From: Thermococcus pacificus
GTDB lineage: Archaea > Methanobacteriota_B > Thermococci > Thermococcales > Thermococcaceae
Assembly (NCBI RefSeq): GCF_002214485.1
Contig: NZ_CP015102.1
Span: 372,001 to 436,000 of the forward strand
Length of the DNA stretch: 64,000 nt
Reading direction: 5' to 3'
Numbering within the stretch: position 1 is the first letter of the stretch; each line of letters begins with the position of its first letter. A program made the translations under genes and the position numbers. Under the pieces are notes generated by a model, which worked only from the letters and a program-made list of their open reading frames with translations, was not told where the DNA came from and ran no database searches. This document shows, piece by piece, positions 1-64,000 of this stretch.

Positions 1-1
1 C

Positions 2-727
2 ATACCCGGCCAGGAGGTCATCCTCGAGAGGGACAACGTCAAGAGGATAGTCAGCAAGTCGGATGCCAAGGCGATCCTCGGCGGAGTCCTTGACTACAAG
101 GAGCTCATGGAGTACAACGTTTACAAGGTCGAGTACGTTGACATCGCCCTCGTCCTCACACGGGACAGGATAAACGGCGCCTTCCTCGCTCCGGGAGACA
201 AGGTCATGGTCTTCGCCAAGAACTCCACCAACGCGCCGTTCATGGAGATAGCCAACGAGGGCTACGTCCAGCTTGTCCTCCTCCCGACCGATGCTGGCGT
301 TATATCAGTCGACGAGGCCCAGAGCCAGAGCAGCTCCTCGAGCGTCTCATCCAGCACCCAGTATAGCGAGGATCACTCGACCACCTACAACCCGGGGGAC
401 TTGACCATAAGCGACGGCCAGAGCACGAGCGACACCTACACCAACACCCAGAGCTCCAGCCAGAGCGCCTCCGCCAGCTACAGCTACTCCGTCGACCTCG
501 CCGAGATACTCAAGGCTATAGCGGCCGGAAAGATACAGGCCAGCGACGAGGTCAGGGAGCAGCTCAGGGCCTACGGCTGGGAGATAGTCGACCTCGAGAA
601 GGAGTCTGGGATGCTCGTGCTCAAACCGGACGCCCAGTTCCTCGTGGTAATAAGGGTGCCCTCGATCTTCGTGCCCGACATACTATCCAACCAGCAGTAC
701 CTGTACATAGCCAAGATTGCGACCTGA
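2..727 (+). CDS. CpaB/SAF-like pilus-assembly protein, 5' truncated by window edge
   Basis: The frame is open from the first bases of the window, so the start lies upstream; 241 residues are visible. Near nt 190-215 the protein has a PGDKVMVFAK segment resembling the PGDRV motif of SAF/CpaB domains. A Ser/Gln/Thr-rich low-complexity linker follows at nt 319-490, then a globular C-terminus ending in a hydrophobic IFVPDILSNQQYLYIA stretch. It lies just before a secreted protein, a secretion ATPase and two GspF-type genes, matching the place of RcpC/CpaB-like proteins in Tad-type loci. A DUF515-type family assignment is possible. The function is inferred from context and this short motif only. 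Confidence 0.7.
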   Translation: MPGQEVILERDNVKRIVSKSDAKAILGGVLDYKELMEYNVYKVEYVDIALVLTRDRINGAFLAPGDKVMVFAKNSTNAPFMEIANEGYVQLVLLPTDAGVISVDEAQSQSSSSSVSSSTQYSEDHSTTYNPGDLTISDGQSTSDTYTNTQSSSQSASASYSYSVDLAEILKAIAAGKIQASDEVREQLRAYGWEIVDLEKESGMLVLKPDAQFLVVIRVPSIFVPDILSNQQYLYIAKIAT

Positions 728-737
728 GGTGGTGGGC

Positions 738-1745
738 ATGAAACGCCTAGTAGCGACCCTCTTTATTCTTTTGTTAGCCTCTTCTCTGGTTAGTGCCGAG
801 ACTTACACCCTCCCCGGCGAGACCCCAGATAAGAAGCCCTACAACAACATAGGCATTCTCGGGGAGGTTATGGTCGACCTCAACGTCACGATAGTCAATA
901 CCGCACCCTTCCCCAAGTTCGTCATAGTCAACCCAAGGTATGATTTTAACGTCTTCAGGCTCTCCGGTGATGAGGGGATGACATCCTTCCGCGTGAACGG
1001 TGGCTCCTACCACGTTCCCTCCCGCCTGGACAGGACGTCCCTTAACTACTACATCGGCTTCTGGGTCATGCCCTACGAAACGGTCGTCGTGAACTTCCGC
1101 ATTCCCTACAACAACTCCTACCTGCTCCAGACCGCGGACTACCAGTCGGTCTGCGGGGACTCCGCTAAAATAACCAACGTGACCTACTACGTCGTCAACG
1201 GGAGCCTCGAATACGGTGGTCACATCGAGGTTCCGGACGACATCTCCACGCTCAGCTGCGGCGTCATGTACCCCCAGCTGGTGAACACCCCCAAGATAAT
1301 CTCCACGAGGGCCATGTTCCCCATGAACGACGGGCACATAAAGGTCCTCAAGTATGAGGGGACCGTCACCTTCCGGCTCACCAACGCCCCTAACAGGGCC
1401 GGCGTTTTCAACACCTTCTTCGCCGCCTCGATACCGGTTATATTCAAGGACGCGAGGATGTACAACTTCACCCCCAACTACACCATGACCTACCGCGAGT
1501 ACATGGACGAGTTCGTGTGGAAGTACAAGGGTCTCAACCCGCCAGAGAAGAGCCAGCCCCAGCCGCTTCCCAGCATGTCCAACATGTTCCAGCTTTCCAA
1601 CACCCTCCTCACGGGGGTCAGCGTTGGCACCCCGGAGATAGAACCCCCTGGGGAAGCTGGACTCGACTTCCCGGTCTGGATAATATTCATGGGCAGTAGT
1701 GTTGAGATAAAATACCACGTCGAATGGACTGCTCAGGGGCGGTGA
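738..1745 (+). CDS. Secreted hypothetical protein of the pilus/secretion operon
   Basis: This 335-residue protein starts at an ATG preceded by GAGGTGGTGGGC, better than the in-frame upstream TTG at 717. The N-terminus is a typical Sec signal peptide (basic MKR, then about 15 hydrophobic residues, then SA-E). The rest is beta-rich with many N-x-S/T sequons (for example NVT, NNS, NFT), as expected for a glycosylated extracellular protein. No catalytic motif is visible. It sits 10 nt after the CpaB-like gene and 6 nt before the secretion ATPase, so it is probably an exported accessory part of the same envelope machine. I do not recognise the family. Confidence 0.85.
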   Translation: MKRLVATLFILLLASSLVSAETYTLPGETPDKKPYNNIGILGEVMVDLNVTIVNTAPFPKFVIVNPRYDFNVFRLSGDEGMTSFRVNGGSYHVPSRLDRTSLNYYIGFWVMPYETVVVNFRIPYNNSYLLQTADYQSVCGDSAKITNVTYYVVNGSLEYGGHIEVPDDISTLSCGVMYPQLVNTPKIISTRAMFPMNDGHIKVLKYEGTVTFRLTNAPNRAGVFNTFFAASIPVIFKDARMYNFTPNYTMTYREYMDEFVWKYKGLNPPEKSQPQPLPSMSNMFQLSNTLLTGVSVGTPEIEPPGEAGLDFPVWIIFMGSSVEIKYHVEWTAQGR

Positions 1746-1751
1746 GAGTCT

Positions 1752-3611
1752 GTGTTCGACGAGAAGAAAAAGAAGAAAGAGGTCTCGTGGATCGATGAGA
1801 TACTCAACGGTGAGGATAACCTTCTCGAGAGCATGCTTAACGGTGAGAAAAAGAAGGGGACGAAGGAAAAGGAGGAGCTTCCCCTCCTTGGGAGTGGGGG
1901 AGGCGTAAACTTGGAGGAAATCCTGAGCACTCCCACTACCCCTGAGGAGGCCGTCGGGAGCAGGCCCACGGGAGCCGACATCCTGGGAGAGATACTGACC
2001 AAGGAGGAGCCCGTGGAGAAGCCGAGGCCCCGCCCCAAACCCCGGCCCCCCTCCACCCTCCAAGACATACTGGGCTCCTCGGCGCGTGTGGAGGAGGCTA
2101 GCTACGCAGGTAAGGCGGAGGTTCTCGACGCCTACGGCAACGTCCGCATAGTCAAGGTTAAAGGCGAACCGGTTCCCATCTACGAGCTTCGGCTCCCCGA
2201 GCTCAGCAAGGACGAGGAAGAGCTACTTGCCCGCATCAGGGATAGAGCCATAACCGAGCTCCAGATAGACCCCACCGCATTCCCAAATCCCGAGGAGCGC
2301 AGAAGGGTGTTCATGAACGCCGTCAAACAGGTGATAAGATCCGAAGCCCCCACCTTCTCAGAGGGGAGGATAGAGGTCCTGGCGGACATGATAGTTCAAT
2401 CAATGATAGGCTACGGCAAGCTCGACCCCCTAGTCCACGACGACAACCTCGAGGAGATTATGGTAATAGGCACCAACAAACCCGTCTACGTCTGGCACAG
2501 GCGCTTTAACATGTGCAAGACCAACATAGTGTTCCCCAATGACAAGGAGATTTTGAACATCATTGAGAGGATAGCGAGGGAAGTGGGTAGGAGGATAGAC
2601 CAGCAGAGTCCCCTCTTGGACGCCCGCCTCCCGGATGGAAGCCGTGTCAATGCGACCATACCGCCGATAAGCCTCGACGGCCCGACCATAACCATCCGTA
2701 AGTTCAGGAAGGATCCGCTGACCATCATAGACCTCATCAAGTACGGCACCATGAACACCGACATAGCGGCCCTCCTCTGGATATTCGTCGACGGACTCGG
2801 CGTTAAGCCCGCCAACGTCCTAGTTGCAGGTGGTACTGGTTCGGGTAAGACCACAACACTTAACTCTCTGGGAATGTTCATCCCGCCGAGCGAGCGCGTC
2901 ATCACCATTGAGGACACCGCCGAGCTCCAGCTGCCCGTCGAACACTGGGTCAGGCTCGAGACGAGGCCACCCAACGTCGAGGGCAAGGGCGAAATCACGA
3001 TGGACGACCTCGTCAAGAACACCCTCCGTATGCGCCCGGATAGAATCATAGTCGGTGAGGTTCGTGGTCCTGAGGCTAGGACCATGTTTACCGCGATGAA
3101 CACCGGTCACGATGGCTGTATGGGTACGATCCACGCCAACAGCGCCCGTGAGACGATAGTACGTCTTGAGAGCCCTCCAATGAGCGTTCCCAGAATTATG
3201 ATCCCGGCGCTGGATATAATCCTCATGCAGGTGAGGTTCCACAGCAGGAAGAAGGGAACCATCAGGAGGGTAACGGAGATAGCGGAGGTCTCAGGTATAG
3301 AGGCCGAGAGCATCCAGCTCAACACGCTCTACAAGTATGACCCCGCAAAGGACGAGCTCGTCCCCACGGGAGTCCCGAGCAGGGCCCTCAACAACCTTGC
3401 CCAACACACCGGCATGAGCATAGCCGAGCTTGAGCTTGAGAAGGAGAAGAGAAAGATAATTCTCGAATGGATGGTCGAGCAGGGAATCAGGGGCATAGAT
3501 AAAGTTGGACACTACATAAGGCAGTTTTACATAGACGAGGATGCCCTTCTGAAGAGGATAGAAGCGGAAGGTAGTGCCGAGATGAGTAGGAAGGTTAGGA
3601 ATGTGATGTAA
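1752..3611 (+). CDS. Type II/IV secretion system (archaeal pilus/TadA-GspE) ATPase
   Basis: The 619-residue protein begins with a lysine-rich, low-complexity N-terminus of about 110 residues. The secretion ATPase core follows, with a Walker A GGTGSGKTT near residues 359-367, an Asp-box region around ITIEDTAELQL, a Walker B IIVGEVRG near residue 431, and a conserved HANSARE histidine box. The family forms cytoplasmic hexamers that power pilus or pseudopilus assembly. The GTG start has a GGTGAG Shine-Dalgarno sequence upstream. It is co-directional with two GspF-like membrane proteins that would form its platform. The long charged N-terminal extension is unusual compared with minimal GspE/TadA proteins. 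Confidence 0.95.
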   Translation: MFDEKKKKKEVSWIDEILNGEDNLLESMLNGEKKKGTKEKEELPLLGSGGGVNLEEILSTPTTPEEAVGSRPTGADILGEILTKEEPVEKPRPRPKPRPPSTLQDILGSSARVEEASYAGKAEVLDAYGNVRIVKVKGEPVPIYELRLPELSKDEEELLARIRDRAITELQIDPTAFPNPEERRRVFMNAVKQVIRSEAPTFSEGRIEVLADMIVQSMIGYGKLDPLVHDDNLEEIMVIGTNKPVYVWHRRFNMCKTNIVFPNDKEILNIIERIAREVGRRIDQQSPLLDARLPDGSRVNATIPPISLDGPTITIRKFRKDPLTIIDLIKYGTMNTDIAALLWIFVDGLGVKPANVLVAGGTGSGKTTTLNSLGMFIPPSERVITIEDTAELQLPVEHWVRLETRPPNVEGKGEITMDDLVKNTLRMRPDRIIVGEVRGPEARTMFTAMNTGHDGCMGTIHANSARETIVRLESPPMSVPRIMIPALDIILMQVRFHSRKKGTIRRVTEIAEVSGIEAESIQLNTLYKYDPAKDELVPTGVPSRALNNLAQHTGMSIAELELEKEKRKIILEWMVEQGIRGIDKVGHYIRQFYIDEDALLKRIEAEGSAEMSRKVRNVM

Positions 3612-3622
3612 GGGTGGTGACA

Positions 3623-4687
3623 GTGGGCGTCGTTAGGGCTATCACCGACTTCTTGGAGCGATTGGGTGGGAAGACTATAGAGGTAGCTGAAATGCCTGTA
3701 CGGAGGATTCCCCAGGGTACAACCATCCAGGAGAGATTAAGGGCCCTCAAAGAACTTCAGAGGGAAATCGAAGTTGAAAAGGCTGAAACCGAGAGGGAGA
3801 AGGAACTTGAGGAGATCATCGAGTGGAGGAAGAAGGAGATTCAGAAACCCTTTTCCGACAGGTTCGCCGAGGCCATCCTCCGCTACTTCAGGGGGCCGGT
3901 TGAGTCCCTGACGGCGTCTTTCAAGGGGCTTGACCAGGACCTCTACAGGGCCAGCATACTCACATCCTCCGACAGGTACGTGGCCCTCATGCTCGGCGTT
4001 GCCATCTTTGCCGGAATATTCGGCTTCATCTTCGCGTACCTCCTTTACCTTCCAATTGATATGTCCATTCTCGTTGGATTTCTGGGCTTTGTGGGTGGCT
4101 TCTTCTACATGAGGTATTATCCCAAGATGGTCTGGAAGCGCAGGGTTGCTGAAGTTGAGAGGGCCATGCCCTACGTCCTCAGGCACATGGCATCACTCTT
4201 GAGTGCGGGCGTTGGTGTATCCGAGGCAATACTGTCGGTTGCCCGCGCCGACTACGGTGTCATCTCCGAGGAGTTCGAACTCATGCTCCGGGACATGAGG
4301 GCGGGTTCCTCCTTCGAGGACGCACTCACTAAGTTCGACGAGAAGATGGGCTCGGAGAACGTCAGCAGGGTCGTCAAGCAGATATTGAGGGCCGTTAAGT
4401 TCGGTGGAAACCTCTCCGAGATACTCTACAAGCTCGCTGAGGATTTTGCCTTTGAGTACAGGATGAAGCTCGTGGAGTACGTCCAGAAAGTAAACGGTAT
4501 AGCCTTCATCTACATGTTCCTGACGATAGTCATGCCTACGATGTTTGTCGTCGGTATACTGGCCGGTTCCGTCATGGCCAGGGCACTTATAATGCCCCCT
4601 GAGACGCTCGCGGTAGTACTGCTCTTCGCGTTCCCGGCGATATCGGTGATAATAGTTAACATGATCAAGAAGGGAGAGCCGAGGTGA
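3623..4687 (+). CDS. GspF/TadB-type inner-membrane platform protein
   Basis: A 354-residue membrane protein with a charged helical N-terminus (residues 30-75, coiled-coil-like), paired transmembrane helices near residues 120-165, a cytoplasmic T2SSF domain (AMPYVLRHMASLLSAGVGVSEAI) and two C-terminal transmembrane helices. T2SSF proteins anchor the assembly ATPase and polymerise pilins. The GTG at 3623 is preferred because GGTGGTGA lies immediately upstream; GTG codons at 3614 and 3617 are alternatives. Its end overlaps the region just before the next GspF paralogue, consistent with translational coupling. Confidence 0.92.
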   Translation: MGVVRAITDFLERLGGKTIEVAEMPVRRIPQGTTIQERLRALKELQREIEVEKAETEREKELEEIIEWRKKEIQKPFSDRFAEAILRYFRGPVESLTASFKGLDQDLYRASILTSSDRYVALMLGVAIFAGIFGFIFAYLLYLPIDMSILVGFLGFVGGFFYMRYYPKMVWKRRVAEVERAMPYVLRHMASLLSAGVGVSEAILSVARADYGVISEEFELMLRDMRAGSSFEDALTKFDEKMGSENVSRVVKQILRAVKFGGNLSEILYKLAEDFAFEYRMKLVEYVQKVNGIAFIYMFLTIVMPTMFVVGILAGSVMARALIMPPETLAVVLLFAFPAISVIIVNMIKKGEPR

Positions 4688-4692
4688 CCCCG

Positions 4693-5589
4693 ATGCCAAG
4701 ATTGTCATCAGTGTTCATATTCCTCATTAAGAAAATCGTTCCAGAGAAGTGGATGAAGCGTTACGAGGTTTTCATTTATTCAGCGAATATAGGCTTCCTG
4801 GCTGCGGAGTACCTCGTCGTCTCCCTTTTGACGGGGGTCATCGGTGCCCTCCTCGTCTACATGTTCTCAAACTGGATTTACGCGCTTGCGGCGTTCATTG
4901 CGGTATCCTCAGGGATGGCCTTCGGATACCCCTACTGGAGGATCACGAAGCGCATCGAAGAAATGGAGAAGATGCTTCCCGATGCCTTTTTCTATCTGGC
5001 TAGCTCTCTCAGGGCAGGTATATCCTTCTCCGAGGCTCTGGAGGAGCTCACGACGGCCAACTTCGGACCACTCACGGACGAGTTCAGGAAGACCGTGGCG
5101 GAGATAAAGAAGGGTCGCCCGACAACGGACGCCCTCAAGGCCTTTGCCATTAGGAACAAGCGCTCGTCGGTTCTCTACCGCTCCATGATGATCATCATAG
5201 AGGCCCTCGAAAGGGGTGCTCCCATGAGCGACGTCCTCGTCTTCGTCGGAAACGACGTTAGGGAGCTGCTCAGGATAAAGCAGGAGAGGAGGGCCTCGAC
5301 GGGAATGCAGGTGATGTTCTTCATCATAACCAGCGGCGTCATCGGCCCGCTCATCCTTGGAGTGGTCACCCAGATCATGGCCTCGATGAACGTCGGCGAC
5401 ATAAACCTCCCGGTCGAGACCGTCAAGAACATACTCCTTGGCTTCGTTGTCCTTCAGGCGTTAGTGTCTGGCCTTGGAATAGGGGTCATAAGAGAAGGGA
5501 AATACTCAGCAGGCCTCAGGTATAGCCTGCTGCTGGCAATAATGGGGGTTATAGTCTACCAGGGCGCCTCAGGCCTCAGCCTCGCCTGA
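4693..5589 (+). CDS. Second GspF/TadC-type membrane platform protein
   Basis: The 298-residue protein has N-terminal transmembrane helices, a T2SSF cytoplasmic domain (KMLPDAFFYLASSLRAGISFSEALEEL) and C-terminal transmembrane helices (about residues 205-225, 245-265, 278-295). The start follows GAGGTGACCCCG, where the GAGGTGA also contains the TGA stop of the preceding gene, suggesting coupled translation. Two consecutive GspF-type genes after one ATPase is the TadB/TadC arrangement. The 3' end overlaps the convergent FKBP gene by 21 nt. No class III prepilin gene is in view, so the transported or polymerised substrate is unknown. Confidence 0.92.
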   Translation: MPRLSSVFIFLIKKIVPEKWMKRYEVFIYSANIGFLAAEYLVVSLLTGVIGALLVYMFSNWIYALAAFIAVSSGMAFGYPYWRITKRIEEMEKMLPDAFFYLASSLRAGISFSEALEELTTANFGPLTDEFRKTVAEIKKGRPTTDALKAFAIRNKRSSVLYRSMMIIIEALERGAPMSDVLVFVGNDVRELLRIKQERRASTGMQVMFFIITSGVIGPLILGVVTQIMASMNVGDINLPVETVKNILLGFVVLQALVSGLGIGVIREGKYSAGLRYSLLLAIMGVIVYQGASGLSLA

Positions 5590-6060
5590 GTCCTTTTCTT
5601 CCCCTTTCTGTATGTCCACTATCTCAACCTCGAAGACAAGGGTCTTCCCGGCGAGCGGGTGGTTGAAGTCGAGGCTGACGCTCTCCCCCTCGATCCTGGC
5701 TATCTTGGCTATCCCCGAGTCGGTCATGACGTACATTCCCTCAACGGGCTCAAGGCCAGCCTGAGTGAACTCCGAGATGGGAACGTCTATGATGAGCTCC
5801 GGGTTGGGCATGCCGTAGGCCTTCTCCGGGGGAACGACGACCGTCTTCTTCTCCCCTATCTCCATGCCTATGAGGGCCTCATCAAGGCCCGGGATGATCT
5901 CCCCGACGCCGACGTTGACGCCAAGGGGACCGTACTCGCGCTCTTCGACGAATATGCCGTTTTCCTTAGCTATATCCTCATAACTAGTGTCAAAAACTTC
6001 ACCGTTCTCAAACCTGCCAACGTAGTGGAAGGCCACAAAATCTCCAGCTTCAATCTTCAT
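5569..6060 (-). CDS. FKBP-type peptidyl-prolyl cis-trans isomerase (SlyD-like)
   Basis: The 163-residue protein has the archaeal FKBP fold: an N-terminal VAFHYVGRFENGEVFDTSYE strand, an insert-in-flap loop, EIIPGLDEALIGMEIGEKKTVVVPPEKAYG, then a C-terminal half with SVSLDFNHPLAGKTLVFEVEIVDI. It isomerises peptidyl-proline bonds and acts as a cytosolic folding helper. The ATG at 6060 (MKIEAGDF) is chosen because a TATA-like GCGTTATAAGG lies at 6106-6116, placing transcription start near 6085; the open frame upstream of that promoter is not counted. The C-terminal tail is acidic (EEKDSGEAEA). Confidence 0.95.
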   Translation of the reverse strand: MKIEAGDFVAFHYVGRFENGEVFDTSYEDIAKENGIFVEEREYGPLGVNVGVGEIIPGLDEALIGMEIGEKKTVVVPPEKAYGMPNPELIIDVPISEFTQAGLEPVEGMYVMTDSGIAKIARIEGESVSLDFNHPLAGKTLVFEVEIVDIQKGEEKDSGEAEA

Positions 6061-6105
6061 TTCCTTCAACTCCAAAATCTTCTTCGTTGGGAGCTTGTCC
6101 CGGCC

Positions 6106-6116
6106 CCTTATAACGC
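6106..6116 (-). promoter_or_regulatory. TATA box for the FKBP gene
   Basis: GCGTTATAAGG read on the minus strand lies about 46 nt before the ATG at 6060. With a usual TATA-to-start distance of about 25 nt the leader would be about 25 nt, which excludes the longer upstream frame. Confidence 0.6.
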
Positions 6117-6192
6117 TTTTGGTGCAGTCTTCAAGATAAACGGCGTTTATTCGAGTTCTGCCATGCACCCGGATGCCAGTTAAAAAGAAAAA

Positions 6193-6693
6193 TCACTCCT
6201 CTGGCAGAATGTAGTAGACGTAGTGGGGTCTGTCCGTTATCTCATCTATGAAAACAACGGTTCCGGTCTTAGGCGGCTTGAGGTAGTGCACCTCCCCTTT
6301 CCTGGTGGTCACGGCCGCGAATGCATCCCCCTTTCTAACCCTGTTCCCGACGTTGGCTATTATCGTCTTCGTGTAGCCCTCAACTGGGAGTATCATGAGC
6401 TCGTCCCCTTTTTTCAGGTAAATTCTTGTCCTCCCGTCGGGCAGGACAAGTACAACATCGGCGAGCATCCTGCCCTCCATCCTGTCGACGTAGAGGTAAA
6501 AGCGGTCGTAGACCTCCTTGGCCAAGAACTTTGCATCCTCTAAGTCGATGAACTCCGGGAGCTCGTCGCCCTCTTCCAGCCAGACCTCAATGTTCCCCTG
6601 AATGATCACGCAGTCCCTCGTGGCCTTCCCTTGAACCACACACTCTCCTGCATCCACCTCAACGTAAAGCCTCGGCATCCTCTCCACTCTCAT
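6193..6693 (-). CDS. DUF2118-family protein
   Basis: A 166-residue protein (MRVERMPRLYVEVD...) with a beta-rich N-terminus and a C-terminal half resembling a biotinyl/lipoyl-like barrel (VRKGDAFAAVTTRKGEVHYLKPPKTGTVVFIDE). This matches the DUF2118 family of Thermococcales proteins of unknown function. The ATG at 6678 (MPRLYV) is an alternative start. The shared TATA at 6719-6728 places transcription start near 6697, so the 6693 ATG would be nearly leaderless. It is divergent from the DUF4129-like gene and is not obviously linked to it functionally. The lipoyl-like reading is from hydrophobic pattern only. Confidence 0.85.
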   Translation of the reverse strand: MRVERMPRLYVEVDAGECVVQGKATRDCVIIQGNIEVWLEEGDELPEFIDLEDAKFLAKEVYDRFYLYVDRMEGRMLADVVLVLPDGRTRIYLKKGDELMILPVEGYTKTIIANVGNRVRKGDAFAAVTTRKGEVHYLKPPKTGTVVFIDEITDRPHYVYYILPEE

Positions 6694-6714
6694 CACCTAA
6701 CATTTACCTCAGGG

Positions 6715-6730
6715 TAAAAGCTTTTAAACC
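6715..6730. promoter_or_regulatory. Palindromic bidirectional TATA element
   Basis: The 12-bp perfect palindrome TAAAAGCTTTTA (6715-6726) reads as CTTTTAAACC towards the plus gene (ATG 6756, SD GGTGAT at 6746-6751) and as TTTAAAAGC towards the minus gene (ATG 6693). One element therefore appears to supply TATA boxes for two divergent genes. Confidence 0.65.
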
Positions 6731-6755
6731 TGCCTCCGTACCATCGGTGATAAAC

Positions 6756-7607
6756 ATGTCCACCAGGGTAAAATTCGCGGCACTCTACGGACTGCTGTTT
6801 GCATTGATGACGCTTTTGTTGAGCTACAGCGTTAAGACAGGCGAGGTTAAGAAGAGCCCCGCCGAGTTCTCAGGGTTTCTCGTGATAGCGGTTGCCCTCC
6901 TTTCCGCAATCGTCCTCGCCCTGCTCTTCCTCAGCTGGCGCGACATACCCCTCAAGAGGAAGCTTTACCCTGCAAATAATTTGAAATACCTTCTTTCCTG
7001 GATCGTTATGGCACTCGGGGCGCTGGGGATAATCTACTGGATGAAGTACTCCAACGCCTCTGGCCTTCTCACCCCAGTCAACAACACGACCAACGTTACC
7101 GTCAACGGCAGCGTCCTTCCCCCCTCACCGGTTTACCACAACAACACCCTCACGAACTCGACCTCACCCCTCTCGCACACAGGCTACCCCCTCTACATCT
7201 TCCTGGCGGTTTTCATGGCCGGCCTTGCTTACTTCGCCGTCACCTACTACAGGGAGGCCCTCAAAAAGCGGGAGAGAAAGAGGATGCGCAAAAGGGCGTT
7301 GAACTTCGACAGAAAGGTCGACGAGCTGGGCTTCGAAATGTTCTCCGACCCGAGGGAGGCTGTGGTAGGGATATACAAGAACGCCGTCCTCTGGCTCGAG
7401 GTTCTCGGAATACCTTACAGGGAGAGCTGGACCCACTGGGAGCACGCCGGTAAGGTCAACGTCTCCCTCCTCAGGGAGCCCTTCACCAACCTCACGAGGC
7501 TCTTTGAGAAGGCGAAGTACGCCCCCGAAAAGGTCACCTGGGACGATGCGGAGAGGGCCCTGGAACTCTACAGAAAGATGAGGGGTGTCCTGAATGAGGC
7601 TCCATAA
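6756..7607 (+). CDS. Membrane protein with C-terminal DUF4129-like domain
   Basis: This 283-residue protein starts at the ATG behind GGTGATAAAC. It has transmembrane helices near residues 5-23, 40-63, 77-97 and 148-166. A Thr/Asn/Ser-rich extracellular loop with several N-x-T sequons lies between the third and fourth. The cytoplasmic C-terminal domain (VVGIYKNAVLWLEVLGIPYRES) resembles DUF4129, common in MoxR/DUF58/transglutaminase clusters. It overlaps the next gene by 14 nt and heads a five-gene operon. Function is unknown; it probably anchors a MoxR-assisted envelope complex. Confidence 0.85.
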   Translation: MSTRVKFAALYGLLFALMTLLLSYSVKTGEVKKSPAEFSGFLVIAVALLSAIVLALLFLSWRDIPLKRKLYPANNLKYLLSWIVMALGALGIIYWMKYSNASGLLTPVNNTTNVTVNGSVLPPSPVYHNNTLTNSTSPLSHTGYPLYIFLAVFMAGLAYFAVTYYREALKKRERKRMRKRALNFDRKVDELGFEMFSDPREAVVGIYKNAVLWLEVLGIPYRESWTHWEHAGKVNVSLLREPFTNLTRLFEKAKYAPEKVTWDDAERALELYRKMRGVLNEAP

Positions 7608-8025
7608 GGCCGTCATAGTGGCAAGCATCGTCCTGCTCCTAGTTGCCACGATGGCAGGCTCTTACCTCATCAGATGGCTCTCCGTCCTCTTTCTCGGTGC
7701 ATTCCTGGCGTTCTTCCTGTTCGGAATTGAGATACAGGTGGCGAGACCGAGACTCAAGCGCGGGATGAAGGTTGAGAGGAAGACCGACGTCGAGAGAACG
7801 GTTTCCCTTATACAGAAGGCCAGAAGCGGAAGGGTGGCCCGCTCCCTGATTGAGGAGAAGATAGTGGATATCTACGCCACCCTCTCCGATGACTACAACT
7901 CCGCCTACCGCTCACTCCTCTCCGAGCCGAACGAAGCCATTAAAGCCCTCCGCTCGGAGGGGGACTTTCTGGACAACCTCGAGAGGGCACTCAAGATAGT
8001 GGAGGCTGATCTGAATGAAGATTGA
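7594..8025 (+). CDS. Small membrane protein of the MoxR cluster
   Basis: A 143-residue protein with two adjacent N-terminal transmembrane helices (about residues 6-43, broken by RWL) and a charged cytoplasmic domain rich in Arg/Glu. It overlaps both the upstream gene (14 nt) and the moxR gene (11 nt), so translation is likely coupled. The family is not recognised. By position it is a likely accessory subunit of the MoxR/DUF58 module. Confidence 0.85.
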   Translation: MRLHKAVIVASIVLLLVATMAGSYLIRWLSVLFLGAFLAFFLFGIEIQVARPRLKRGMKVERKTDVERTVSLIQKARSGRVARSLIEEKIVDIYATLSDDYNSAYRSLLSEPNEAIKALRSEGDFLDNLERALKIVEADLNED

Positions 8026-8968
8026 GGAGATACACGAGAAGGGAAACGCCGTCCTCAACGAGGTCGGCAAGGCGATAGTCGGGAAGGAGGAAGTGCTGAA
8101 GCTGATACTGACCACCATCTTAGCTGACGGCCACGTCCTGCTGGAGGATCTCCCGGGGCTGGCCAAGACGCTGATGGCAAAGAGCTTCGCGAAGGCTTTA
8201 GGAGTCCAGTTCACGCGCGTCCAGTTCACGCCGGATTTGCTCCCCAGTGACATCCTCGGCGTTTCGGTTTTCAACCAGAAAACGCTCGAGTTCGAGTTCA
8301 GGAAGGGGCCGGTCTTCACCAACGTCCTCCTCGCGGACGAGATCAACCGCGCCCCGCCAAAGACCCAGTCGGCTTTGCTCGAGGCGATGCAGGAGAGGCA
8401 GGTAACGGTTGAGGGGAACACCTACGTCCTGCCGAAGCCCTTCATCGTCATAGCCACCCAGAACCCGATAGAGCAGGAGGGAACCTACCCCCTCCCCGAG
8501 GCCCAGCTCGACCGCTTCCTGGTCAGACTCCGCGTCGGCTACCCGACCAAGGCGGAGGAGATAGAGATACTCCGCAGGAGGATGGCGAGGAAGAAGGAGG
8601 ACGTGGACATTCAAACGATACTGAGCGCTGAGCAGGTCGTCGAGATGCAGAGGGCCATTGAGGACGTCTACGTCAGCGACGCCATACTGGAGTACATAAC
8701 CGACATAGTCACCGCCACGAGGGAGGACAAGAGGGAGATAGAGATAGGCGCCTCTCCGAGGGGGTCCCTGGCCCTCCTCAAGCTCTCAAGGGCATACGCC
8801 GCCCTCGAGGGAAGGGACTACGTGATTCCGGACGACGTCAAAGCTGTCGCGGTTCCGGCCCTGAGCCACAGGCTCATCCTGAAGAGGGAGCTCTGGTACA
8901 CCAAGGTGAGCCAGGAGAGCATAATGGAGAAGCTCCTTGGAAAGGTTCCGGTTCCTAAATTCGAGTGA
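8015..8968 (+). CDS. MoxR-family AAA+ ATPase
   Basis: The 317-residue chaperone-type ATPase has a Walker A region GLAKTLMAKS (residues about 49-58), Walker B LLADEIN with the following RAPPKTQSALLEAMQERQVT, sensor 1 IATQNPIEQEGTYPLPEAQLDRF, an arginine-finger region and sensor 2 near ASPRGSLALLKLSRA. MoxR ATPases remodel or activate partner proteins, typically VWA or DUF58 proteins encoded alongside, which is the arrangement here. Length and motifs are complete. Confidence 0.95.
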   Translation: MKIEEIHEKGNAVLNEVGKAIVGKEEVLKLILTTILADGHVLLEDLPGLAKTLMAKSFAKALGVQFTRVQFTPDLLPSDILGVSVFNQKTLEFEFRKGPVFTNVLLADEINRAPPKTQSALLEAMQERQVTVEGNTYVLPKPFIVIATQNPIEQEGTYPLPEAQLDRFLVRLRVGYPTKAEEIEILRRRMARKKEDVDIQTILSAEQVVEMQRAIEDVYVSDAILEYITDIVTATREDKREIEIGASPRGSLALLKLSRAYAALEGRDYVIPDDVKAVAVPALSHRLILKRELWYTKVSQESIMEKLLGKVPVPKFE

Positions 8969-8977
8969 GGTGGAAGG

Positions 8978-10279
8978 GTGCAGACGGCTCCACTTCCCCC
9001 AGGAGGAATGAACGCTGGAGGCCCGGATGAAAAGGGCCCTGTTGAGGGCAGGATGATTCCCACGGAGAAGACGGAGGAGCTACTCCTCGCCGTGTGGCTC
9101 CTGGTCCTCATAGCCTTCCTCCTTCTCCGCTGGGAGATGGTCTACCTTCTCCTTCCGGCGCTCTGGCTGGTGTTCGTGGCGGTGTTCTTCTTCAAGCCGA
9201 GGCTCGACGTCGAGCTGGAGAGGATTATTCCTCACAACCGCTTCCTAGAGGGGAGCGAGCTCGAGGTAGTCCTCAGAATAAAATCGAAGGAGCGGATACC
9301 GAGCCTCAAGATACGGGAAGATCTTCCGGAAGAGCTGGAACTCATAGAGGGTGAGAGGGAGTGGGTCGTCTCGCTGTCAAAGGGAGAAACGAGGGAGTTC
9401 CGCTACAAGGTGCGCGTGAAGCGCGGAATACACGAGTTCAACTGGGTCGAGCTGAGCTACCGCGACCCCTTCGGCTTCTTCCACTTCACGAAGAAGTTCG
9501 ACCTCTACACTGAAGTCATCGGCGTTCCCATAATCGAGGACGTCCCAACTCCGTACTCAACGAGGGGAACCAAGATAACCGTGGGTGCACTCCCCTCCCC
9601 AAGGGTCGGCGAGGGCGTTGAGTTCCACGCCATAAGGGAGTACCAGCCAGGCGATCCGCTCAAGATAATCAACTGGAAAGCCACCGCTAGAACGGGAAGA
9701 ATAATGGCCAACGAGTACGAGAGCGAGAGGAAGGTTGACGTGATATTCATAGTCGACGCCTCCTACACCGGCGAGCTCGTTTTCGACAACCTCATCCGCG
9801 CCGCGGCTTCCCTCATGCTCAACGCCCTCAACAGCGGCACGAGCTTCGGTCTTCTCCTGGCCGAGGACGCCCCCCTATGGGTTCGCCCCGACTACGGCAA
9901 GAGGCACTTCTTCAAGTGCATCGACTTCCTGAGCACGGCAAGGCCGGACAGGAACAACATGATAGCCTACCAAGTGGAGCACCTAATACGCTCCCACTTT
10001 CCCCCGAGGGCGCAACTGGTCTACTTCTCACCCCTCCTGACGGAGGAGAGCAGGGAGGCTTTGAAGATAATGGCCTCCTTCGGCTACAACGTGGCCGTCA
10101 TCAGTCCAGACCCCTACACCGCCGTCGAGCCGAAGAGCCGCGAGGAGGAACTGGCCCTCAAGCTCCTCTCCCTCCAGAGGAAGGCGGCCCTCAAGAAGAT
10201 GGCCGCCTACGGGATAATAATAGACTGGGACGTCAGGAAGCCGCTGAAGGCAGCGATAGCTGAGGTGGTGGGAGTATGA
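8978..10279 (+). CDS. DUF58 protein with VWA-like fold
   Basis: A 433-residue protein starting at a GTG behind GAGGTGG (8966-8972). The first 30 residues are Pro/Gly-rich, then two transmembrane helices (about residues 33-67), a beta-rich domain, and the DUF58 signature GVEFHAIREYQPGDPLKIINWKATAR. A VWA-like strand carrying DVIFIVDASYTGELVF (DxSxT-like) follows. DUF58 proteins are the usual MoxR partners. An in-frame ATG at 9053 is an alternative start that would remove the Pro/Gly-rich tail. The last four bases overlap the following gene. Confidence 0.93.
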   Translation: MQTAPLPPGGMNAGGPDEKGPVEGRMIPTEKTEELLLAVWLLVLIAFLLLRWEMVYLLLPALWLVFVAVFFFKPRLDVELERIIPHNRFLEGSELEVVLRIKSKERIPSLKIREDLPEELELIEGEREWVVSLSKGETREFRYKVRVKRGIHEFNWVELSYRDPFGFFHFTKKFDLYTEVIGVPIIEDVPTPYSTRGTKITVGALPSPRVGEGVEFHAIREYQPGDPLKIINWKATARTGRIMANEYESERKVDVIFIVDASYTGELVFDNLIRAAASLMLNALNSGTSFGLLLAEDAPLWVRPDYGKRHFFKCIDFLSTARPDRNNMIAYQVEHLIRSHFPPRAQLVYFSPLLTEESREALKIMASFGYNVAVISPDPYTAVEPKSREEELALKLLSLQRKAALKKMAAYGIIIDWDVRKPLKAAIAEVVGV

Positions 10280-10698
10280 AGATAAAGCGCCGTCTCTACT
10301 CACTCATCCCCCTAGTCCTGCTCTTCGTCCTCCTATGGAGGCTGGACCATAGAACGCTCCTGCTCATCCCCCTCGGCCTCATGGCAATCCAGTGGTACTT
10401 CATAGGGACGCTCTTCCTCGTCTCCGTCGGCGCTTACCTCATCTACACAAAAACCGGCGGTCTCTACGGGCTGGTGGTCATGAGTTTAGCAGTCATGGCC
10501 ATAGAGCTCGGATACCTCGACAGGGAGCGGTCCCCTCTGGAGCACTACGCCATCCTGATAGCGGTAACGCTGCTGGCCTTTCCAACGTACCTAGCGATGA
10601 CCTCCCTTTCGCCGGTTCTGCCCCGGCTCGAGGTGACGGCTATAGCCGCGCTCCTCCTGATAGTCCTCTACCTGTTCGCAAGGCTCGCCACAGATTAA
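10276..10698 (+). CDS. Membrane protein at the end of the MoxR operon
   Basis: The 140-residue protein has about five hydrophobic segments and almost no soluble part. It overlaps DUF58 by 4 nt (ATGA) with a GAGGTGGTGGG ribosome site, so it belongs to the same operon. It overlaps the convergent PfkB gene by 4 nt at the 3' ends. No family is recognised. Confidence 0.85.
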   Translation: MKIKRRLYSLIPLVLLFVLLWRLDHRTLLLIPLGLMAIQWYFIGTLFLVSVGAYLIYTKTGGLYGLVVMSLAVMAIELGYLDRERSPLEHYAILIAVTLLAFPTYLAMTSLSPVLPRLEVTAIAALLLIVLYLFARLATD

Positions 10699-11528
10699 AC
10701 GCTCCAGCTCCCCTCCTTTTTCAGGACTTCCCTGGCCCTCTCGAGACCGAGCCTTACGCACTCCTCAAGCGGTTTTCCGCGCGAGTATCCAGCGAGGAAG
10801 CCGCCTGCAAACGCGTCGCCGGCTCCGGTTGGGTCGACTATCTCATTCTCGCTTATTGGAAGTGCCTCGAACTCCCTGAACTCACCGTCGTAGAGCAGAA
10901 CCCCTCTCTCGCCGCGTGTTACCACAACCAGCTTTGCCCCCCATTCGTGGAGCCTCTCCGCGGCCTCTTCAACCGTTTTAGCCTTCGTTATGACCAAGGC
11001 CTCTCTCTCGTTTGGGAAGAGAACGTCAACGCGGGAAACTATCTCCCTCATGAGGTCTGTTCTGCTCAGGTAGTCCCCCATGTAAGTCGGGTTGAAGTCG
11101 AGGCTTATTCTCTTCCCATCAAGCCTCTTTAGGGCCTTCAACTGCTCCTCTGGCGGGATTGGTGCTATGTGAAAGACCTCTGAATCAAGGTACTCTTCGG
11201 GAATGGGGGTCTCGCCCATCATCCGGGCGACTCCCATGTCCACCGGTGCGTCAACACTCCCATCCTCATGGTAGATCATGTAGATGTGTATCGTTTTGCC
11301 CGGGAGAACGTGAACGCCCCTCACGTCCAAGAGTGAGGCCAGCTTTTCAAGCCACTCCTTCGGAAAGTCCTCTCCGACCTTCGTGACCAGCCCCACTTTG
11401 GCTCCAGCCAGAGCGGCGGAAGTGGCAACTGCCGCCGCGGCACCTCCCGGGAGTATTACCTCAGGTTTTCCGGGCATGCGTATGTGATCGATTGAGACGT
11501 GACCGAGCACCACCAAGTCGAACCCCAT
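10695..11528 (-). CDS. PfkB/ribokinase-family sugar or nucleoside kinase
   Basis: The 277-residue protein has the PfkB layout: N-terminal glycine pair in ILPGGAAAAVATSAALAGAKVGLV, a lid strand region, NPTYMGDYL, and the C-terminal anion-hole/base motif DPTGAGDAFAGGFLAGY with catalytic Asp. It transfers phosphate to a hydroxyl of a sugar, nucleoside or inositol; the substrate cannot be told from sequence. Starts at 11528 and 11534 are both possible; GGTGATGGTA favours 11528. The open frame continues far upstream but crosses the promoter. A perfect 14-bp palindrome lies in its promoter. Confidence 0.9.
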   Translation of the reverse strand: MGFDLVVLGHVSIDHIRMPGKPEVILPGGAAAAVATSAALAGAKVGLVTKVGEDFPKEWLEKLASLLDVRGVHVLPGKTIHIYMIYHEDGSVDAPVDMGVARMMGETPIPEEYLDSEVFHIAPIPPEEQLKALKRLDGKRISLDFNPTYMGDYLSRTDLMREIVSRVDVLFPNEREALVITKAKTVEEAAERLHEWGAKLVVVTRGERGVLLYDGEFREFEALPISENEIVDPTGAGDAFAGGFLAGYSRGKPLEECVRLGLERAREVLKKEGSWSV

Positions 11529-11553
11529 TACCATCACCTTCCCCTTTTTTTCA

Positions 11554-11567
11554 GGTGGTATACCACC
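11554..11567. promoter_or_regulatory. Perfect palindrome, likely operator of the PfkB kinase gene
   Basis: GGTGGTATACCACC is its own reverse complement. It lies 26 nt upstream of the kinase ATG and just downstream of a minus-strand TATA-like CTTAAATG (about 11571-11578), so it would cover the transcription start. This is the position expected of a repressor site. Confidence 0.55.
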
Positions 11568-11672
11568 GCATTTAAGCCGTTTCCGGTCGGAGTAATCGGT
11601 TTTTACTCGCGCGTTCAGATGCCCATCGAAAAGGTTTAAAAGATTCCAGTCCAAAAATTTTCGGTGATTAAT

Positions 11673-13172
11673 ATGGAGTCGGTTTTCCAGAACGAGACCG
11701 TAAAGCAGATTCTTGAGAAGTACAGGCGCATATGGGCTATTGGCCACGCCCAGAGCGTCCTCGGCTGGGACATGGAGGTCAACATGCCCAGGGAAGGAAT
11801 CCTTGAGAGGAGCGTTGCCCAGGGCGAGTTAAGCGTCCTCAGCCAGGAGTTCCTCCTCAAGCCTGAGTTCGTTGAGCTTGTGGAGAAGGCCAAAGGGATT
11901 GAAGACCTCAACGAGTACGAACACGGCGTCGTCCGCGTTCTCGACAGGCAGATAAGAATAAGCCGCTCGTTCCCGCCCGAGTTCCTAAGGGAGATGAGCG
12001 AGGTTACGAGCCAGGCAACGAAGGCCTGGGAGGAAGCGAAGAGGAGCAACGACTACTCCAAGTTCGAGCCCTGGCTCGACAAAATCATCGATCTGGCAAA
12101 GCGCGCCGCTGAGTACCTCGGCTATGAGAACGAGCCCTACGACGCTTTGCTCGACCTCTTCGAGGAGGGCCTCACTACCAAAGAAGTCGAGAGGATGTTC
12201 GAGAAGCTCGAGAAGGAGCTCAAGCCGCTCCTTGAGAAAATCATGGAAGAGGGTAAAGTTCCCCAGAACCACCCGCTCGAGAAGGAGAAGTACGAGAGGG
12301 AGCAGATGGAGCGCGTTAACCTCTGGATACTCGAGAAGTTCGGCTTCCCACTCGGCGTTCGCTCAAGGCTCGACGTTTCCGCTCACCCGTTCACAACCGA
12401 GTTCGGCATCCGCGATGTCAGAATCACTACTAGATACGAGGGCTACGACTTCAGGAGGACGATATTAAGTACAGTCCACGAGTTCGGGCATGCTCTCTAC
12501 GAGCTCCAGCAGGACGAGAGGTTCATGTTCACGCCGATAGCTGGAGGGGTAAGCCTCGGAATCCACGAGAGCCAGAGCAGATTCTGGGAGAACATCATCG
12601 GCAGGTCGAGGGAGTTCGCTGGACTCATCTACCCCGTCCTGAAGGAGAACCTCCCGTTCATGGGCAACTACACACCAGAAGATGTCTACCTCTACTTCAA
12701 CATGGTTCGCCCGGACTTCATCAGGACCGAGGCCGACGTGGTAACCTACAACTTCCACATACTCCTCCGCTTCAAGCTCGAGAGGATGATGCTCAACGAG
12801 GGCGTTAAGGCCAAGGACCTGCCGGAGCTCTGGAACGAGGAGATGGAGAGGCTCCTCGGCATAAGGCCGAAGACCTACGCGGAGGGAATCCTCCAGGACA
12901 TCCACTGGGCTCACGGAACGATAGGCTACTTCCCGACCTACAGCATCGGAACCCTCCTCGCGGCCCAGTTCTACTATCACATCAAGCACGACATCCCGGA
13001 CTTCGAGGAGAAGGTAGCTAAAGCCGAGTTCGAGCCGATAAAGGCCTGGCTCCGCGAGAAGGTCCACAGGTACGGCTCCATCTACCCGCCGAAGGAACTC
13101 CTCAAGAAGGCCATCGGCGAGGAGCTGAACCCAGACTACTTTATCCGCTGGGTGAAGGAGAGGTATCTGTGA
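11673..13172 (+). CDS. Thermostable carboxypeptidase, peptidase family M32 (Taq type)
   Basis: The 499-residue metallocarboxypeptidase has the zinc motif HEFGH at residues 269-273 and the downstream glutamate in GIHESQSRFWEN near residue 299, as in the Pyrococcus furiosus enzyme of equal length. It removes C-terminal residues from peptides in the cytosol. The start is the ATG after GGTGATTAAT; a TATA GTTTAAAAG lies at 11634-11642. The gene stands alone on the plus strand and is followed by T-runs suited to archaeal termination. Confidence 0.96.
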   Translation: MESVFQNETVKQILEKYRRIWAIGHAQSVLGWDMEVNMPREGILERSVAQGELSVLSQEFLLKPEFVELVEKAKGIEDLNEYEHGVVRVLDRQIRISRSFPPEFLREMSEVTSQATKAWEEAKRSNDYSKFEPWLDKIIDLAKRAAEYLGYENEPYDALLDLFEEGLTTKEVERMFEKLEKELKPLLEKIMEEGKVPQNHPLEKEKYEREQMERVNLWILEKFGFPLGVRSRLDVSAHPFTTEFGIRDVRITTRYEGYDFRRTILSTVHEFGHALYELQQDERFMFTPIAGGVSLGIHESQSRFWENIIGRSREFAGLIYPVLKENLPFMGNYTPEDVYLYFNMVRPDFIRTEADVVTYNFHILLRFKLERMMLNEGVKAKDLPELWNEEMERLLGIRPKTYAEGILQDIHWAHGTIGYFPTYSIGTLLAAQFYYHIKHDIPDFEEKVAKAEFEPIKAWLREKVHRYGSIYPPKELLKKAIGEELNPDYFIRWVKERYL

Positions 13173-13264
13173 TTTTTCCTTCCTTTTTCAACGAGAGGGA
13201 ATACAGGGAGGCCAAGAAGTGTATCGACGAGATTGAAAGGGAGTTTGAGGGGCTCGCTAGGTGA
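13169..13264 (+). other. Short coding-like frame after the M32 gene, possible gene remnant
   Basis: A GTG overlapping the carboxypeptidase stop opens a 31-codon frame. After FFNERE it reads YREAKKCIDEIEREFEGLAR, highly charged and helical, with Thermococcus-like codons. It ends inside the 3' end of the convergent ASCH gene. It has no good ribosome site. It looks like the C-terminal scrap of a helical (HEPN-like) protein or chance coding similarity. Confidence 0.3.
13172..13188 (+). terminator. T-rich terminator of the M32 gene
   Basis: Two T-runs separated by CCTTCC follow the stop codon directly. Oligo-T tracts on the non-template strand terminate archaeal RNA polymerase. Confidence 0.5.
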
Positions 13265-13607
13265 GCGGCTCTCCAACCCACCCGACGGGCTCGACCTCTA
13301 TCGCCGCAACGCCGTACTTCTTCTCCTTCTCCTCACTGTAGAACCGCCTGTAGACCCTCACTCCTTCCTCGATGCTCTCCACGCCGGGCAGGACGTTCTC
13401 TAGGCCCTCTTTCTCAAGCATCTCCCTGAAGGAGGAATAAACCCTGATGTCCTTCACCACGACCATCAGTTTGTTCTCGAAGATTATCGTGTCCCCAGGC
13501 CTTATCCCCTGTCTCTTCTCGTCGTACAGGCGGCCCTCGATCCTCTTCCGCCCTTCGGCTATTGCCCTGAGGTACTCTTCCTGCAGGCCCATCCTCCACG
13601 TTGCCAT
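13257..13607 (-). CDS. ASCH-domain protein
   Basis: This 116-residue protein matches the ASCH (PUA-like) fold: N-terminal MGLQEEYLRAIAEGRKRIEGRLYDE with the G-x-K-x-x-E-x-R-type signature, then RPGDTIIFEN, VVVKDIRVYSSFREMLEKEG and a C-terminal strand. ASCH proteins bind RNA or act as amidohydrolases on modified nucleosides. The start follows GGGGGTGGTTCC. It lies 17 nt downstream of the flavoprotein gene on the same strand, possibly co-transcribed. The substrate is not known. Confidence 0.9.
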   Translation of the reverse strand: MATWRMGLQEEYLRAIAEGRKRIEGRLYDEKRQGIRPGDTIIFENKLMVVVKDIRVYSSFREMLEKEGLENVLPGVESIEEGVRVYRRFYSEEKEKKYGVAAIEVEPVGWVGEPLT

Positions 13608-13624
13608 GGAACCACCCCCGGACT

Positions 13625-14737
13625 TCAGACGAGGTAGCGGACTATCGATGGGCTTATCCTTATGAGCTTTGCGAGGAGCTTTGGCCTCCTCAGAAGCGCT
13701 TTGGCTGTCTTCACGTGGTCGTCGAAGTCCGCCTGCCCCTCTATGACCGCCCTCGCCTCGTCGCTTCCGAGAACCTCGAAGACCTTCTCGATGTCCTCCT
13801 GGCCCATCCCCCTGAACACCTTCCTGAAGCGAAGGCCAAAGCTTATCTGATTTTTAACATTCCCACAGAGCTTCTCGTAGTCCCCAGGCCTTCCGGAGAG
13901 GAGTGCTTCCCTCAGCGCGTGGGCGCAGATCGCTCCAAATACTATACCCCCCGCAGTGGTGGGCTTTATCTGGAGCGCCGCATCGCCTATGAGGGCCACG
14001 TTGTCTCTCACCCATGGCTTTCTCCAGCCGAAGCCGACGCTTCCAGCTTTAAACTCGACTATTGAGGTCGGTTTGAGCATCCTCATCCGCAGGAACCGGT
14101 TTAGGGCCTCAATGCTTCCCAGCGTTCCGACCCTCGCCAGTCCCCCATTCACAGGTGCCACCCACATGAAGAATTCGTCGTTTATATCCTTGTTCACCCA
14201 TACCTCGACGAAATCCTCCTTAAAATCGCCAACCACCTCGACCTCGTAGCCGCTTAAGAATTCCGCGTTTGTTTTGGCCCCTATCGCCTTCGCCACGGTG
14301 CTCGAAACGCCGTCGGCTCCAACGTAAAAGTCCGCCTCTATCTCCAGTCTCTCGCCGAGGTGCTGGAGAACGGCCCTCCCGTTCTTGAAGCCACGGAATG
14401 TCGTCGCCATGTAATACTCAGCGCCCCGCTTCACGGCCCTCTCCGCCAGTGTTTTCTCAAGGATTTTTCTGTCCACGATGTAAGCCTGTGGCGTCTTTCT
14501 CGCTATCTCAAAGCTCTGTATTCTCGAGTAGAAGACAGCCCCGCGCAGCTTGTTGAGCACGGCCTCCTCGGGCAACCCCAGCCTTTCATAGCTGGCGGCC
14601 CCGATTATCCCTGTGCATGCCTTTCCCCCGAAGGAGCCCTTCTTCTCGACGACGGCAACACTGAAGTCCCTCGCGAGCAGGTTGGCCAGGTAGTTGCCGG
14701 CGGGCCCCCCACCGATGATCAGAACATCGTACTTCAT
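13625..14737 (-). CDS. FAD-dependent oxidoreductase, geranylgeranyl reductase family
   Basis: The 370-residue flavoprotein begins with the Rossmann motif VLIIGGGPAGNYLANLLA and has a second FAD-binding motif VALIGDAALQIKPTTAGGIVFG. This layout is typical of digeranylgeranylglycerophospholipid reductase and related enzymes that saturate isoprenoid chains of archaeal lipids. A CTGIIG cysteine segment near residue 45 matches the family. The ATG at 14737 is preferred over the GTG at 14743. Archaea carry several paralogues, so the exact isoprenoid substrate is uncertain. Confidence 0.88.
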   Translation of the reverse strand: MKYDVLIIGGGPAGNYLANLLARDFSVAVVEKKGSFGGKACTGIIGAASYERLGLPEEAVLNKLRGAVFYSRIQSFEIARKTPQAYIVDRKILEKTLAERAVKRGAEYYMATTFRGFKNGRAVLQHLGERLEIEADFYVGADGVSSTVAKAIGAKTNAEFLSGYEVEVVGDFKEDFVEVWVNKDINDEFFMWVAPVNGGLARVGTLGSIEALNRFLRMRMLKPTSIVEFKAGSVGFGWRKPWVRDNVALIGDAALQIKPTTAGGIVFGAICAHALREALLSGRPGDYEKLCGNVKNQISFGLRFRKVFRGMGQEDIEKVFEVLGSDEARAVIEGQADFDDHVKTAKALLRRPKLLAKLIRISPSIVRYLV

Positions 14738-14798
14738 CCTCACCCCTCAATGGGAGTGGTTTTTAAAGCCTAAAAACCTAACCTTTTCGGTGATTCGG

Positions 14799-15407
14799 AT
14801 GAAAGTTCTCGTGACTGGGTTTGAGCCCTTTGGAGGCGAGAGCATAAACCCTTCCTGGGAGGCCGTTAAAGCACTTCCAGATGAGATAAACGGGGCAGAA
14901 CTAGTAAAACACCGGCTCCCCGTGACTTTTGGGGGAGTCAGGGAGATTCTTCCAAGACTCATAGTGAAGGAAAGGCCAGATGTGGTTGTTCTAACGGGCC
15001 AGGCCGGGGGCAGGCCAAACATCACCGTCGAGCGCGTCGCGATAAACGTCATGGACAGCAAAATGCCGGACAACGAGGGTTTTGCCCCGGAGGACGAGCC
15101 GGTCTTTGAAGGCGCTCCAGCCGCTTACTTCGCCACAATCCCGATAAAGGCCATCGTTAAGGCACTTAGAGAAGAAAAGATACCGGCGTCTGTTTCAAAC
15201 ACGGCCGGGACCTACGTCTGCAATACGGCCATGTTTACTGCCCTCCACACGATAGCGGTTGCGGGGATGGAAACGAGGGCGGGCTTCATACACGTGCCCT
15301 TCAGCCACGAGCAGGCCCTTGACAAACCGAGACCATCGATGGCGCAGGAGACGATAAACAGGGCGATTAAAAGGGCTGTGGAAGTCTCGATTGAGTGGGA
15401 AGGGTGA
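14799..15407 (+). CDS. pcp: Pyrrolidone-carboxylate peptidase (pyroglutamyl peptidase I)
   Basis: A 202-residue cysteine peptidase of family C15 that removes N-terminal pyroglutamate. The catalytic triad is visible: Glu79 (TVERVAINVMD), Cys141 (TAGTYVCNTAMF) and His165 (FIHVPFSHEQ). Length is as usual for the hyperthermophile enzymes. The start is the ATG behind GGTGATTCGG, with a TATA GTTTTTAAAGC about 35 nt upstream; the open frame extends further upstream but crosses this promoter. Confidence 0.96.
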   Translation: MKVLVTGFEPFGGESINPSWEAVKALPDEINGAELVKHRLPVTFGGVREILPRLIVKERPDVVVLTGQAGGRPNITVERVAINVMDSKMPDNEGFAPEDEPVFEGAPAAYFATIPIKAIVKALREEKIPASVSNTAGTYVCNTAMFTALHTIAVAGMETRAGFIHVPFSHEQALDKPRPSMAQETINRAIKRAVEVSIEWEG

Positions 15408-15413
15408 TTTAAG

Positions 15414-15740
15414 TCAGAGTTCGTTGAAGTCTATCTCGTACGAAACGGAGCCGTTGAAGCTCTGGGCCTCCTTAAATCTGGCTATTAAAGCGCTGAGGGC
15501 CTCTATCAGTGCCACTCTCACATTTCCCATGGTCCTCTCTGCCTCCTCCCTCGTCTGGAGCTCAAAGGATCGCTCCGTTAGTTCCGAGAGCTTTACTTCT
15601 TCGCCTCTTATTCTGATAGCTGGATCCACTCCGTCTAGGACTTCCTTGAGCTCCTCGTCGAACTCCAACTCCCTGACGCGCACCATGTAAACCCCGGAGA
15701 GGAGGCCGTACTCCTTGTCAAAAACAACCCTCATCTTCAT
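15414..15740 (-). CDS. Conserved hypothetical protein
   Basis: A 108-residue, mostly charged protein with strands at the N-terminus (RVVFDKEYGLLSGVYMVRVRE) and a long helix near residues 70-95. The start follows GGTGGTATC and a TATA GTTATAAATA at 15781-15790. No catalytic motif or known domain is recognised. It lies convergent to pcp with a 6-nt gap. Confidence 0.75.
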   Translation of the reverse strand: MKMRVVFDKEYGLLSGVYMVRVRELEFDEELKEVLDGVDPAIRIRGEEVKLSELTERSFELQTREEAERTMGNVRVALIEALSALIARFKEAQSFNGSVSYEIDFNEL

Positions 15741-15780
15741 GATACCACCGTTTTGATTTAAGCCGTTACATTTAGATAAC

Positions 15781-15839
15781 TATTTATAACCTTTTGGTTC
15801 GAATGAACGAACCTGGACATTTGGCTAACGTTTTAAAGG
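15781..15839. promoter_or_regulatory. Divergent promoter region with inverted repeat
   Basis: It contains a minus TATA (15781-15790), a plus TATA GTTTTAAAGG (15830-15839), and between them GGTTCG-AATGAA-CGAACC at 15796-15813, a 6-bp-arm inverted repeat. The repeat could be a regulator site acting on either gene. Confidence 0.5.
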
Positions 15840-15865
15840 GCCTGAGGGAAGTCTCCCCATGAGAG

Positions 15866-17875
15866 GTGAGGCTTATTCTAATCTTTGGGGTTGACGTAAT
15901 AAGCGAGAACCCGAAGAAGTTCGCCGTCGTGAGCTGGTTCAACGGAAAACTTGAGAGAAAGGGTGAGTTCACACTCTACAGGCTAATCCGCTTCATTCAA
16001 AGTAAGAGGCCTGATATCGTTGCAATTGACAGCGTTACTGAGCTCGGCGACGACCTCAGGAGGTTTCTCCGCTCACTACCGCCCGAAACGAAGCTCGTCC
16101 AGGTCACAGGAAAACCCGGCGAGCAGAGAAGCCTGCAGAGCCTGGCCAAAGAGCACGGGATAAGAACCGCCGACCGCTTTGACCCCTACGAGGAGGCCAA
16201 GCTCTGTGCCCTTCTCGCGAGCAAGGGGGTAGGTTATGAAGTACTCGCCTTCGAGGATGAGGTCATCGTAAAGGTAACCCGCGGGAGGAGCCACGGGAAG
16301 GGTGGCTGGAGCCAGGACCGCTACAGGAAGAGGGTGCACAACCTCGTCCGCGACAAGGTGAGGGAGCTAGAGGACAGACTTAGGAGGGCCGATATACCCT
16401 TCGACCTCGAAACCGAGGAGAGGGACTACGGCCTGGCGAGGGGGGAGTTCAGGATTTACGCAAGCAGGGAAGAGCTCGCCGGGCTGATAAGGCCCATGCG
16501 CGGCGGGGACGTTGAGGTCAGGATTTACCCGGTGGAGAGAGCCGAGCTAGGCTTCGCACCGCTCAAGGGAGAGGAGGCAGTAAAGGAGAGGAAGAGCATA
16601 ATAGTTGGAATCGATCCCGGGATAACCGTCGGCATAGCGGCTATAGACCTGAACGGAAGGATAATAGCTCTCCACAGCGAGAGGAACATGCCGGTCGGCG
16701 AGGTCTTCCGCTTCGTCAGTGAGATCGGGCATCCGGTTATAGTCGCCACCGATGTTTCTCCCGCTCCAGGCTTCGTCGAGAAGATAGCGCGCTCCTTTAA
16801 AGCGAACCTCTTTGTCCCCAGGGAGAGTCTGAGGATAGAGGAGAAGAACGAGCTTTTGAGGAATCTGGGAATTACCGTCGACGACGACCACCAGAGGGAT
16901 GCCCTGGCCGCGGCTTACAAGGCCTACCTCCGCCTCAAGCCGAAGCTGGAGCACATAGATGCGCGCCTGAGAGAAGCCGGCCTTTCCAAGAAAGCCGACG
17001 AGGTTAAGGCCCTCGTTATACAGGGCTACAACCTCGGCGAGGCGATGCAGATGGTCTCCCTCAGGGAGAGGCCAAAGGTCGAGGAAAACAGAGATGAGCA
17101 GGTTAGGGAAGCCCCTGACCTCGAACCTTATCTCAGGCGCATAAGGGAGCTGGAAAAGAGAATTGAGATGCTGGAGAACGAGAACCGCGAGCTGAGGGAA
17201 ATCATCAAGGAGCAGAGGAGGACGATAGGGCGGCTGGAGCGCAGAATAGCGGACTACGACGAAGAAGTTAGGAGGAAGGTTCTCCGCGAGAGGGAGCTGG
17301 AGGCCAAGGTGAAGCGCATAGAGGTGCTTGAGAGGCAGCTGAGAGAAGCTAAAGCCGTCATCGAGCGGCTTGGCAGGGACCTTGTGCAGGTCAAGCGCAT
17401 GAACGTGGTCGAGATCCGCGGCTCTGCCGTCCCTTTAAAGGTCATGGAAGTGCTGAGCTGGCGCGAGCTCGAGAGGATAGAGCGCGAAGTTGGGCTGAGG
17501 AGGGGGGATGTCCTCTTTGTCGTGAACCCCGCCGGTGCAGGGAGGGCAATAGCGGAGGAGCTGGTTGAAAAGAGGATCAGGGCCCTGATAACCGAGAAGC
17601 CCCTTCCTGAACCTGTGAAGGTGGTTCTCCGCGAGGCCCACGTCCCGTTCTTCCTCTCCGAAGAGCTGGATGTCAAGCGAGTTGACGAGTTCGCCGTCGT
17701 TGAGCGCGAGACCCTCGAGAACGCCATAGCAGAGCTCATGGAAAGGTGGAAGAAAGAGGACGAGGAGAGGAAAGCGGAGAGACTCCTACAGCTGGTGGAG
17801 GAGTACAGGCTGGAGAGGAAGAAAGAGCTCATGAGAAAGGCTGAGGAGGAGAAAGAAGAGCGCCAAAAGGCGTAA
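15866..17875 (+). CDS. DUF460 protein: two RNase H-like domains plus long coiled coil
   Basis: This 669-residue protein has a RuvC/YqgF-like domain at residues 243-355 with the acidic set Asp250 (GIDPGITVG), Asp296 (IVATDVSPAPG) and Asp345 (DDDHQRDALAAAY). The N-terminal 115 residues look like a second, degenerate RNase H-like fold (Asp10 in FGVDVISENP, Asp55 in VAIDS, Asp106). Residues about 405-515 form a heptad-rich coiled coil, followed by a small alpha/beta domain and a charged tail. The acidic set suggests a Holliday-junction or RNA nuclease, but activity is not established. The GTG is the only in-frame start near the TATA. Confidence 0.88.
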   Translation: MRLILIFGVDVISENPKKFAVVSWFNGKLERKGEFTLYRLIRFIQSKRPDIVAIDSVTELGDDLRRFLRSLPPETKLVQVTGKPGEQRSLQSLAKEHGIRTADRFDPYEEAKLCALLASKGVGYEVLAFEDEVIVKVTRGRSHGKGGWSQDRYRKRVHNLVRDKVRELEDRLRRADIPFDLETEERDYGLARGEFRIYASREELAGLIRPMRGGDVEVRIYPVERAELGFAPLKGEEAVKERKSIIVGIDPGITVGIAAIDLNGRIIALHSERNMPVGEVFRFVSEIGHPVIVATDVSPAPGFVEKIARSFKANLFVPRESLRIEEKNELLRNLGITVDDDHQRDALAAAYKAYLRLKPKLEHIDARLREAGLSKKADEVKALVIQGYNLGEAMQMVSLRERPKVEENRDEQVREAPDLEPYLRRIRELEKRIEMLENENRELREIIKEQRRTIGRLERRIADYDEEVRRKVLRERELEAKVKRIEVLERQLREAKAVIERLGRDLVQVKRMNVVEIRGSAVPLKVMEVLSWRELERIEREVGLRRGDVLFVVNPAGAGRAIAEELVEKRIRALITEKPLPEPVKVVLREAHVPFFLSEELDVKRVDEFAVVERETLENAIAELMERWKKEDEERKAERLLQLVEEYRLERKKELMRKAEEEKEERQKA

Positions 17876-17906
17876 CGCTTTTAATTTTTGAATCCCACAA
17901 TAACTG

Positions 17907-18527
17907 GTGGTTGACATCGGTAGGGAGCGGAGTATTATAGCCCTCTCGATATTCGTGGTTTTCCTTGGCTTCATGACGGCCCTGTTCAACGGCCGCGAAG
18001 ACCACGTCTACCGCACGCTCGTCGCAATGATCGGCCTCTCCATACCCCTAATTCTTCCCAAGAAGCTTCCCGAGCCGCCTGCAAAGCTCCGGCCCTTTCT
18101 GGCCCCGCTGTACAACGAGCGGACTATGGCCCTGCTTGCCGTTTTCATAGCGGTCCACGTCTCCCTCGTCAATGTGCCCTTCACCCACTACGACCTCTTC
18201 CACAAGGACTGGAGGAACGCCGACATGATAAGCCACTTCCTCGGCGGCTTAACGGTGTGGCTCATCGTCGTTGAAATCCTCTCGGAACTGGATAGGATTG
18301 GGATAAGGCTCTCAAAACGGGAGGCAGTCCTTTACGGTTTCCTGATTTTCTACGCCCTCTCCACCGGCTGGGAAGTTGCTGAAAAGCTCAGCGAAACGGA
18401 GATAAGCTTCATCCGCGAGAGCCTTGCCAACAAGCTCCGCGACCTGCTCATGGACACCCTTGGGGCCCTCTTCGGCCTGTGGCTGGTTAGGAGGGAGGGT
18501 TACCCCTTCAGTCTTGGGGAGCGATAG
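17907..18527 (+). CDS. Predicted integral membrane protein
   Basis: The 206-residue protein has about six hydrophobic segments and conserved-looking polar motifs DMISHFLGG, STGWEVAE and LMDTLGALFGLW. These resemble DUF2238/VanZ-like membrane families. The GTG start is nearly leaderless relative to a TTTTAATT box at about 17879-17886. It ends 20 nt inside the convergent regulator gene. The function is unknown. Confidence 0.8.
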   Translation: MVDIGRERSIIALSIFVVFLGFMTALFNGREDHVYRTLVAMIGLSIPLILPKKLPEPPAKLRPFLAPLYNERTMALLAVFIAVHVSLVNVPFTHYDLFHKDWRNADMISHFLGGLTVWLIVVEILSELDRIGIRLSKREAVLYGFLIFYALSTGWEVAEKLSETEISFIRESLANKLRDLLMDTLGALFGLWLVRREGYPFSLGER

Positions 18528-18816
18528 CCGAGAGGGCCTCTTTGAGCGCCCGCATGTACTTCGCGGTCTCCATTGCACCTTTTTCAGTAACCTTCACCGC
18601 GGTCCTCGGTCTGTCCGCTATGATCTTGTAAACTTTAATGTAACCTGCCTTTTCAAGGGCTTTGAGGTGGGAGTCGAGGTTGCCCGGTGTTAGCTCGAGC
18701 ACCTCAAGGATGTCCCTGAAGAGCGCCCTCTCCCTCGGCAGGAGGTAGAGCATTATAGCCAGCCTGGCGGGGTTGCCCAACGTGTGGTTCTTCGTCAGCT
18801 CCCTGATGGCTTCCAT
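18508..18816 (-). CDS. Winged-helix transcription regulator
   Basis: A 102-residue single-domain regulator with a winged helix-turn-helix (NPARLAIMLYLLPRERALFRDILEVL, then LTPGNLDSHLKALEKAGYIKVYK and a wing with RTAVKVTEKG). This is the MarR/ArsR-like type often paired with a membrane protein. It begins 4 nt after the stop of such a protein. By family it binds DNA as a dimer; a 21-bp perfect palindrome upstream of its partner (19481-19501) is a candidate site. Confidence 0.92.
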   Translation of the reverse strand: MEAIRELTKNHTLGNPARLAIMLYLLPRERALFRDILEVLELTPGNLDSHLKALEKAGYIKVYKIIADRPRTAVKVTEKGAMETAKYMRALKEALSAIAPQD

Positions 18817-18820
18817 GCTA

Positions 18821-19432
18821 TCACCGCTCGATGGCCCTGAAGGCTGAGTAGAGGTACCAGAGGATTGTCACCGAGAAGCCCAGCGCGACGAGAAAGCCCG
18901 CCCAAACCATTGCCCCGCTCTCCATTCCCCTGGCCAAGGGTATTCCCAGTGCAGGTAGCAGAAAGGCCGGGACGATCTCCCGCTCTGCTTCCCCATAGCG
19001 GGCAAACACCAGCCACATCCCGAATATTGAGAGCGCTATAAAGGTCAGGAAGCCCACCGCCAGGCTGGCATCTGAGGTAACGCCGAGATTGATCCTTGGA
19101 ACGATGACCCAGCCAAGAACAATGCCTGCTGTCCACGAGAGTGCCACGAGTATCGCGCCAGTTCTCGAGGCCTCCACTTCCCCCGTAACCCTTCCAAGCC
19201 TCTTGAACCTCTTCCAGACCCTTCCCGTGAACGTCATGGCGACAGCGAAAGCCACCGGCCAGTATATTAAGTTAAAGCGCCAGTTCACCTCAAACAGTCC
19301 CAGCATTACGTAGTAGAAGAGCATCACGGATAGCCACGCCCCGAAGTTCATGGCGCCGTACATCTTTCCGGCCGCTATCAGCTTCCCCTCAATCCTCTCA
19401 AGCACATCCTTGAGTTCCTTTACGTCTTCCAT
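18821..19432 (-). CDS. Membrane protein partnered with winged-helix regulator
   Basis: The 203-residue protein starts at the ATG behind GGTGATGGGA (in-frame ATG 19438 is an alternative). It has a short charged N-terminus (MEDVKELKDVLERIEGK) and about six transmembrane helices. Pairs of a small wHTH regulator and a six-helix membrane protein recur in Thermococcales; the role of the membrane protein is unknown. A TATA-like CGATAAATAG lies at 19464-19473. Confidence 0.85.
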   Translation of the reverse strand: MEDVKELKDVLERIEGKLIAAGKMYGAMNFGAWLSVMLFYYVMLGLFEVNWRFNLIYWPVAFAVAMTFTGRVWKRFKRLGRVTGEVEASRTGAILVALSWTAGIVLGWVIVPRINLGVTSDASLAVGFLTFIALSIFGMWLVFARYGEAEREIVPAFLLPALGIPLARGMESGAMVWAGFLVALGFSVTILWYLYSAFRAIER

Positions 19433-19463
19433 TCCCATCACCAATTTAGGATAGAATCTTCCC

Positions 19464-19580
19464 CTATTTATCGCGTGGAGTTTCTCTGAACTTCAGAGAA
19501 AGTCTCACAAGGTTCGCCGAGGAGTGCAGGAGGAACGCCCCGAAGCAGCACAGTGCAAAGGGTCCTACGAAGGCGAGCAT
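19464..19580 (-). CDS. 38-residue small membrane protein
   Basis: The ATG is preceded by a full GAGGTGAT Shine-Dalgarno with 5-nt spacing and by a TATA box at 19618-19627. The peptide has a short start (MLAFVG), a hydrophobic Cys-Cys segment (PFALCCFGAFLLHSS) and a basic tail (RLSLKFRETPRDK). Its stop lies 31 nt before the next minus-strand gene, so it may lead that operon. Part of the frame is occupied by a perfect palindrome, so selection may act on DNA as well as protein. Confidence 0.65.
   Translation of the reverse strand: MLAFVGPFALCCFGAFLLHSSANLVRLSLKFRETPRDK
19481..19501. promoter_or_regulatory. Perfect 21-bp palindrome, candidate operator
   Basis: Arms TTTCTCTGAA and TTCAGAGAAA around a single central C. 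It lies about 10 bp upstream of the TATA-like box of the membrane protein/regulator pair and inside the small 38-residue gene. The symmetric form fits a dimeric winged-helix regulator. Confidence 0.55.
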
Positions 19581-19617
19581 GAATTATCACCTCGTCGGAA
19601 TGACTTTGTAGGGTTAG

Positions 19618-19627
19618 GGTTAAATAC
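19618..19627. promoter_or_regulatory. Shared TATA for divergent genes
   Basis: GGTTAAATAC on the plus strand (gene at 19662) reads GTATTTAACC on the minus strand (small gene at 19580). Distances to the two starts are 35 and 38 nt. Confidence 0.55.
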
Positions 19628-19661
19628 TCTTGGTGCTCATATCTCCTAAGGGGGGTGTAAC

Positions 19662-20405
19662 ATGGAAGTCCTCAGTACGGGTATTCCGGTTCTCGATGAG
19701 GCCCTCGGTGGGGGTTTGCTCGAAGACAGTAACCTGCTCATAATCTACGACACCTACTCCAACGGCTGGACGCTTGCCTTTGAAGTTCTGAGAAACAGGA
19801 TCAGGGAGGGCGACTTTGGGGTCATCATAGACTCGGTTCTCCCCCTCACGCCTTTGAAGATGGAGCTCGGAATGCTGAACTTCGACGTTGAAAAGGAGGG
19901 AAGAGCTGGGAACCTGGCAATACTGGATATATTCTCCTCTTTTCACAAACTGAGTTATGACGAGGATTACGTTTACACCGATTCCACACTGGATTCCGAG
20001 ACTTTTCTCCCCAAGTACCTCCACCTCTACCGCAGGGTTCTGAAAGAAAGAATCCATGAGAGAAGGCCCATAGGGATAGACGTGACGGTAGATGGTCTGG
20101 CATTCCTTCTTGGAGAGGAGAGTACTATCAAACTCTTCCAGAGCCTGATGGCGCTGAAAGAAAGGGCAAAAATGGAGGAGAAAAGAAAGCGGCCGATCAA
20201 TATCTTTCTTCTTAATAGGGGGAGGGCATCCGATAAGCTAGTATCGTGGATATCGCTCTACAGCCAGTACGTCATAGAGTTCTGCTCCTCCGCTGATTCC
20301 ATCAAGGAGAAGATGGTCATAAGGAAATCCACTCTTCCGGAGTTCAAACCCAGAGAAGGCGGCTACCGCTTCCGGATAGAGAACGGGCGGGTCATCATCG
20401 AATAA
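19662..20405 (+). CDS. KaiC/RAD55-like RecA-superfamily protein lacking a clear Walker A
   Basis: The 247-residue protein opens with the KaiC-type VLSTGIPVLDEALGGGL, but the phosphate-binding loop is replaced by LIIYDTYSNGWTLAFEV, without a GKT/S. Walker B-like strands are weak (PIGIDVTVDGLAFLL). The C-terminus has VSWISLYSQYVIEFCSS and a final beta hairpin. The start follows GGGGGGTGTAAC. It is probably a non-hydrolysing signalling or scaffold member of the family. A decayed copy of its C-terminal third lies at 21640-21823. Confidence 0.85.
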   Translation: MEVLSTGIPVLDEALGGGLLEDSNLLIIYDTYSNGWTLAFEVLRNRIREGDFGVIIDSVLPLTPLKMELGMLNFDVEKEGRAGNLAILDIFSSFHKLSYDEDYVYTDSTLDSETFLPKYLHLYRRVLKERIHERRPIGIDVTVDGLAFLLGEESTIKLFQSLMALKERAKMEEKRKRPINIFLLNRGRASDKLVSWISLYSQYVIEFCSSADSIKEKMVIRKSTLPEFKPREGGYRFRIENGRVIIE

Positions 20406-20603
20406 CTAGCCCCCTGCCCTCGAACGCATGAGGAACTCCATGAAGCGCTCTATTTCCTTTTGATTTCCCCGTATCAGAACCCGGTTGAGGGGTATGCCGT
20501 TCCTCTCGGTTCTTCCCAGGAGTGTCAGGCTAACCTTTGCCCCGCCCCTCTCGCGGATTTCGTTGAGTTCTTTTAGTGGAATTGGAGTTTCGATGATTCT
20601 CAA
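20406..20603 (-). CDS. Small conserved-looking hypothetical protein
   Basis: A 65-residue alpha/beta protein (RIIETPIPLKELNEIRERGG, then LTLLGRTERNGIPLNRVLIRG, then KEIERFMEFLMRS). The TTG at 20603 has a GGAGGT site 7 nt upstream. A GTG at 20624, overlapping the TtuA-like stop as GTGA, is an alternative that adds seven residues. It is co-transcribed with the thiolase gene and may serve tRNA modification, but nothing in the sequence proves this. Confidence 0.65.
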   Translation of the reverse strand: MRIIETPIPLKELNEIRERGGAKVSLTLLGRTERNGIPLNRVLIRGNQKEIERFMEFLMRSRAGG

Positions 20604-20620
20604 CGGAAAACCTCCGCTCT

Positions 20621-21595
20621 TCACTCCACCCTGAAAGTCAGCCCCTTCTCCCTCGCCTTCCTCTCGACCTGGAGGCGGAACTGGCAGGCCTTGCATATCT
20701 CCCCGGTTGTCGGCTGGCCGCATATCTTACAGCGGTTGAGCTCGCTCGTCCTCTTTGTGTAGGTCTTCGCTATGAGCGGGAAAAGCTTGTCGTAGCTCCT
20801 CAGAATCTGATACTTCGTTCCTGGATGCTTCTCCTCCATCTCGTTGAGCCAGTCCCTTATCTCGGCCCTGAAGGCCTCAACAGCGTAGGGGCACTCGCTT
20901 AAATCGACTTCAATGTTGTTCAGGACAGCATACAGGACGATTTCCTTCTCGGGAATCTCGCGGAGGGGCTTAATCCTCGGGACCAGCTCGGGATGAATCT
21001 CCTCGTAGTATGGACCGGTTCTCCCGAGGCGCGCTATATCGCCCCTTAGGATGTTCATAACGAACATCTGAACCTCGTCGTCGAGGTTGTGGCCGACTGC
21101 CAGCTTATCGGCTCCTACATCTTTGGCCGCGTAGTTGAGGAGCCAGCGCCTCCAGACGCCGCAGTAGGAGCACGCTCCAACGCGCTCACCCTTCTCGAAG
21201 CTCCCCATTATCTCAACCGTTTCATCGAGCGTGAAGCCGATGTATTCCTTGAAGGAATAACTCCTGTGCTCTATCCCCAGCTTTTCGGCGTTCCTCTTCG
21301 CTATCTCGACGCTCGGAGGACGATAGCCGGCTATGCCCTCGTCAATCGTTATCGCAACCAGCTCGAAGGGAAACTTCTCGCGGAGCTTGGCCAAAAGGTG
21401 CATGAGGACGACGCTGTCCTTTCCGCCGCTCACACCAACGGCTATCCTCTCACCCTTTTCTATGAGGCGGTATTTCTTAACCGTCTCCTTGAACTTCTTC
21501 TCGACCATCTCGTTGAAGTGTTTGTGGCAGTAATACATGCCTGTGTAGCGTGCGTGGTAAACGGCTGGCCTTCCGCACTTTGAGCACTTTGGCAT
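20621..21595 (-). CDS. TtuA/Ncs6-family tRNA 2-thiolation enzyme
   Basis: The 324-residue protein has an N-terminal zinc finger (CSKCGRPAVYHARYTGMYYCHKHF), a PP-loop IAVGVSGGKDSVVLMHLL, the iron-sulfur cysteines in ACSYCGVWRR and a second cysteine in SECPYAVEAF, and a C-terminal zinc finger (CKICGQPTTGEICKAC). Enzymes of this type adenylate and thiolate uridine in tRNA (s2T54 by TtuA, wobble s2U by Ncs6). The arrangement is closest to TtuA. The ATG is almost leaderless relative to TATA TTTTTAAGT near 21614-21623. A second paralogue is at 46894-47814. Confidence 0.93.
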   Translation of the reverse strand: MPKCSKCGRPAVYHARYTGMYYCHKHFNEMVEKKFKETVKKYRLIEKGERIAVGVSGGKDSVVLMHLLAKLREKFPFELVAITIDEGIAGYRPPSVEIAKRNAEKLGIEHRSYSFKEYIGFTLDETVEIMGSFEKGERVGACSYCGVWRRWLLNYAAKDVGADKLAVGHNLDDEVQMFVMNILRGDIARLGRTGPYYEEIHPELVPRIKPLREIPEKEIVLYAVLNNIEVDLSECPYAVEAFRAEIRDWLNEMEEKHPGTKYQILRSYDKLFPLIAKTYTKRTSELNRCKICGQPTTGEICKACQFRLQVERKAREKGLTFRVE

Positions 21596-21639
21596 GGGTG
21601 CCTATTGGGGAAGAGACTTAAAAACCTTGGCGGTGTAAT

Positions 21640-21823
21640 ATGTTGGATCATTTCATGGGTGTTCCACTACACAGAGCACATCATGGACTTCGAGTCCACC
21701 TCTCGACAAGTAATTGAGAGGATCGTCATTAAGAAGTCATTTCTCCTTGAGTTCGAGCCCTCCAAGGGGGAGTTCCTCTACTCAAGGGGCAAAATTAAGA
21801 TAAGAAACGTGGAAAAGGTTTGA
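21640..21823 (+). pseudogene. Decayed KaiC-like gene: promoter, start and C-terminal remnant
   Basis: A TATA-like CTTAAAAACC and CGGTGTAAT lead to an ATG at 21640, but the homologous frame is another one. From about 21647 it encodes ISWVFHYTEHIMDF, then IVIKKSFLLEFEPSKGEF, aligning with SWISLYSQYVIEF and MVIRKSTLPEFKPREGG of the gene at 19662-20405. The frame has no start and lacks the N-terminal two-thirds. This looks like an internal deletion in a former full-length paralogue. Confidence 0.65.
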
Positions 21824-21825
21824 AG

Positions 21826-22959
21826 TCAACCCGCGAGGTTCATTATTGCGGGTATGAGGTTCAGGGCCAGCAGGAAGAGGCCGACCCCTATCGTGAAGTA
21901 CCTCACGGGATTCGCTATCCCCTCGGGCAGGTAGCGCTTGAAGACGTCGTCGAGCATCCTCCCGCCGTCGAGCGGGACGAGCGGAAAGAGGTTCATTAGA
22001 CCTATGCCGATGTTGAGCACGTATATCCAGTAGAAGGCGAAGAACAGTGGTAGTACCAGCCAGTCGAGCCCCACCTTGGACGTCACGCTCTGAGCTGGAT
22101 AAATGCCTATGTAGCCCTTTTCGGGATTTTCTGGATGCGCCCCCAGTTTGAGGTTAACGTTCAGCTCCTTCCCGTCCCTCAGCACGGTGAGCGTCACGGT
22201 TTGACCCGGCTTCGTCTTGTTCATGAAGTCTATGAACTCGTCTATCTTCTGAATCTGAACCCCGTCCATTGCCGTTATAACGTCCCCATTCTGTAGAATT
22301 CCGTAGGCGGGTCCGTCGTCGAGAATACCTGAAACGAGTATCCCTGACGGTTGTAGCAGGGGGGAGATGGCGAGGTTGATTATGAGGACGGCTATGAAGG
22401 CCGTCACCACGTTGGCGAGGGAACCAGCCCCGTAAACGCGGAGCCTGGCGCGGAGGGGAGCCTTTTCGAGCTCCTCCTCATCCGGCTCGACGAATGCACC
22501 GGGTATGACTGCTAGAAGAACCAGTCCGACTGATTTCAGCGGCAGTCCCTCGGCCCTGGCGACGATGCCGTGGCTGAGCTCGTGGACGATCATGACGACG
22601 GCGAGCCCTATCAGGCCGTACCACAGGGGTATAGTGAGGCCGGGGATGACGAGCTGGACTCCCCCCCCCTGGCCTCCCTGTCTGACCGTCTGCATAGCCG
22701 TTTTCAGAAGGGCGTAGAAGACGTACCCCATGCCCATGAAGCCGAGGGCTATTCCAACATCGGCGTAGACCCTCCACAGCTTGCGGTTCTTCCGCGAGAT
22801 GCCGTCTATGAAGCCAAGCAGTCTTTTGGTGCGCCACATGGCGATGAACATGTCAACGGTTAGGCCCTCTTCTTTCTCCTCTTTCCTTCCGAAGAGGGCA
22901 TAAAGGATCATCCAGAACGCTGCGATTCCAGCGATGACTGTGATGAGGACGGTGTTCAT
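21826..22959 (-). CDS. Site-2-type intramembrane metalloprotease (M50) with PDZ domain
   Basis: The 377-residue protease has HELSH at residues 126-130 in a transmembrane helix and the downstream LVPLDGGRML motif supplying the zinc-binding Asp. A PDZ domain (about residues 195-270, LQNGDVITAMDGVQIQ) lies between them. S2P enzymes cut membrane-bound substrates, often regulators, within the bilayer. The start is the ATG behind AGGTGACCCAA; TATA TTTTTAAACC lies at about 22992-23001. The gene is alone and the substrate unknown. Confidence 0.93.
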   Translation of the reverse strand: MNTVLITVIAGIAAFWMILYALFGRKEEKEEGLTVDMFIAMWRTKRLLGFIDGISRKNRKLWRVYADVGIALGFMGMGYVFYALLKTAMQTVRQGGQGGGVQLVIPGLTIPLWYGLIGLAVVMIVHELSHGIVARAEGLPLKSVGLVLLAVIPGAFVEPDEEELEKAPLRARLRVYGAGSLANVVTAFIAVLIINLAISPLLQPSGILVSGILDDGPAYGILQNGDVITAMDGVQIQKIDEFIDFMNKTKPGQTVTLTVLRDGKELNVNLKLGAHPENPEKGYIGIYPAQSVTSKVGLDWLVLPLFFAFYWIYVLNIGIGLMNLFPLVPLDGGRMLDDVFKRYLPEGIANPVRYFTIGVGLFLLALNLIPAIMNLAG

Positions 22960-23009
22960 TTGGGTCACCTAACCGATTTTGGAGCGGGCGGTTTAAAAAT
23001 GTAGTGCGT

Positions 23010-23912
23010 TCACCTGTTGAAGTGGAGTATCTTCTTTATGTACTCCATGGAGCGGGAGTCCATCGCTAGCTCCATGAGCTTCAGGTAGTTCTCTAGGTTA
23101 AAGGGGGACATCGCGACGGAACGTGCCACGTACTTTAGGCCTTTCTCTGGATTCCCACCTAGAATCAGTAGCATCCCCATCTGGCTCAGGTGAAGGCTCA
23201 TTATCCTTGGGTCTTTGTTAATGTCTTTGTGTTTGCTGATGAATCGTTCTCGCCCGGGGATGTACTTCTTCATGTTGAACGATATCTGCCGACCGTGGAC
23301 GTAGTACTTGGCCACTATCTCGTTGACATAGTCGAACTCATAATAACGGGCTATCCTGAGCCACATATCCCAGTCCTGAGAACTGGTGAGGGCTGGATCA
23401 AAGAGACCTGCCTTCTTGAAGCATTCTCGTCTTATGAGAAGGGTTGGGCTCCCTATGAAGTTCTCCTTTAAAAGGTGAGTGTACACGTCTCCCTTAAACT
23501 TCGGGAGTCTCTTTCCGAGGATTCTTCCATCCTGTTGGGACACGTAATAGAATCCGCCATACACAACCCCAAATTCTTTCCCGATTTCTTCGAACTTTTT
23601 AATCTGAACTTCCAATCTATGGGGAAACCACTCATCATCGTCGTCGAGAAGGGCAATGAATCTACCCCGGGCTTTTTTTATTCCGGTGTTTCTTGCCACG
23701 GGACCTCCAGAATTCTTTTTGAGGCGTATGTACCGGATCCTACCATCGTCTAGGCTCTCGACAACTTCCTGCGTGTTATCTGGAGATGCGTCGTCAACCA
23801 CGATCAGTTCAAAATCATCAAAGCTCTGTCTGAGAACGCTTTCTATAGCCCTTTTGAGCAGATGGGCCCGATTGTACGTGGGGATTATCACCGAGACCTC
23901 TGGCCTACTCAT
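23010..23912 (-). CDS. Glycosyltransferase family 2
   Basis: A 300-residue GT-A enzyme: EVSVIIPTYNRAHLLKRAIESVL, VVDDASPDNT (nucleotide binding), ALLDDDDEWFPHRL (metal-binding DxD), then SSQDWDMWLRIA (acceptor/catalytic region). The ATG at 23912 has GGAGGTTCAGG in front, better than the earlier in-frame ATG. It overlaps galU by 8 nt and is last in a UGD-galU-GT2 operon, so it likely uses a UDP-sugar made by these enzymes in cell-surface glycan synthesis. Confidence 0.94.
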   Translation of the reverse strand: MSRPEVSVIIPTYNRAHLLKRAIESVLRQSFDDFELIVVDDASPDNTQEVVESLDDGRIRYIRLKKNSGGPVARNTGIKKARGRFIALLDDDDEWFPHRLEVQIKKFEEIGKEFGVVYGGFYYVSQQDGRILGKRLPKFKGDVYTHLLKENFIGSPTLLIRRECFKKAGLFDPALTSSQDWDMWLRIARYYEFDYVNEIVAKYYVHGRQISFNMKKYIPGRERFISKHKDINKDPRIMSLHLSQMGMLLILGGNPEKGLKYVARSVAMSPFNLENYLKLMELAMDSRSMEYIKKILHFNR

Positions 23913-24783
23913 CCTGAACCTCCCTGAGAACACTTTTCATGAGCTTTATTACTTCTTCTCTTAGGTCCCCTCTTGACAGGCTGATTTCCAGGTTCGCCCT
24001 TATAAACCCTGCACGGCTCCCGACGTCATATCTTTCCCCATCAATTACCTTCGCAAACATGTCCTGTTCTTTTAGCATTTCTCTAAGGGCGTCGGTGAGC
24101 TGGATCTCGCCACCTTTCCCCGGCGGCGTTCTTCTGAGGAACTCAAAAATTTCGGGTGGGAGGATGTACCTGCCTATTATGGCGATGTTGCCGGGAGCCT
24201 CAGAGGGAGATGGTTTTTCTACCATGTCCTTTATCCGATATAAGCTGCGACTGACAAGTTCCCCTTCCACTATCCCGTACCTGCTGACCAACTCCCACGG
24301 TACTTCCTCAACACCGATAACTGGCGCGTCTTTCTTTTCTGCAACCTCTATGAGTTGTTTGATACCTGGTTTTTCGCTTATGATGATATCGTCGCCTAGG
24401 AGAACCGCAAAGGGTTCCCCGTTCACGTGTTTCTCAGCGTGGAGAATGGCATCGCCCAAACCTAAGGGCTTCTTCTGTCGCACGTAGTAGATGTCCACCA
24501 TTTCCCCGATTTCCTCAACCTGCCTCAACTGCCCCAGATTCCCCTTCTCCCTCAAGTAATACTCCAGCTCAAAACTCCTGTCAAAGTAATCCTCAATAGC
24601 GCGCTTTCCCTTTCCGGTAATTATGAGAATGTCATCGATTCCTGCCTTTATAGCCTCCTCGACAACATAATGAATTACCGGCTTGTCCACTATTGGAAGC
24701 ATCTCCTTGGGCATTGACTTGGTTATTGGAAGCATTCTCGTGCCGAGACCAGCCGCCGGAATAACCGCCTTTCTCACCCTCAC
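23905..24783 (-). CDS. galU: UTP-glucose-1-phosphate uridylyltransferase
   Basis: The 292-residue nucleotidyltransferase has the signature AVIPAAGLGTRMLPITKSMPKEMLPI, VDKPVIHYVVEEA and the AVLLGDDII metal site. It makes UDP-glucose from UTP and glucose-1-phosphate. The GTG start overlaps the TGA of the upstream UGD gene as GTGA, so the pair is translationally coupled. With UGD it forms a two-step route to UDP-glucuronate. Confidence 0.94.
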   Translation of the reverse strand: MRVRKAVIPAAGLGTRMLPITKSMPKEMLPIVDKPVIHYVVEEAIKAGIDDILIITGKGKRAIEDYFDRSFELEYYLREKGNLGQLRQVEEIGEMVDIYYVRQKKPLGLGDAILHAEKHVNGEPFAVLLGDDIIISEKPGIKQLIEVAEKKDAPVIGVEEVPWELVSRYGIVEGELVSRSLYRIKDMVEKPSPSEAPGNIAIIGRYILPPEIFEFLRRTPPGKGGEIQLTDALREMLKEQDMFAKVIDGERYDVGSRAGFIRANLEISLSRGDLREEVIKLMKSVLREVQDE

Positions 24784-26063
24784 CAGCACACCCCCTCGTA
24801 AACCCTTGCCGTCCTCTCAGCAGCCCTAACCCGCCTCCCATCAATCACAATCCTGCCAGAGTAGTCCAACTCCTCGAACTGCGGCCACTCCGTCACTATC
24901 AGAATAACATCCGTCGAATTCAAAACTTCTTCTGGAGTGGAAGCGTACTTTATCCTCTCCCCAACGTCCGGGTAAAAGCGCTTGAAGTTCCCCATGCCCT
25001 GAGGGTCATAAGCGATAACGTTGGCACCTTCCTCAAGGAGTTTTTTGACGACAATGTAAGCCCTCGTCTCGCGAACGTCATCAGTGTTCGGCTTGAAGGC
25101 CAGGCCGAGGAGTCCGACTTTTCTTCCCTTCAAGTCCGGAACGTGTTTTTTGAGCAGTTCTATTAGCTTGAGTGGCTGTCTCTCGTTAACTTCAACAGCC
25201 GCTTTAATGATTATCGGGTCCTCCCCAAGCTCCTCAGCCTTTCTGATTAAAGCCCTAGTATCCTTCGGGAAGCAGGAACCACCCCAACCGATTCCAGTCC
25301 TGAAGAAGTATGGACTAATCCTGTGGTCTAAGCCAACACCCTCGAAAACCTTCCACGAGTCTATGCCGAGCTTTTTGCAAATGTTCCCAATCTCGTTGGC
25401 GAAGCTTATTTTTGTAGCGAGGAAGGCGTTTGACGCGTACTTGATCATTTCTGCTGTTTTAATGTCGGTGAAGAGTTTTGGAGCGTTGATTGGAGCGTAA
25501 AGTTCTTCTAGGACTTTTCTCGTTCTTTCGTCTTGGGTTCCGATTACAATCCTGTCCGGGTTGAGGAAGTCTTTTAGTGCAACGCCTTCCCTTAAGAATT
25601 CGGGGTTCATTGCGAGGCCAAAGTCTTTGAAGGCTTTCTTGCCCGAGGTTTCTTCGAGGATGGGTTTCACAACTTCTTCTGTAGTGCCTGGGAGGACTGT
25701 GCTCTTAACGACTATGACATGGTGGCCTGTCTTCTCTCTTAGGGCTTCGCCGATTGATTTGCTTGCGGCTTTAACGTATTTTAGGTCGATTGAGCCGTCT
25801 TCTCTTGAGGGTGTTCCGACGGCTATGAATGTAACGTCTGAATTCAGAATTGCCTCGCGATAGTTTTTGGTGGCGTGGTATTTGCCTTTAAACTCTCTCA
25901 TGAGTTCTTCGAGGCCTTCTTCGTAGATTGGGGGTTGGGCGTTGTTTATCATTTGGATTTTATTCTCGTCCACGTCGACGAAGATGACTTCATTGCCGAG
26001 TTTAACAAATCCCATTCCCGTGACAAGGCCAACATAACCAGAGCCGATGACTGAGATGCGCAT
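24780..26063 (-). CDS. UDP-glucose 6-dehydrogenase
   Basis: The 427-residue enzyme has an N-terminal Rossmann motif (ISVIGSGYVGLVTGMGFVKLG), the TVLPGTTEEV and NPEFLREGVALKDFLNPDRIVIG segments, and the catalytic cysteine motif GWGGSCFPKDTRALI. The C-terminal domain contains GLAFKPNTDDVRETRA. It oxidises UDP-glucose to UDP-glucuronate with two NAD+. Related UDP-ManNAc dehydrogenases share these motifs, but galU next door favours glucose. The start follows AGGTGAGTATCT. Confidence 0.93.
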   Translation of the reverse strand: MRISVIGSGYVGLVTGMGFVKLGNEVIFVDVDENKIQMINNAQPPIYEEGLEELMREFKGKYHATKNYREAILNSDVTFIAVGTPSREDGSIDLKYVKAASKSIGEALREKTGHHVIVVKSTVLPGTTEEVVKPILEETSGKKAFKDFGLAMNPEFLREGVALKDFLNPDRIVIGTQDERTRKVLEELYAPINAPKLFTDIKTAEMIKYASNAFLATKISFANEIGNICKKLGIDSWKVFEGVGLDHRISPYFFRTGIGWGGSCFPKDTRALIRKAEELGEDPIIIKAAVEVNERQPLKLIELLKKHVPDLKGRKVGLLGLAFKPNTDDVRETRAYIVVKKLLEEGANVIAYDPQGMGNFKRFYPDVGERIKYASTPEEVLNSTDVILIVTEWPQFEELDYSGRIVIDGRRVRAAERTARVYEGVCW

Positions 26064-26103
26064 AGATACTCACCTTAGGTTTCCTAGTTTAGTTGCTTAT
26101 TAA

Positions 26104-26113
26104 AGTTTATATT
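26104..26113. promoter_or_regulatory. Divergent TATA between UGD and GT4-like genes
   Basis: AGTTTATATT lies 39 nt before the plus gene at 26143 and about 41 nt before the minus gene at 26063. The same AT-core can be read in both directions. Confidence 0.5.
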
Positions 26114-26142
26114 GGTAGTTGCCTTGTAGAAGATAGTGGGGT

Positions 26143-27192
26143 ATGTCCATGAAAATCATTGCGCTCCCTGCCTTCCGAAATAGGAAAATAAACCCCTATA
26201 ATTCATTATTATACGAAAATCTAATAGCACTTGGGATTAGAGTTGAAGAGTTTTCTGTCTGGAAGCTTGTTCGAGGTGGATACGATATATGGCACATTCA
26301 TTGGCCGGAGCTAGTACTCAATACCCCCTCTTATTTAATGGCAACTCTTAGAGCCAAGGCCTTCCTTTCCCTTATGGGGATTGCACGAAAGCGAGGTATT
26401 AAAATAGTCTGGACAGTACATAATCTTAGATCTCATGAGGGGTTTCATCCGAAGCTTGAGGAAAGATTTTGGGAGCGCTTCTTAGGCATGGTGGACGGCC
26501 ATATAAGTTTAACTTCCATAGGTCAAGAAGAGCTTTTTAGGACGTACCCACAGCTGAGACGTGTCCCTGGCTTTGTAATCCCACATGGCCACTATCGAGA
26601 TGTGTATCCCAACAATATCTCCCGTAAACAAGCAAGGGCGCTCCTTGGACTTCCAATGGACTCTAGGGTTATCCTCTTTATTGGGCAGATTAGGAAGTAC
26701 AAAAATCTGCCCTCGCTAATCAGGGCGTTCAATTCACTTCCTGAAAAAGACGTTAGACTTGTTATCGCAGGGAAACCCGTTGACAGGGAACTTACCAATC
26801 AGTTGTTCAAACTAGTAAAGAGTGATAGCAGGATAATGTTTCATCCGAAGTTCATACCTTCAGAGGAAATCCAGGTGTACCTTAACTCTGCTGATCTTGT
26901 AGTACTGCCTTACTCTGAAATCCTAAATTCTGGTTCGGCTCTGCTGGCACTTTCTTTTGACCGCCCTGTTCTTGCTCCCGCTAAGGGAAGTATGATTGAA
27001 TTAAGAGATTCCGTGGGAAAAGAGTGGGTCATGCTGTATACGGGTGAGTTGACAGGCGATACCTTAAGCAATGCCCTTGAGTGGGCCATTTTAGAGAAGA
27101 GACCTGCTAGGGCCCCACTGGACAGGTTTAGCTGGGATAATATAGCTAGGGAAACCCTCAAAGCTTACAAAAAGGTTCTGGAGAGAGAATAA
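26143..27192 (+). CDS. GT-B glycosyltransferase (GT4-like), AT-rich
   Basis: A 349-residue enzyme with the C-terminal GT4 Rossmann half: VILFIGQIRKYKNLPSLIRAF, VRLVIAGKP, then the donor-site region DLVVLPYSEILNSGSALLALSFDRPVLAP. The N-terminal half has DIWHIHWPE and VWTVHNLRSHEG. It probably adds a sugar to a lipid-linked or surface glycan. Its codons are clearly more AT-ending than those of neighbours, and it is followed by a gene remnant, both signs of recent transfer. The ATG at 26149 is an alternative start. Confidence 0.9.
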   Translation: MSMKIIALPAFRNRKINPYNSLLYENLIALGIRVEEFSVWKLVRGGYDIWHIHWPELVLNTPSYLMATLRAKAFLSLMGIARKRGIKIVWTVHNLRSHEGFHPKLEERFWERFLGMVDGHISLTSIGQEELFRTYPQLRRVPGFVIPHGHYRDVYPNNISRKQARALLGLPMDSRVILFIGQIRKYKNLPSLIRAFNSLPEKDVRLVIAGKPVDRELTNQLFKLVKSDSRIMFHPKFIPSEEIQVYLNSADLVVLPYSEILNSGSALLALSFDRPVLAPAKGSMIELRDSVGKEWVMLYTGELTGDTLSNALEWAILEKRPARAPLDRFSWDNIARETLKAYKKVLERE

Positions 27193-27235
27193 TTCGTTGC
27201 TATTTCACTAAACGTTCAGATTTTTGAACTACACA

Positions 27236-27310
27236 ATTTCAAAAAGCTCCTTTGGTTCCCCTGTAGTCTCTCTGAGTATTACTTTTTCTTCTGAAAGATT
27301 CGCCCTTCAG
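27236..27310 (-). pseudogene. C-terminal remnant of an AlkP-family gene
   Basis: The minus strand reads SNTQRDYRG and, after a one-base shift, PKELFEIV then stop. This mirrors SNTGETIKK and PQDLFELVV at the end of the AlkP-family gene 27477-28349, and similarity is also visible at DNA level over about 65 nt. The remnant sits downstream of its intact relative. The remaining bases to 27476 show no gene. Confidence 0.5.
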
Positions 27311-27476
27311 AATGGGAGGAAGTCAAGGTTCTTTTGCACTTTGCTCTCTTTGGTAACCCTACAAAAGCCAGTGGACTTCTTGCCGGGTATTTCTTGGCAT
27401 GAAAACTACATAGTCTCGAGAAAAATATGGAGTTCGCAAAAAAGATATGAGCCTGCGTAACAATATTCGGAAAGTG

Positions 27477-28349
27477 TTATGGATAATACGCTCTTGATTT
27501 ACTAACAACTAGCTCAAAGAGATCCTGGGGTTTTTTTATAGTTTCTCCAGTATTACTGCTGAAAAACCCGTGATCGGAGTGGTCGCCGCCCCTTGGGTCC
27601 CCTGGAATAGGTTCCATACCGTGGTCCGAGATTATGTACAGCACGTCGTCTTCGTCGAGCTTTTCGGAGACGTTCTTCACGAGTTTGTTGAGATCGAAAT
27701 AGACGTTCATGAGCTTGAGCTTCTTCCGTATCAGGAAGTGTGATATCTCGTCGAGAAAGGGAGTGTACCAGAATATCAGTTCATAGTCACCCTCAAGCGC
27801 CTCAAAAAGTGCCTTCCTGTCCGTCTCATAAGTCCTAAAAGCGTACTCTAGGAGGGGCTTTAGATTGCCCTTAACAGCCTTGTACATAGCTTCCTTAATT
27901 TCTGGGGTTGAGACGTTTCTGCCGTAGGAGGGAACGCCGTTCGTCCAGGTCTTCTCGAAGTAGTCGAATATGGTTCTGTACTTCCTTGTCTTGAGGAGAT
28001 AGTCGTAAGTCTCCTTAAACGGGTCAGGAGTCATGGCATCGCCGATCCTCTTCCTTATCGAGAGGGGGAGTATCTTTGCCCCGAGTTTGACATACCAGGG
28101 GGTTTTAACCTTCGTTATGTTGCCCTTATTGGCGATGAACTTCTGCCTCTTGATGAAGGGCTCCTCTATCTCTGGGATTTTCCTTCCTGTCAGCATCGAC
28201 GCCCATATCGGGGGGGTTACTATGACCTCGAAGTCCGAGAGGTCGGTTTTGGAGTGAGCTTTCTGCTTGATGTATTCTAGGTTCCATTCCTCAACTAGGT
28301 TATATTCCAGCCCATCTATGCCAAGGATCACTATTCTTCCGGTTTCCAT
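27477..28349 (-). CDS. Alkaline-phosphatase-superfamily phosphodiesterase-like protein
   Basis: The 290-residue protein starts with RIVILGIDGLEYNLVEEW (first metal Asp), has a nucleophile Thr in VIVTPPIWASMLTGR, and carries metal motifs DEISHF, YIISDHGMEP and GGDHSDHGFFSS. These features fit nucleotide pyrophosphatase/phosphodiesterase-like members of the AlkP superfamily. The ATG at 28349 follows GAGGTGTACCCG. It lies between a glycosyltransferase and a sulfotransferase; a role in removing phosphate or sulfate groups in glycan metabolism is inference. The substrate is unknown. Confidence 0.88.
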   Translation of the reverse strand: METGRIVILGIDGLEYNLVEEWNLEYIKQKAHSKTDLSDFEVIVTPPIWASMLTGRKIPEIEEPFIKRQKFIANKGNITKVKTPWYVKLGAKILPLSIRKRIGDAMTPDPFKETYDYLLKTRKYRTIFDYFEKTWTNGVPSYGRNVSTPEIKEAMYKAVKGNLKPLLEYAFRTYETDRKALFEALEGDYELIFWYTPFLDEISHFLIRKKLKLMNVYFDLNKLVKNVSEKLDEDDVLYIISDHGMEPIPGDPRGGDHSDHGFFSSNTGETIKKPQDLFELVVSKSRAYYP

Positions 28350-28412
28350 CGGGTACACCTCTTCTCCTACGTCTTTCAGGCTCACGCGCTAATACAATAC
28401 TAAACCCAGTAA

Positions 28413-28422
28413 GGTTTATAAC
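28413..28422 (+). promoter_or_regulatory. TATA box for the sulfotransferase gene
   Basis: GGTTTATAAC lies about 30 nt upstream of the ATG at 28445. The leader would be very short. Confidence 0.5.
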
Positions 28423-28444
28423 TCCTACCAGCCACAAGGGGCTG

Positions 28445-29413
28445 ATGAGGCCCCTGCTGCTTAAAACGCTGGCAAAGTTCAACATGCTCGTTGACATCGC
28501 CGCGTCGAGGATTCACAATTACTCTCCAAAGGATACTATCGCCGTTTTCGGCTCCCGCCGCTCCGGCTCCACGTGGCTTATGGAGATTTTGGAATCGCTC
28601 CCGGAGTACCGATCCGTTTTCGAGCCCTTTCATCCGAGGTATTACCCCGAGTTCGGCAGGATAGGTTTTCCCTATGACCCCTACGTTCCCCTTCCGGGTG
28701 AATACAACCGCATAAGGGAGTACCTGGAAAGAAGTCTCTCCGGAAAGGTTTACATTCAGTTCCCCTACAGGATGGGCGTCATCAAGAGGCTGAAGGGCTC
28801 AAAGCTTGTCGTCAAGTTCGTCAGGGGGAACACGATTCTACCCTGGGCGGCGAGAACCTTTAAGATAAGGGGCTATTACTTCATAATCCGCCATCCGTGT
28901 GCCACAATAGCCTCCCAGCTCACTACTGGGTATCACTCGAGGATAACGGTAGAGCAACTCCTGAATGAAGTCAACAAGGTTCCAGAGCTTTCGGAGAACA
29001 AGAAGCTTATCATGCATTTGATGGGAATTAACTCTGAAATAAAGCGTCTGGCAGCCATCTGGGCCTTTGAGAACTACATACCCCTCGCTTCCGAGAAGCC
29101 ATACCCCTGGTACACGGTGGTCTATGAGAGACTGATAAGGGAGCCTGAGGAGGAGTTCAGGCGGGTCTTCCGTTACATCGGCGAGGAGGTTCCTGAGGAG
29201 GCCTGGAAGAAGATGAGGAAGCCTAGTATGGTGACGAGGAAGAGCTACGGAAGGGAGTACATTGGCACACCTAAGCAGCTTCTCAAGTGGAAGGATCAGC
29301 TGAGCGAGAGGCAGGTGAAGGATATACTCGAAGTTGTCTCCTGGTTCGGCCTGGACTTCTACGATGAGCGGCCTGAGCCGGATTACGACGCCCTTGCCCG
29401 ATGGAGGCCATAG
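28445..29413 (+). CDS. PAPS-dependent sulfotransferase
   Basis: A 322-residue protein with the two PAPS-binding motifs of sulfotransferases: the 5' phosphosulfate loop FGSRRSGSTWLMEIL near residues 33-47 and the 3' phosphate motif YFIIRHPCATIASQ near residues 147-160. FEPFHPRYYPEFGRIG and WYTVVYERLIREPEEEFRRVFRYIG are also family-typical. It moves sulfate from PAPS to a hydroxyl of a carbohydrate or lipid. It faces, tail to tail, an operon that contains ATP sulfurylase and APS kinase, the enzymes making PAPS. No membrane anchor is visible, so it probably works in the cytosol. Confidence 0.9.
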   Translation: MRPLLLKTLAKFNMLVDIAASRIHNYSPKDTIAVFGSRRSGSTWLMEILESLPEYRSVFEPFHPRYYPEFGRIGFPYDPYVPLPGEYNRIREYLERSLSGKVYIQFPYRMGVIKRLKGSKLVVKFVRGNTILPWAARTFKIRGYYFIIRHPCATIASQLTTGYHSRITVEQLLNEVNKVPELSENKKLIMHLMGINSEIKRLAAIWAFENYIPLASEKPYPWYTVVYERLIREPEEEFRRVFRYIGEEVPEEAWKKMRKPSMVTRKSYGREYIGTPKQLLKWKDQLSERQVKDILEVVSWFGLDFYDERPEPDYDALARWRP

Positions 29414-29423
29414 AAGAGTAAAG

Positions 29424-30962
29424 TCATGAGACAAACCTAAGCAACAACTTCTTAACTGGCCTAAGGTTTACCCCAAACTTTGCCTCAATTGCTTCAAGGA
29501 GCTCCACATCCTCCTTTTCCACTGTCTTCGCTAGGAGTATAACTGGGAGGTAAAGAACATAAGCCACGAGGGTTGCGGCAACAGCGGTCATTACTCCGCT
29601 GTTGACCCTCGTCGTGACCATAATGATGATCATGGTCAGTCCCGCCATGAGAACCTTCAGGTAGTTCCTTCCAAATGGATGGACACCGGTCTTCCTGTAG
29701 AGCTGCCATGTTCTGTAGATGTTGGCCATTATATACGAAACCGCCGTCGCAACGGCTGCACCTTCAATGCCATACAGCGGTATCAGAAGGACGTTCAGAA
29801 CGATGTTCGCAGTTGCCGCGAATATGTTCCCAATCAAGTTGGCGCGCGGCTCGCCTATCGCTATGAGGCTCATGCCGTTGAGGCCCATAATCACGTGGAA
29901 CATGAAGCCCGCGGAGAGGATCCTGAGGGCTGTGGCGGCCTCAACGTATTTGGGCCCAAAGAATAGCCCTATAGCACTCTCCGGGAAAACGAAGACAAAC
30001 ATGAATACCGGGAACGTGAGAAGGAACACCCACCTGGCAGTGGTCCTGTAGAGTTTGTCCATCCCCTCGATGTCCCCTTTTGTGAAGAAGGCCGTTGCTA
30101 TGGGCATGTAGAGGAAGCCCATCGAGTTGAGGAAGAGCGGCAAAAGCCTTGCTATCGGCGCCGCCCCATTGTAGAGTCCAACAATGTCGGGGTTAAAGTA
30201 GTATCCCAGCATAAGCGAATCCGTCCACCCCATAACGTAGTCGAGGATGCCGGTGAGCATGAGGGGGAAGGAAAACAAGAAGAGCTCCTTTGCCAGTCTC
30301 GGGCTGAAGTGCAACCTTCTGGGGAGCAGACCGAGCCTTATCATTCCTATGGTTGCTATCCCGGATGAGAGAAATTGAGAAATAACGTAGGCGATGAAGA
30401 CAAAGGTGAATCCGAAGCCCAGCAGGATGCCCGTAATGAGTATCAAGAAGAAGAGGAGCGGCGGCAAAAGGTTGCGGAAGTACAGGTTCTCGCGCACCCT
30501 CCCGTACCCCCTGGAAATCGCGACCAGGAGCATCGTCAGAACCATGAAGGGCAGCGCGGGGGCCGCCAGGCGGAGGGTCTCGCTGAGGTAGCGGTCGTTG
30601 AGCAGGGGGGAGATGTATGGGGAGAGGTAAGCTGTTACCATTGCCATTATCACGGACGCGATTATGGCCATCGTAAGCCCGGTTGAGACTAGAGCAGGAA
30701 CGTCTTCTTTTCTCTCCCTCAAGTAGAGGGATATCTCCCTGGGGAGGCCGCTCTGGAGGCCGAGAAGTGCTACCGTCATTGCTATGCTCATGATGGTCAT
30801 GGTCAGCGTAAAAGAGCCGTACTGGTACCTGTCGAAGTACCTCGCTATCAAAGCCCTGCTCAGAAAGGTGAGGAACATCGAGATTACCGTTCCCACGAGG
30901 ACTATCCCCATGCCTCTGGCGACCTTCTGGAGTGCCTTCCCGGTTTCGTCCAAGCCGCTCAC
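29424..30962 (-). CDS. Polysaccharide/oligosaccharide flippase (Wzx/MATE-like)
   Basis: This 512-residue membrane protein has about 14 transmembrane helices and the Wzx-like start GKALQKVARGMGIVLVGTVISMFLTFLSRALIARYFD. It would flip lipid-linked glycans across the membrane. The GTG start overlaps the TauE/SafE stop by 4 nt (GTGA), so it is the last gene of the sulfation operon. Its linkage to PAPS synthesis suggests that the flipped glycan is sulfated, which is inference. Confidence 0.92.
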   Translation of the reverse strand: MSGLDETGKALQKVARGMGIVLVGTVISMFLTFLSRALIARYFDRYQYGSFTLTMTIMSIAMTVALLGLQSGLPREISLYLRERKEDVPALVSTGLTMAIIASVIMAMVTAYLSPYISPLLNDRYLSETLRLAAPALPFMVLTMLLVAISRGYGRVRENLYFRNLLPPLLFFLILITGILLGFGFTFVFIAYVISQFLSSGIATIGMIRLGLLPRRLHFSPRLAKELFLFSFPLMLTGILDYVMGWTDSLMLGYYFNPDIVGLYNGAAPIARLLPLFLNSMGFLYMPIATAFFTKGDIEGMDKLYRTTARWVFLLTFPVFMFVFVFPESAIGLFFGPKYVEAATALRILSAGFMFHVIMGLNGMSLIAIGEPRANLIGNIFAATANIVLNVLLIPLYGIEGAAVATAVSYIMANIYRTWQLYRKTGVHPFGRNYLKVLMAGLTMIIIMVTTRVNSGVMTAVAATLVAYVLYLPVILLAKTVEKEDVELLEAIEAKFGVNLRPVKKLLLRFVS

Positions 30963-31696
30963 CCGCTCATTAGTGTGAAGAGCCCTATCAGCAGGATTAT
31001 GATGTTTATCGCCTTTTTAAGCTTCGCCCCGTCCGCGTTCCTGCTCACATGGGTGCCGAGGTAGACTCCAGGAATCGTTCCGAGGACGAGGAGGGACGCT
31101 ATTCCATAATCGACGCTCCCAACGCTCGCGTAGTTCATGAAGCTGAAGGTTGATAGGGCCAGGCCGTAGGTTATCGTCACGCCGACAACGTCCTTCGGTT
31201 CGAGTCTGACCACGTTCATGAGGGTAAAGCTCACTATCACGCCGGCTCCAACGGACGTGAACTGGACGGTCAGACCGACCACGAAGCCGAGGAGGTAGAC
31301 GTAGGCCCATCTGGGCCGTATTGGGAGGTGAATCTCCCCCTTGAGGAGGCTCAGAACCGCGCTCGCAACGAGGACAGCTCCGAGGAGAACCGTGAGGTAC
31401 TCGTTGAGAACCTCCCTGTTGACCCAGCGGAGGAGCACTCCTCCAAGGATTATCGCAGGGGCGCTCCCGGCGAAGAGCCTCAGTGCTATGTCGTACCTTA
31501 TTCTGCCCTTTCTTCCGTGGAAGAAGACGCCGAAGACCCTCGTGACCGTGGCGTAAAGGAGGTCCGTGCCAACGGCCACCAGTGGCTCGACACCGAGGAA
31601 TATGAGGGAGGGCGTCATCAGCGCCCCGCCGCCGACCCCAGTGAGGCCGACAAGGAAGCCGACCAGGAGGCCCAATCCTACGAATACGGGATTCAA
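30959..31696 (-). CDS. TauE/SafE-family transporter
   Basis: The 245-residue protein has about seven to eight transmembrane helices with the family motif GLTGVGGGALMTPSLIFLGVEPLVAVGTDL and its repeat in the second half (GLTVQFTSVGAGVIVSFTLMNVVRLEPKDVVG). TauE/SafE proteins carry sulfite, sulfoacetate, sulfate-like or thiosulfate anions. Between APS kinase and the flippase, it is a natural candidate for sulfur-oxyanion uptake or export in this operon. Substrate and direction are not shown by sequence. Confidence 0.92.
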   Translation of the reverse strand: MNPVFVGLGLLVGFLVGLTGVGGGALMTPSLIFLGVEPLVAVGTDLLYATVTRVFGVFFHGRKGRIRYDIALRLFAGSAPAIILGGVLLRWVNREVLNEYLTVLLGAVLVASAVLSLLKGEIHLPIRPRWAYVYLLGFVVGLTVQFTSVGAGVIVSFTLMNVVRLEPKDVVGVTITYGLALSTFSFMNYASVGSVDYGIASLLVLGTIPGVYLGTHVSRNADGAKLKKAINIIILLIGLFTLMSG

Positions 31697-31716
31697 CGCC
31701 CTCCCTCCTTTGAGAA

Positions 31717-32262
31717 TCAGGGCAGGTAGCCCATCTCGCGGGCCTTTGTTATGACGGCCTCGACCTCTTCCTCGGGGGTCATCTTCGAGCTGTCCACCCT
31801 AACTTCCGGGTTCTCGGGCTCCTCGTAGACCCCGTCGTAGCCTGTGAGGCCCTTTATTTCCCCCCTCAATGCCTTGGCGTAGAGCCCCTTGGGGTCGCGC
31901 TGGATCCTGACTTCAAGGGGCGCGTAAACGTAGACCTCGATAAAGTCCACTATCTCCTTCCTCGCGTACTCGCGGACGGCCCTGTACGGCGATATCAGAG
32001 AGACTATCGCTATGACGCCGTTCCTGCTGAGGAGCTTGGCCATGTGGATTACAACCCTGTTGTGCATCTCCCTAGCTTCCTTGGAAAAGCCAAGGTTCGG
32101 ATAGAGGGTCTTCCTTATCGTGTCCCCGTCGAGTATCTCCACGCGGTAACCCATTTCCCTCAGCCTTTTTGCCAGCTTAACGGCTAAAGTTGTCTTCCCG
32201 GCACCGCTTGGCCCGGTGAGCCAGATTGTGAATCCTTTTTCAAGGTTTTTGAGTCCTGTCAT
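31717..32262 (-). CDS. cysC: Adenylylsulfate (APS) kinase
   Basis: The 181-residue kinase has P-loop WLTGPSGAGKTTLAVKLAKRL, the APS-binding VEILDGDTIRKTLYPNLGFS, and the family segment SLISPYRAVREYAR. The C-terminal half contains DPKGLYAKALRGEIKGLTG and YEEPENPEVRVDS. It phosphorylates APS to PAPS. The ATG at 32262 follows GGGGGGAGCTGAA. It is co-directional with ATP sulfurylase three genes upstream. With no APS/PAPS reductase in view, the pathway points to sulfation rather than assimilation. Confidence 0.96.
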   Translation of the reverse strand: MTGLKNLEKGFTIWLTGPSGAGKTTLAVKLAKRLREMGYRVEILDGDTIRKTLYPNLGFSKEAREMHNRVVIHMAKLLSRNGVIAIVSLISPYRAVREYARKEIVDFIEVYVYAPLEVRIQRDPKGLYAKALRGEIKGLTGYDGVYEEPENPEVRVDSSKMTPEEEVEAVITKAREMGYLP

Positions 32263-32314
32263 TTCAGCTCCCCCCAATTCTATGAACTAATAATGAAATG
32301 TGGGAAACTAAAGC

Positions 32315-33745
32315 TCAGAGGATGCTCCTCCCGTGCATACTCTTTATCGGTTCTTCTATGCCGAAGAGCCGGAGTATCGTTGGCGCGAAGTCGTAGATCG
32401 TCAGCTGAGTTGCCCTGCTCTCGTCGAAGCCGGGCAAGTACATTGAGAACACCCCGAACTCGGAGTGGTTGGCATCGTCAGGCCCGGTGTCGTTCTCCGG
32501 CAGGTAGTTGGTCGGATGTCCAACGGTTCCCGCCGCGCGCCAGTTGAGGTTGTCGAAGTAGACCATTATGTCCGGCTTGCTGCCCTTCGCCTCAGGGTAG
32601 ATTTCCTCGGGGTAGAACACCTTTGTGTCCCACTTCTCGCCGTTGGGGCCGCGTATAGATTTTATCTGCTCTGCTACCTCGTCTCTCACCTTTTCGAACT
32701 TCGAAAGCGGTATCTTTCCTTCCTTCTCCCTTCCGAGGACGTTGAGGAAGACGCGGGAGTAGTAGCCGCCCCATCCCCAGGCGGTGGTCTCCTTCCAGTC
32801 GATTTCAATTTGCTCAAAGCGCTTTACCTTCCCGTCGTGAAGAACCTCTGGGTTCCTGACCTTCAGCAACCCCTCCTCGGCCAGCCACTGGTTTACGGCG
32901 AAGTTGCCGTGCATGGCCTTTATTCCGTGGTCGGAGACAATGAAGACGGCCGTCTCGTCGAGGTCGATGAGCTTGAGGGTTTCGCCTATCTCCTTATCGA
33001 GAAGCTTGTAGTAGTCAGGGATGACGTTTTCGTACTTGTTGCCCTTCCCCGGGTAGAGGTGGTGATTTTCATCGAAGTAGCGCCAGAATGCGTGGTGGAG
33101 TCTATCCAAGCCTATCTCGACGAAGTGGAAGTAGTCCCAGTCCTTCTCCTGGAGGAGGTACCTTATCACCTCAAAGCGCTTTTCCGTCATTTCCCAGATG
33201 CCCTCTTTCACCTCGTCCTTGGCTTCTTTCCTGAAGGGGACGTCGAATATGTACTCGCCAACGAGGCGCTCAATCTCGCCCTTGAGTTCCTTTGGATATG
33301 TGTAGTCGACGCTAGCATCGGGGGTTATGAAACAGCTGACGAGGTGGCCCTTAATGGGCTTGGGGGGATACGTTGGCGGGACGCCGACTATTATCGACTC
33401 CTTACCGCGCTCGCCGAGGTAGTCCCAGAGCGTGGGTTCTTTCACCTTCCTGCTGTGTGCTATCCAGTAGTCCGTGTAGGAATAGCCAGTCCTGTGCCTG
33501 AAGCCGTAGAGACCAAGCTCGCCCGGCGTCTTCCCCGTGACCATCACCATCCACATTGGGATTGTTATCGCCGGGATCCCGGTCTGCATAGGGCCGTAAA
33601 CGGACTTCTCCAGGAGCCTCTTGACGTTGGGCATGTCGTCAATGAAGCGGTTGAACAGAAGTTCCGGTGGGGCCGAATCAAGGCCTATGACGAAGACACG
33701 CTTGGTGTTCTCCATTCCTTCCCTAACCTTCTTTCCAAACTCCAT
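32315..33745 (-). CDS. AlkP-superfamily nucleotide phosphodiesterase-like protein
   Basis: A 476-residue protein: VFVIGLDSAPPELLF (metal Asp), nucleophile Thr in AITIPMWMVMVTGKTP, DRLHHAFW, FIVSDHGIKAMHGNF, and late ANHSEFGVFSMYLPG. The sulfatase C-x-P-S-R motif is absent, so a phosphodiesterase/nucleotide pyrophosphatase role is more likely than sulfatase. The start follows GAGGTGAGAGTT, 5 nt after the DHH stop. In a PAPS operon it might hydrolyse APS, PAPS or another nucleotide, or remodel the glycan carrier; this is inference. Confidence 0.88.
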   Translation of the reverse strand: MEFGKKVREGMENTKRVFVIGLDSAPPELLFNRFIDDMPNVKRLLEKSVYGPMQTGIPAITIPMWMVMVTGKTPGELGLYGFRHRTGYSYTDYWIAHSRKVKEPTLWDYLGERGKESIIVGVPPTYPPKPIKGHLVSCFITPDASVDYTYPKELKGEIERLVGEYIFDVPFRKEAKDEVKEGIWEMTEKRFEVIRYLLQEKDWDYFHFVEIGLDRLHHAFWRYFDENHHLYPGKGNKYENVIPDYYKLLDKEIGETLKLIDLDETAVFIVSDHGIKAMHGNFAVNQWLAEEGLLKVRNPEVLHDGKVKRFEQIEIDWKETTAWGWGGYYSRVFLNVLGREKEGKIPLSKFEKVRDEVAEQIKSIRGPNGEKWDTKVFYPEEIYPEAKGSKPDIMVYFDNLNWRAAGTVGHPTNYLPENDTGPDDANHSEFGVFSMYLPGFDESRATQLTIYDFAPTILRLFGIEEPIKSMHGRSIL

Positions 33746-33750
33746 AACTC

Positions 33751-34686
33751 TCACCTCAGGTATTCCTCAATGATTTTGAGGACGTCATCTATTTTATCCC
33801 TCTCACAGACGCAGCCGAGAACCTCCCGCTTTCCGCCAGCGTTCGTTCCGAGCCCCCTAAGGCGAGTGATGACTTTACCCATGTCTATCCTCTCCGCCTC
33901 CTCCGGGGAGATGCGGAAGTAGACCTGAGCCTTCCCGTGGAAGTTCCTGTTTACGACGACCGCACCCCGGTAGTTCATCTCCCAGACGAGCTTTCTCGCG
34001 ACCTTTGAGATCACGTTGTAGGGGCTTTCGAACTCCACGAGGGCAAAGCCGTTCTTCTCCTCAACGCTCGAAAGGGCGTTCTCGATTGCGTCCCTTATTG
34101 CCTTGGCCTTTTTGATCCAGGGTTCGTATTCGAGAAGGTCTTTGATTTCGCTTTCAAGGAGAACTGTCACCGCTTCCTCGACGGCTTCCCTCTCCATCGC
34201 GATGTAGTTGGAGTCAATTAGCTCGACCAGCCTTAAGGCTTCCGTCCGCGATAGGTTTGCTTTCCGGAGGAGCTCGTTAACAGTCTCTAGCTCGAAGGCC
34301 TTCTCCCCGATGTCGCCAACGACGCCAAGGGCGCTCCAAGCGTTCCATATCCCGAAGTATTCCGAGACGACGAGCGAGCATGAGGGATAGTATTTGCCCT
34401 CAAGAGAAGGGTTAACCTGCTCCACGAGGGGGTTTTTGATTTTTGGCTGGGTGTGGTGGTCGATGAAGAGCGTCGGAACCTTTACCTTCTCCACTTCGTC
34501 AGGCACGTTGAAGTCGAGGACGTAGAGCCTCTCTGCCCTTTCGATAGCGTCCCATATCCGCCCGTCAAACCTGAACTCGCCTATTGGGGCGGTCATGTTG
34601 GTGAACTCCTTCAGCCCAAGAGCCCTCACGAGAAGCGCAGCCGAGGTTACCCCGTCTGTGTCCCAGTGGTGAACTATGAGGTGCAT
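33751..34686 (-). CDS. DHH-family phosphoesterase, candidate PAP phosphatase
   Basis: The 311-residue protein has DHH motifs I-IV: HHWDTDGVTSAAL, LYVLDFN, LFIDHHTQP and GVVGDIGEKAF. A DHHA1-like C-terminus follows, with GLGTNAGGKREVLGC in place of the usual GGGH. The start at 34686 (MHLIVHHW) has GGAGG 7 nt upstream; the ATG at 34692 is closer. Family members such as NrnA degrade short RNA or dephosphorylate PAP, the by-product of sulfotransferases. Its place between sat and cysC makes PAP recycling attractive, but this is inferred. Confidence 0.88.
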   Translation of the reverse strand: MHLIVHHWDTDGVTSAALLVRALGLKEFTNMTAPIGEFRFDGRIWDAIERAERLYVLDFNVPDEVEKVKVPTLFIDHHTQPKIKNPLVEQVNPSLEGKYYPSCSLVVSEYFGIWNAWSALGVVGDIGEKAFELETVNELLRKANLSRTEALRLVELIDSNYIAMEREAVEEAVTVLLESEIKDLLEYEPWIKKAKAIRDAIENALSSVEEKNGFALVEFESPYNVISKVARKLVWEMNYRGAVVVNRNFHGKAQVYFRISPEEAERIDMGKVITRLRGLGTNAGGKREVLGCVCERDKIDDVLKIIEEYLR

Positions 34687-34718
34687 CTCCATTCCTCCAG
34701 ATAAAATTTGAGAGAAAA

Positions 34719-35858
34719 TCACTCCACGAAGGGGTTCTCAAAGCTCCTGATGACCTCGTAGACTTCGGGCCTCATCATGTACTCCGGCGGCTGCTCGCCG
34801 GCCATTATCATCTTCCTGAGCTTCGTGCCGCTTATGTGGACGTGGAACTCTTCACTGTGGGGGCATATCTTGGCGTTGACCATTCCCCCGCACTTCCTGC
34901 AGTAGAAGGCCTCCCTGATGAACATCGGGGTTATGCCGAGGTCAGGGAAGTTGTCGAACATCTCCCAGGCCTCGTAGGGCCCGTAGTAGTCGCCGACGCC
35001 TGCATGGTCGCGGCCGACGATGAAGTGGGTCGCACCGAAGTTCTTCCTCATTATCGCGTGGTGAATGGCCTCCCTTGGGCCAGCGTAGCGCATCTCGTAG
35101 CGGACCGTCGCGAGGGTCGCGGCGTCCTTTGGGTAGTAGTGCTTGAACAGGGCTTCGTAGGCCTTGATTATGACCTCGTCCCTGTAGTCGCCCTTCTTCT
35201 TCTTGCCGAGGACCGGGTTGATAAAGAGGCCGTCGACGAAGGTAAGGGCCGCTTTCTGGACGTACTCGTGGCCGACGTGGGGGGCGTTCCTCGTCTGGAA
35301 GGCTACTATCGTCTTCCATCCGAGCTCCTTGAAGAGGATCCTTGTCTCGACCGGCCTCAGCGTGTACTTGGCGAATGGGTTCGGCAGCTCGTTGAGGAGC
35401 TCTATCTCGCCGCCGACGAGGTAGTCGCCCATGCTCATTACCCTGACCACTCCCGGATGGGCCGGGTCATCGGTCTTGAAGACCTTGACGGCGAACTCCT
35501 TTTTGTCGTAGGTATAAATCTCCTCGACGTGCATCCTCGCTATTGGGAGGCCGTCGTGGTAGAGGAGAACCGCGTCGCCCTCGTCGAAGGTCTTCTCTCT
35601 CACGTCGAGGACTATTGGGATCGTCCATGGAGTGTCGTCGCTCAGGCGCATGTGGTCGAGGACGCTATGAAAGTCGTCGCTAGTTAGAAATCCTTTAAGT
35701 GGAGAATAGACGCCGTGGGCGATGTTCTCGAGGTCTACGGCCCTCCCGTGGTCTATGTTAACGCGTGGATACTCCTTCTGCTCGCTCAGGATCCTCTCGC
35801 GGGTCCTCTCGGCAACGAGTCTCCTAACGAGTTTGCCGCCGTGGGGCTTAGATACCAT
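34719..35858 (-). CDS. sat: ATP sulfurylase (sulfate adenylyltransferase)
   Basis: The 379-residue enzyme has the PUA-like N-terminal domain, the catalytic VAFQTRNAPHVGHEYVQKAA (QTRN and H-x-x-H), the ANP-binding FIVGRDHAGVGDYYGPYEA, and a C-terminal cysteine cluster FYCRKCGGMVNAKICPH typical of archaeal/bacterial zinc-binding forms, before ISGTKLRKMI. It forms APS from ATP and sulfate. The ATG at 35858 follows GGTGATAACG. It is the first enzyme gene after the ribbon-helix-helix regulator. Confidence 0.96.
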   Translation of the reverse strand: MVSKPHGGKLVRRLVAERTRERILSEQKEYPRVNIDHGRAVDLENIAHGVYSPLKGFLTSDDFHSVLDHMRLSDDTPWTIPIVLDVREKTFDEGDAVLLYHDGLPIARMHVEEIYTYDKKEFAVKVFKTDDPAHPGVVRVMSMGDYLVGGEIELLNELPNPFAKYTLRPVETRILFKELGWKTIVAFQTRNAPHVGHEYVQKAALTFVDGLFINPVLGKKKKGDYRDEVIIKAYEALFKHYYPKDAATLATVRYEMRYAGPREAIHHAIMRKNFGATHFIVGRDHAGVGDYYGPYEAWEMFDNFPDLGITPMFIREAFYCRKCGGMVNAKICPHSEEFHVHISGTKLRKMIMAGEQPPEYMMRPEVYEVIRSFENPFVE

Positions 35859-35879
35859 CGTTATCACCCAAAAACGAAA

Positions 35880-36107
35880 TCAGTCGAGGTAGCCGAGGGC
35901 GCGAAGCCTCTCCTTGACCTTCTCTTCCTCCTCTTCGGTGAAGACTTCCTCCTTCTCTTCCTCCTCGAGGCTCGCCAGGACCTCGCGGAGGACGTAGGTC
36001 ACGTAGTCGGAAACCGAAGTGAACCCTGTGCCCTCTATCCTGGCCTTTATCTTGTCGTAGAGGGGCTTCGGTATGGAAACGGTCGTGTACTTCTTCTCCT
36101 CAGCCAT
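35880..36107 (-). CDS. Ribbon-helix-helix regulator (CopG family)
   Basis: A 75-residue protein with a CopG-type DNA-binding N-terminus (YTTVSIPKPLYDKIKARIEG, then GFTSVSDYVTYVLREVLASL) and a Glu/Lys-rich tail. The ATG at 36107 has GGGAGGTG 7 nt upstream. It is the promoter-proximal gene of the sulfation operon, 21 nt before sat. Regulators of this type usually bind short repeats spaced by one helical turn; three such repeats overlap its own predicted transcription start. It therefore probably autoregulates the operon. Confidence 0.9.
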   Translation of the reverse strand: MAEEKKYTTVSIPKPLYDKIKARIEGTGFTSVSDYVTYVLREVLASLEEEEKEEVFTEEEEEKVKERLRALGYLD

Positions 36108-36123
36108 CACGAACACCTCCCGC

Positions 36124-36153
36124 TTTAATGATATTTAATGCCATTTAATTAAA
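36124..36153. promoter_or_regulatory. Three TTTAAT repeats at 10-bp spacing (candidate RHH operator)
   Basis: TTTAAT occurs at 36124, 36134 and 36144, exactly 10 bp apart, with G next in the first two. The array sits between the TATA box (36165-36172) and the RHH start codon, over the expected transcription start. Confidence 0.65.
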
Positions 36154-36164
36154 AGGAGGATGAG

Positions 36165-36172
36165 TATATAAA
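36165..36172 (-). promoter_or_regulatory. TATA box of the sulfation operon
   Basis: TTTATATA on the minus strand, 58 nt upstream of the regulator ATG, is the strongest TATA match in this intergenic region. Transcription would start near 36140. Confidence 0.6.
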
Positions 36173-36463
36173 TCTCTCGGAGGATCACTCCACTCCCTCT
36201 ATATCTTAGTATGCCCGTCGATGAGGCTTTTCCTGAGCTCGGGTTTCTTATTTCACACTTCTTGTTGACAATGGAGCTCCACATCGTCCAGTTCCGTATT
36301 AGAAAACCGTTCTATGCTCTCTGTGGCTGTTTAATCCTCTTTTACAGGTTGTTTTATCTAATTTTGTAACTCTTTATTTAAGTTGGTCTTTAACTATTTT
36401 CGATAGAAACCTTTATAAGCTTCAGTCGCGGATTTTCCTCGATGACTATTTGGGGTGGTTAAG
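36173..36463. other. Intergenic region without a convincing gene
   Basis: It is AT-rich towards its right end. A 52-codon plus frame (36211-36369) has no ribosome site and no recognisable features. CCTTTATAAGC at 36410-36420 is the likely TATA for the TasA-like gene, about 45 nt before its ATG. Confidence 0.5.
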
Positions 36464-37060
36464 ATGAAACGGGCTATGGTTGTTGGAGTGCTCGGTCTCT
36501 TGGTGTTTCTGGCCGGGGTCAAGTTTGGAGTTTCGTATTTCAGCGACGTGGCCAAGTCCGAGGGAAACCAGATTTCCACCGGGGAATTTGACATTGGCAT
36601 AAGCAGGGACGGAGAAAGGTTCTACGATGACTATAAGCTATTCTCCTTCGACGACCTCCAGCCGGGAGAGGAGAGGACTGTTGACTTCTATATCAAAAAC
36701 CGAGGAGACTACCCGATTTCCTTCGTTGGCATGGTTTTCAACATCACCGACCTTGAGGACGGCAGCCCAAGCAAGGCTGAGGCCCTGGTTGATAAAACCC
36801 CCGATACCGGTGAGCTCAGTAAATACTTGATAATCAAGGACTTCCGCGTCTCTCAGGATGGTGATGAGAAAGTCCTCAGTGACTACATAGGGAAGAGTCT
36901 GAAGGATCTTAATATGAGCGAACTCCAGATCTTCTCGGGCTCACTTCCGGAAAATGGAATCCTAAAGGTAACTTTGACTGTTCAACTTTCCCCCGCCGCT
37001 GGCAACGACTGCCTCACCGACACTTCAAAAATCTGCATTCGGATCACCGCGGGGCAGTGA
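36464..37060 (+). CDS. TasA/camelysin (CalY)-like secreted protein, possible pilus or matrix subunit
   Basis: The 198-residue protein has a signal segment (KRAMVVGVLGLLVFLAGVKF) directly followed by the family hallmark VSYFSDVAKSEGNQISTGEFDIGI. TasA/CalY proteins and archaeal bundling pili share such a start and a jelly-roll fold. A single Cys pair near the end (NDCLTDTSKICI) may form a disulfide. The start follows GGGGTGGTTAAG. The gene appears monocistronic. The protein is exported and may polymerise by donor-strand exchange; that function is inferred. Confidence 0.78.
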   Translation: MKRAMVVGVLGLLVFLAGVKFGVSYFSDVAKSEGNQISTGEFDIGISRDGERFYDDYKLFSFDDLQPGEERTVDFYIKNRGDYPISFVGMVFNITDLEDGSPSKAEALVDKTPDTGELSKYLIIKDFRVSQDGDEKVLSDYIGKSLKDLNMSELQIFSGSLPENGILKVTLTVQLSPAAGNDCLTDTSKICIRITAGQ

Positions 37061-37095
37061 GAGGAAACCTCTTAAACCCCCAAGGGAAGCAATTA

Positions 37096-37156
37096 ACGCG
37101 ATGATGAGTGATGGGCGAACCGACCGGTGAGGAAGGAAAGGTGATCGCTGAGCATA
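37096..37156 (+). ncRNA. C/D box guide RNA (first of a tandem pair)
   Basis: C box ATGATGA at 37101-37107, D' box CCGA at 37120-37123, C' box GTGAGGA at 37127-37133 and D box CTGA at 37148-37151. The D' guide is 12 nt (37108-37119) and the D guide 14 nt, with 3 nt between D' and C'. The order and spacing are those of archaeal 2'-O-methylation guides. The targets are not identified. Confidence 0.75.
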
Positions 37157-37158
37157 CC

Positions 37159-37177
37159 TTTTTAACCTCCTCTTTTT
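37159..37177 (+). terminator. T-run between the tandem sRNAs
   Basis: Two T-rich stretches (CTTTTT and CTTTTTG) follow the first C/D RNA and precede the second. They could end the first transcript. Confidence 0.4.
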
Positions 37178-37185
37178 GAGTCCTC

Positions 37186-37246
37186 TTGGGATGATGACTT
37201 CAGCCTTGCCTGAGGCTCGTGATGATGGAGTGACGGACTGACCGCT
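37186..37246 (+). ncRNA. C/D box guide RNA, predicted 16S rRNA guide
   Basis: C ATGATGA 37191-37197, D' CTGA 37210-37213, C' GTGATGA 37219-37225, D CTGA 37238-37241; both guides are exactly 12 nt. The D' guide CUUCAGCCUUGC pairs with GCAAGGCUGAA, a conserved archaeal 16S rRNA segment near E. coli 898-908. The fifth-nucleotide rule points to the G at about 902. The D guide target is not known. T-rich sequence follows at 37250-37257. Confidence 0.9.
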
Positions 37247-37347
37247 TCCTTATTTTTATAATCCCTGTGATTAGAGCCCTCTAATAAAATTGGAAAACCT
37301 AATAAAGTTTGGCGTCAACACATCATGCCGCGAGGCGGGGTGGTAAG

Positions 37348-38208
37348 TTGGAAGAGGTTTACAAGCCCATCTGGCTTTCTATAGTCGGAAACGTTCTGCT
37401 CGCCTTGCTCAAGCTAGTCATCGGGTTCCTCTACTCGAGCATAGCCCTCATCTCGGACGGCGTCCACTCCCTGAGCGACGTGATAACGAGCGTCATCGGC
37501 TACGCGGGGATAAGGATATCCTCCAAACCCCCTGATCAGAGTCATCCTTTTGGCCATTCGCGCTTTGAGCCGCTGGTTGCTTTTCTCATCGGGGAAGCGC
37601 TCCTCATAGGCGCATACGAGATAGGGCGCGACTCCGTCTACAGGCTCCTGAGAGGAGAGGTGATAGATGTTAACTCCATCATGCTCGGAGTTACTTTCCT
37701 CTCAATCCTCGCCAAGGAGGCCATGTTCCGCTACTCCGTTCACGTCGGCAGAAAGCTCAACAGCCAGATTCTAATAGCGGATGCCTACCACCACAGGAGC
37801 GATTCTCTGAGCAGTCTGGCGGTTCTGGTCGGGTTGGGAGCACAGAGACTTGGATTCAGATACGGCGACGCTCTAGCTGGCCTCGTGGTGGCGGTCTTCC
37901 TCATGAAGGTCTCCCTTGATGTAATCCTCCAGAACATCGGCTACCTGACGGGCCAGGCTCCGTCCTTCGAGGTCTGCGAGGAGATAAAGAAGCGCGCCCT
38001 CGGCGTCCCAAACGTCCTCGGCGTTCACGACCTGCGGGCGCACTACGTCGGGAACAAGCTCCACGTGGAGCTCCACATCGAGGTGCCGCCGGAGCTGACG
38101 CTGAAAGAGGCCCACGATATCAGCGAGGAAGTGAAGAAACGCGTGGAGGAGATTCCAGAGGTGGACAGGACCTTTGTCCACGTGGACATAAAGGGGATTA
38201 CGGAGTGA
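37348..38208 (+). CDS. Cation diffusion facilitator (CDF) metal transporter
   Basis: A 286-residue protein with six transmembrane helices. It has the zinc-site aspartates/histidines in LISDGVHSLSDVITSVIGYAG and DAYHHRSDSLSSLAVL, the PPDQSHPFGHSRFEPLVAF segment, and a C-terminal ferredoxin-like domain (HDLRAHYVGNKLHVELHIEV). It exports Zn2+, Mn2+, Fe2+ or similar ions. The TTG at 37348 behind GGGGTGGTAAG is chosen; the upstream TTG at 37309 lies near the expected transcription start. The 3' end overlaps mfnA by 11 nt. Confidence 0.93.
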   Translation: MEEVYKPIWLSIVGNVLLALLKLVIGFLYSSIALISDGVHSLSDVITSVIGYAGIRISSKPPDQSHPFGHSRFEPLVAFLIGEALLIGAYEIGRDSVYRLLRGEVIDVNSIMLGVTFLSILAKEAMFRYSVHVGRKLNSQILIADAYHHRSDSLSSLAVLVGLGAQRLGFRYGDALAGLVVAVFLMKVSLDVILQNIGYLTGQAPSFEVCEEIKKRALGVPNVLGVHDLRAHYVGNKLHVELHIEVPPELTLKEAHDISEEVKKRVEEIPEVDRTFVHVDIKGITE

Positions 38209-39358
38209 GGCCCGCCACGATCTCTCTCAAATCCCTCAAAAACTCCTCCAGGTGCTCCCTCCTCACGTGGGGCATCACAACGACCCTGATGTAGCCCCTG
38301 TGGGCGCTTATTCCCCAGCCTCTTCTCTTGAGCTCCTCTTCGACTCTCTCCAGTTCCTCCGCCCCGAAGGAAACTATGTTGAGCACCGGCTCGCGGATGA
38401 GGTAAACGCTGGGTATCTTCTTCAGCTCCCCGGCGAACCACCTGCTCAGTTCCATCGCCCGTTTAACGACTTCCTTGTATCCCTCAAAGCCGAGGTGCTT
38501 TATCATGGCCCAGACAGCCAGTGCACTCGCACCGGGCCTCGTCCCAGTTATTGTCGCCTGCCATATTTTCCCACCGGCAAGATAAGGGGCCAGAACGCTT
38601 ATAGCGTCAATATACTTCTTTTCGCGGAAGATTATTCCGCCGGCTGGGATTGGGACCATCCCCATCTTGTGGGGGTCTATCGTTATGCTCTTTACCCCCT
38701 TGAGCCTGAAGTCGAAGTCTGGAATATCGTAGCCGAGGGCCTTGGCAAAGGGAATCACGAAGCCGCCAAAAGCCGCATCCACGTGGAGGGGAAGGCCATA
38801 GTCTAAAGCCAGGTCGCTCAAGGCCGGAATGTCATCGACGACGCCCAAACCGGTGGTTCCAGCGATTCCAACGATGCCTATAGTATTGTCAGTGATTTTG
38901 CTCTCCACGTCCCTCACATCGACGGAGTAATCTTTCCTCAGCTTTGCCCAGATGAGCTTAACTCCGAGCATCTCCCCGGCTTTGATGAAGGAGAAGTGAG
39001 CACTCTCCGGGAGGATCAGCTCTGGCTTTTCAACATCGCTCAGATTCCTGAAGGCCCTTACTGCGAGGATGTTGGCCTCGGTCCCGCCCGAGACTATGTG
39101 GCCGTAGCCCTTCTCAAGGCCGAGGAGGTTTGCTAGCATATCAACTGCTTCTTTTTCTATTTTCTGGCTCCCCACATGAAGCCCTGGGTCACCTAGGTTC
39201 CTGTCTATGTAGCGCTGAACTACTTTAACAGCAAATGGATGCGGATAAGTGCACATCGACCCCAGAATCCTGCCTGAGTCGAACGTCAGGTCTTCCGCGG
39301 TCTTCTCCTCCAGCTCCCTGAGAACATCCTCCTCGCTCGCGCCTTGCCCCGGGAACAT
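38198..39358 (-). CDS. mfnA: Aspartate/tyrosine decarboxylase, MfnA family
   Basis: The 386-residue PLP enzyme has the lysine motif SITIDPHKMGMVPIPAGGI, VSGGTEANILAVRAF, HVDAAFGGFVIPF and the family N-terminus GRILGSMCTYPHPFA. In Thermococcus the MfnA homologue makes beta-alanine from aspartate for coenzyme A; in methanogens it decarboxylates tyrosine. The former role is expected here. The start follows GGTGAGAAA. Confidence 0.93.
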   Translation of the reverse strand: MFPGQGASEEDVLRELEEKTAEDLTFDSGRILGSMCTYPHPFAVKVVQRYIDRNLGDPGLHVGSQKIEKEAVDMLANLLGLEKGYGHIVSGGTEANILAVRAFRNLSDVEKPELILPESAHFSFIKAGEMLGVKLIWAKLRKDYSVDVRDVESKITDNTIGIVGIAGTTGLGVVDDIPALSDLALDYGLPLHVDAAFGGFVIPFAKALGYDIPDFDFRLKGVKSITIDPHKMGMVPIPAGGIIFREKKYIDAISVLAPYLAGGKIWQATITGTRPGASALAVWAMIKHLGFEGYKEVVKRAMELSRWFAGELKKIPSVYLIREPVLNIVSFGAEELERVEEELKRRGWGISAHRGYIRVVVMPHVRREHLEEFLRDLREIVAGLTP

Positions 39359-39395
39359 TTTCTCACCAGCGTGGGTCTTCTATATCGGGGTGAAT

Positions 39396-40571
39396 TTAAG
39401 CCTTTGCCCTCTTTATATACGCCCTGAAGAATATCGGCGTGGTCAGCGCGGTGAGCATCGAGACGGCTATGACGCTGGCGAAGAGGGCCTGGTCTATCAG
39501 CCCCGCGTTGAGCCCGAAGGTAAGTATGGCCAGCTCAAGGCTTCCCCTGCCGCCCATTCCGATGCCGATGAGCGCCGAGTCCCTCCAGCTGAGGCCGAAG
39601 AGTTTGGCGCCGAGGCCGCAGCCGAGGAGCTTCCCAAGGATCGCCGCCAGGTAGAGGGCCCCTATCAGGGCCAGGCTTATGTCAGCCAGGGGCGGGTTGA
39701 ACATGAGGCCGACGTAGATGAAGAACAGCGGTATGAAGAACTCCGTAAGGACGACCTGGAGGTCCTCTATCAGCTCGTTGAGCTTTATCCTCGTCACGAC
39801 GAGAGGGTCCTTCCTCTCCCGGAGCCTGCTTATTGTGAGGCCCGCCAGGTAGGCGCCTATTATCTGGTTCAGCCCAGCCCACTGGGCTATTATGGCGAGG
39901 GTGAAGGTGAGGATCAGCGTGAAGGTGAAGAAGACGTTGAGGTTCCTGACGACGGAGTAGAACCACCTCGCCCTCTTGAAGACGTACTCCGACACGAGAA
40001 GCGTCGCGGCTATGAAGGCGAATATCTTGACCGTCAGGATTCCGAAGGAGATGGGGTTGAGGCCGCCCCCTGCCAGCGCGGTGATTATGCCTATCAGATA
40101 GACGGCCATTATGTCGTCGGCGAAGGCCGCCCCCATCAGTATCGATGAGACTGTCCTCTTGACGTGCTCCTTAACGAGCACCCCACTGGTGACCTCTATG
40201 GCAGTGTTTCCAAGGGTTATCCCGATGAATATCGCCGCTGTGGTGCCCTTTCCAAAGAACTCCACAGTGAGGAACCCCAGGGCAAAGGAGAAAGCCACTC
40301 CGAGGGCCGCAACAACGGTTGCCTTCTTCGTGTTCTGGGCTATCGCGGAGAAGTTGCTCGTGAGCCCCATGTAGAGCATCATCATTATGAGGCCGAACTC
40401 GGCGAGAACCTTGAGCTCCTCGGTGGGTTTTATGATCCCGAGGACGAAGGGGCCGAGCAGTATTCCCGTCAGGACGTGGGCTATTATCGGGTGTATCTCC
40501 ACCCTCTCGAACAGCCACTCTATGCTCTTCGCGGTCACGAGGAGAATCGCCAGTGCAGCCAGGAAGTCCAC
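39396..40571 (-). CDS. Kef/CPA2-type cation:proton antiporter
   Basis: A 391-residue protein with about 12 transmembrane helices, an N-terminal PIIAHVLTGILLGPFVLGII and the unwound-helix pattern of CPA2 antiporters (GMGGRGSLELAILTFGLNAG). It exchanges Na+ or K+ for H+. The GTG start has AGGGGGGAC in front and lies 1 nt after the small membrane gene's stop, so the two are coupled. No regulatory RCK domain is attached. Confidence 0.93.
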   Translation of the reverse strand: MDFLAALAILLVTAKSIEWLFERVEIHPIIAHVLTGILLGPFVLGIIKPTEELKVLAEFGLIMMMLYMGLTSNFSAIAQNTKKATVVAALGVAFSFALGFLTVEFFGKGTTAAIFIGITLGNTAIEVTSGVLVKEHVKRTVSSILMGAAFADDIMAVYLIGIITALAGGGLNPISFGILTVKIFAFIAATLLVSEYVFKRARWFYSVVRNLNVFFTFTLILTFTLAIIAQWAGLNQIIGAYLAGLTISRLRERKDPLVVTRIKLNELIEDLQVVLTEFFIPLFFIYVGLMFNPPLADISLALIGALYLAAILGKLLGCGLGAKLFGLSWRDSALIGIGMGGRGSLELAILTFGLNAGLIDQALFASVIAVSMLTALTTPIFFRAYIKRAKA

Positions 40572-40572
40572 G

Positions 40573-40821
40573 TCAGTCCCCCCTTGAGAGAAGCGCCGCG
40601 ATTACCCAGAGGGCCATGAGGATTATCGCAAGAACCATGGCCGCTCCCGCTGCGCCCCTGTTTGTACCGAACACTATTGGTATCGGCCCTATCATTATCA
40701 CCCCGCCGCCCTCTACGTCGCTCTCTCCCCCGAGGGCTGAAACGAGCGTGCCTATGAACACCAGCAGGAACCCGATGAGTATCAGGGCCATCCCGGTCAG
40801 TATGAGTGCCTTCCCGTCCAT
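40573..40821 (-). CDS. Small two/three-helix membrane protein, DUF131/TIGR00304-like
   Basis: An 82-residue protein with hydrophobic helices at about 6-30 and 58-78, and a middle GGGVIMIGPIPIVFGTNRG loop typical of the TIGR00304 (DUF131) archaeal family. It is placed directly before an antiporter gene in the same transcript. The function is unknown. Confidence 0.85.
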   Translation of the reverse strand: MDGKALILTGMALILIGFLLVFIGTLVSALGGESDVEGGGVIMIGPIPIVFGTNRGAAGAAMVLAIILMALWVIAALLSRGD

Positions 40822-40901
40822 ACGTTAGGGGCTTCTCCTTCATCTTTTAAAGCTTAGCGTCCGACCCAAAGGGTTAAAACGCCCCAGGAGGATTTTCAAC
40901 T

Positions 40902-41597
40902 ATGCTTGTGCTCGTTGACCTCGACGACACCCTCTGCAACACGTGGGAGGCGGGGAAGTACAGCATCCTCCGGCTGATCCCACACCTCATCCGGAAGAGG
41001 AAGTTCAAGGCGTTCTTCTACATAATCACCGCCCGCTACCGCGAGCTGGAGCAGTCGAGGGAGCTCCACACCCTTGACTTCGACAAGCTGGTCGAGAGGT
41101 TTCTGACCAAGGTCTACTCAAAAATCCGCCCCGAGGAGCTGGACGAGATAACCGACCTCGTCGACAGGGTGTTCTTCTCGAACCTGCGGCTCTATCCCGA
41201 CGCCGTCCCCTTCCTCAGAGGTCTGAAGTCGATGGGGGCAAAGGTCGTCCTGGTCACGGACTCGTCCACCAAGTGGCAGCGCAAGAAGCTCGAGTACCTC
41301 GGAATAAAGGACTACTTCGACGCCCTGATCATCAGCGGTGAGACCGGCCACAGCAAGCTTGAACCCCACAACTTCCGTCTGGCCAAGCACATTTTCCCCG
41401 ACGATGAGGTGTACGTGGTTGGGGACAGGGACGACACAGATATGCGCGGCGGGAAGGAGATAGGGGCCACGACGATACTCGTCCAGAGGGGCTACTTCAG
41501 GGGAAGAACTGCGAAGCATGCTGACTACGTGGTTAAAGACCTCACCGAGGCACTGGAGGTGATAAAGCGTGAGCATGAAAAGCGAAATCAGACGTAA
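40902..41597 (+). CDS. HAD-superfamily hydrolase
   Basis: The 231-residue phosphatase has HAD motif I VDLDDTLCNTW, motif II VLVTDSSTKWQRKKL, motif III lysine in HSKLEPHNF and motif IV VVGDRDDTDMRGGKEIG. A helical cap lies between residues 18 and 95. The substrate is unknown. It overlaps the following dolichol-kinase-like gene by 29 nt, so the two are probably co-expressed. Confidence 0.92.
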   Translation: MLVLVDLDDTLCNTWEAGKYSILRLIPHLIRKRKFKAFFYIITARYRELEQSRELHTLDFDKLVERFLTKVYSKIRPEELDEITDLVDRVFFSNLRLYPDAVPFLRGLKSMGAKVVLVTDSSTKWQRKKLEYLGIKDYFDALIISGETGHSKLEPHNFRLAKHIFPDDEVYVVGDRDDTDMRGGKEIGATTILVQRGYFRGRTAKHADYVVKDLTEALEVIKREHEKRNQT

Positions 41598-42195
41598 GTC
41601 CCTCCACATGACCGGTCTCATCGTCCCCCTGCTCTACTACCTCTTCGGAAGGGAGTTCACCCTGACGTTTGTGGCCATCGCCTTCTTCATATTCGTGATC
41701 CTCGAGCCCTTTAGGATAATTGAGGAGCTCAGGGATAGAATAAAACGGAGACTGAGGATATACGTCGACAGCGATGTTTTTGAGAGGGTTGAGGCCATTG
41801 AGAAGCAGATAGACGAGATAACGAGGGAGCACGAGCGCTTCCGCGTCGCCGCCCACATCTACTTCGCGGCCGCATCCTTCATCGTGGTCTATTTCTTCCC
41901 TATGAACGTCGCCGTTGGGGCCATAACGGTAGCAACTGTTAGCGACGCTCTGGCGGCGGTGGTGGGCAAGCCCTTCGGAAGGCACCGTTTCTCCAACGGC
42001 AAGAGCCTCGAGGGTAGTTTAGCCTACTTCTTCTCTGGTGTGGCCATACTCTGGTCCCTCGTCGGCCTCCCCCTGGCCATTATCGGCTCCCTGGTCGGGG
42101 TCATAACCGAGTTCTACAACCTCCCGCCCGATGACAACTTCTCAAACCAGTTGGCGATAGCTGCAGTCATCTACTTGGCCAGCGCGGTTCTATGA
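41569..42195 (+). CDS. Diacylglycerol/polyprenol kinase-family membrane protein
   Basis: A 208-residue membrane protein with N-terminal RRKSLHMTGLIVPLLYYLFG and the CTP-dependent kinase signature VSDALAAVVGKPFGRHRF followed by NGKSLEGSLAYFFSG. This is the SEC59/DGK1 type, which phosphorylates dolichol or diacylglycerol with CTP. Archaeal dolichol phosphate is the glycan carrier for N-glycosylation. A coiled loop (residues 55-95) is inserted between helices. The GTG follows GAGGTGATAAAGC. Confidence 0.88.
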   Translation: MSMKSEIRRKSLHMTGLIVPLLYYLFGREFTLTFVAIAFFIFVILEPFRIIEELRDRIKRRLRIYVDSDVFERVEAIEKQIDEITREHERFRVAAHIYFAAASFIVVYFFPMNVAVGAITVATVSDALAAVVGKPFGRHRFSNGKSLEGSLAYFFSGVAILWSLVGLPLAIIGSLVGVITEFYNLPPDDNFSNQLAIAAVIYLASAVL

Positions 42196-42256
42196 GATTC
42201 CCTTCTGCTTCCGCTTTACCTTTAGAGAAAAGGGAAACGGGAGAAAAGGGTAACGG

Positions 42257-43999
42257 TCACTCAATGGTGACCGTCGCGAACTCCGTGAAGGTGTCGGCGT
42301 CGCCCCACTCCTGTCCCGGGTCGGTGTCCTTAACCGCGTCCTGGAGCGGAAGGCTGTCGACGGCCGAGTCACCGACGCCCTGGCCGGTAACGTAGGCAAC
42401 GACGCTGATCTGCTTCGGCTTTCCTCCGAGTTCGCTCCACGGAATGGCTATTTCAAGCGTCTGGAGTCCGTCATCGGCACTGCCGGTGTAGTTGTAGAAG
42501 CCCACCCACTGGAGGTCGCGGTACTCCCAGCCGGCCCCGTTCCAGAGGACGAGCTGGGCGCTGGTTATCGTGCTGGTTCCTTTGTCGTCGAAGAACTCCC
42601 CGTTCCAGAAGAAGTAGAGCTGGGCATCTATTCCTCTGCTGAAGTCAACCTTTCTGCCCCAGCTGTCCTGGCCGGTGGTGTAGCCGCCGTCCTTGTAGTC
42701 GAGGGATACGCCATAGGCGATCCTCCAAGAAGCCTTGTTCTCGGTGGTTATAGCTATGTAGAGGAACTGGTCGTCGTAGTCGACGTAGAGGGCCTTGAGG
42801 TTGGCACCGTCCTGGCCGTAGCCGACGTCGTCAACGGCCACCGGCTCCACGCTCCAGTCATCAAGGTTGCCGTCGATGGTCTTGGTGAGGTTCTTGGCGA
42901 GCTCCTCCATGTATTCTTTCCTTTCGTACTGTCCTCTCTTGGCATTTTCTAGTATCTCTTCCATTTCAAGAACTATCTCCCTTAGGTCTGTGTATGATCT
43001 GTATATTTTAAATGCTCCAATAAAGGCTTGTCCTGGAAGACTTATCTTGGTAATCCCTTCTTGGTACTGTTTAAGGATATCTGTAACTTCGTTGTTGTAC
43101 TCGTATATCTTGTCCCCAACTTCTGGAGGTATGTAGTATTCTTCTAGTTCTTTGTTGATGTCTTGGTATTTTGAGTAGTACTCTTCAAATTTTTTCTGCC
43201 CGTAGAAGGAGTTTAGTCCAATAAAACTGGCTATCAAAGTCGCTTTTTTGTTTAGTATGTACTGATCATAGCTGAACTCTGTGTCCACGATCTGAATCTC
43301 TAGGGGCTGATCAGGACTCCAGAATATGAAGCGGGTTAGTATCGCTGGGGCAACCGCACCTCCCCATTTATTCCATGATGGAACGTCTTGGTCTGGTGCA
43401 ACATCTGAGAACCACTGGAGCGTGCCGTCACTTCCTCCTGTTAGTACGAAGGATACCTTTAGAGCAGGATTTGTGACGTCCCCGAATATTGAAATGGGTA
43501 TTGCTATCTCAACAACTATCCAGTCATCATCTATTTTACTATACTTTCTTTTGATCTCGGAGGTCACGTCCGTAAACGTATTGTCATTGGATACGATCCA
43601 GCCTTTGAGGTCAGACTCCCAAGTTTCTATCATCATATCTATGTCCCCACTGGCAAAGGTATAACCCCTGCCCCAAGGGTGTCCTGCTGTACTTTTTGCA
43701 CCTGTCCGTTCTATTAGATCTAGAATGATTCCAAAGTTGTTCCATCCTGTTTTCTTGAAGACTCCCGCTACGTAAATGTACTCACCATCCGAGTATATTC
43801 CAGCCTCCTTAATGTCGTTGTTTTCCCATTTTGCGTCTCCTATTGGATCTTGGAGCAGTAGCATTCTAGGCCAGTCATTTAGGTCGCCATCGATGCTGAT
43901 GCTCACTGTAGCTGCAGCTACCTTGTAGTTATTGCCTACTAGACTTGACAAACTAAGCAATAAAACCGACATTAACACAACTGCTGTTGCTTTCTTCAC
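42257..43999 (-). CDS. Secreted protein with two DOMON-like (glucodextranase C-terminal type) domains
   Basis: The 580-residue protein has a signal peptide (VKKATAVVLMSVLLLSLSSL). Two similar beta-sandwich domains lie at about 30-230 (SISIDGDLNDWPRMLLLQD) and 380-575 (KTIDGNLDDWSVEPVAVDD), joined by a helical coiled region. Such domains occur at the C-terminus of glucodextranases and amylopullulanases and bind glucans or the S-layer. The GTG at 43999 follows GGAGGTGA. The 5' two-thirds (about 42950-43999) is much more AT-rich than the 3' third, suggesting a mosaic gene. Confidence 0.85.
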   Translation of the reverse strand: MKKATAVVLMSVLLLSLSSLVGNNYKVAAATVSISIDGDLNDWPRMLLLQDPIGDAKWENNDIKEAGIYSDGEYIYVAGVFKKTGWNNFGIILDLIERTGAKSTAGHPWGRGYTFASGDIDMMIETWESDLKGWIVSNDNTFTDVTSEIKRKYSKIDDDWIVVEIAIPISIFGDVTNPALKVSFVLTGGSDGTLQWFSDVAPDQDVPSWNKWGGAVAPAILTRFIFWSPDQPLEIQIVDTEFSYDQYILNKKATLIASFIGLNSFYGQKKFEEYYSKYQDINKELEEYYIPPEVGDKIYEYNNEVTDILKQYQEGITKISLPGQAFIGAFKIYRSYTDLREIVLEMEEILENAKRGQYERKEYMEELAKNLTKTIDGNLDDWSVEPVAVDDVGYGQDGANLKALYVDYDDQFLYIAITTENKASWRIAYGVSLDYKDGGYTTGQDSWGRKVDFSRGIDAQLYFFWNGEFFDDKGTSTITSAQLVLWNGAGWEYRDLQWVGFYNYTGSADDGLQTLEIAIPWSELGGKPKQISVVAYVTGQGVGDSAVDSLPLQDAVKDTDPGQEWGDADTFTEFATVTIE

Positions 44000-44042
44000 A
44001 TTGTTCACCTCCAAAGGGGTGTCAAATCCAAGGGTGTACGGT

Positions 44043-44059
44043 AATCACCCGTGGTGAAT
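44043..44059. promoter_or_regulatory. Degenerate Thermococcales glycolytic motif (minus side)
   Basis: AATCAC-N5-GTGAAT matches the TGM consensus TATCAC-N5-GTGATA except at the outer bases. It covers the expected transcription start of the DOMON-protein gene. Confidence 0.5.
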
Positions 44060-44073
44060 ATTGTGAGAAAAAA

Positions 44074-44082
44074 GTTTATATG
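44074..44082. promoter_or_regulatory. TATA core shared by the divergent DOMON and GH57 genes
   Basis: GTTTATATG on plus reads CATATAAAC on minus. It lies between the two TGM-like sites, about 15 bp from each. Confidence 0.6.
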
Positions 44083-44094
44083 CCTTTCTTTCCG

Positions 44095-44111
44095 TATCAC
44101 TGCTAGTGATA
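44095..44111 (+). promoter_or_regulatory. Thermococcales glycolytic motif (TGM), Tgr/TrmBL1 site
   Basis: TATCACTGCTAGTGATA is a perfect TATCAC-N5-GTGATA. It lies downstream of the TATA box, the position in which Tgr represses glycolytic and maltodextrin genes when maltooligosaccharides are absent. Confidence 0.9.
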
Positions 44112-44134
44112 ACAGTACTGGTGGGTGGTTGCCA

Positions 44135-46096
44135 ATGGTGAACTTTATCTTCGGTATTCATAACCATCAACCCCTTGGAAACTTTGGGTGGGTCTTTGAG
44201 AGCGCCTACGACAGGTCTTACAGCCCCTTCATGGAAACCCTCGAGGAGTACCCCAACATGAAGGTCGCGGCCCACTACTCCGGCCCGCTCCTTGAATGGC
44301 TGAGCGATAACAGGCCAGAGCACATCGACCTTCTCCGCTCGCTCGTTAAGAAGGGCCAGCTCGAGATAGTCGTTGCCGGCTTCTACGAGCCGGTTTTGGC
44401 GGCAATCCCCAAAGAGGACAGGATAGAGCAGATAAACATGCTGAAAGACTTCGCGAAGAAGATCGGCTACGAGGCTAAGGGTGTCTGGCTGACCGAGCGC
44501 GTCTGGCAGCCCGAACTCGTTAAGAGCCTCCGCGCGGCGGGGATAGAGTACGTCATCGTCGATGACTACCACTTCATGAGCGCCGGACTGGCTAAAGAGG
44601 AGCTCTACTGGCCCTACTACACCGAGGATGGAGGAGAGGTCATAGCGGTCTTCCCGATAGACGAGAAGCTCCGCTATCTGATCCCATTCAGGCCCGTCGA
44701 GAAAACGCTGGAGTACCTCCACAGCCTTGACGACGGCGATGAGAGCAAGGTGGCTGTATTCCACGACGACGGCGAGAAGTTCGGCGTCTGGCCGGGAACT
44801 TACGAGTGGGTCTACGAGAAGGGCTGGCTTAGGGAGTTCTTTGACCGGGTTTCAAGCGATGAAAGGATAAACCTGATGCTCTACTCCGAGTACCTTTCAA
44901 AGTTCAAGCCGAGGGGTCTCGTCTACCTCCCGATAGCCTCCTACTTCGAGATGAGCGAGTGGTCCCTTCCAGCGAAACAGGCCAAACTCTTCGTCGAGTT
45001 CATTGAGGAACTTAAGAGGGAGAACAAGTTCGAGAAGTACCGCGTCTTCGTCAGGGGAGGAATCTGGAAGAACTTCTTCTTCAAGTACCCTGAGAGCAAC
45101 TACATGCACAAGCGCATGCTGATGGTTAGCAAAGCCGTCAGGGACAATCCCGAGGCGAGGCAGTTTGTACTCAAGGCTCAGTGCAACGACGCCTACTGGC
45201 ACGGCGTCTTCGGCGGCGTCTACCTCCCACACCTTCGCAGGGCCCTCTGGGAGAACATTATAAGAGCGAACAGCTTTGTTTCCACCGGGAACTTCGTCAG
45301 GGACATAGACTTCGACGGCCGTGACGAGGTATTCATCGAAGACGAGAACTTTTACGCCGTCTTCAAGCCTGTCTACGGTGGGGCGCTCTTCGAGTTCAGC
45401 TCAAAGAGGAAGGCCGTGAACTACAATGACGTTATAGCTAGGAGATGGGAGCACTACCACGAGGTTCCGGAGGCGGCAACTCCGGAGGAAGACGACGGCG
45501 AGGGAGTGGCGAGCATACACGAGCTCGGAAAGCAGATCCCCGAGGAGATAAGGCGTGAATTGGCCTATGATAGCCATCTCAGGGCCATCCTTCAGGATCA
45601 CTTCATTGAGCCAGAGACGACCCTCGACGAGTACAGGTTGAACCGCTACCTTGAGCTTGGCGACTTCATTAGTGGAGCCTACGACTTCAGCCTCTTTGAG
45701 AACGGGCTAACCCTTGAGAGGGACGGAACTGTCTCAGGAAAGCCAGCTAAAGTGGAGAAGACCTTCCACCTCACGGATGACGGCTTCGTAGTTGACTACA
45801 CCGTGAGAAGCGATGCAAAGGCGCTATTCGGTGTCGAGCTAAACTTGGCAGTCCACAGCGTCATGGAAGAGCCGGCTGAATTTGAGGCTGAGAGCTTCGA
45901 GGTGGACGACCCCTACGGGATAGGGAAGGTTAGGATAGAGCTCGACAAGAAAGCGAGGGTGTGGAAGTATCCGATAAAGACCCTCAGCCAGAGCGAGAGC
46001 GGATGGGACTTCATCCAGCAGGGCGTCAGCTACACTGTGCTGTTCCCGGTGGATGGAGAACTACGCTTCAGGCTGAGGTTCAAGGAACTGTTGTGA
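44135..46096 (+). CDS. 4-alpha-glucanotransferase, GH57
   Basis: The 653-residue enzyme has GH57 regions NFIFGIHNHQPLGNFGWVFE, GPLLEWL, the nucleophile Glu121 in GVWLTERVWQPEL, and acid/base Asp212 in VAVFHDDGEKFGVWP. These match Glu123 and Asp214 of the well-studied Thermococcus litoralis enzyme once its two extra N-terminal residues are counted. It rearranges alpha-1,4-glucans and releases glucose during maltodextrin use. The ATG at 44135 follows GGTGGTTGCCA and is downstream of a perfect TGM, so expression should respond to maltodextrins. Confidence 0.96.
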   Translation: MVNFIFGIHNHQPLGNFGWVFESAYDRSYSPFMETLEEYPNMKVAAHYSGPLLEWLSDNRPEHIDLLRSLVKKGQLEIVVAGFYEPVLAAIPKEDRIEQINMLKDFAKKIGYEAKGVWLTERVWQPELVKSLRAAGIEYVIVDDYHFMSAGLAKEELYWPYYTEDGGEVIAVFPIDEKLRYLIPFRPVEKTLEYLHSLDDGDESKVAVFHDDGEKFGVWPGTYEWVYEKGWLREFFDRVSSDERINLMLYSEYLSKFKPRGLVYLPIASYFEMSEWSLPAKQAKLFVEFIEELKRENKFEKYRVFVRGGIWKNFFFKYPESNYMHKRMLMVSKAVRDNPEARQFVLKAQCNDAYWHGVFGGVYLPHLRRALWENIIRANSFVSTGNFVRDIDFDGRDEVFIEDENFYAVFKPVYGGALFEFSSKRKAVNYNDVIARRWEHYHEVPEAATPEEDDGEGVASIHELGKQIPEEIRRELAYDSHLRAILQDHFIEPETTLDEYRLNRYLELGDFISGAYDFSLFENGLTLERDGTVSGKPAKVEKTFHLTDDGFVVDYTVRSDAKALFGVELNLAVHSVMEEPAEFEAESFEVDDPYGIGKVRIELDKKARVWKYPIKTLSQSESGWDFIQQGVSYTVLFPVDGELRFRLRFKELL

Positions 46097-46098
46097 AC

Positions 46099-46118
46099 TT
46101 CTTTTTCTGTTTATTTTC
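46099..46118 (+). terminator. T-rich terminator after the GH57 gene
   Basis: A T-rich tract containing CTTTTTC and TTATTTTC follows the stop by 2 nt and overlaps the end of the convergent DUF257-like gene. Confidence 0.5.
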
Positions 46119-46776
46119 AAATTCTAAGGAGAACCCCCTCTAACTCCTTGTTCAGAGATTTTGCGATGTGGAGCTTTATCATGTGTCCCTTCTTTTCTGC
46201 TCTAATAACCGTCGTGGCTATGTCCTCGAGGAGTTTTAGTGAGAGTTCTTTATCGCCCGAGAGCACGTCCCTTTTCAGGAAGTATATCCCGAGCCGGTTG
46301 GGCATTCCTACGTAACTGGCCAGGTAACTGACTATTGTCTGGACTCCCCTGATAGTGAGGTCAGAAATTGCAAACAGCTTCTCAAGACCAACGATTATAG
46401 CCAGAACTTTTCCGCTTGGGTTCTCTATTGGGGGCTGATAAGCCTCCCTGAATTTTCTCACAAGAACTGTTGGCTCTGATGTGTTCTCTATGTGGGCTAT
46501 GATCTTTCCACGCTTTCTTAAACCGCCTATCTTTATGACCTCCAGTTCGGACAGTTTTTCCGTTTCAATGCCCATAAGCTTCATCTTGGAGACCATTGCC
46601 GGATAAGAGTCAAGCACGTCCACGATGATCGTTCGGAACCCCTTCTTCTCCGCCCAATCGAGAAGCTGGTAGAAGCCAAATGTCATGTCTCCTTCTCCCA
46701 CCCTCTCAAAAAGAACGGTCTCTCCCATCTTTATGGATTCCCAAATCTCGAACATAACTGAGTCCCTCAAACCCAT
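46117..46776 (-). CDS. DUF257-like RecA-fold protein
   Basis: The 219-residue protein resembles the Thermococcales DUF257 group: short N-terminal helix, ETVLFERVGEGDMTFGFYQLLDW in place of a Walker A strand-loop, TIIVDVLDSYPAM, IIVGLEKLFAISD as a Walker B-like strand, and a helical C-terminus. No GKT/S loop is visible, so ATP hydrolysis is doubtful. It is similar in plan to the KaiC-like gene at 19662. The start is preceded by GGTGAT inside a small hairpin. The role is unknown. Confidence 0.8.
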   Translation of the reverse strand: MGLRDSVMFEIWESIKMGETVLFERVGEGDMTFGFYQLLDWAEKKGFRTIIVDVLDSYPAMVSKMKLMGIETEKLSELEVIKIGGLRKRGKIIAHIENTSEPTVLVRKFREAYQPPIENPSGKVLAIIVGLEKLFAISDLTIRGVQTIVSYLASYVGMPNRLGIYFLKRDVLSGDKELSLKLLEDIATTVIRAEKKGHMIKLHIAKSLNKELEGVLLRI

Positions 46777-46777
46777 T

Positions 46778-46793
46778 CTGCATCACCATGCAG
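46778..46793 (-). promoter_or_regulatory. Hairpin over the ribosome binding site of the DUF257-like gene
   Basis: On the mRNA strand CTGCAT-GGTG-ATGCAG pairs perfectly and holds the SD GGTGAT in its loop and 3' arm, 1 nt before the ATG. Confidence 0.4.
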
Positions 46794-46893
46794 GTGTGTT
46801 CCTTGAACTACATTATACTACCTTTGTTCGCGATGTTTAAATCCCTTACGTTTTGATTGTTTTTAAAATGAGTTTAGAAGGGCGATAGTAAAG

Positions 46894-47814
46894 CTAGGGC
46901 TTTATCTTAAAATCAACCGGCTTTTCCAATCTCCAGAACCTGCAGAAGGAGCAGACCTCGCCGCTCGACGGCATTCCGCAGACTTTGCACTCCTTCAGCT
47001 CTGCCTCCTCCAGCTCGGCCTCGAACAGGTGCTTCTTTCTCAGGTAGCCCTTGACGAAGTTGATCTTCGTTCCCGGCCTCTTCTCCTCCATTTCGTTTAG
47101 AATCGCCTTCCATTCGAGCGTCGTCGCTCCCCTCGCGTGGGGGCACTCGTCTATCTCGTACTCTATGCCGTTGGCTAAGGCGTAGGCAACGACCTCCCTC
47201 TCGGTGACCTCGTAGAGGGGCTTGACCTTCTTCACCAGCTTGCCGCTGAGGGCCGAAGGTGTCACCGGCCCCTGCTTCGCCAGGTACTGCGTGTTCCAGT
47301 TCATTATGTTGTTGAAGATGAAGCTGGCCTCGTCGTCGAGGTTGTGGCCGGTGGCAACGACGTCAAAGCCGTTGTCGTAGGCGAACTTGTTGAAGATGTA
47401 GCGCTTGGTCAGGCCACAGTAGGAACAGGTTGGCCTCCTCGTCCTTACCTCGCCGATTCCTGCCCCCAGAAGCTCCCTCACGCGGACGATGTGGAGTGGG
47501 GCACCTATCATCTCGCACTGCTTTTTGGCATAGCGCTCGCCCTTCTCGCTGTACTCGCCTATTCCGAGGTTTATGTGGAGGCATTCAATGTTGTAGCCGA
47601 ACTTCTTGAGGACGTAGGCCGTAACTGCCGAGTCCTTTCCGCCCGAGACGACTACGAGTATCTTGTCGTCCGGCTTGAACATTTTATAGCGCTCTATTGT
47701 CCTCTTCACCTTTCTCTCAAAGTATTCAGTAAAGTGCTCCTCGCAGAGGTACATTTTTGGATAATGGAGCTTTATGAATGCTAGCTTGTCGCAGAACTTG
47801 CACTTCATCGGCAT
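46894..47814 (-). CDS. NcsA/Ncs6/TtuA-family tRNA thiolation enzyme (second paralogue)
   Basis: A 306-residue PP-loop protein: N-terminal zinc finger (CKFCDKLAFIKLHYPKMYLC), ILVVVSGGKDSAVTAYVL, iron-sulfur cysteines in RRPTCSYCGLTKRYI and the later DECPHARGATT, and a C-terminal zinc finger CKVCGMPSSGEVCSFC. It should thiolate tRNA uridines like its paralogue at 20621-21595. Having two copies suggests separate sites, wobble U34 and T54; which does which cannot be told here. The start follows GGTGAGAAA. Confidence 0.92.
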   Translation of the reverse strand: MPMKCKFCDKLAFIKLHYPKMYLCEEHFTEYFERKVKRTIERYKMFKPDDKILVVVSGGKDSAVTAYVLKKFGYNIECLHINLGIGEYSEKGERYAKKQCEMIGAPLHIVRVRELLGAGIGEVRTRRPTCSYCGLTKRYIFNKFAYDNGFDVVATGHNLDDEASFIFNNIMNWNTQYLAKQGPVTPSALSGKLVKKVKPLYEVTEREVVAYALANGIEYEIDECPHARGATTLEWKAILNEMEEKRPGTKINFVKGYLRKKHLFEAELEEAELKECKVCGMPSSGEVCSFCRFWRLEKPVDFKIKP

Positions 47815-47853
47815 TTTCTCACCGGAAATAGAAGGGGAGAGTGGGTTAAAAAG

Positions 47854-49320
47854 CTAATCTTCTAAGGACTCTATGGCGTGCCTCCAGTTCCCGGGCTTCC
47901 TGAACTCCCTCTCCGTGTAAAGGCCTTCCTTCTTCAGTATCCCGCGAGCCGCGAGGATTCCAGTCGCGGCCGCGTTAACTATGTCCCTGCTCAACCCAGC
48001 ACCGTCTCCGGCCGCGAAAATTCCCTCTATGCTCGTCTCGAGGTTCTCATTGACCTCCGCCCGCATCGCGTAGTACTTTATCTCAGGAGCGTAGAGCAGT
48101 GTGTGGTCGCTTGCAACTCCTGGGAGAACGCGGTCGAGCTTCTCTAAACCTTCTATGATGTTGGTGACGACCCTATGGGGCAGGGCCATAGCTATGTCCC
48201 CCGGCGTGACGTGCTTCAGCGTGGGCTCGACGTCGCTCCTCCTTATCCTCGCCCACGTGCTCCTCCTTCCACGCCTCAAATCCCCGAGCCTCTGGATTAT
48301 AGGCCTCCCGCCGCCGATGGTCGTTGCCAGTTGCGCTATGCTCCTCCCGTATGCTGTGGTGTCCTCCACCGGCTCGGTCAGCTCTATCCTGCTCAGGAAG
48401 GCGAAGTTCGTGTTGTTGCTCTTCTTCCCGTGCATGGAATGGCCGTTTACCCCAACGTAGCCGTCGTAGCGCTCCTCAACGACGAAACCGTTGGGGTTGG
48501 TGCAGAAGGTCCTGACAAAATCGTCGTAGGTGTCGGTGTAGATGTGGAACTTGGGATCGTGGTTTATGCTTGTTATCGGCTCCATCACTATGGCCGGAAC
48601 CTCGACGCGGACGCCGACGTCAATAGGCCCGTGCCTCGCCTTCAGGCCGATCTTTTGGGCAACGTCGTGGAACCACTCCGCTCCACCCCTTCCGGGCGCG
48701 ACGATTATGTATTTCGCTTTGATCTCGAAGACGTCCTTTCCGCGCTTAACTTTAACCCATCCCCGACCGAACTCCAAGGCTTTAGTCCAGAGAAGGAACT
48801 TCACTCCCTTGCTTTCGAGGTGCCTCTTGATGTTGCCTATGACTTCGGGCGTCCTGTCCGAGCCGATGTGCCTCTGAATTATCGGGATGAACTTTACCCC
48901 TGCCTGTGCCGCCTTCTGCTCCCAGTAGCGAACCTGCTCAGAGTCTCCCTTGAAAAGATTCCTTGGTGCCTTGTGCCTCAGAAAAATCTGGTCAACTTCC
49001 CAGACGAGTTGCCAGGCGTAGTTCTCGTCGTTAGTGAGTTCTCTCAGGTCGCCGCCGATGTCAGGTCTGAGGTTTATCGTTCCGTCGCTCAGCCCGCCGG
49101 CACCGCCGACACCGCTCATTATGTGGCAGGGCTGACAGCCTATGCAGTGGCCAAGCTCGTACATCGGGCACTTTCTCTGGTCAACGTCCCCGCCCTCGTC
49201 GATAACTAAAATCTTAAAATCGCTCCTTTCCGCGAGTTCGTAGGCCGCGAAAAGCCCTGCCGGGCCGGCTCCAATAATCACAACGTCGTAGACCTTTCCG
49301 CTTCCGTTATCAGAAACCAT
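47854..49320 (-). CDS. FAD-dependent dehydrogenase (COG2509 type)
   Basis: The 488-residue flavoprotein opens with YDVVIIGAGPAGLFAAYELAE. A cysteine-rich segment CPMYELGHCIGCQPCHI precedes MSGVGGAGGLSDGTINL, the hallmark of COG2509 dehydrogenases of unknown substrate. FAD is also bound by the C-terminal GIFAAGDGAGLSRDIVNAAATG. The clustered cysteines could hold a redox or metal site. The ATG lies close to the start expected from a TATA at about 49350-49361. Confidence 0.9.
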   Translation of the reverse strand: MVSDNGSGKVYDVVIIGAGPAGLFAAYELAERSDFKILVIDEGGDVDQRKCPMYELGHCIGCQPCHIMSGVGGAGGLSDGTINLRPDIGGDLRELTNDENYAWQLVWEVDQIFLRHKAPRNLFKGDSEQVRYWEQKAAQAGVKFIPIIQRHIGSDRTPEVIGNIKRHLESKGVKFLLWTKALEFGRGWVKVKRGKDVFEIKAKYIIVAPGRGGAEWFHDVAQKIGLKARHGPIDVGVRVEVPAIVMEPITSINHDPKFHIYTDTYDDFVRTFCTNPNGFVVEERYDGYVGVNGHSMHGKKSNNTNFAFLSRIELTEPVEDTTAYGRSIAQLATTIGGGRPIIQRLGDLRRGRRSTWARIRRSDVEPTLKHVTPGDIAMALPHRVVTNIIEGLEKLDRVLPGVASDHTLLYAPEIKYYAMRAEVNENLETSIEGIFAAGDGAGLSRDIVNAAATGILAARGILKKEGLYTEREFRKPGNWRHAIESLED

Positions 49321-49479
49321 ATTTCCCTTGCCGAATTTTGTGGAAGGCCCTTTAAAAATCTTTTGGCAATTTTGTGGTTAAAGTAGTGGGTAAATTCCAG
49401 TATTTTTGAGGATTAAATGTTAAAAAATTCCCGAAAGCTTTAAACACTTCCGCGCATTAATGTCTTCCAGTGGAGCGTT

Positions 49480-50034
49480 ATGGAGGACAAAAGTTCAGAC
49501 AAAGCCAAGAACTCGAAGGCCAAAAAGATACACATAATCCACAGCAAGAGACGGCTCATTCAGATGAAGAGAAAGGAAGAGCTCAGCCACAACATCCGCT
49601 ACATATCCAAGGTGCCCGTGAAGCTGGTGATGGACACGGAATTTTTGACCCTCCACCCCAACGACTCGCTTTCAAAGCTCATACAACACCTTCGGGGGGA
49701 AGAGAGCTCAGCCGTTGTCGTTGATGAGGAGGGAAGACTTCTCGGCTTTATAACGATGAAGGATCTCCTCCACTACTTCGAGCCCCCTAGGAGGTACTCG
49801 GTCGTTGGCCTCAACCTTCTGAAGAAGTACTCCCTAAACAGGACATCTAGAGTTGAGGATCTCATGGTCAGAACTCCGGTGACGATAGGGGTTGATGATG
49901 ACCTCGGAAGGGCCATACAGGTCATGCTGGAGACCGGAAAGCATCATCTCCCCGTGATAGACAAAGAAAGAAAGGTCCACGGCCTCTTGGAGGTTAAAGA
50001 CATAATTCGTCTCATACGCATAGTCTCAATGTAA
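49480..50034 (+). CDS. Tandem CBS-domain protein
   Basis: A 184-residue protein with a basic N-terminal tail (about 45 residues, Lys/Arg/Ser-rich) and two CBS domains: MDTEFLTLHPNDSLSKLIQHL to GFITMKDLLHYF, and VEDLMVRTPVTIGVDDDL to GLLEVKDIIRLIR. CBS pairs bind adenosyl ligands and regulate enzymes or channels. It is followed 52 nt later by two Kef antiporters on the same strand, so it may gate them in response to nucleotides; that is inference. Confidence 0.92.
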   Translation: MEDKSSDKAKNSKAKKIHIIHSKRRLIQMKRKEELSHNIRYISKVPVKLVMDTEFLTLHPNDSLSKLIQHLRGEESSAVVVDEEGRLLGFITMKDLLHYFEPPRRYSVVGLNLLKKYSLNRTSRVEDLMVRTPVTIGVDDDLGRAIQVMLETGKHHLPVIDKERKVHGLLEVKDIIRLIRIVSM

Positions 50035-50085
50035 TCCTTTAGGCAACCTTAGTGGGGTCAGAATAAGTGCACAGGGATGATAATC

Positions 50086-51228
50086 ATGGACGTGTTCCTA
50101 GAGCTCGCGCTGATACTGATAGTGGCAAAGCTGTTTGGGTACCTGACCGTTCGCCTCGGCTTTCCAGCGGCCCTCGGCCAGCTCATCGGTGGAATCCTCA
50201 TAGGACCGTCAGTCCTCGGGCTGGTGGGCTACGACGAGGGAGTAAAGCTCCTGGCGGAGCTGGGAGTCGTCATGCTCCTGTTCTTGGCGGGCCTTGAAAC
50301 CGACGTCGAGGAGTTCAAGCACGTCGGCGTTCCCGCGTTTATAATAGCCGCTCTCGGCGTCTTCGTGCCCTTTATCTTTGGTTACCTCGGTGCCATGGCA
50401 TGGGGCTACTCAAACGTCCAGGCCATGTTCCTTGGCGGCATTCTCACAGCTACCAGCGTCGGTCTTACCACCAGCATACTCATGGAGATGAAGAAGCTCC
50501 GCACGAGGGTGGGGACGACGATTTTGGCGGCAGCGGTCGTCGACGACGTCCTCGGTATAATAGTGCTCACGATACTGGTAGGTATAAACACCCGCGGGAG
50601 CGTCTATGCGAAGGACCTGATGATCATATTCGGTGAGGTCGCGGTCTACTTTGCCCTGGGCCTTCTGGTTGGACATCCAGCCGTTAAAGAGGCCCTCAAA
50701 GCCTCGGAAAAAATAACCCTTCCCGAAACTCTAACGGCCGTGGCAATAGCGATAATGCTCATATTCGCCTATCTCGCGGAGCAGTTCCAGATAGCGGGCA
50801 TAACCGGTGCATACCTTGCCGGAATCCTGGTTGCCAGTACGGAGGAAGCGAGGGAGATAAACAACAAGACAATGACAATAGGCTACTCCCTTTTCATCCC
50901 GATATTCCTCGTCAGCATCGGAATAGAGAGTGACGTCCGCGTCCTGGCCCACGCCGGAGTCTTTGCGCTCGTCTACTCGCTCCTGGGAATCCTTGGGAAG
51001 ATATTCGGCTGTGGCCTGGGAGCATTCGTCTCCCGCTTCAAACCAAGAGAGGCCCTCCAGGTCGGTGTCGGCATGATACCCCGCATGGAGGTGGCTTTGA
51101 TAATGGCCAACGTCGCCCTGAGAGAGGGCGCATTTGACAGGGGTACTTTCGCCATACCCGTGACCATGGTGGTGATAACGACAATAGTAACGCCCTTCCT
51201 GCTGAAGTGGGCGTTTTCAAAGGATTAG
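50086..51228 (+). CDS. Kef/CPA2-type cation:proton antiporter
   Basis: The 380-residue protein has about 12 transmembrane helices, ALGQLIGGILIGPSVLGLV, LLFLAGLETDVEEFKHVG, paired residues in TILAAAVVDDVLGIIVL and GVGMIPRMEVALIMANVAL. These are CPA2 antiporter features, with VVDD as the ion-binding Asp-Asp pair. The ATG behind GGGATGATAATC is chosen over 50077. It is followed 11 nt later by a close paralogue. Confidence 0.93.
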   Translation: MDVFLELALILIVAKLFGYLTVRLGFPAALGQLIGGILIGPSVLGLVGYDEGVKLLAELGVVMLLFLAGLETDVEEFKHVGVPAFIIAALGVFVPFIFGYLGAMAWGYSNVQAMFLGGILTATSVGLTTSILMEMKKLRTRVGTTILAAAVVDDVLGIIVLTILVGINTRGSVYAKDLMIIFGEVAVYFALGLLVGHPAVKEALKASEKITLPETLTAVAIAIMLIFAYLAEQFQIAGITGAYLAGILVASTEEAREINNKTMTIGYSLFIPIFLVSIGIESDVRVLAHAGVFALVYSLLGILGKIFGCGLGAFVSRFKPREALQVGVGMIPRMEVALIMANVALREGAFDRGTFAIPVTMVVITTIVTPFLLKWAFSKD

Positions 51229-51238
51229 GGGCGATAGG

Positions 51239-52363
51239 ATGGAGATAATCCTGCTCATTGCCCTGATGCTGGCGATGGCCAAAATAATGGGCTACGTCTT
51301 CGAACGCCTCGGCCAGCCGGTTGTCCTTGGACAGCTCATCGGCGGTTTCATAATGGGGATATTCTTTAATACGGAGCCCGTGATCCAGGAGTTCTCGAAC
51401 CTGGGAGTTCTAATGCTCCTCTTTTTAGCCGGCCTTGAGAGCGAGCTGGAGGAGTTCAAGCGCGTCGGAAAGCCGAGCGTTATGGTGGCAGGGGTAGGTG
51501 TGCTGGTGGCTTTTGCCTTTGGCTTTCTGGCGGCGTATCCTTTTGTAGAGCCCCACGAAGCAGTCCTCTACGGGGCCATTATGACGCCCACAAGCGTCAG
51601 CATAACCGTAAAAGTGCTCATGGAGCTCAGGAAGCTCAACACGCGCGAGGGGACGACGATCCTGGCCGCGGCAGTGGTGGATGACGTGCTCGGCATACTG
51701 ATACTCACGGTGGCTATATCCCTGTTAAGCGAGGGAAGCGTCCACTACTCCGTTCTAGCCGAAATAGTGGCGGAAGTCTCGGCCTTTCTCTTTGTCTTCC
51801 TCTATTTCGGCCCCAAATTCGCAGACAGGGCGTTCAGGATAATCTCCAGAATAGACCTTCCAGAGACCAGCACATCCTTCGCGATAATCTTCATGATAGT
51901 CTTTGCCGTCCTGGCCGAACACCTCAACCTCGCCTCGATCCTCGGCGCTTACTTAACGGGCCTCGCCCTCGGTCAGAGCTCCCGGAAGAGGGAGATAGTC
52001 GAGCACGTAAGCACTCTCGGCTACTCCCTGTTCATTCCCCTGTTCTTCGTCGAGGTCGGCATGAGGGTTGAGCTCGGCTACATTCTCCACGCCGGTTTCT
52101 TTGCGGTGGTCTACACCCTGATGGCTGTTGCGAGCAAGGTAATAGGCTGTGGAATGGGTGCAAAGATAGCGGGCTTTGACTGGTTCCCCTCCCTGAGAAT
52201 TGGGGTGGGCATGATACCGAGGATGGGTGTAGAGCTCGCAATGCTCTCGGTTGCAATGGCGAGCGGCGTCGTTGGCGGCGACGCACTCACGGTGGCAATA
52301 CTCGTGGTCTTCACGACGACTATAATAACGCCGCCGCTTTTGAAGTGGATGTACTCCAAATAG
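51239..52363 (+). CDS. Kef/CPA2-type antiporter, tandem paralogue
   Basis: A 374-residue paralogue of the previous gene with the same motifs (VLGQLIGGFIMGIFF, LLFLAGLESELEEFKRVG, AAAVVDDVLGILIL, GVGMIPRMGVELAMLSVA). The tandem pair arose by duplication and has clearly diverged. It may form a heterodimer or work under other conditions. The start is 11 nt after the upstream stop. Confidence 0.93.
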   Translation: MEIILLIALMLAMAKIMGYVFERLGQPVVLGQLIGGFIMGIFFNTEPVIQEFSNLGVLMLLFLAGLESELEEFKRVGKPSVMVAGVGVLVAFAFGFLAAYPFVEPHEAVLYGAIMTPTSVSITVKVLMELRKLNTREGTTILAAAVVDDVLGILILTVAISLLSEGSVHYSVLAEIVAEVSAFLFVFLYFGPKFADRAFRIISRIDLPETSTSFAIIFMIVFAVLAEHLNLASILGAYLTGLALGQSSRKREIVEHVSTLGYSLFIPLFFVEVGMRVELGYILHAGFFAVVYTLMAVASKVIGCGMGAKIAGFDWFPSLRIGVGMIPRMGVELAMLSVAMASGVVGGDALTVAILVVFTTTIITPPLLKWMYSK

Positions 52364-52464
52364 CTCCGCCAACCGAGTGCTCATCACACATCAGCCAGTG
52401 CCGGTCTCGTCATCGCCTTCGAAAGTTGGCATAGCTTTATAAAACCCTCACCGCAGTGTCGAGC

Positions 52465-53079
52465 ATGAGCGAGGTTCTCTCGATACTGAGTTCCGCACTC
52501 TTCATGCTCATAATGATAGACCCGAGCGATAAGATACTCCTGGTGAGTTTGCTCAGGGAGGACTTCCACATAGAGGACATAAGGACTCTCATAGTGAGGG
52601 CAAACCTCATAGGCTTCCTTCTGCTCTTCCTGTTCGCGATCTCCGGCCAGATAATCCTCCAGGAGATATTTCACATCGACATAAACGCCCTCCGCGTTGC
52701 GGGAGGCTTCGTCCTGTTCAAGATAGGCCTTGAAGCCCTTGAGAGCGGCGGCATGATGACCCTCAAGAAGGAGAAGAACATTCTTGCCCTGGCGGCAGTT
52801 CCGGTGGCGACGCCCCTAATCGCCGGTCCGGCGGCGATAACAACCGCGATAACCCTCACCGCGGAGAAGGGCCTCTACCACGCCACAGCGGCAATATTGC
52901 TGGCCATAATATTCACTGCCCTCACGATGTTCATAACCCTCTACCTCATCAAGAACGTCAGCAAAACCACGCTCGGCGTCTTCATCAGAATAATCGGTAT
53001 GTTCACGATGGCCATAGGAGCCCAAATGATGGTGCAGGGGGTCATAGGCATATACCTTCTCATGACCGCCGCCACCTGA
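52465..53079 (+). CDS. MarC-family membrane protein
   Basis: The 204-residue protein has six transmembrane helices with MarC-type [16 protein letters not shown] and the mirrored half [21 protein letters not shown]. The family is of unknown function (once linked to antibiotic resistance) and may move small solutes. The ATG at 52465 has no ribosome site, but a TTTATAAAAC box about 33 nt upstream suggests a nearly leaderless transcript. Confidence 0.9.
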
Positions 53080-53152
53080 CTTCCCAGATTGACAACTCCA
53101 GCTGGGCTAACCTTTTAACCCCTTCCGCTTTTTCCCGAGAGGAGGGTTGAGA

Positions 53153-54463
53153 ATGAAGAGGCTCGAGAAGGTTAAGGGAACGCGAGACCTTTTGCCTGAA
53201 GAGATGGCGAAGAGGAGATGGGTCTTCGAGAGAATCCGCGAGGTTTTCGAGCGGTATAACTTTCACGAGGTTCTCACGCCGACCTTTGAGTACACCGAGC
53301 TCTTCAAGCTGAGGAGCGGTGAAGAGGTCGTCGAGCAGCTCTACGCCTTCGACGACAAGGGCGGCAGAAACCTCTCTCTGAGACCGGACATGACCTCAAG
53401 CGTGGCAAGGCTCTTTGTAAACTCCTTCCAGAACGCCCCGAAGCCGATAAAGTGGTACTACATGGCCAACATGTTCCGCTACGAGGAACCCCAGAGCGGC
53501 AGGTACCGGGAATTCTGGCAGGCAGGGGTTGAGCTCATCGGGAGCGATAAGGTCGAGGCCGATGCGGAGGTCATAGCGCTCTTCGTTGAGAGCTACCTCG
53601 CGACAGGTTTAGAGGACTTCACTGTCAACATTGGCGACCGCGTTCTCCTCGACGAGTTCGCCAAGATGCTCGGGATTGAGGACGACATAGGCCTGATGAG
53701 GCTCATAGACAAGAAGGACAAGATGAGCAGGGAGGATTTTGTTGGAGCGCTTAAGGAGTTCGGTTTGAGCGAGGAGGGAGTTGAGAAGGTCCTCGCGCTG
53801 GTGGAGATAAAGGGCCTTCCAGATGAGGTTCTCCCCAAGGCTGAGGAGCTGTTCACGAGCGATGAAGCAAAAGCGGAGGTAGCCAGACTCTACGAACTCG
53901 TTGACCTTCTCGAAGCATACGGCGTCTCCAAGTGGATAAGGATAGACCTTGGAATTGCGCGTGGTTTTGACTACTACACGAGCATAGTCTTTGAGGCCAT
54001 AGCACCGAACGACCTTGGAATCGGCTCTATCGGCGGTGGAGGGAGGTACGACAACCTCATAGAGGTCTTCGGTGGGAAGCCGACGCCAGCCACTGGCTTC
54101 GCCATAGGAATAGAGCGTCTCATCCCCATCCTCGAGTGGAAGGGTCTTATCCCTGAGCCAAAGCTCAGGCCGGACGTCTACGTTGTCCCCATCGGGAAGG
54201 ACGCCGAAGTCAAGAGGGCCGCGGTTGAGGTAGTTACGGCCCTCAGGGAGGCCGGCGTGAAAGCGGACTACGAGCTCACCGGTAGAAAGCTCGGCAAGGC
54301 CCTTGACTACGCCGGGAGGCTCGGCGTGCCTTACGTCGTCCTCATCGGAAAGAGGGACCTCTCGGAGGGCAAGGTAACCGTAAGGGACATGGACAGCGGC
54401 GAGCAGAAGGCGGTTGAGAGGGAGAAGGTTGTAGAGGAAATCCTGGGGCTGCTGGGGTTTTAA
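53153..54463 (+). CDS. hisS: Histidyl-tRNA synthetase
   Basis: A 436-residue class II synthetase: motif 1 VLTPTFEYTELF, motif 2 YMANMFRYEEPQSGRYREFWQAGVE, the histidine-A peptide region RGFDYYTSIVFEA, motif 3 GFAIGIERL and a C-terminal anticodon-binding domain. It charges tRNA-His in the cytosol. The start is the ATG behind GGAGGGTTGAG. The end meets a small convergent gene. Confidence 0.97.
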   Translation: MKRLEKVKGTRDLLPEEMAKRRWVFERIREVFERYNFHEVLTPTFEYTELFKLRSGEEVVEQLYAFDDKGGRNLSLRPDMTSSVARLFVNSFQNAPKPIKWYYMANMFRYEEPQSGRYREFWQAGVELIGSDKVEADAEVIALFVESYLATGLEDFTVNIGDRVLLDEFAKMLGIEDDIGLMRLIDKKDKMSREDFVGALKEFGLSEEGVEKVLALVEIKGLPDEVLPKAEELFTSDEAKAEVARLYELVDLLEAYGVSKWIRIDLGIARGFDYYTSIVFEAIAPNDLGIGSIGGGGRYDNLIEVFGGKPTPATGFAIGIERLIPILEWKGLIPEPKLRPDVYVVPIGKDAEVKRAAVEVVTALREAGVKADYELTGRKLGKALDYAGRLGVPYVVLIGKRDLSEGKVTVRDMDSGEQKAVEREKVVEEILGLLGF

Positions 54464-54464
54464 C

Positions 54465-54584
54465 TCAGCCCCTCTTTTCAAGCTTGAACTCTCTCGCTTT
54501 TCTCTTCATCCTCCACTCCTCGAACTTCCTGACGAAGGGACACTTGGAGCGCCATCGCAGATAAGCATTTCTTAGTATCTTCAT
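54465..54584 (-). CDS. Very small basic protein (39-43 aa)
   Basis: The frame reads MKILRNAYLRWRSKC, then a basic helical part ending EFKLEKRG and stop. GGCGGTCATT precedes the ATG at 54584. An ATG at 54596 in frame would add four residues. A TATA-like CTTTATTAAC lies at about 54615-54624. It starts near that promoter and ends 1 nt from the convergent hisS stop. About 15 of 39 residues are Lys/Arg, so it may bind nucleic acid. Confidence 0.6.
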   Translation of the reverse strand: MKILRNAYLRWRSKCPFVRKFEEWRMKRKAREFKLEKRG

Positions 54585-54754
54585 AATGACCGCCATGTAA
54601 GCTTTGGGGGACTGTTAATAAAGGTTCTGGGTTCTCACCAGTGCTGGAGTGGAATAACCGATGGGTTGTTGGACACCGACGGTGGAGGGACGGTAAGAAA
54701 AAGAAGGCAGTGGGTTGCTTTAGCTGGCCCAGTGGCTCTCTCCGTAAATAAAAA

Positions 54755-56134
54755 TCAGTGCCACGTCACAGTCCTGTGGGTGACTCTACCCGCCAGTGCG
54801 TCTTTCAGGGCAGTCTCCATTATCTCAACGCCCTTCTCGGCAAGCTCCTCAGTTATCACGAGCGGTGGCGTTATCCTGATAACGTTCCCAAACATGCCGT
54901 AGCTCGGGAGGATTAGGCCGAGCTCGAAGGCGCGCCAGCATATCTTTCCTGTCAGCTCCGGGTCCGGCTTTCCGTCGGGCTTCACTATCTCCGCCCCTAT
55001 CATCAGTCCCTTCCCGCGGACGTCGCCTATGACCTCATACTCTTCTTGCATCTCCCGCAGGCGCTTCTGGATGAACTCTCCGACGCGAAGGGCGTTGCCG
55101 AGGAGGTCTTCCTCCTCGATTATCCTCAGCGTAGCGTAGGCCGCCGCCGAGATCACTGGGTTCGCCGCTGGAGTAAGCAGCGCCGAACCGCTAGTCATCT
55201 CCATAAGTTCGCCCCTTCCGATGACGCCACTCATCCCCATGCCGCTGGCGACGCCTTTTCCGAAGGCTACCAAATCAGGCCTAACCCCGAACCACTCACT
55301 CGCAAACCACCTGCCAGTTCTCCCGATTCCGGTCTGGACCTCGTCCATGGCGAGCAGAATCCCGTGCTCGTCGAGGAGCTTCTTTAGCTCGACGAAGAAG
55401 TTCTCCGGTGGCACAACTATTCCGGCATCGCCCTGTATCGGCTCGGCTATTAAAACGGCAGTTTCGTCAGGAGGCACCACATGAGCGAAGATGTAGCTCT
55501 CCATGTAGTCGAGGAAGTGGTTTATCAGCTCGTCGGGCTCTTCATACCCGTCTATTCCCCAGACGTTCCTGTAGGGGTTTGGATAGGGTACCCAGACGAC
55601 GTTGGGAACGAGCGGAGAGAAGCCCCTCTTCTGGGAGCTCTGAAAGGCAGCTATCGAGGTCGCCCCATAGGTCTGACCGTGGTAGGCCCCTATGAACGCC
55701 ACTATCCAGGGCTTTCTCGTGGCGAAGCGCGCTACCTTCATAGTCAAATCCAGCGCGTCGCTCCCGCTGAGGCCGAAGAGGATTTTTGGGCTATCTACAG
55801 GGGCCCTTTCGGCCAGTATCTCCGCCACCTCTATGGCTCTCTTGCTGTAGGTGTAGCCTATCATTGAGTGCTGGATTTTGGCAACCTGCTCCTGGACTTC
55901 TTTCACGAGCCTTGGGTGGGCGTAGCCAGTCGATGCCGCCGCGGCCCCGGCCAGGAAGTCTATGAAGACGTTCCCATCGACGTCCTCTATGAGGGCCCCG
56001 TAGCCCCTCTCGGGGACGACCGGAAAGAGCTTGACTCCAAGGCCCGAAGAAACGACGCGCTTTTCTCTTTCTATCATCTTCCGCGCCTTTGGTCCGGGAG
56101 GTTTTACAACGATTTTTGGGTACTCAGAAGTCAT
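54755..56134 (-). CDS. Class III PLP aminotransferase (possible amino-acid racemase)
   Basis: The 459-residue enzyme has GYAHPRLVKEVQEQV, GLSGSDALDLTMKVAR, LAMDEVQTGIGRTGRWFASE and the lysine region DLVAFGKGVASGMGMSGVIG. This is the GABA/ornithine aminotransferase fold. In Pyrococcus and Thermococcus several such proteins are amino-acid racemases or omega-aminotransferases. An alanine symporter gene lies just upstream on the same strand, which favours alanine/serine-type substrates. The start follows GAGGTGATGAAA. Confidence 0.9.
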   Translation of the reverse strand: MTSEYPKIVVKPPGPKARKMIEREKRVVSSGLGVKLFPVVPERGYGALIEDVDGNVFIDFLAGAAAASTGYAHPRLVKEVQEQVAKIQHSMIGYTYSKRAIEVAEILAERAPVDSPKILFGLSGSDALDLTMKVARFATRKPWIVAFIGAYHGQTYGATSIAAFQSSQKRGFSPLVPNVVWVPYPNPYRNVWGIDGYEEPDELINHFLDYMESYIFAHVVPPDETAVLIAEPIQGDAGIVVPPENFFVELKKLLDEHGILLAMDEVQTGIGRTGRWFASEWFGVRPDLVAFGKGVASGMGMSGVIGRGELMEMTSGSALLTPAANPVISAAAYATLRIIEEEDLLGNALRVGEFIQKRLREMQEEYEVIGDVRGKGLMIGAEIVKPDGKPDPELTGKICWRAFELGLILPSYGMFGNVIRITPPLVITEELAEKGVEIMETALKDALAGRVTHRTVTWH

Positions 56135-56179
56135 TTTCATCACCTCAAATTGGCAAGTGAGTAAAAGAGAAAAGAAAGC

Positions 56180-57730
56180 TCACGGGTTCGCCGCTACGAA
56201 CTCGTCTGTCTTCTTCTTGACGTACCACGAGAGGACGAGCAGGCCTATGAGGTTCGGTATTGCCATCAATCCGTTCATCATGTCCGAGAAGTTCCAGACC
56301 GTTTCGAGCTTCGTCACAGCACCTATGTAGATGAAGACGACGAAGAGCAGGTTGTAGATCATGTGAAGCTTCGGGTAGAGCCTGGCGAACTTCTCGGGGT
56401 CCTGCTCAAGCCACTTGGCGAGGTACATGACGTTCTGCCTGCCGTAGAACGACCAGGCCAGTATCGTCGAGTATGCGAAGAGAATTATACCTATTGCGAC
56501 CATTATCTCTCCGGCGTGGCCGAAGGCCGCTGCAAAAGCAGCCTGGGTCAGCGGAGCTCCGTTGAGATCAGGGTTCGTGTATACTCCGGTAACAACTATC
56601 GAGACTCCTGTGAGGGTACAGATTATCAGGGTATCGATGAACGGACCGAGCATCGCGACGTGAGCCTGCCTTGATGGGTGGTCTGTCTTAGCGGACGCGT
56701 GGGCTATTGTAGCAGTACCGAGACCGGCCTCGTTGGAGAACAGACCCCTCTTGACACCCCAGAGGACGACCTGGCCGATGGCTCCCCCTGCGACTGCCTG
56801 CCCCGTGAATGCGTCCTTGACAATGAGGGCGAAGGCCGAAGGCAACTTCCCCGCGAACTTTATCCAGACCCCAATGGCGAAGAGGAAGTAGACTATTGCC
56901 ATAAAGGGCACGAGCATCTCCGCAACCTCGCCGATCCTCTTGATACCGCCGATTACGACTATGAATGTCAGCACCGCCAGTACCAGACCGGTGACCCACA
57001 TCGGAACGTTGAAGGCTGTCCTTATTGCATCCGCGACGGAGTTGGACTGGGTCATGTTTCCTATTCCAAAGGCCGCTATCGAGGCGAAGAGGGCGAAGAG
57101 TATTGCTAGAACCTTTCCGAGCGTCGGGTAGGCGTCGTCCTTCAGGAGGAACAGTCCCAGGATGGCGAAGAGTATCGCGACTATTATCGCCCCTATCTGG
57201 GTTGCACCGCTAATTTGGGTTGCATCATAGCCAATGAACACCGCGAAGAGCAGGGTGAAGATGGCCGCGAGGTACTTTCCCGTCTTGGGGATGTTCTCCA
57301 TCGCAAAGCCCTTCTCAAGGAAGTTGAAGGTTCCGCCGATCTGGGTTCCGTCTGGGAGCTTGTCCCTGAAGGCGACACCTAGCAGTCCCTCGGAGTACCT
57401 CGTGGCCATACCGACCAGCGCGGTTATCCACATCCAGAACAGCGCACCGGGGCCACCGAAGTGGATAGCCGTCGCGACACCGGCGATGTTTCCAATACCT
57501 ACCGTTCCTGAGATAGTTGCCATCAATGCCTGAAACGGAGTGATGTCTCCCTCTCCGGTCTTCTTCCTGCCCTCGAAGAGGGTAAAGCGGATAGCCCAGC
57601 CTAGGCGCCTGAACTGTATTGCCTTTAGAATCGCCGTTAGGAGCAGGCCGGTGCCCAGCAGCAGCACTATCATGGGGATGCCCCAAACTTCCCCATCGAG
57701 CCAGTTTATGAAGTCCACAATGGCGCTCAT
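56180..57730 (-). CDS. AGCS-family sodium:alanine symporter
   Basis: A 516-residue protein with about 11 transmembrane helices and the family motifs FQALMATISGTVGIGNIAGVA and GVKRGLFSNEAGLGTATIAHA. It imports alanine (or glycine) with Na+ or H+. It is transcribed towards the aminotransferase gene 45 nt downstream, so uptake and conversion of the amino acid are probably linked. The start follows GAGGGGTGTTGAGA. A palindrome lies in its promoter. Confidence 0.95.
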   Translation of the reverse strand: MSAIVDFINWLDGEVWGIPMIVLLLGTGLLLTAILKAIQFRRLGWAIRFTLFEGRKKTGEGDITPFQALMATISGTVGIGNIAGVATAIHFGGPGALFWMWITALVGMATRYSEGLLGVAFRDKLPDGTQIGGTFNFLEKGFAMENIPKTGKYLAAIFTLLFAVFIGYDATQISGATQIGAIIVAILFAILGLFLLKDDAYPTLGKVLAILFALFASIAAFGIGNMTQSNSVADAIRTAFNVPMWVTGLVLAVLTFIVVIGGIKRIGEVAEMLVPFMAIVYFLFAIGVWIKFAGKLPSAFALIVKDAFTGQAVAGGAIGQVVLWGVKRGLFSNEAGLGTATIAHASAKTDHPSRQAHVAMLGPFIDTLIICTLTGVSIVVTGVYTNPDLNGAPLTQAAFAAAFGHAGEIMVAIGIILFAYSTILAWSFYGRQNVMYLAKWLEQDPEKFARLYPKLHMIYNLLFVVFIYIGAVTKLETVWNFSDMMNGLMAIPNLIGLLVLSWYVKKKTDEFVAANP

Positions 57731-57794
57731 TCTCAACACCCCTCAGTTTAACAGAGGACGTTGATAGACGTTAATGTTCTTCTACCACGTACAC

Positions 57795-57807
57795 TGTCTA
57801 TTAGACA
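57795..57807. promoter_or_regulatory. Palindrome TGTCTA-T-TAGACA in the symporter promoter
   Basis: A perfect 6-1-6 inverted repeat lies just downstream of the minus-strand TATA CTTTAAAAGG (57836-57845), near the expected transcription start. It is a candidate repressor site for the symporter/aminotransferase operon. Confidence 0.5.
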
Positions 57808-57935
57808 CGTTAACGGTACATCTATGTCCTTTTATCCTTTTAAAGTTTAGTTTGCTATTAACAAAAGAGAATTCTTTCATGTTTAGAAAAGTTTCACAGA
57901 TGCAAAGGCTTATGAGGCTTTGACCACAAAACCCT

Positions 57936-57994
57936 GAGGGATGATGAGTCTGGAGCCCCCTGAGCGGTGAGGAGGTTTCGCGGGGCTGACCGAG
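57936..57994 (+). ncRNA. C/D box guide RNA abutting a coding start
   Basis: C ATGATGA 57941-57947, D' CTGA 57960-57963, C' GTGAGGA 57967-57973, D CTGA 57986-57989; both guides are 12 nt and the D'-C' gap is 3 nt. This is a textbook archaeal methylation guide. Its D box lies 5 nt before the ATG of the coiled-coil gene, so the two may share a transcript. Targets are not identified. Confidence 0.88.
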
Positions 57995-58291
57995 ATGATA
58001 AAGGATCGCATCTGTCGGGAATACCTTGAGGAGATTGAAAGGCTCGAACGCTCAGTAGTGGAGCTCGAGGAACAGATAAACGAGCTGAAAATGCAGCTCC
58101 GGCTCAAGGTGGACGAGGCCAACAGTCTCGCCGTCGAGAACGCCAGCTTAAGGCACAAGCTCGAGCTGATGGAGAAGCGCGAGAGGGCGCTCATCAATCT
58201 CCTCCGGTCCCTCAAGGTTCCCCTCGTTCTCATCGATGAGGAGCGCTTTGAGGACGTTGAGGTCGACCTCGGCCCGGACTCGAAGGAATGA
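57995..58291 (+). CDS. Small coiled-coil protein
   Basis: The 98-residue protein is almost entirely heptad-rich (IERLERSVVELEEQINELKMQL, then ENASLRHKLELMEKRERAL) and ends in an acidic tail. No enzyme motif is seen. The start has no clear Shine-Dalgarno; the preceding bases are occupied by a C/D box RNA. It could be translated from a transcript processed to release that RNA. The function is unknown. Confidence 0.75.
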   Translation: MIKDRICREYLEEIERLERSVVELEEQINELKMQLRLKVDEANSLAVENASLRHKLELMEKRERALINLLRSLKVPLVLIDEERFEDVEVDLGPDSKE

Positions 58292-58345
58292 GAAAACCTT
58301 AATAGACCTACCCCGTTTTCTACTTCAACTTAAGAGGTGAGGATT

Positions 58346-61096
58346 ATGAGCATGGACATGACAACCAGGATGTTTAAGGAAGAGGGATGGATAAGAAAGC
58401 AGTGTCCCAAGTGCGGGAAATTCTTCTGGACGCTCGACCCCGATAGAGAGACCTGCGGCGACCCCCCGTGTGACGAGTACTCATTCATTGGAAAGCCCGG
58501 AATTCCAAAGAAGTACACGCTCGACGAGATGCGCGAGAAGTTCCTGAGCTTCTTCGAGAGGAAGGGCCACGGTCGCGTTAAGCGCTACCCAGTTCTTCCG
58601 AGATGGCGTGACGACGTTCTCCTCGTTGGGGCCAGCATAATGGACTTCCAGCCGTGGGTCATAAGCGGCGAGGCAGACCCCCCAGCGAACCCGCTCACGA
58701 TAAGCCAGCCCTCAATAAGGTTCACCGACATAGACAACGTCGGAATAACAGGCAGGCACTTCACGATATTCGAGATGATGGCCCACCACGCCTTCAACTA
58801 CCCGGGCAAGCCGATTTACTGGATGGACGAGACCGTTGAGCTTGCCTTCGAGTTCTTCACCAAGGAACTCGGAATGAAGCCCGAGGACATAACCTTCAAG
58901 GAGAACCCGTGGGCTGGCGGAGGAAACGCTGGCCCGGCATTTGAGGTGCTTTATCGCGGTCTGGAAGTGGCTACGCTCGTTTTCATGCAGTACAAGAAGG
59001 CCCCTGAAAACGCCGACCCGAGCCAGGTAGTTGAAATAAAGGGCGACTACTACGTCCCGATGGAGACGCGCGTCGTTGACACAGGCTACGGCCTTGAGAG
59101 GCTCGTGTGGATGAGCCACGGCACTCCAACGGCCTACGACGCGGTCCTTGGCTACGTTATCGAACCGCTTAAGAAGATGGCAGGTGTTGAGAAGATAGAC
59201 GAAAGGATTCTGATGGAGAACTCCAGATTAGCTGGAATGTTCGACATAGAAGACATGGGCGACCTTCGCTATCTGAGGGAGCAGGTGGCAAAGCGCGTCG
59301 GCATAAGTGTCGAAGAACTTGAGAAAGCGGTAAGGCCCTACGAGCTCATCTATGCCGTAGCTGACCACACCAAGGCCTTAACATTCATGCTCGCCGATGG
59401 AGTGATTCCGTCTAACGTCAAGGCCGGCTACCTCGCGCGCCTGCTCATCAGGAAGAGCATAAGGCACCTCCGCGAGCTCGGCCTTGAGATACCGCTCGCT
59501 GAAATCGTGGCTATGCACATAAAGGAGCTTTCCCCGACGTTCCCGGAGTTCAAGGAGATGGAAGAGGTTATCCTCGACATAATCAACGTCGAGGAGAAGC
59601 GCTACCAGGAGACGCTGAAGAGGGGAAGCGACCTCGTGAAGCGCGAAATAGCGAAGCTCAAGAAGAAGGGCATCAACGAGATACCGCTGGACAAGCTCAT
59701 CCTCTTCTACGAGAGCCATGGACTCACGCCCGAGATAGTGGCTGAAGTGGCGCAGAAGGAAGGTGTCAAAGTCGAGATACCGGACAACTTCTACACCCTC
59801 GTCGCCAAGCAGGCCGAGAAGACCGAGAAAACCGAGAAAAAGACGGCTGGAGAATACGTCGTTGACTTCGAGCTGGTGAAAGACCTCCCCGACACGAGAA
59901 CGCTCTACTATGAGGACCCGTTTATGAAAGAGTTCGACGCCGAGGTTCTCAAGGTCATAGACGGCTGGGTAGTTCTCAACCAGACGGCCTTCTATCCGGA
60001 AGGCGGAGGCCAGCCCTACGACACGGGCGTTCTGGTGGTTGATGGCGAGGAAGTCAAGGTTACAAACGTCCAGAAGGTTGGAAAGGTCATCCTGCACAAG
60101 GTCGAGAGGCCGGAGCTCTTCAAGGAAGGGGCCAAGGTTCACGGAAGGCTCGACTGGGACAGGAGAATCCAGCACATGCGCCACCACACCGGAACGCACG
60201 TCCTCATGGGCGCACTCGTCCGCGTTTTAGGAAAGCACGTCTGGCAGGCCGGTTCACAGCTCCACACCGACTGGGCCCGCCTGGATATATCCCACTACAA
60301 GCGCATAACCGAGGAGGAGCTGAGAGAAATAGAGCGCCTCGCCAACAGGGTTGTGATGGAGAACAGGAAGGTCACCTGGGAGTGGCTTCCGAGGACGGAG
60401 GCAGAGCAAAAGTACGGCTTCCGCTTATATCAGGGTGGAGTCGTTCCGGGAAGGGTTATCAGGGTTCTTAAGATAGAGGACTGGGATGTGCAAGCGTGCG
60501 GTGGAACGCATTTGCCCAACACCGGCCTGATAGGCCCGATAAAGATTCTAAGGACCGAGAGGATACAGGACGGTGTTGAGCGCATAATCTTCGCCGCCGG
60601 AGAGGCTGCCATAAACTGGATGCAGGAGACCGAGAGGATACTCAAGAAGACCGCAGAGATATTCCGCGTGCCGCCTGAGAAGGTGCCTGAGACGGCCGAG
60701 AGGTTCTTCAACGAGTGGAAGGAAGCGAGGAAAGAAGTCGAGAAGCTGAGGAAAGAGCTGGCGAAGCTCCTCGTCTACGAGCTGGAGAACGAGGTCGAGA
60801 GGGTTGGAGAAATCGAGTTCATCGGCAAAGTGGTCGAAGGGACGATAGACGACCTCCGCGAAGCCGCCAACAAGCTCAGGAAGGATAAGCGCGTTATCGT
60901 CCTCATCACCAGAGAGGGGCACTTCGTCGTTGCGGTCGGAGACGGCCTCGATCTCAAGGCCGGCGAGCTGGCGAAGGTAATAACGAGCGTCGCAGGTGGC
61001 GGCGGTGGCGGAAGGAAAGAGCTTGCCCAGGGAAGAATCAAGAATCCGCTCAAGGCCGAGGAGGCCATTGAAGAGGTGAAGAAGAGGCTCGGCTGA
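58346..61096 (+). CDS. alaS: Alanyl-tRNA synthetase (archaeal)
   Basis: The 916-residue synthetase has an N-terminal archaeal cysteine cluster ([18 protein letters not shown]), class II catalytic core (motif 1 near DFQPWVISG, motif 2 [14 protein letters not shown]), the editing domain with [11 protein letters not shown] and CGGTH, and a C-terminal helical domain ending in a glycine-rich [12 protein letters not shown]. It charges tRNA-Ala and hydrolyses mischarged Ser/Gly. The start follows GAGGTGAGGATT. Confidence 0.97.
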
Positions 61097-61111
61097 TTGC
61101 TTGTGAATTTA

Positions 61112-61120
61112 CATTTTTTG
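61112..61120 (+). terminator. T-run terminator after alaS
   Basis: CATTTTTTG, with six Ts at 61114-61119, lies 17 nt after the stop. A GC hairpin (arms CGCCC and GGGCG) follows at 61128-61144. Confidence 0.55.
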
Positions 61121-61192
61121 AAAACCCCGCCCTATTGATGGGCGAGGGTAGATATACGATATTCTTTTAAACCTCCCTTCTAACTTTGTCCG

Positions 61193-61285
61193 ATGGAAAT
61201 GAAGGACGGTGTTAGAATAGTCTGCGAGTTCTTCAACAGTAGGGGGAGAGCCTTCCTTAGTCAGCGGAGATTTTCCGGAGCATAA
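61193..61285 (+). other. Possible 30-residue ORF before the permease gene
   Basis: An ATG about 25 nt after a TATA-like TTCTTTTAAACC (about 61161-61172) opens a 30-codon frame (MEMKDGVRIVCEFFNSRGRA...), which would be leaderless. No ribosome site or family is visible. It ends 14 nt before the permease start and may be only a leader. Confidence 0.25.
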
Positions 61286-61299
61286 GAAGGTGAGATAAA

Positions 61300-62532
61300 A
61301 TGAGAGCCCTGCTGAAGATAGAATCACGTCGTCTTTCCCTCTCCGTTCTAATCGCCTTAGTCCTCACGTCCATCACCCTGCTCGCCGACGTGGAAATTTC
61401 CCCGATAGTTCCGTACATCGTTCTCGGTTTTCTCCTCTCCTCGGTTTTTCCTGCCGGCCTGTCCTACGGTCTCGAGTTAATCCTTTCGAAACCTCTGAAA
61501 AGGATTGAGCTGTTCGCGGGCTTTCTGCTCTCGCACCTGCTCTTAGCTCTTATCGTGGCCCTTCCGGCACTCGTGAAGCCCACAGCGTTCCTCTACGCAA
61601 TTTTTGCTCTCCCGTTTCTTCCATTGGACTATCTAACAGGCCTCCTCCTGAAGAACCCAAGGAAAACCTTCCTCGTCGGCACTTTGGTTTTTCTGATTCT
61701 CACGTTCTTGCCCACGGGTTACGTAGATATGAAGGTTCAAAACGATGCCCAGAAAGCCCTCGGAATCGAGACCCTGGCAGATTATGAGGCCAAGAAGGCC
61801 GAGTATTCCTCCCTCGTTTATACCCTTGAGCGGAAGTACGGCAACTACGCCTTTTTCTCTCCTGGAGTTCAGCTCGAACTCTTTGCCAGGGATCTGGATG
61901 TTGGGGATAAAGAAGACGCCCTGCTCAGGGCCGGAATCGCCCTCGGTTTCACCGTCATCCTACTTGCGCTGTCCATCATTCCATTCCTCCGCTTCGAGCC
62001 GGGGGAGTTCATCAGGCCTTCAATTCCGGCCTTGTATCTAAGGCCCCTGCCCTGGTGGATCAGAAAGGAAATCGCGGGTCTGTGGGCCTCGCGGGCTTTC
62101 TTTGTGTTCTTAATAGTTCTCCTCCTGCCGGTTGACAGAATAACGAAGGCTTTCTTCGCCCTATTTCTGCTTCCCCTGTTGGTAATCGAGGTGCTATCCG
62201 AAAACCCCATTTTGATCCTCAGCAAACCGGTGAGGAGAGCATATCTGATAAGGCGTTTCCTCGTGGTTTTAGGGCTATTCGCCCTTTTCACGCCCGTCCT
62301 GGGTTTTTCCCTTGCAGTGGTGTCCTTTACAGCAACGGTTATCTTTTTGACGGGCCTCTTCAGCAGGAAGCTGGCACTCGCTCTCTTGCCGTTCTTCGCC
62401 CTCATCATCAGCCCCGCCCTTCAGGAAGGATCCCAATTAGTGGCCCTTCTGTTCATGACCCTCACCCTTCCGTTCATTGCCCTGGCTTACCTGCGCGCGA
62501 TTAGAATGGAACTGGGTAGATGGGGGGGTTAA
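61300..62532 (+). CDS. ABC-2-type membrane permease-like protein
   Basis: The 410-residue protein has about 12 hydrophobic helices in two similar halves. Each half contains an L-x-L-S-K-P-x-x-R motif (LILSKPLKRIELF near residue 61 and LILSKPVRRAYLI near 306) as in ABC-2 permeases. The start follows AAGGTGAGATAAA. It is directly followed by a second, related permease. No ATP-binding gene is in the window; one is expected beyond its end. Confidence 0.85.
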   Translation: MRALLKIESRRLSLSVLIALVLTSITLLADVEISPIVPYIVLGFLLSSVFPAGLSYGLELILSKPLKRIELFAGFLLSHLLLALIVALPALVKPTAFLYAIFALPFLPLDYLTGLLLKNPRKTFLVGTLVFLILTFLPTGYVDMKVQNDAQKALGIETLADYEAKKAEYSSLVYTLERKYGNYAFFSPGVQLELFARDLDVGDKEDALLRAGIALGFTVILLALSIIPFLRFEPGEFIRPSIPALYLRPLPWWIRKEIAGLWASRAFFVFLIVLLLPVDRITKAFFALFLLPLLVIEVLSENPILILSKPVRRAYLIRRFLVVLGLFALFTPVLGFSLAVVSFTATVIFLTGLFSRKLALALLPFFALIISPALQEGSQLVALLFMTLTLPFIALAYLRAIRMELGRWGG

Positions 62533-64000
62533 ATGAAGAAACCGGGGGTAATGAGCCGGCTAAACGGTCAGTGGATAGCGCTTGTCCTGATTTCCCTCTT
62601 CCCGGCTATAGGGGTCGAGATAGACGTTCACAGGTTCACCATCCATTATCCCAACATACCTCCTGAAGAGCTCGGCCACCTGATAACGGCGGACCTGCTC
62701 ACCAAGTGGCTTCCGAATTTCATCAGGTTCCTCCTCATACTAGTCCTGCTGATAATCCTCCTCTCGCGCTTCGGCTCGGACTTCGAGCGGGGGAACGTCG
62801 TCCTGATGCTCTCAAAACCCATCACGAGGAGGCGCTATTTCCTGGGCCGGAGCCTTGAGGGGCTAAAGCTCGCCCTAACATCCGCCCTGGGAATTGTACT
62901 CTCGGGAGCGCTCGCGATGTTTGCTCACGGCTTCGAAGTTAGGGACTACCTCATAGGCTCGCTCACACTCTCGCTCTCGCTGGTCGGTGTAATCGGAATC
63001 GCCCTGCTCCTCCTTCCCCTCGCGACCTCCCGCGACTCCGGGGTCTTCCTTGGGCTTGGGGCGTTCGTTGCTCTCCTTCTCCTCGGAAAATCTGATTACC
63101 CGTTCATCCCTACGGTTTACCTTGAAAAGGTTCTGTCAATAGGGGACTCCGTCTCAATCTTTTATCGCGCCGTTGGTGAGCTGTTGGCCCTGTGCGTTGC
63201 GCTCTCGCTCGCAGGAATGGAGCTTTTCAGGAGGAGGGAGCTGAGGAATCCCGAGTTGCTCTCTGCACCAGGCGTTTCCATCTCCCCCTGCGGGCTTTAC
63301 GGCGTTTTCCTTGGGCTGAGCCTTCAGAGCAGGCGATTTATCGCCTTCGTCGCTTTTACGGGCCTGATGGCTTTTCTGAACAAAGGCACCCTCGACCAGT
63401 ATTACACCAGCCACGGCATCCCAGGCCTCCTCAATGCCGTGATCCAGGCCTTCAACAGCCCCTTCCTGCCCTTCGTGGTTCTGCCCCTCGGGGCGCTCTC
63501 GATTGGCTCCGCAATTGAGAACGGCACCGTCAGGGTTCTCCTGAGCAAGCCGATGAAGAGGAAAAACTTTTTCCTCGGGATGCTCCTCAGTGATATATTC
63601 GCTGTCTTCATTGGAACGGCTTTCTACGTGACCCTTATCGTTGCCTACGCCCTGCACTTGAGTGCTCCCTTAAGCAGAACCCTCGAACTCGGCCTTACCT
63701 TTGGCTCCCTCCTTTTCCTCTCGCTCCTCCAGTACCTGGCCCTCGGCTACCTTCTGTCAGCTTTCATGAGGGGAAGGAAGGCACTTCTCCTCTCGCTGGT
63801 TCTGGCCTTTCTGCTGGCCTTTGCCGTACCCCTCTCGGTCATCGCGGCATCGGCTTCGGCAGGGAATTCCTTCATCGACGTATTGACCCAGAACTCCCTT
63901 CCGGTGCCGAGCCCCAACCTGCACTACACTGTACTTACAATGGCCGTTTCCCCGAAGAGGAGCCTTCTTCCAAAGTCCCCCGCCGAGGTTCTCAACTATC
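62533..64000 (+). CDS. ABC-2-type permease-like protein, 3' truncated by window edge
   Basis: The ATG follows the previous stop immediately. The frame is open to the end of the window (489 codons visible). It has an internal repeat: RFGSDFERGNVVLMLSKP-x-T-RRRYFLG in the first half and AIENGTVRVLLSKPMKRKNFFLG in the second, each with surrounding helices. It is therefore probably a fused double permease paired with the upstream gene in an exporter. The end and stop are not visible. Confidence 0.85.
   Translation, partial: MKKPGVMSRLNGQWIALVLISLFPAIGVEIDVHRFTIHYPNIPPEELGHLITADLLTKWLPNFIRFLLILVLLIILLSRFGSDFERGNVVLMLSKPITRRRYFLGRSLEGLKLALTSALGIVLSGALAMFAHGFEVRDYLIGSLTLSLSLVGVIGIALLLLPLATSRDSGVFLGLGAFVALLLLGKSDYPFIPTVYLEKVLSIGDSVSIFYRAVGELLALCVALSLAGMELFRRRELRNPELLSAPGVSISPCGLYGVFLGLSLQSRRFIAFVAFTGLMAFLNKGTLDQYYTSHGIPGLLNAVIQAFNSPFLPFVVLPLGALSIGSAIENGTVRVLLSKPMKRKNFFLGMLLSDIFAVFIGTAFYVTLIVAYALHLSAPLSRTLELGLTFGSLLFLSLLQYLALGYLLSAFMRGRKALLLSLVLAFLLAFAVPLSVIAASASAGNSFIDVLTQNSLPVPSPNLHYTVLTMAVSPKRSLLPKSPAEVLNY

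Follow-up and report, generated by a model that had tools for sequence, protein, structure and literature searches.

According to our analysis, a phased array of three TTAA-cored repeats in the promoter of a sulfate-activation operon of Thermococcus pacificus is very probably the binding site of the regulator encoded by the first gene of that operon, a 75-residue protein which probably belongs to the ribbon-helix-helix (RHH) fold. We propose, with a probability of about 0.8, that the array serves as the operator of this protein, whose dimers would bind it via their beta-ribbon and repress their own operon.

The window (the whole stretch of DNA analysed here, 64 kb) carries the operon on its minus strand in the order RHH-sat-DHH-PDE-apsK-tauE, the regulator being first. 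The regulator gene (35880-36107; recognition strand KYTTVSIP; assigned from sequence, family models and a structure model) is followed by genes for ATP sulfurylase (sat, 34719-35858, Pfam/NCBIfam), a DHH phosphoesterase (33751-34722), a member of the type I phosphodiesterase / nucleotide pyrophosphatase family (32315-33754), APS kinase (apsK, 31717-32277, Pfam/NCBIfam) and a TauE/SafE family transporter (30959-31696), the phosphodiesterase and the transporter being recognised by family matches. A polysaccharide flippase family gene (29424-30962, family match) is the last of the gene run and a putative member of the operon. Besides its family match, the DHH protein is a likely pAp phosphatase by position and by homology to enzymes assayed in PMC8268124, where its homologues hydrolyse pAp. 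Genes for sat, APS kinase and a pAp-phosphatase-like protein thus occur together, as expected of an operon of sulfate activation (PAPS synthesis), and the label of a sulfation operon, given to it by an earlier sequence-only reading, is reasonable. The same cluster is carried by Pyrococcus yayanosii, where the first gene, PYCH_17520, holds the same position in the same operon and is described in the accessible part of PMC8268124 as a putative CopG regulator proposed to 'potentially regulate' the sulfate-assimilation pathway; that part of the paper does not report an operator for the cluster.

The repeats are exact in the sequence. On the plus strand TTTAAT begins at 36124, 36134 and 36144, as the sequence-only reading had noticed, so that the units occupy 36124-36129 (closest to the start codon), 36134-36139 (middle) and 36144-36149 (closest to the TATA box); because the regulator and the operon lie on the minus strand, the functional reading of the array is ATTAAA N4 ATTAAA N4 ATTAAA. 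The outermost unit runs on as TTAATTAAAT, and the conserved block, the candidate operator TTAATTAAATGGCATTAAATATCATTAA with three TTAA-cored units at 10-bp spacing, spans 36125-36152 on the minus strand, as delimited from sequence, conservation and shuffles. The array was correctly placed by that reading between a TATA box and the regulator start. On the minus strand it lies downstream of the TATA box TTTATATA (36172-36165), which has TATA-like columns kept in the Thermococcaceae alignment and a purine-rich BRE-like stretch upstream of it (36173-36179), and upstream of the Shine-Dalgarno sequence GGAGGTG of the regulator gene (36114-36120), also kept in that alignment; it ends 18 bp short of the gene start, the ATG being at 36107. 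Judging from the TATA spacing, transcription would be expected to start at approximately 36142 on the minus strand, a point which the array would overlap. The triple TTTAAT array occurs once in the window at 0 mismatches, and even at no more than 3 mismatches only 0.01 occurrences are expected there by chance according to dinucleotide shuffles. A weakly camelysin-like (Peptidase_M73) gene at 36464-37060 points away from the operon on the other side of their common intergenic region.

Assignment of the 75-residue protein to the RHH fold draws on several weak matches. The window protein scores 15.9 bits against the Pfam model PF01402 (RHH_1), under the curated cut-off of 20.5, and 16.8 bits against the NikR family model, whose cut-off is 119; both matches, below the Pfam/NCBIfam cut-offs as they are, align on the recognition strand. 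RHH_1 is matched at E<=1 by 11 of 28 relatives, with a best E of 2.5e-4, and a sequence search of the PDB returned P. horikoshii NikR at E=0.045. AF2 models show two helices at RHH positions and a C-terminal helix; in the window protein, helices 14-24 and 32-52 follow TTVSIP (pLDDT 81), and the strand is unformed in the monomer model. In known RHH proteins this strand pairs across the dimer. The top Foldseek matches of the monomer model are mostly RHH proteins (ParD2, Reg576, NikR, PrpA), none with E<0.001 and with E-values >1.

The strand-helix-helix of the N-terminal RHH domain of NikR (P. horikoshii 2BJ1; E. coli 3OD2) aligns over regulator residues 8-50, with T9 and S11 of the regulator opposite S7 and S9 of P. 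horikoshii NikR and a Foldseek rmsd of 1.0 A over 41 columns (E-value not significant). Identity with the nickel regulator NikR itself was rejected, as the regulator has no C-terminal His/Cys metal-binding domain; unlike NikR, it has neither a nickel-binding domain nor a single His or Cys, which makes direct thiol or classical metal sensing unlikely. The operators differ as well, that of NikR being a widely spaced palindrome and the candidate described here a 10-bp direct array. With MetJ, omega and CopG the regulator shares small size, the probable RHH fold, short tandem repeats over its own promoter and presumed autoregulation; it differs from all three in its archaeal promoter and its acidic C-terminal segment ending LRALGYLD, and from MetJ and omega in the 10-bp period with TTAA cores. 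The sequence-only reading had remarked that RHH proteins commonly bind repeats one helical turn apart. A 10-bp step is indeed plausible for such a protein, but it is not the standard one, since well-studied RHH operators are often spaced otherwise (MetJ 8 bp, omega 7 bp, Arc about 11 bp). The C-terminal segment, ending EEEEEKVKERLRALGYLD in the window protein (35880-36107), shows strong conservation also among proteins with another recognition strand, and may hold a sensing or protein-contact function.

To follow the repeats through the family, upstream regions of regulator orthologues were gathered from 94 Thermococcaceae genomes, 60 of which have the regulator and 63 Sat; intact sat genes have the RHH gene directly upstream. 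The sequence-only reading had suggested a search for the same repeat before orthologous operons, and it is present there: all 48 Thermococcaceae loci whose protein has the TTVSIP strand carry 2-4 ATTAA units spaced by 10 bp, with 12-28 nt between the array and the start codon, and arrays are found in other archaeal phyla too. None of the 12 Thermococcaceae loci with other strands carries such an array, though they head the same operon. When 47 loci were aligned on the array, mean pairwise identity was 95% in the ATTAAAT core columns, as compared with 73% in spacer columns, 26% in the upstream flank and 50% at four-fold degenerate third positions in the gene. Some species of the family have a fourth unit, and the distances from TATA to the outermost unit cluster at 12-13 and 22-25 bp, approximately one helical turn apart. 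Remnants of sat and/or the RHH gene (G069:C1:864784-865374, G021:C1:713414-713500, G009:C1:508708-509055, G039:C5:169845-170040) suggest repeated loss of the operon.

The association reaches far beyond Thermococcaceae. A protein profile compared with one-per-species prokaryote genomes gave 311 relatives, and the best 80 of 311 were kept. These best 80 belong to Thermoplasmatota, Geoglobus, Altiarchaeales, Diapherotrites, Theionarchaea, Bathyarchaeota, Thermoproteota and Asgard lineages, and relatives from Thermoplasmatota, Archaeoglobi, Theionarchaea, Altiarchaeales, Diapherotrites and Asgard archaea head sat operons; since many relatives come from metagenome bins, single taxon labels may be wrong. 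Most of the best 80 of 311 stand directly before sat and most have arrays, for instance ATAATTACAT ATAACTAAAT ATAATGATAT ATGGTTATAT ATAATTAGG at locus L163. Outside Thermococcales the unit consensus is approximately TWTAATTANA, with three units per locus. The TAATTA unit used below was chosen after inspecting the loci, and a motif-free test of periodicity is independent of that choice: in 61 de-duplicated non-Thermococcales loci, self-similarity has z=17.6 at offset 10, z=10.9 at offset 20 and z=4.8 at offset 30, and comparable self-similarity was not found 80-150 bp upstream in the same 61 loci. Upstream of the genes of two Hermodarchaeota loci (L185, L188), alternating TAATGC/GCATTA elements occur instead of a plain direct array.

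The presence of the array follows the recognition strand of the protein. In 142 de-duplicated loci, including divergent relatives from a survey of Thermoplasmatota, an array was called when two TAATTA units at 10 bp had at most one mismatch in twelve. Such arrays occur in 87 of 106 loci with strands of the type T[TS][VI]S[IL]P versus 2 of 36 with other strands (Fisher 7e-17, a value which ignores shared ancestry and the adjacency of gene and promoter), and, where a sulfate-activation gene lies downstream, in 86/103 versus 1/17; control periods of 7, 8, 9, 11, 12 and 13 bp gave 1-4 loci each. Both exceptions among the other-strand loci are YSTVSIP, in which the outward T and S are retained, and three FTSVSIP loci, with S replacing T, are also array-bearing; counting these YSTVSIP and FTSVSIP strands as array-bearing is post hoc, after the fixed TAATTA test. 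That fixed threshold is missed by 19 TTVSIP-type loci, two of which (L002 and the window's own locus, L003) do have ATTAAA arrays, the others looking either degenerate or truly devoid of an array (for example L283 and L188). The strand positions concerned align with those of NikR which, from RHH-DNA complexes, we take to be the DNA-facing ones. One group of proteins (loci L050-L059; B-type hereafter) carries E and K in place of the outward T and S; their C-terminal half has hardly changed and they still head the operon, but the array is missing. Genome G012 has a B-type strand (EVKIP) and no array. A relative with the VTIKIP strand (L136 near 1470-1727; L137 near 5815-6080) has different repeats, ACACTCTAATAACACTCTAATAAGAGTGTT, at its start codon, which may be the operator for this strand type, and by eye it precedes PAPS-reductase/CysD-like, TauE-like and CysN-like genes. 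As the loci are related and independent switches are few, the association of strand and operator is correlative: a tree-aware test within Thermococcaceae found 3 of 3 pairs concordant (p=0.25), and the tree-aware count in the wider set, about 2 versus 0, is not significant, independent switches being too few.

The three-unit pattern was also searched, at no more than 2 mismatches, in all 94 Thermococcaceae genomes. It occurs in 47 of them, with few sites outside the RHH promoter, and family genomes that lack the RHH gene have none. Two genomes have a second full array, with the same TATA geometry, before a short ORF and a second TauE-family gene (L038 974-1855 in G084; L124 3060-3994 in G083). 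Two-unit matches in ten relatives revealed no other coherent target, and two-unit sites elsewhere in G026, G074 and G002 had no evident sulfur-related one. In four Thermoplasmatales genomes the array pattern seen outside Thermococcales is almost confined to the RHH promoter of the sat operon, with zero hits for reversed-pattern controls. With the array nearly confined to the RHH promoter, the regulon looks very narrow. A wider regulon in the genome of the window was considered and rejected, since near-matches are located within coding sequence (1409861-1409918) or close to an unrelated 460-aa gene (840293), and so was co-regulation by SurR, the half-site pattern of which is at chance level in the window.

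Autoregulation, a simple inference in the sequence-only reading, is strongly supported by this comparative evidence, as conserved repeats stand in the regulator's own promoter and are paired with one type of RHH protein; its direction is probably repression. In the mechanism we propose, RHH dimers would attach to one repeat after the next along the same helix face via their N-terminal beta-ribbon, probably cooperatively, with the outward residues Y7, T9 and S11 of KYTTVSIP contacting DNA. Bound dimers would span the region from about -10 to +17 and prevent RNA polymerase from loading or initiating. The regulator would therefore repress its own operon, and RHH-sat-DHH-PDE-apsK-tauE would be under negative feedback by which PAPS synthesis is adjusted; a separate tauE operon would be repressed as well in some genomes. 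Negative autoregulation is the simplest reading because the array lies over the start site and the regulator is encoded by the operon itself.

The same binding might in principle have the opposite outcome, the RHH protein activating the operon or acting as an activator/repressor switch. We find this unlikely, as the array is downstream of TATA and over the expected start, where a bound protein is expected to block polymerase, and archaeal promoter activators usually sit upstream of TATA. Both readings can draw on Palaeococcus pacificus, where sat (PAP_09885) and its neighbour by locus number, the CopG gene PAP_09880, both go up with sulfur (PMC6981617); a joint rise of regulator gene and sat agrees with derepression and with positive feedback alike. 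In T. onnurineus the sulfur response includes ATP sulfurylase going up and PAP phosphatase going down (PMC4463584). From the changes in these two species the operon may respond to sulfur supply, and such responses could be indirect.

It would be logical to ask further whether the RHH protein is the reader of the repeats at all. A gene and its promoter, being neighbours, can be passed on together, and this adjacency alone could give co-inheritance even if some other transcription factor used the array and the RHH protein acted elsewhere or on something else. That is very unlikely in our view, for among Thermococcaceae genomes the array is absent wherever the RHH gene is absent, it disappears where the recognition strand differs while the rest of the operon is retained, and it is found at no other promoter except that of the tauE operon in two species. 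That the repeats function within the mRNA leader, or represent mere AT-rich promoter sequence without a regulator, seems hardly credible: they are very AT-rich and lie partly in the expected 5' leader, but there is no unusual RNA folding (z=-0.12), the period is exactly 10 bp with other periods at background, conservation of the array is far above that of the flank and of four-fold sites, and a part of the conserved block is upstream of the expected start site. Binding by the RHH protein with repression of its own operon is hence the reading we retain.

Systems in which an RHH protein controls its own gene through tandem repeats are already known. New, it seems, are the operator itself, its narrow coupling across archaea to a single RHH family of PAPS operons, and the fact that it follows the recognition strand; we found no description of this operator and no binding assay in the open-access literature. 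We may even suggest, quite tentatively and with more doubt than conviction, an old archaea-wide regulator of PAPS synthesis, in which one RHH family and a phased 10-bp TTAA array before sat operons, from Thermococci to Thermoplasmatota, Archaeoglobi, DPANN and Asgard, would form a cooperative filament and sense APS, PAPS or PAP via the conserved C-terminal tail, a change of two strand residues having shifted the operator specificity in some lineages.

Few archaeal operators can be predicted from sequence alone, and seemingly fewer are retained across phyla. The pair described here offers a regulator-operator code in which about two residues of the recognition strand are set against a 10-bp repeat. 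The naturally occurring change from TTVSIP to VEVKIP strands within the same operon is a useful system for the study of specificity change in RHH proteins. The pair also offers a way into the questions of how archaea that lack a complete sulfate-reduction pathway make PAPS and what they use it for.
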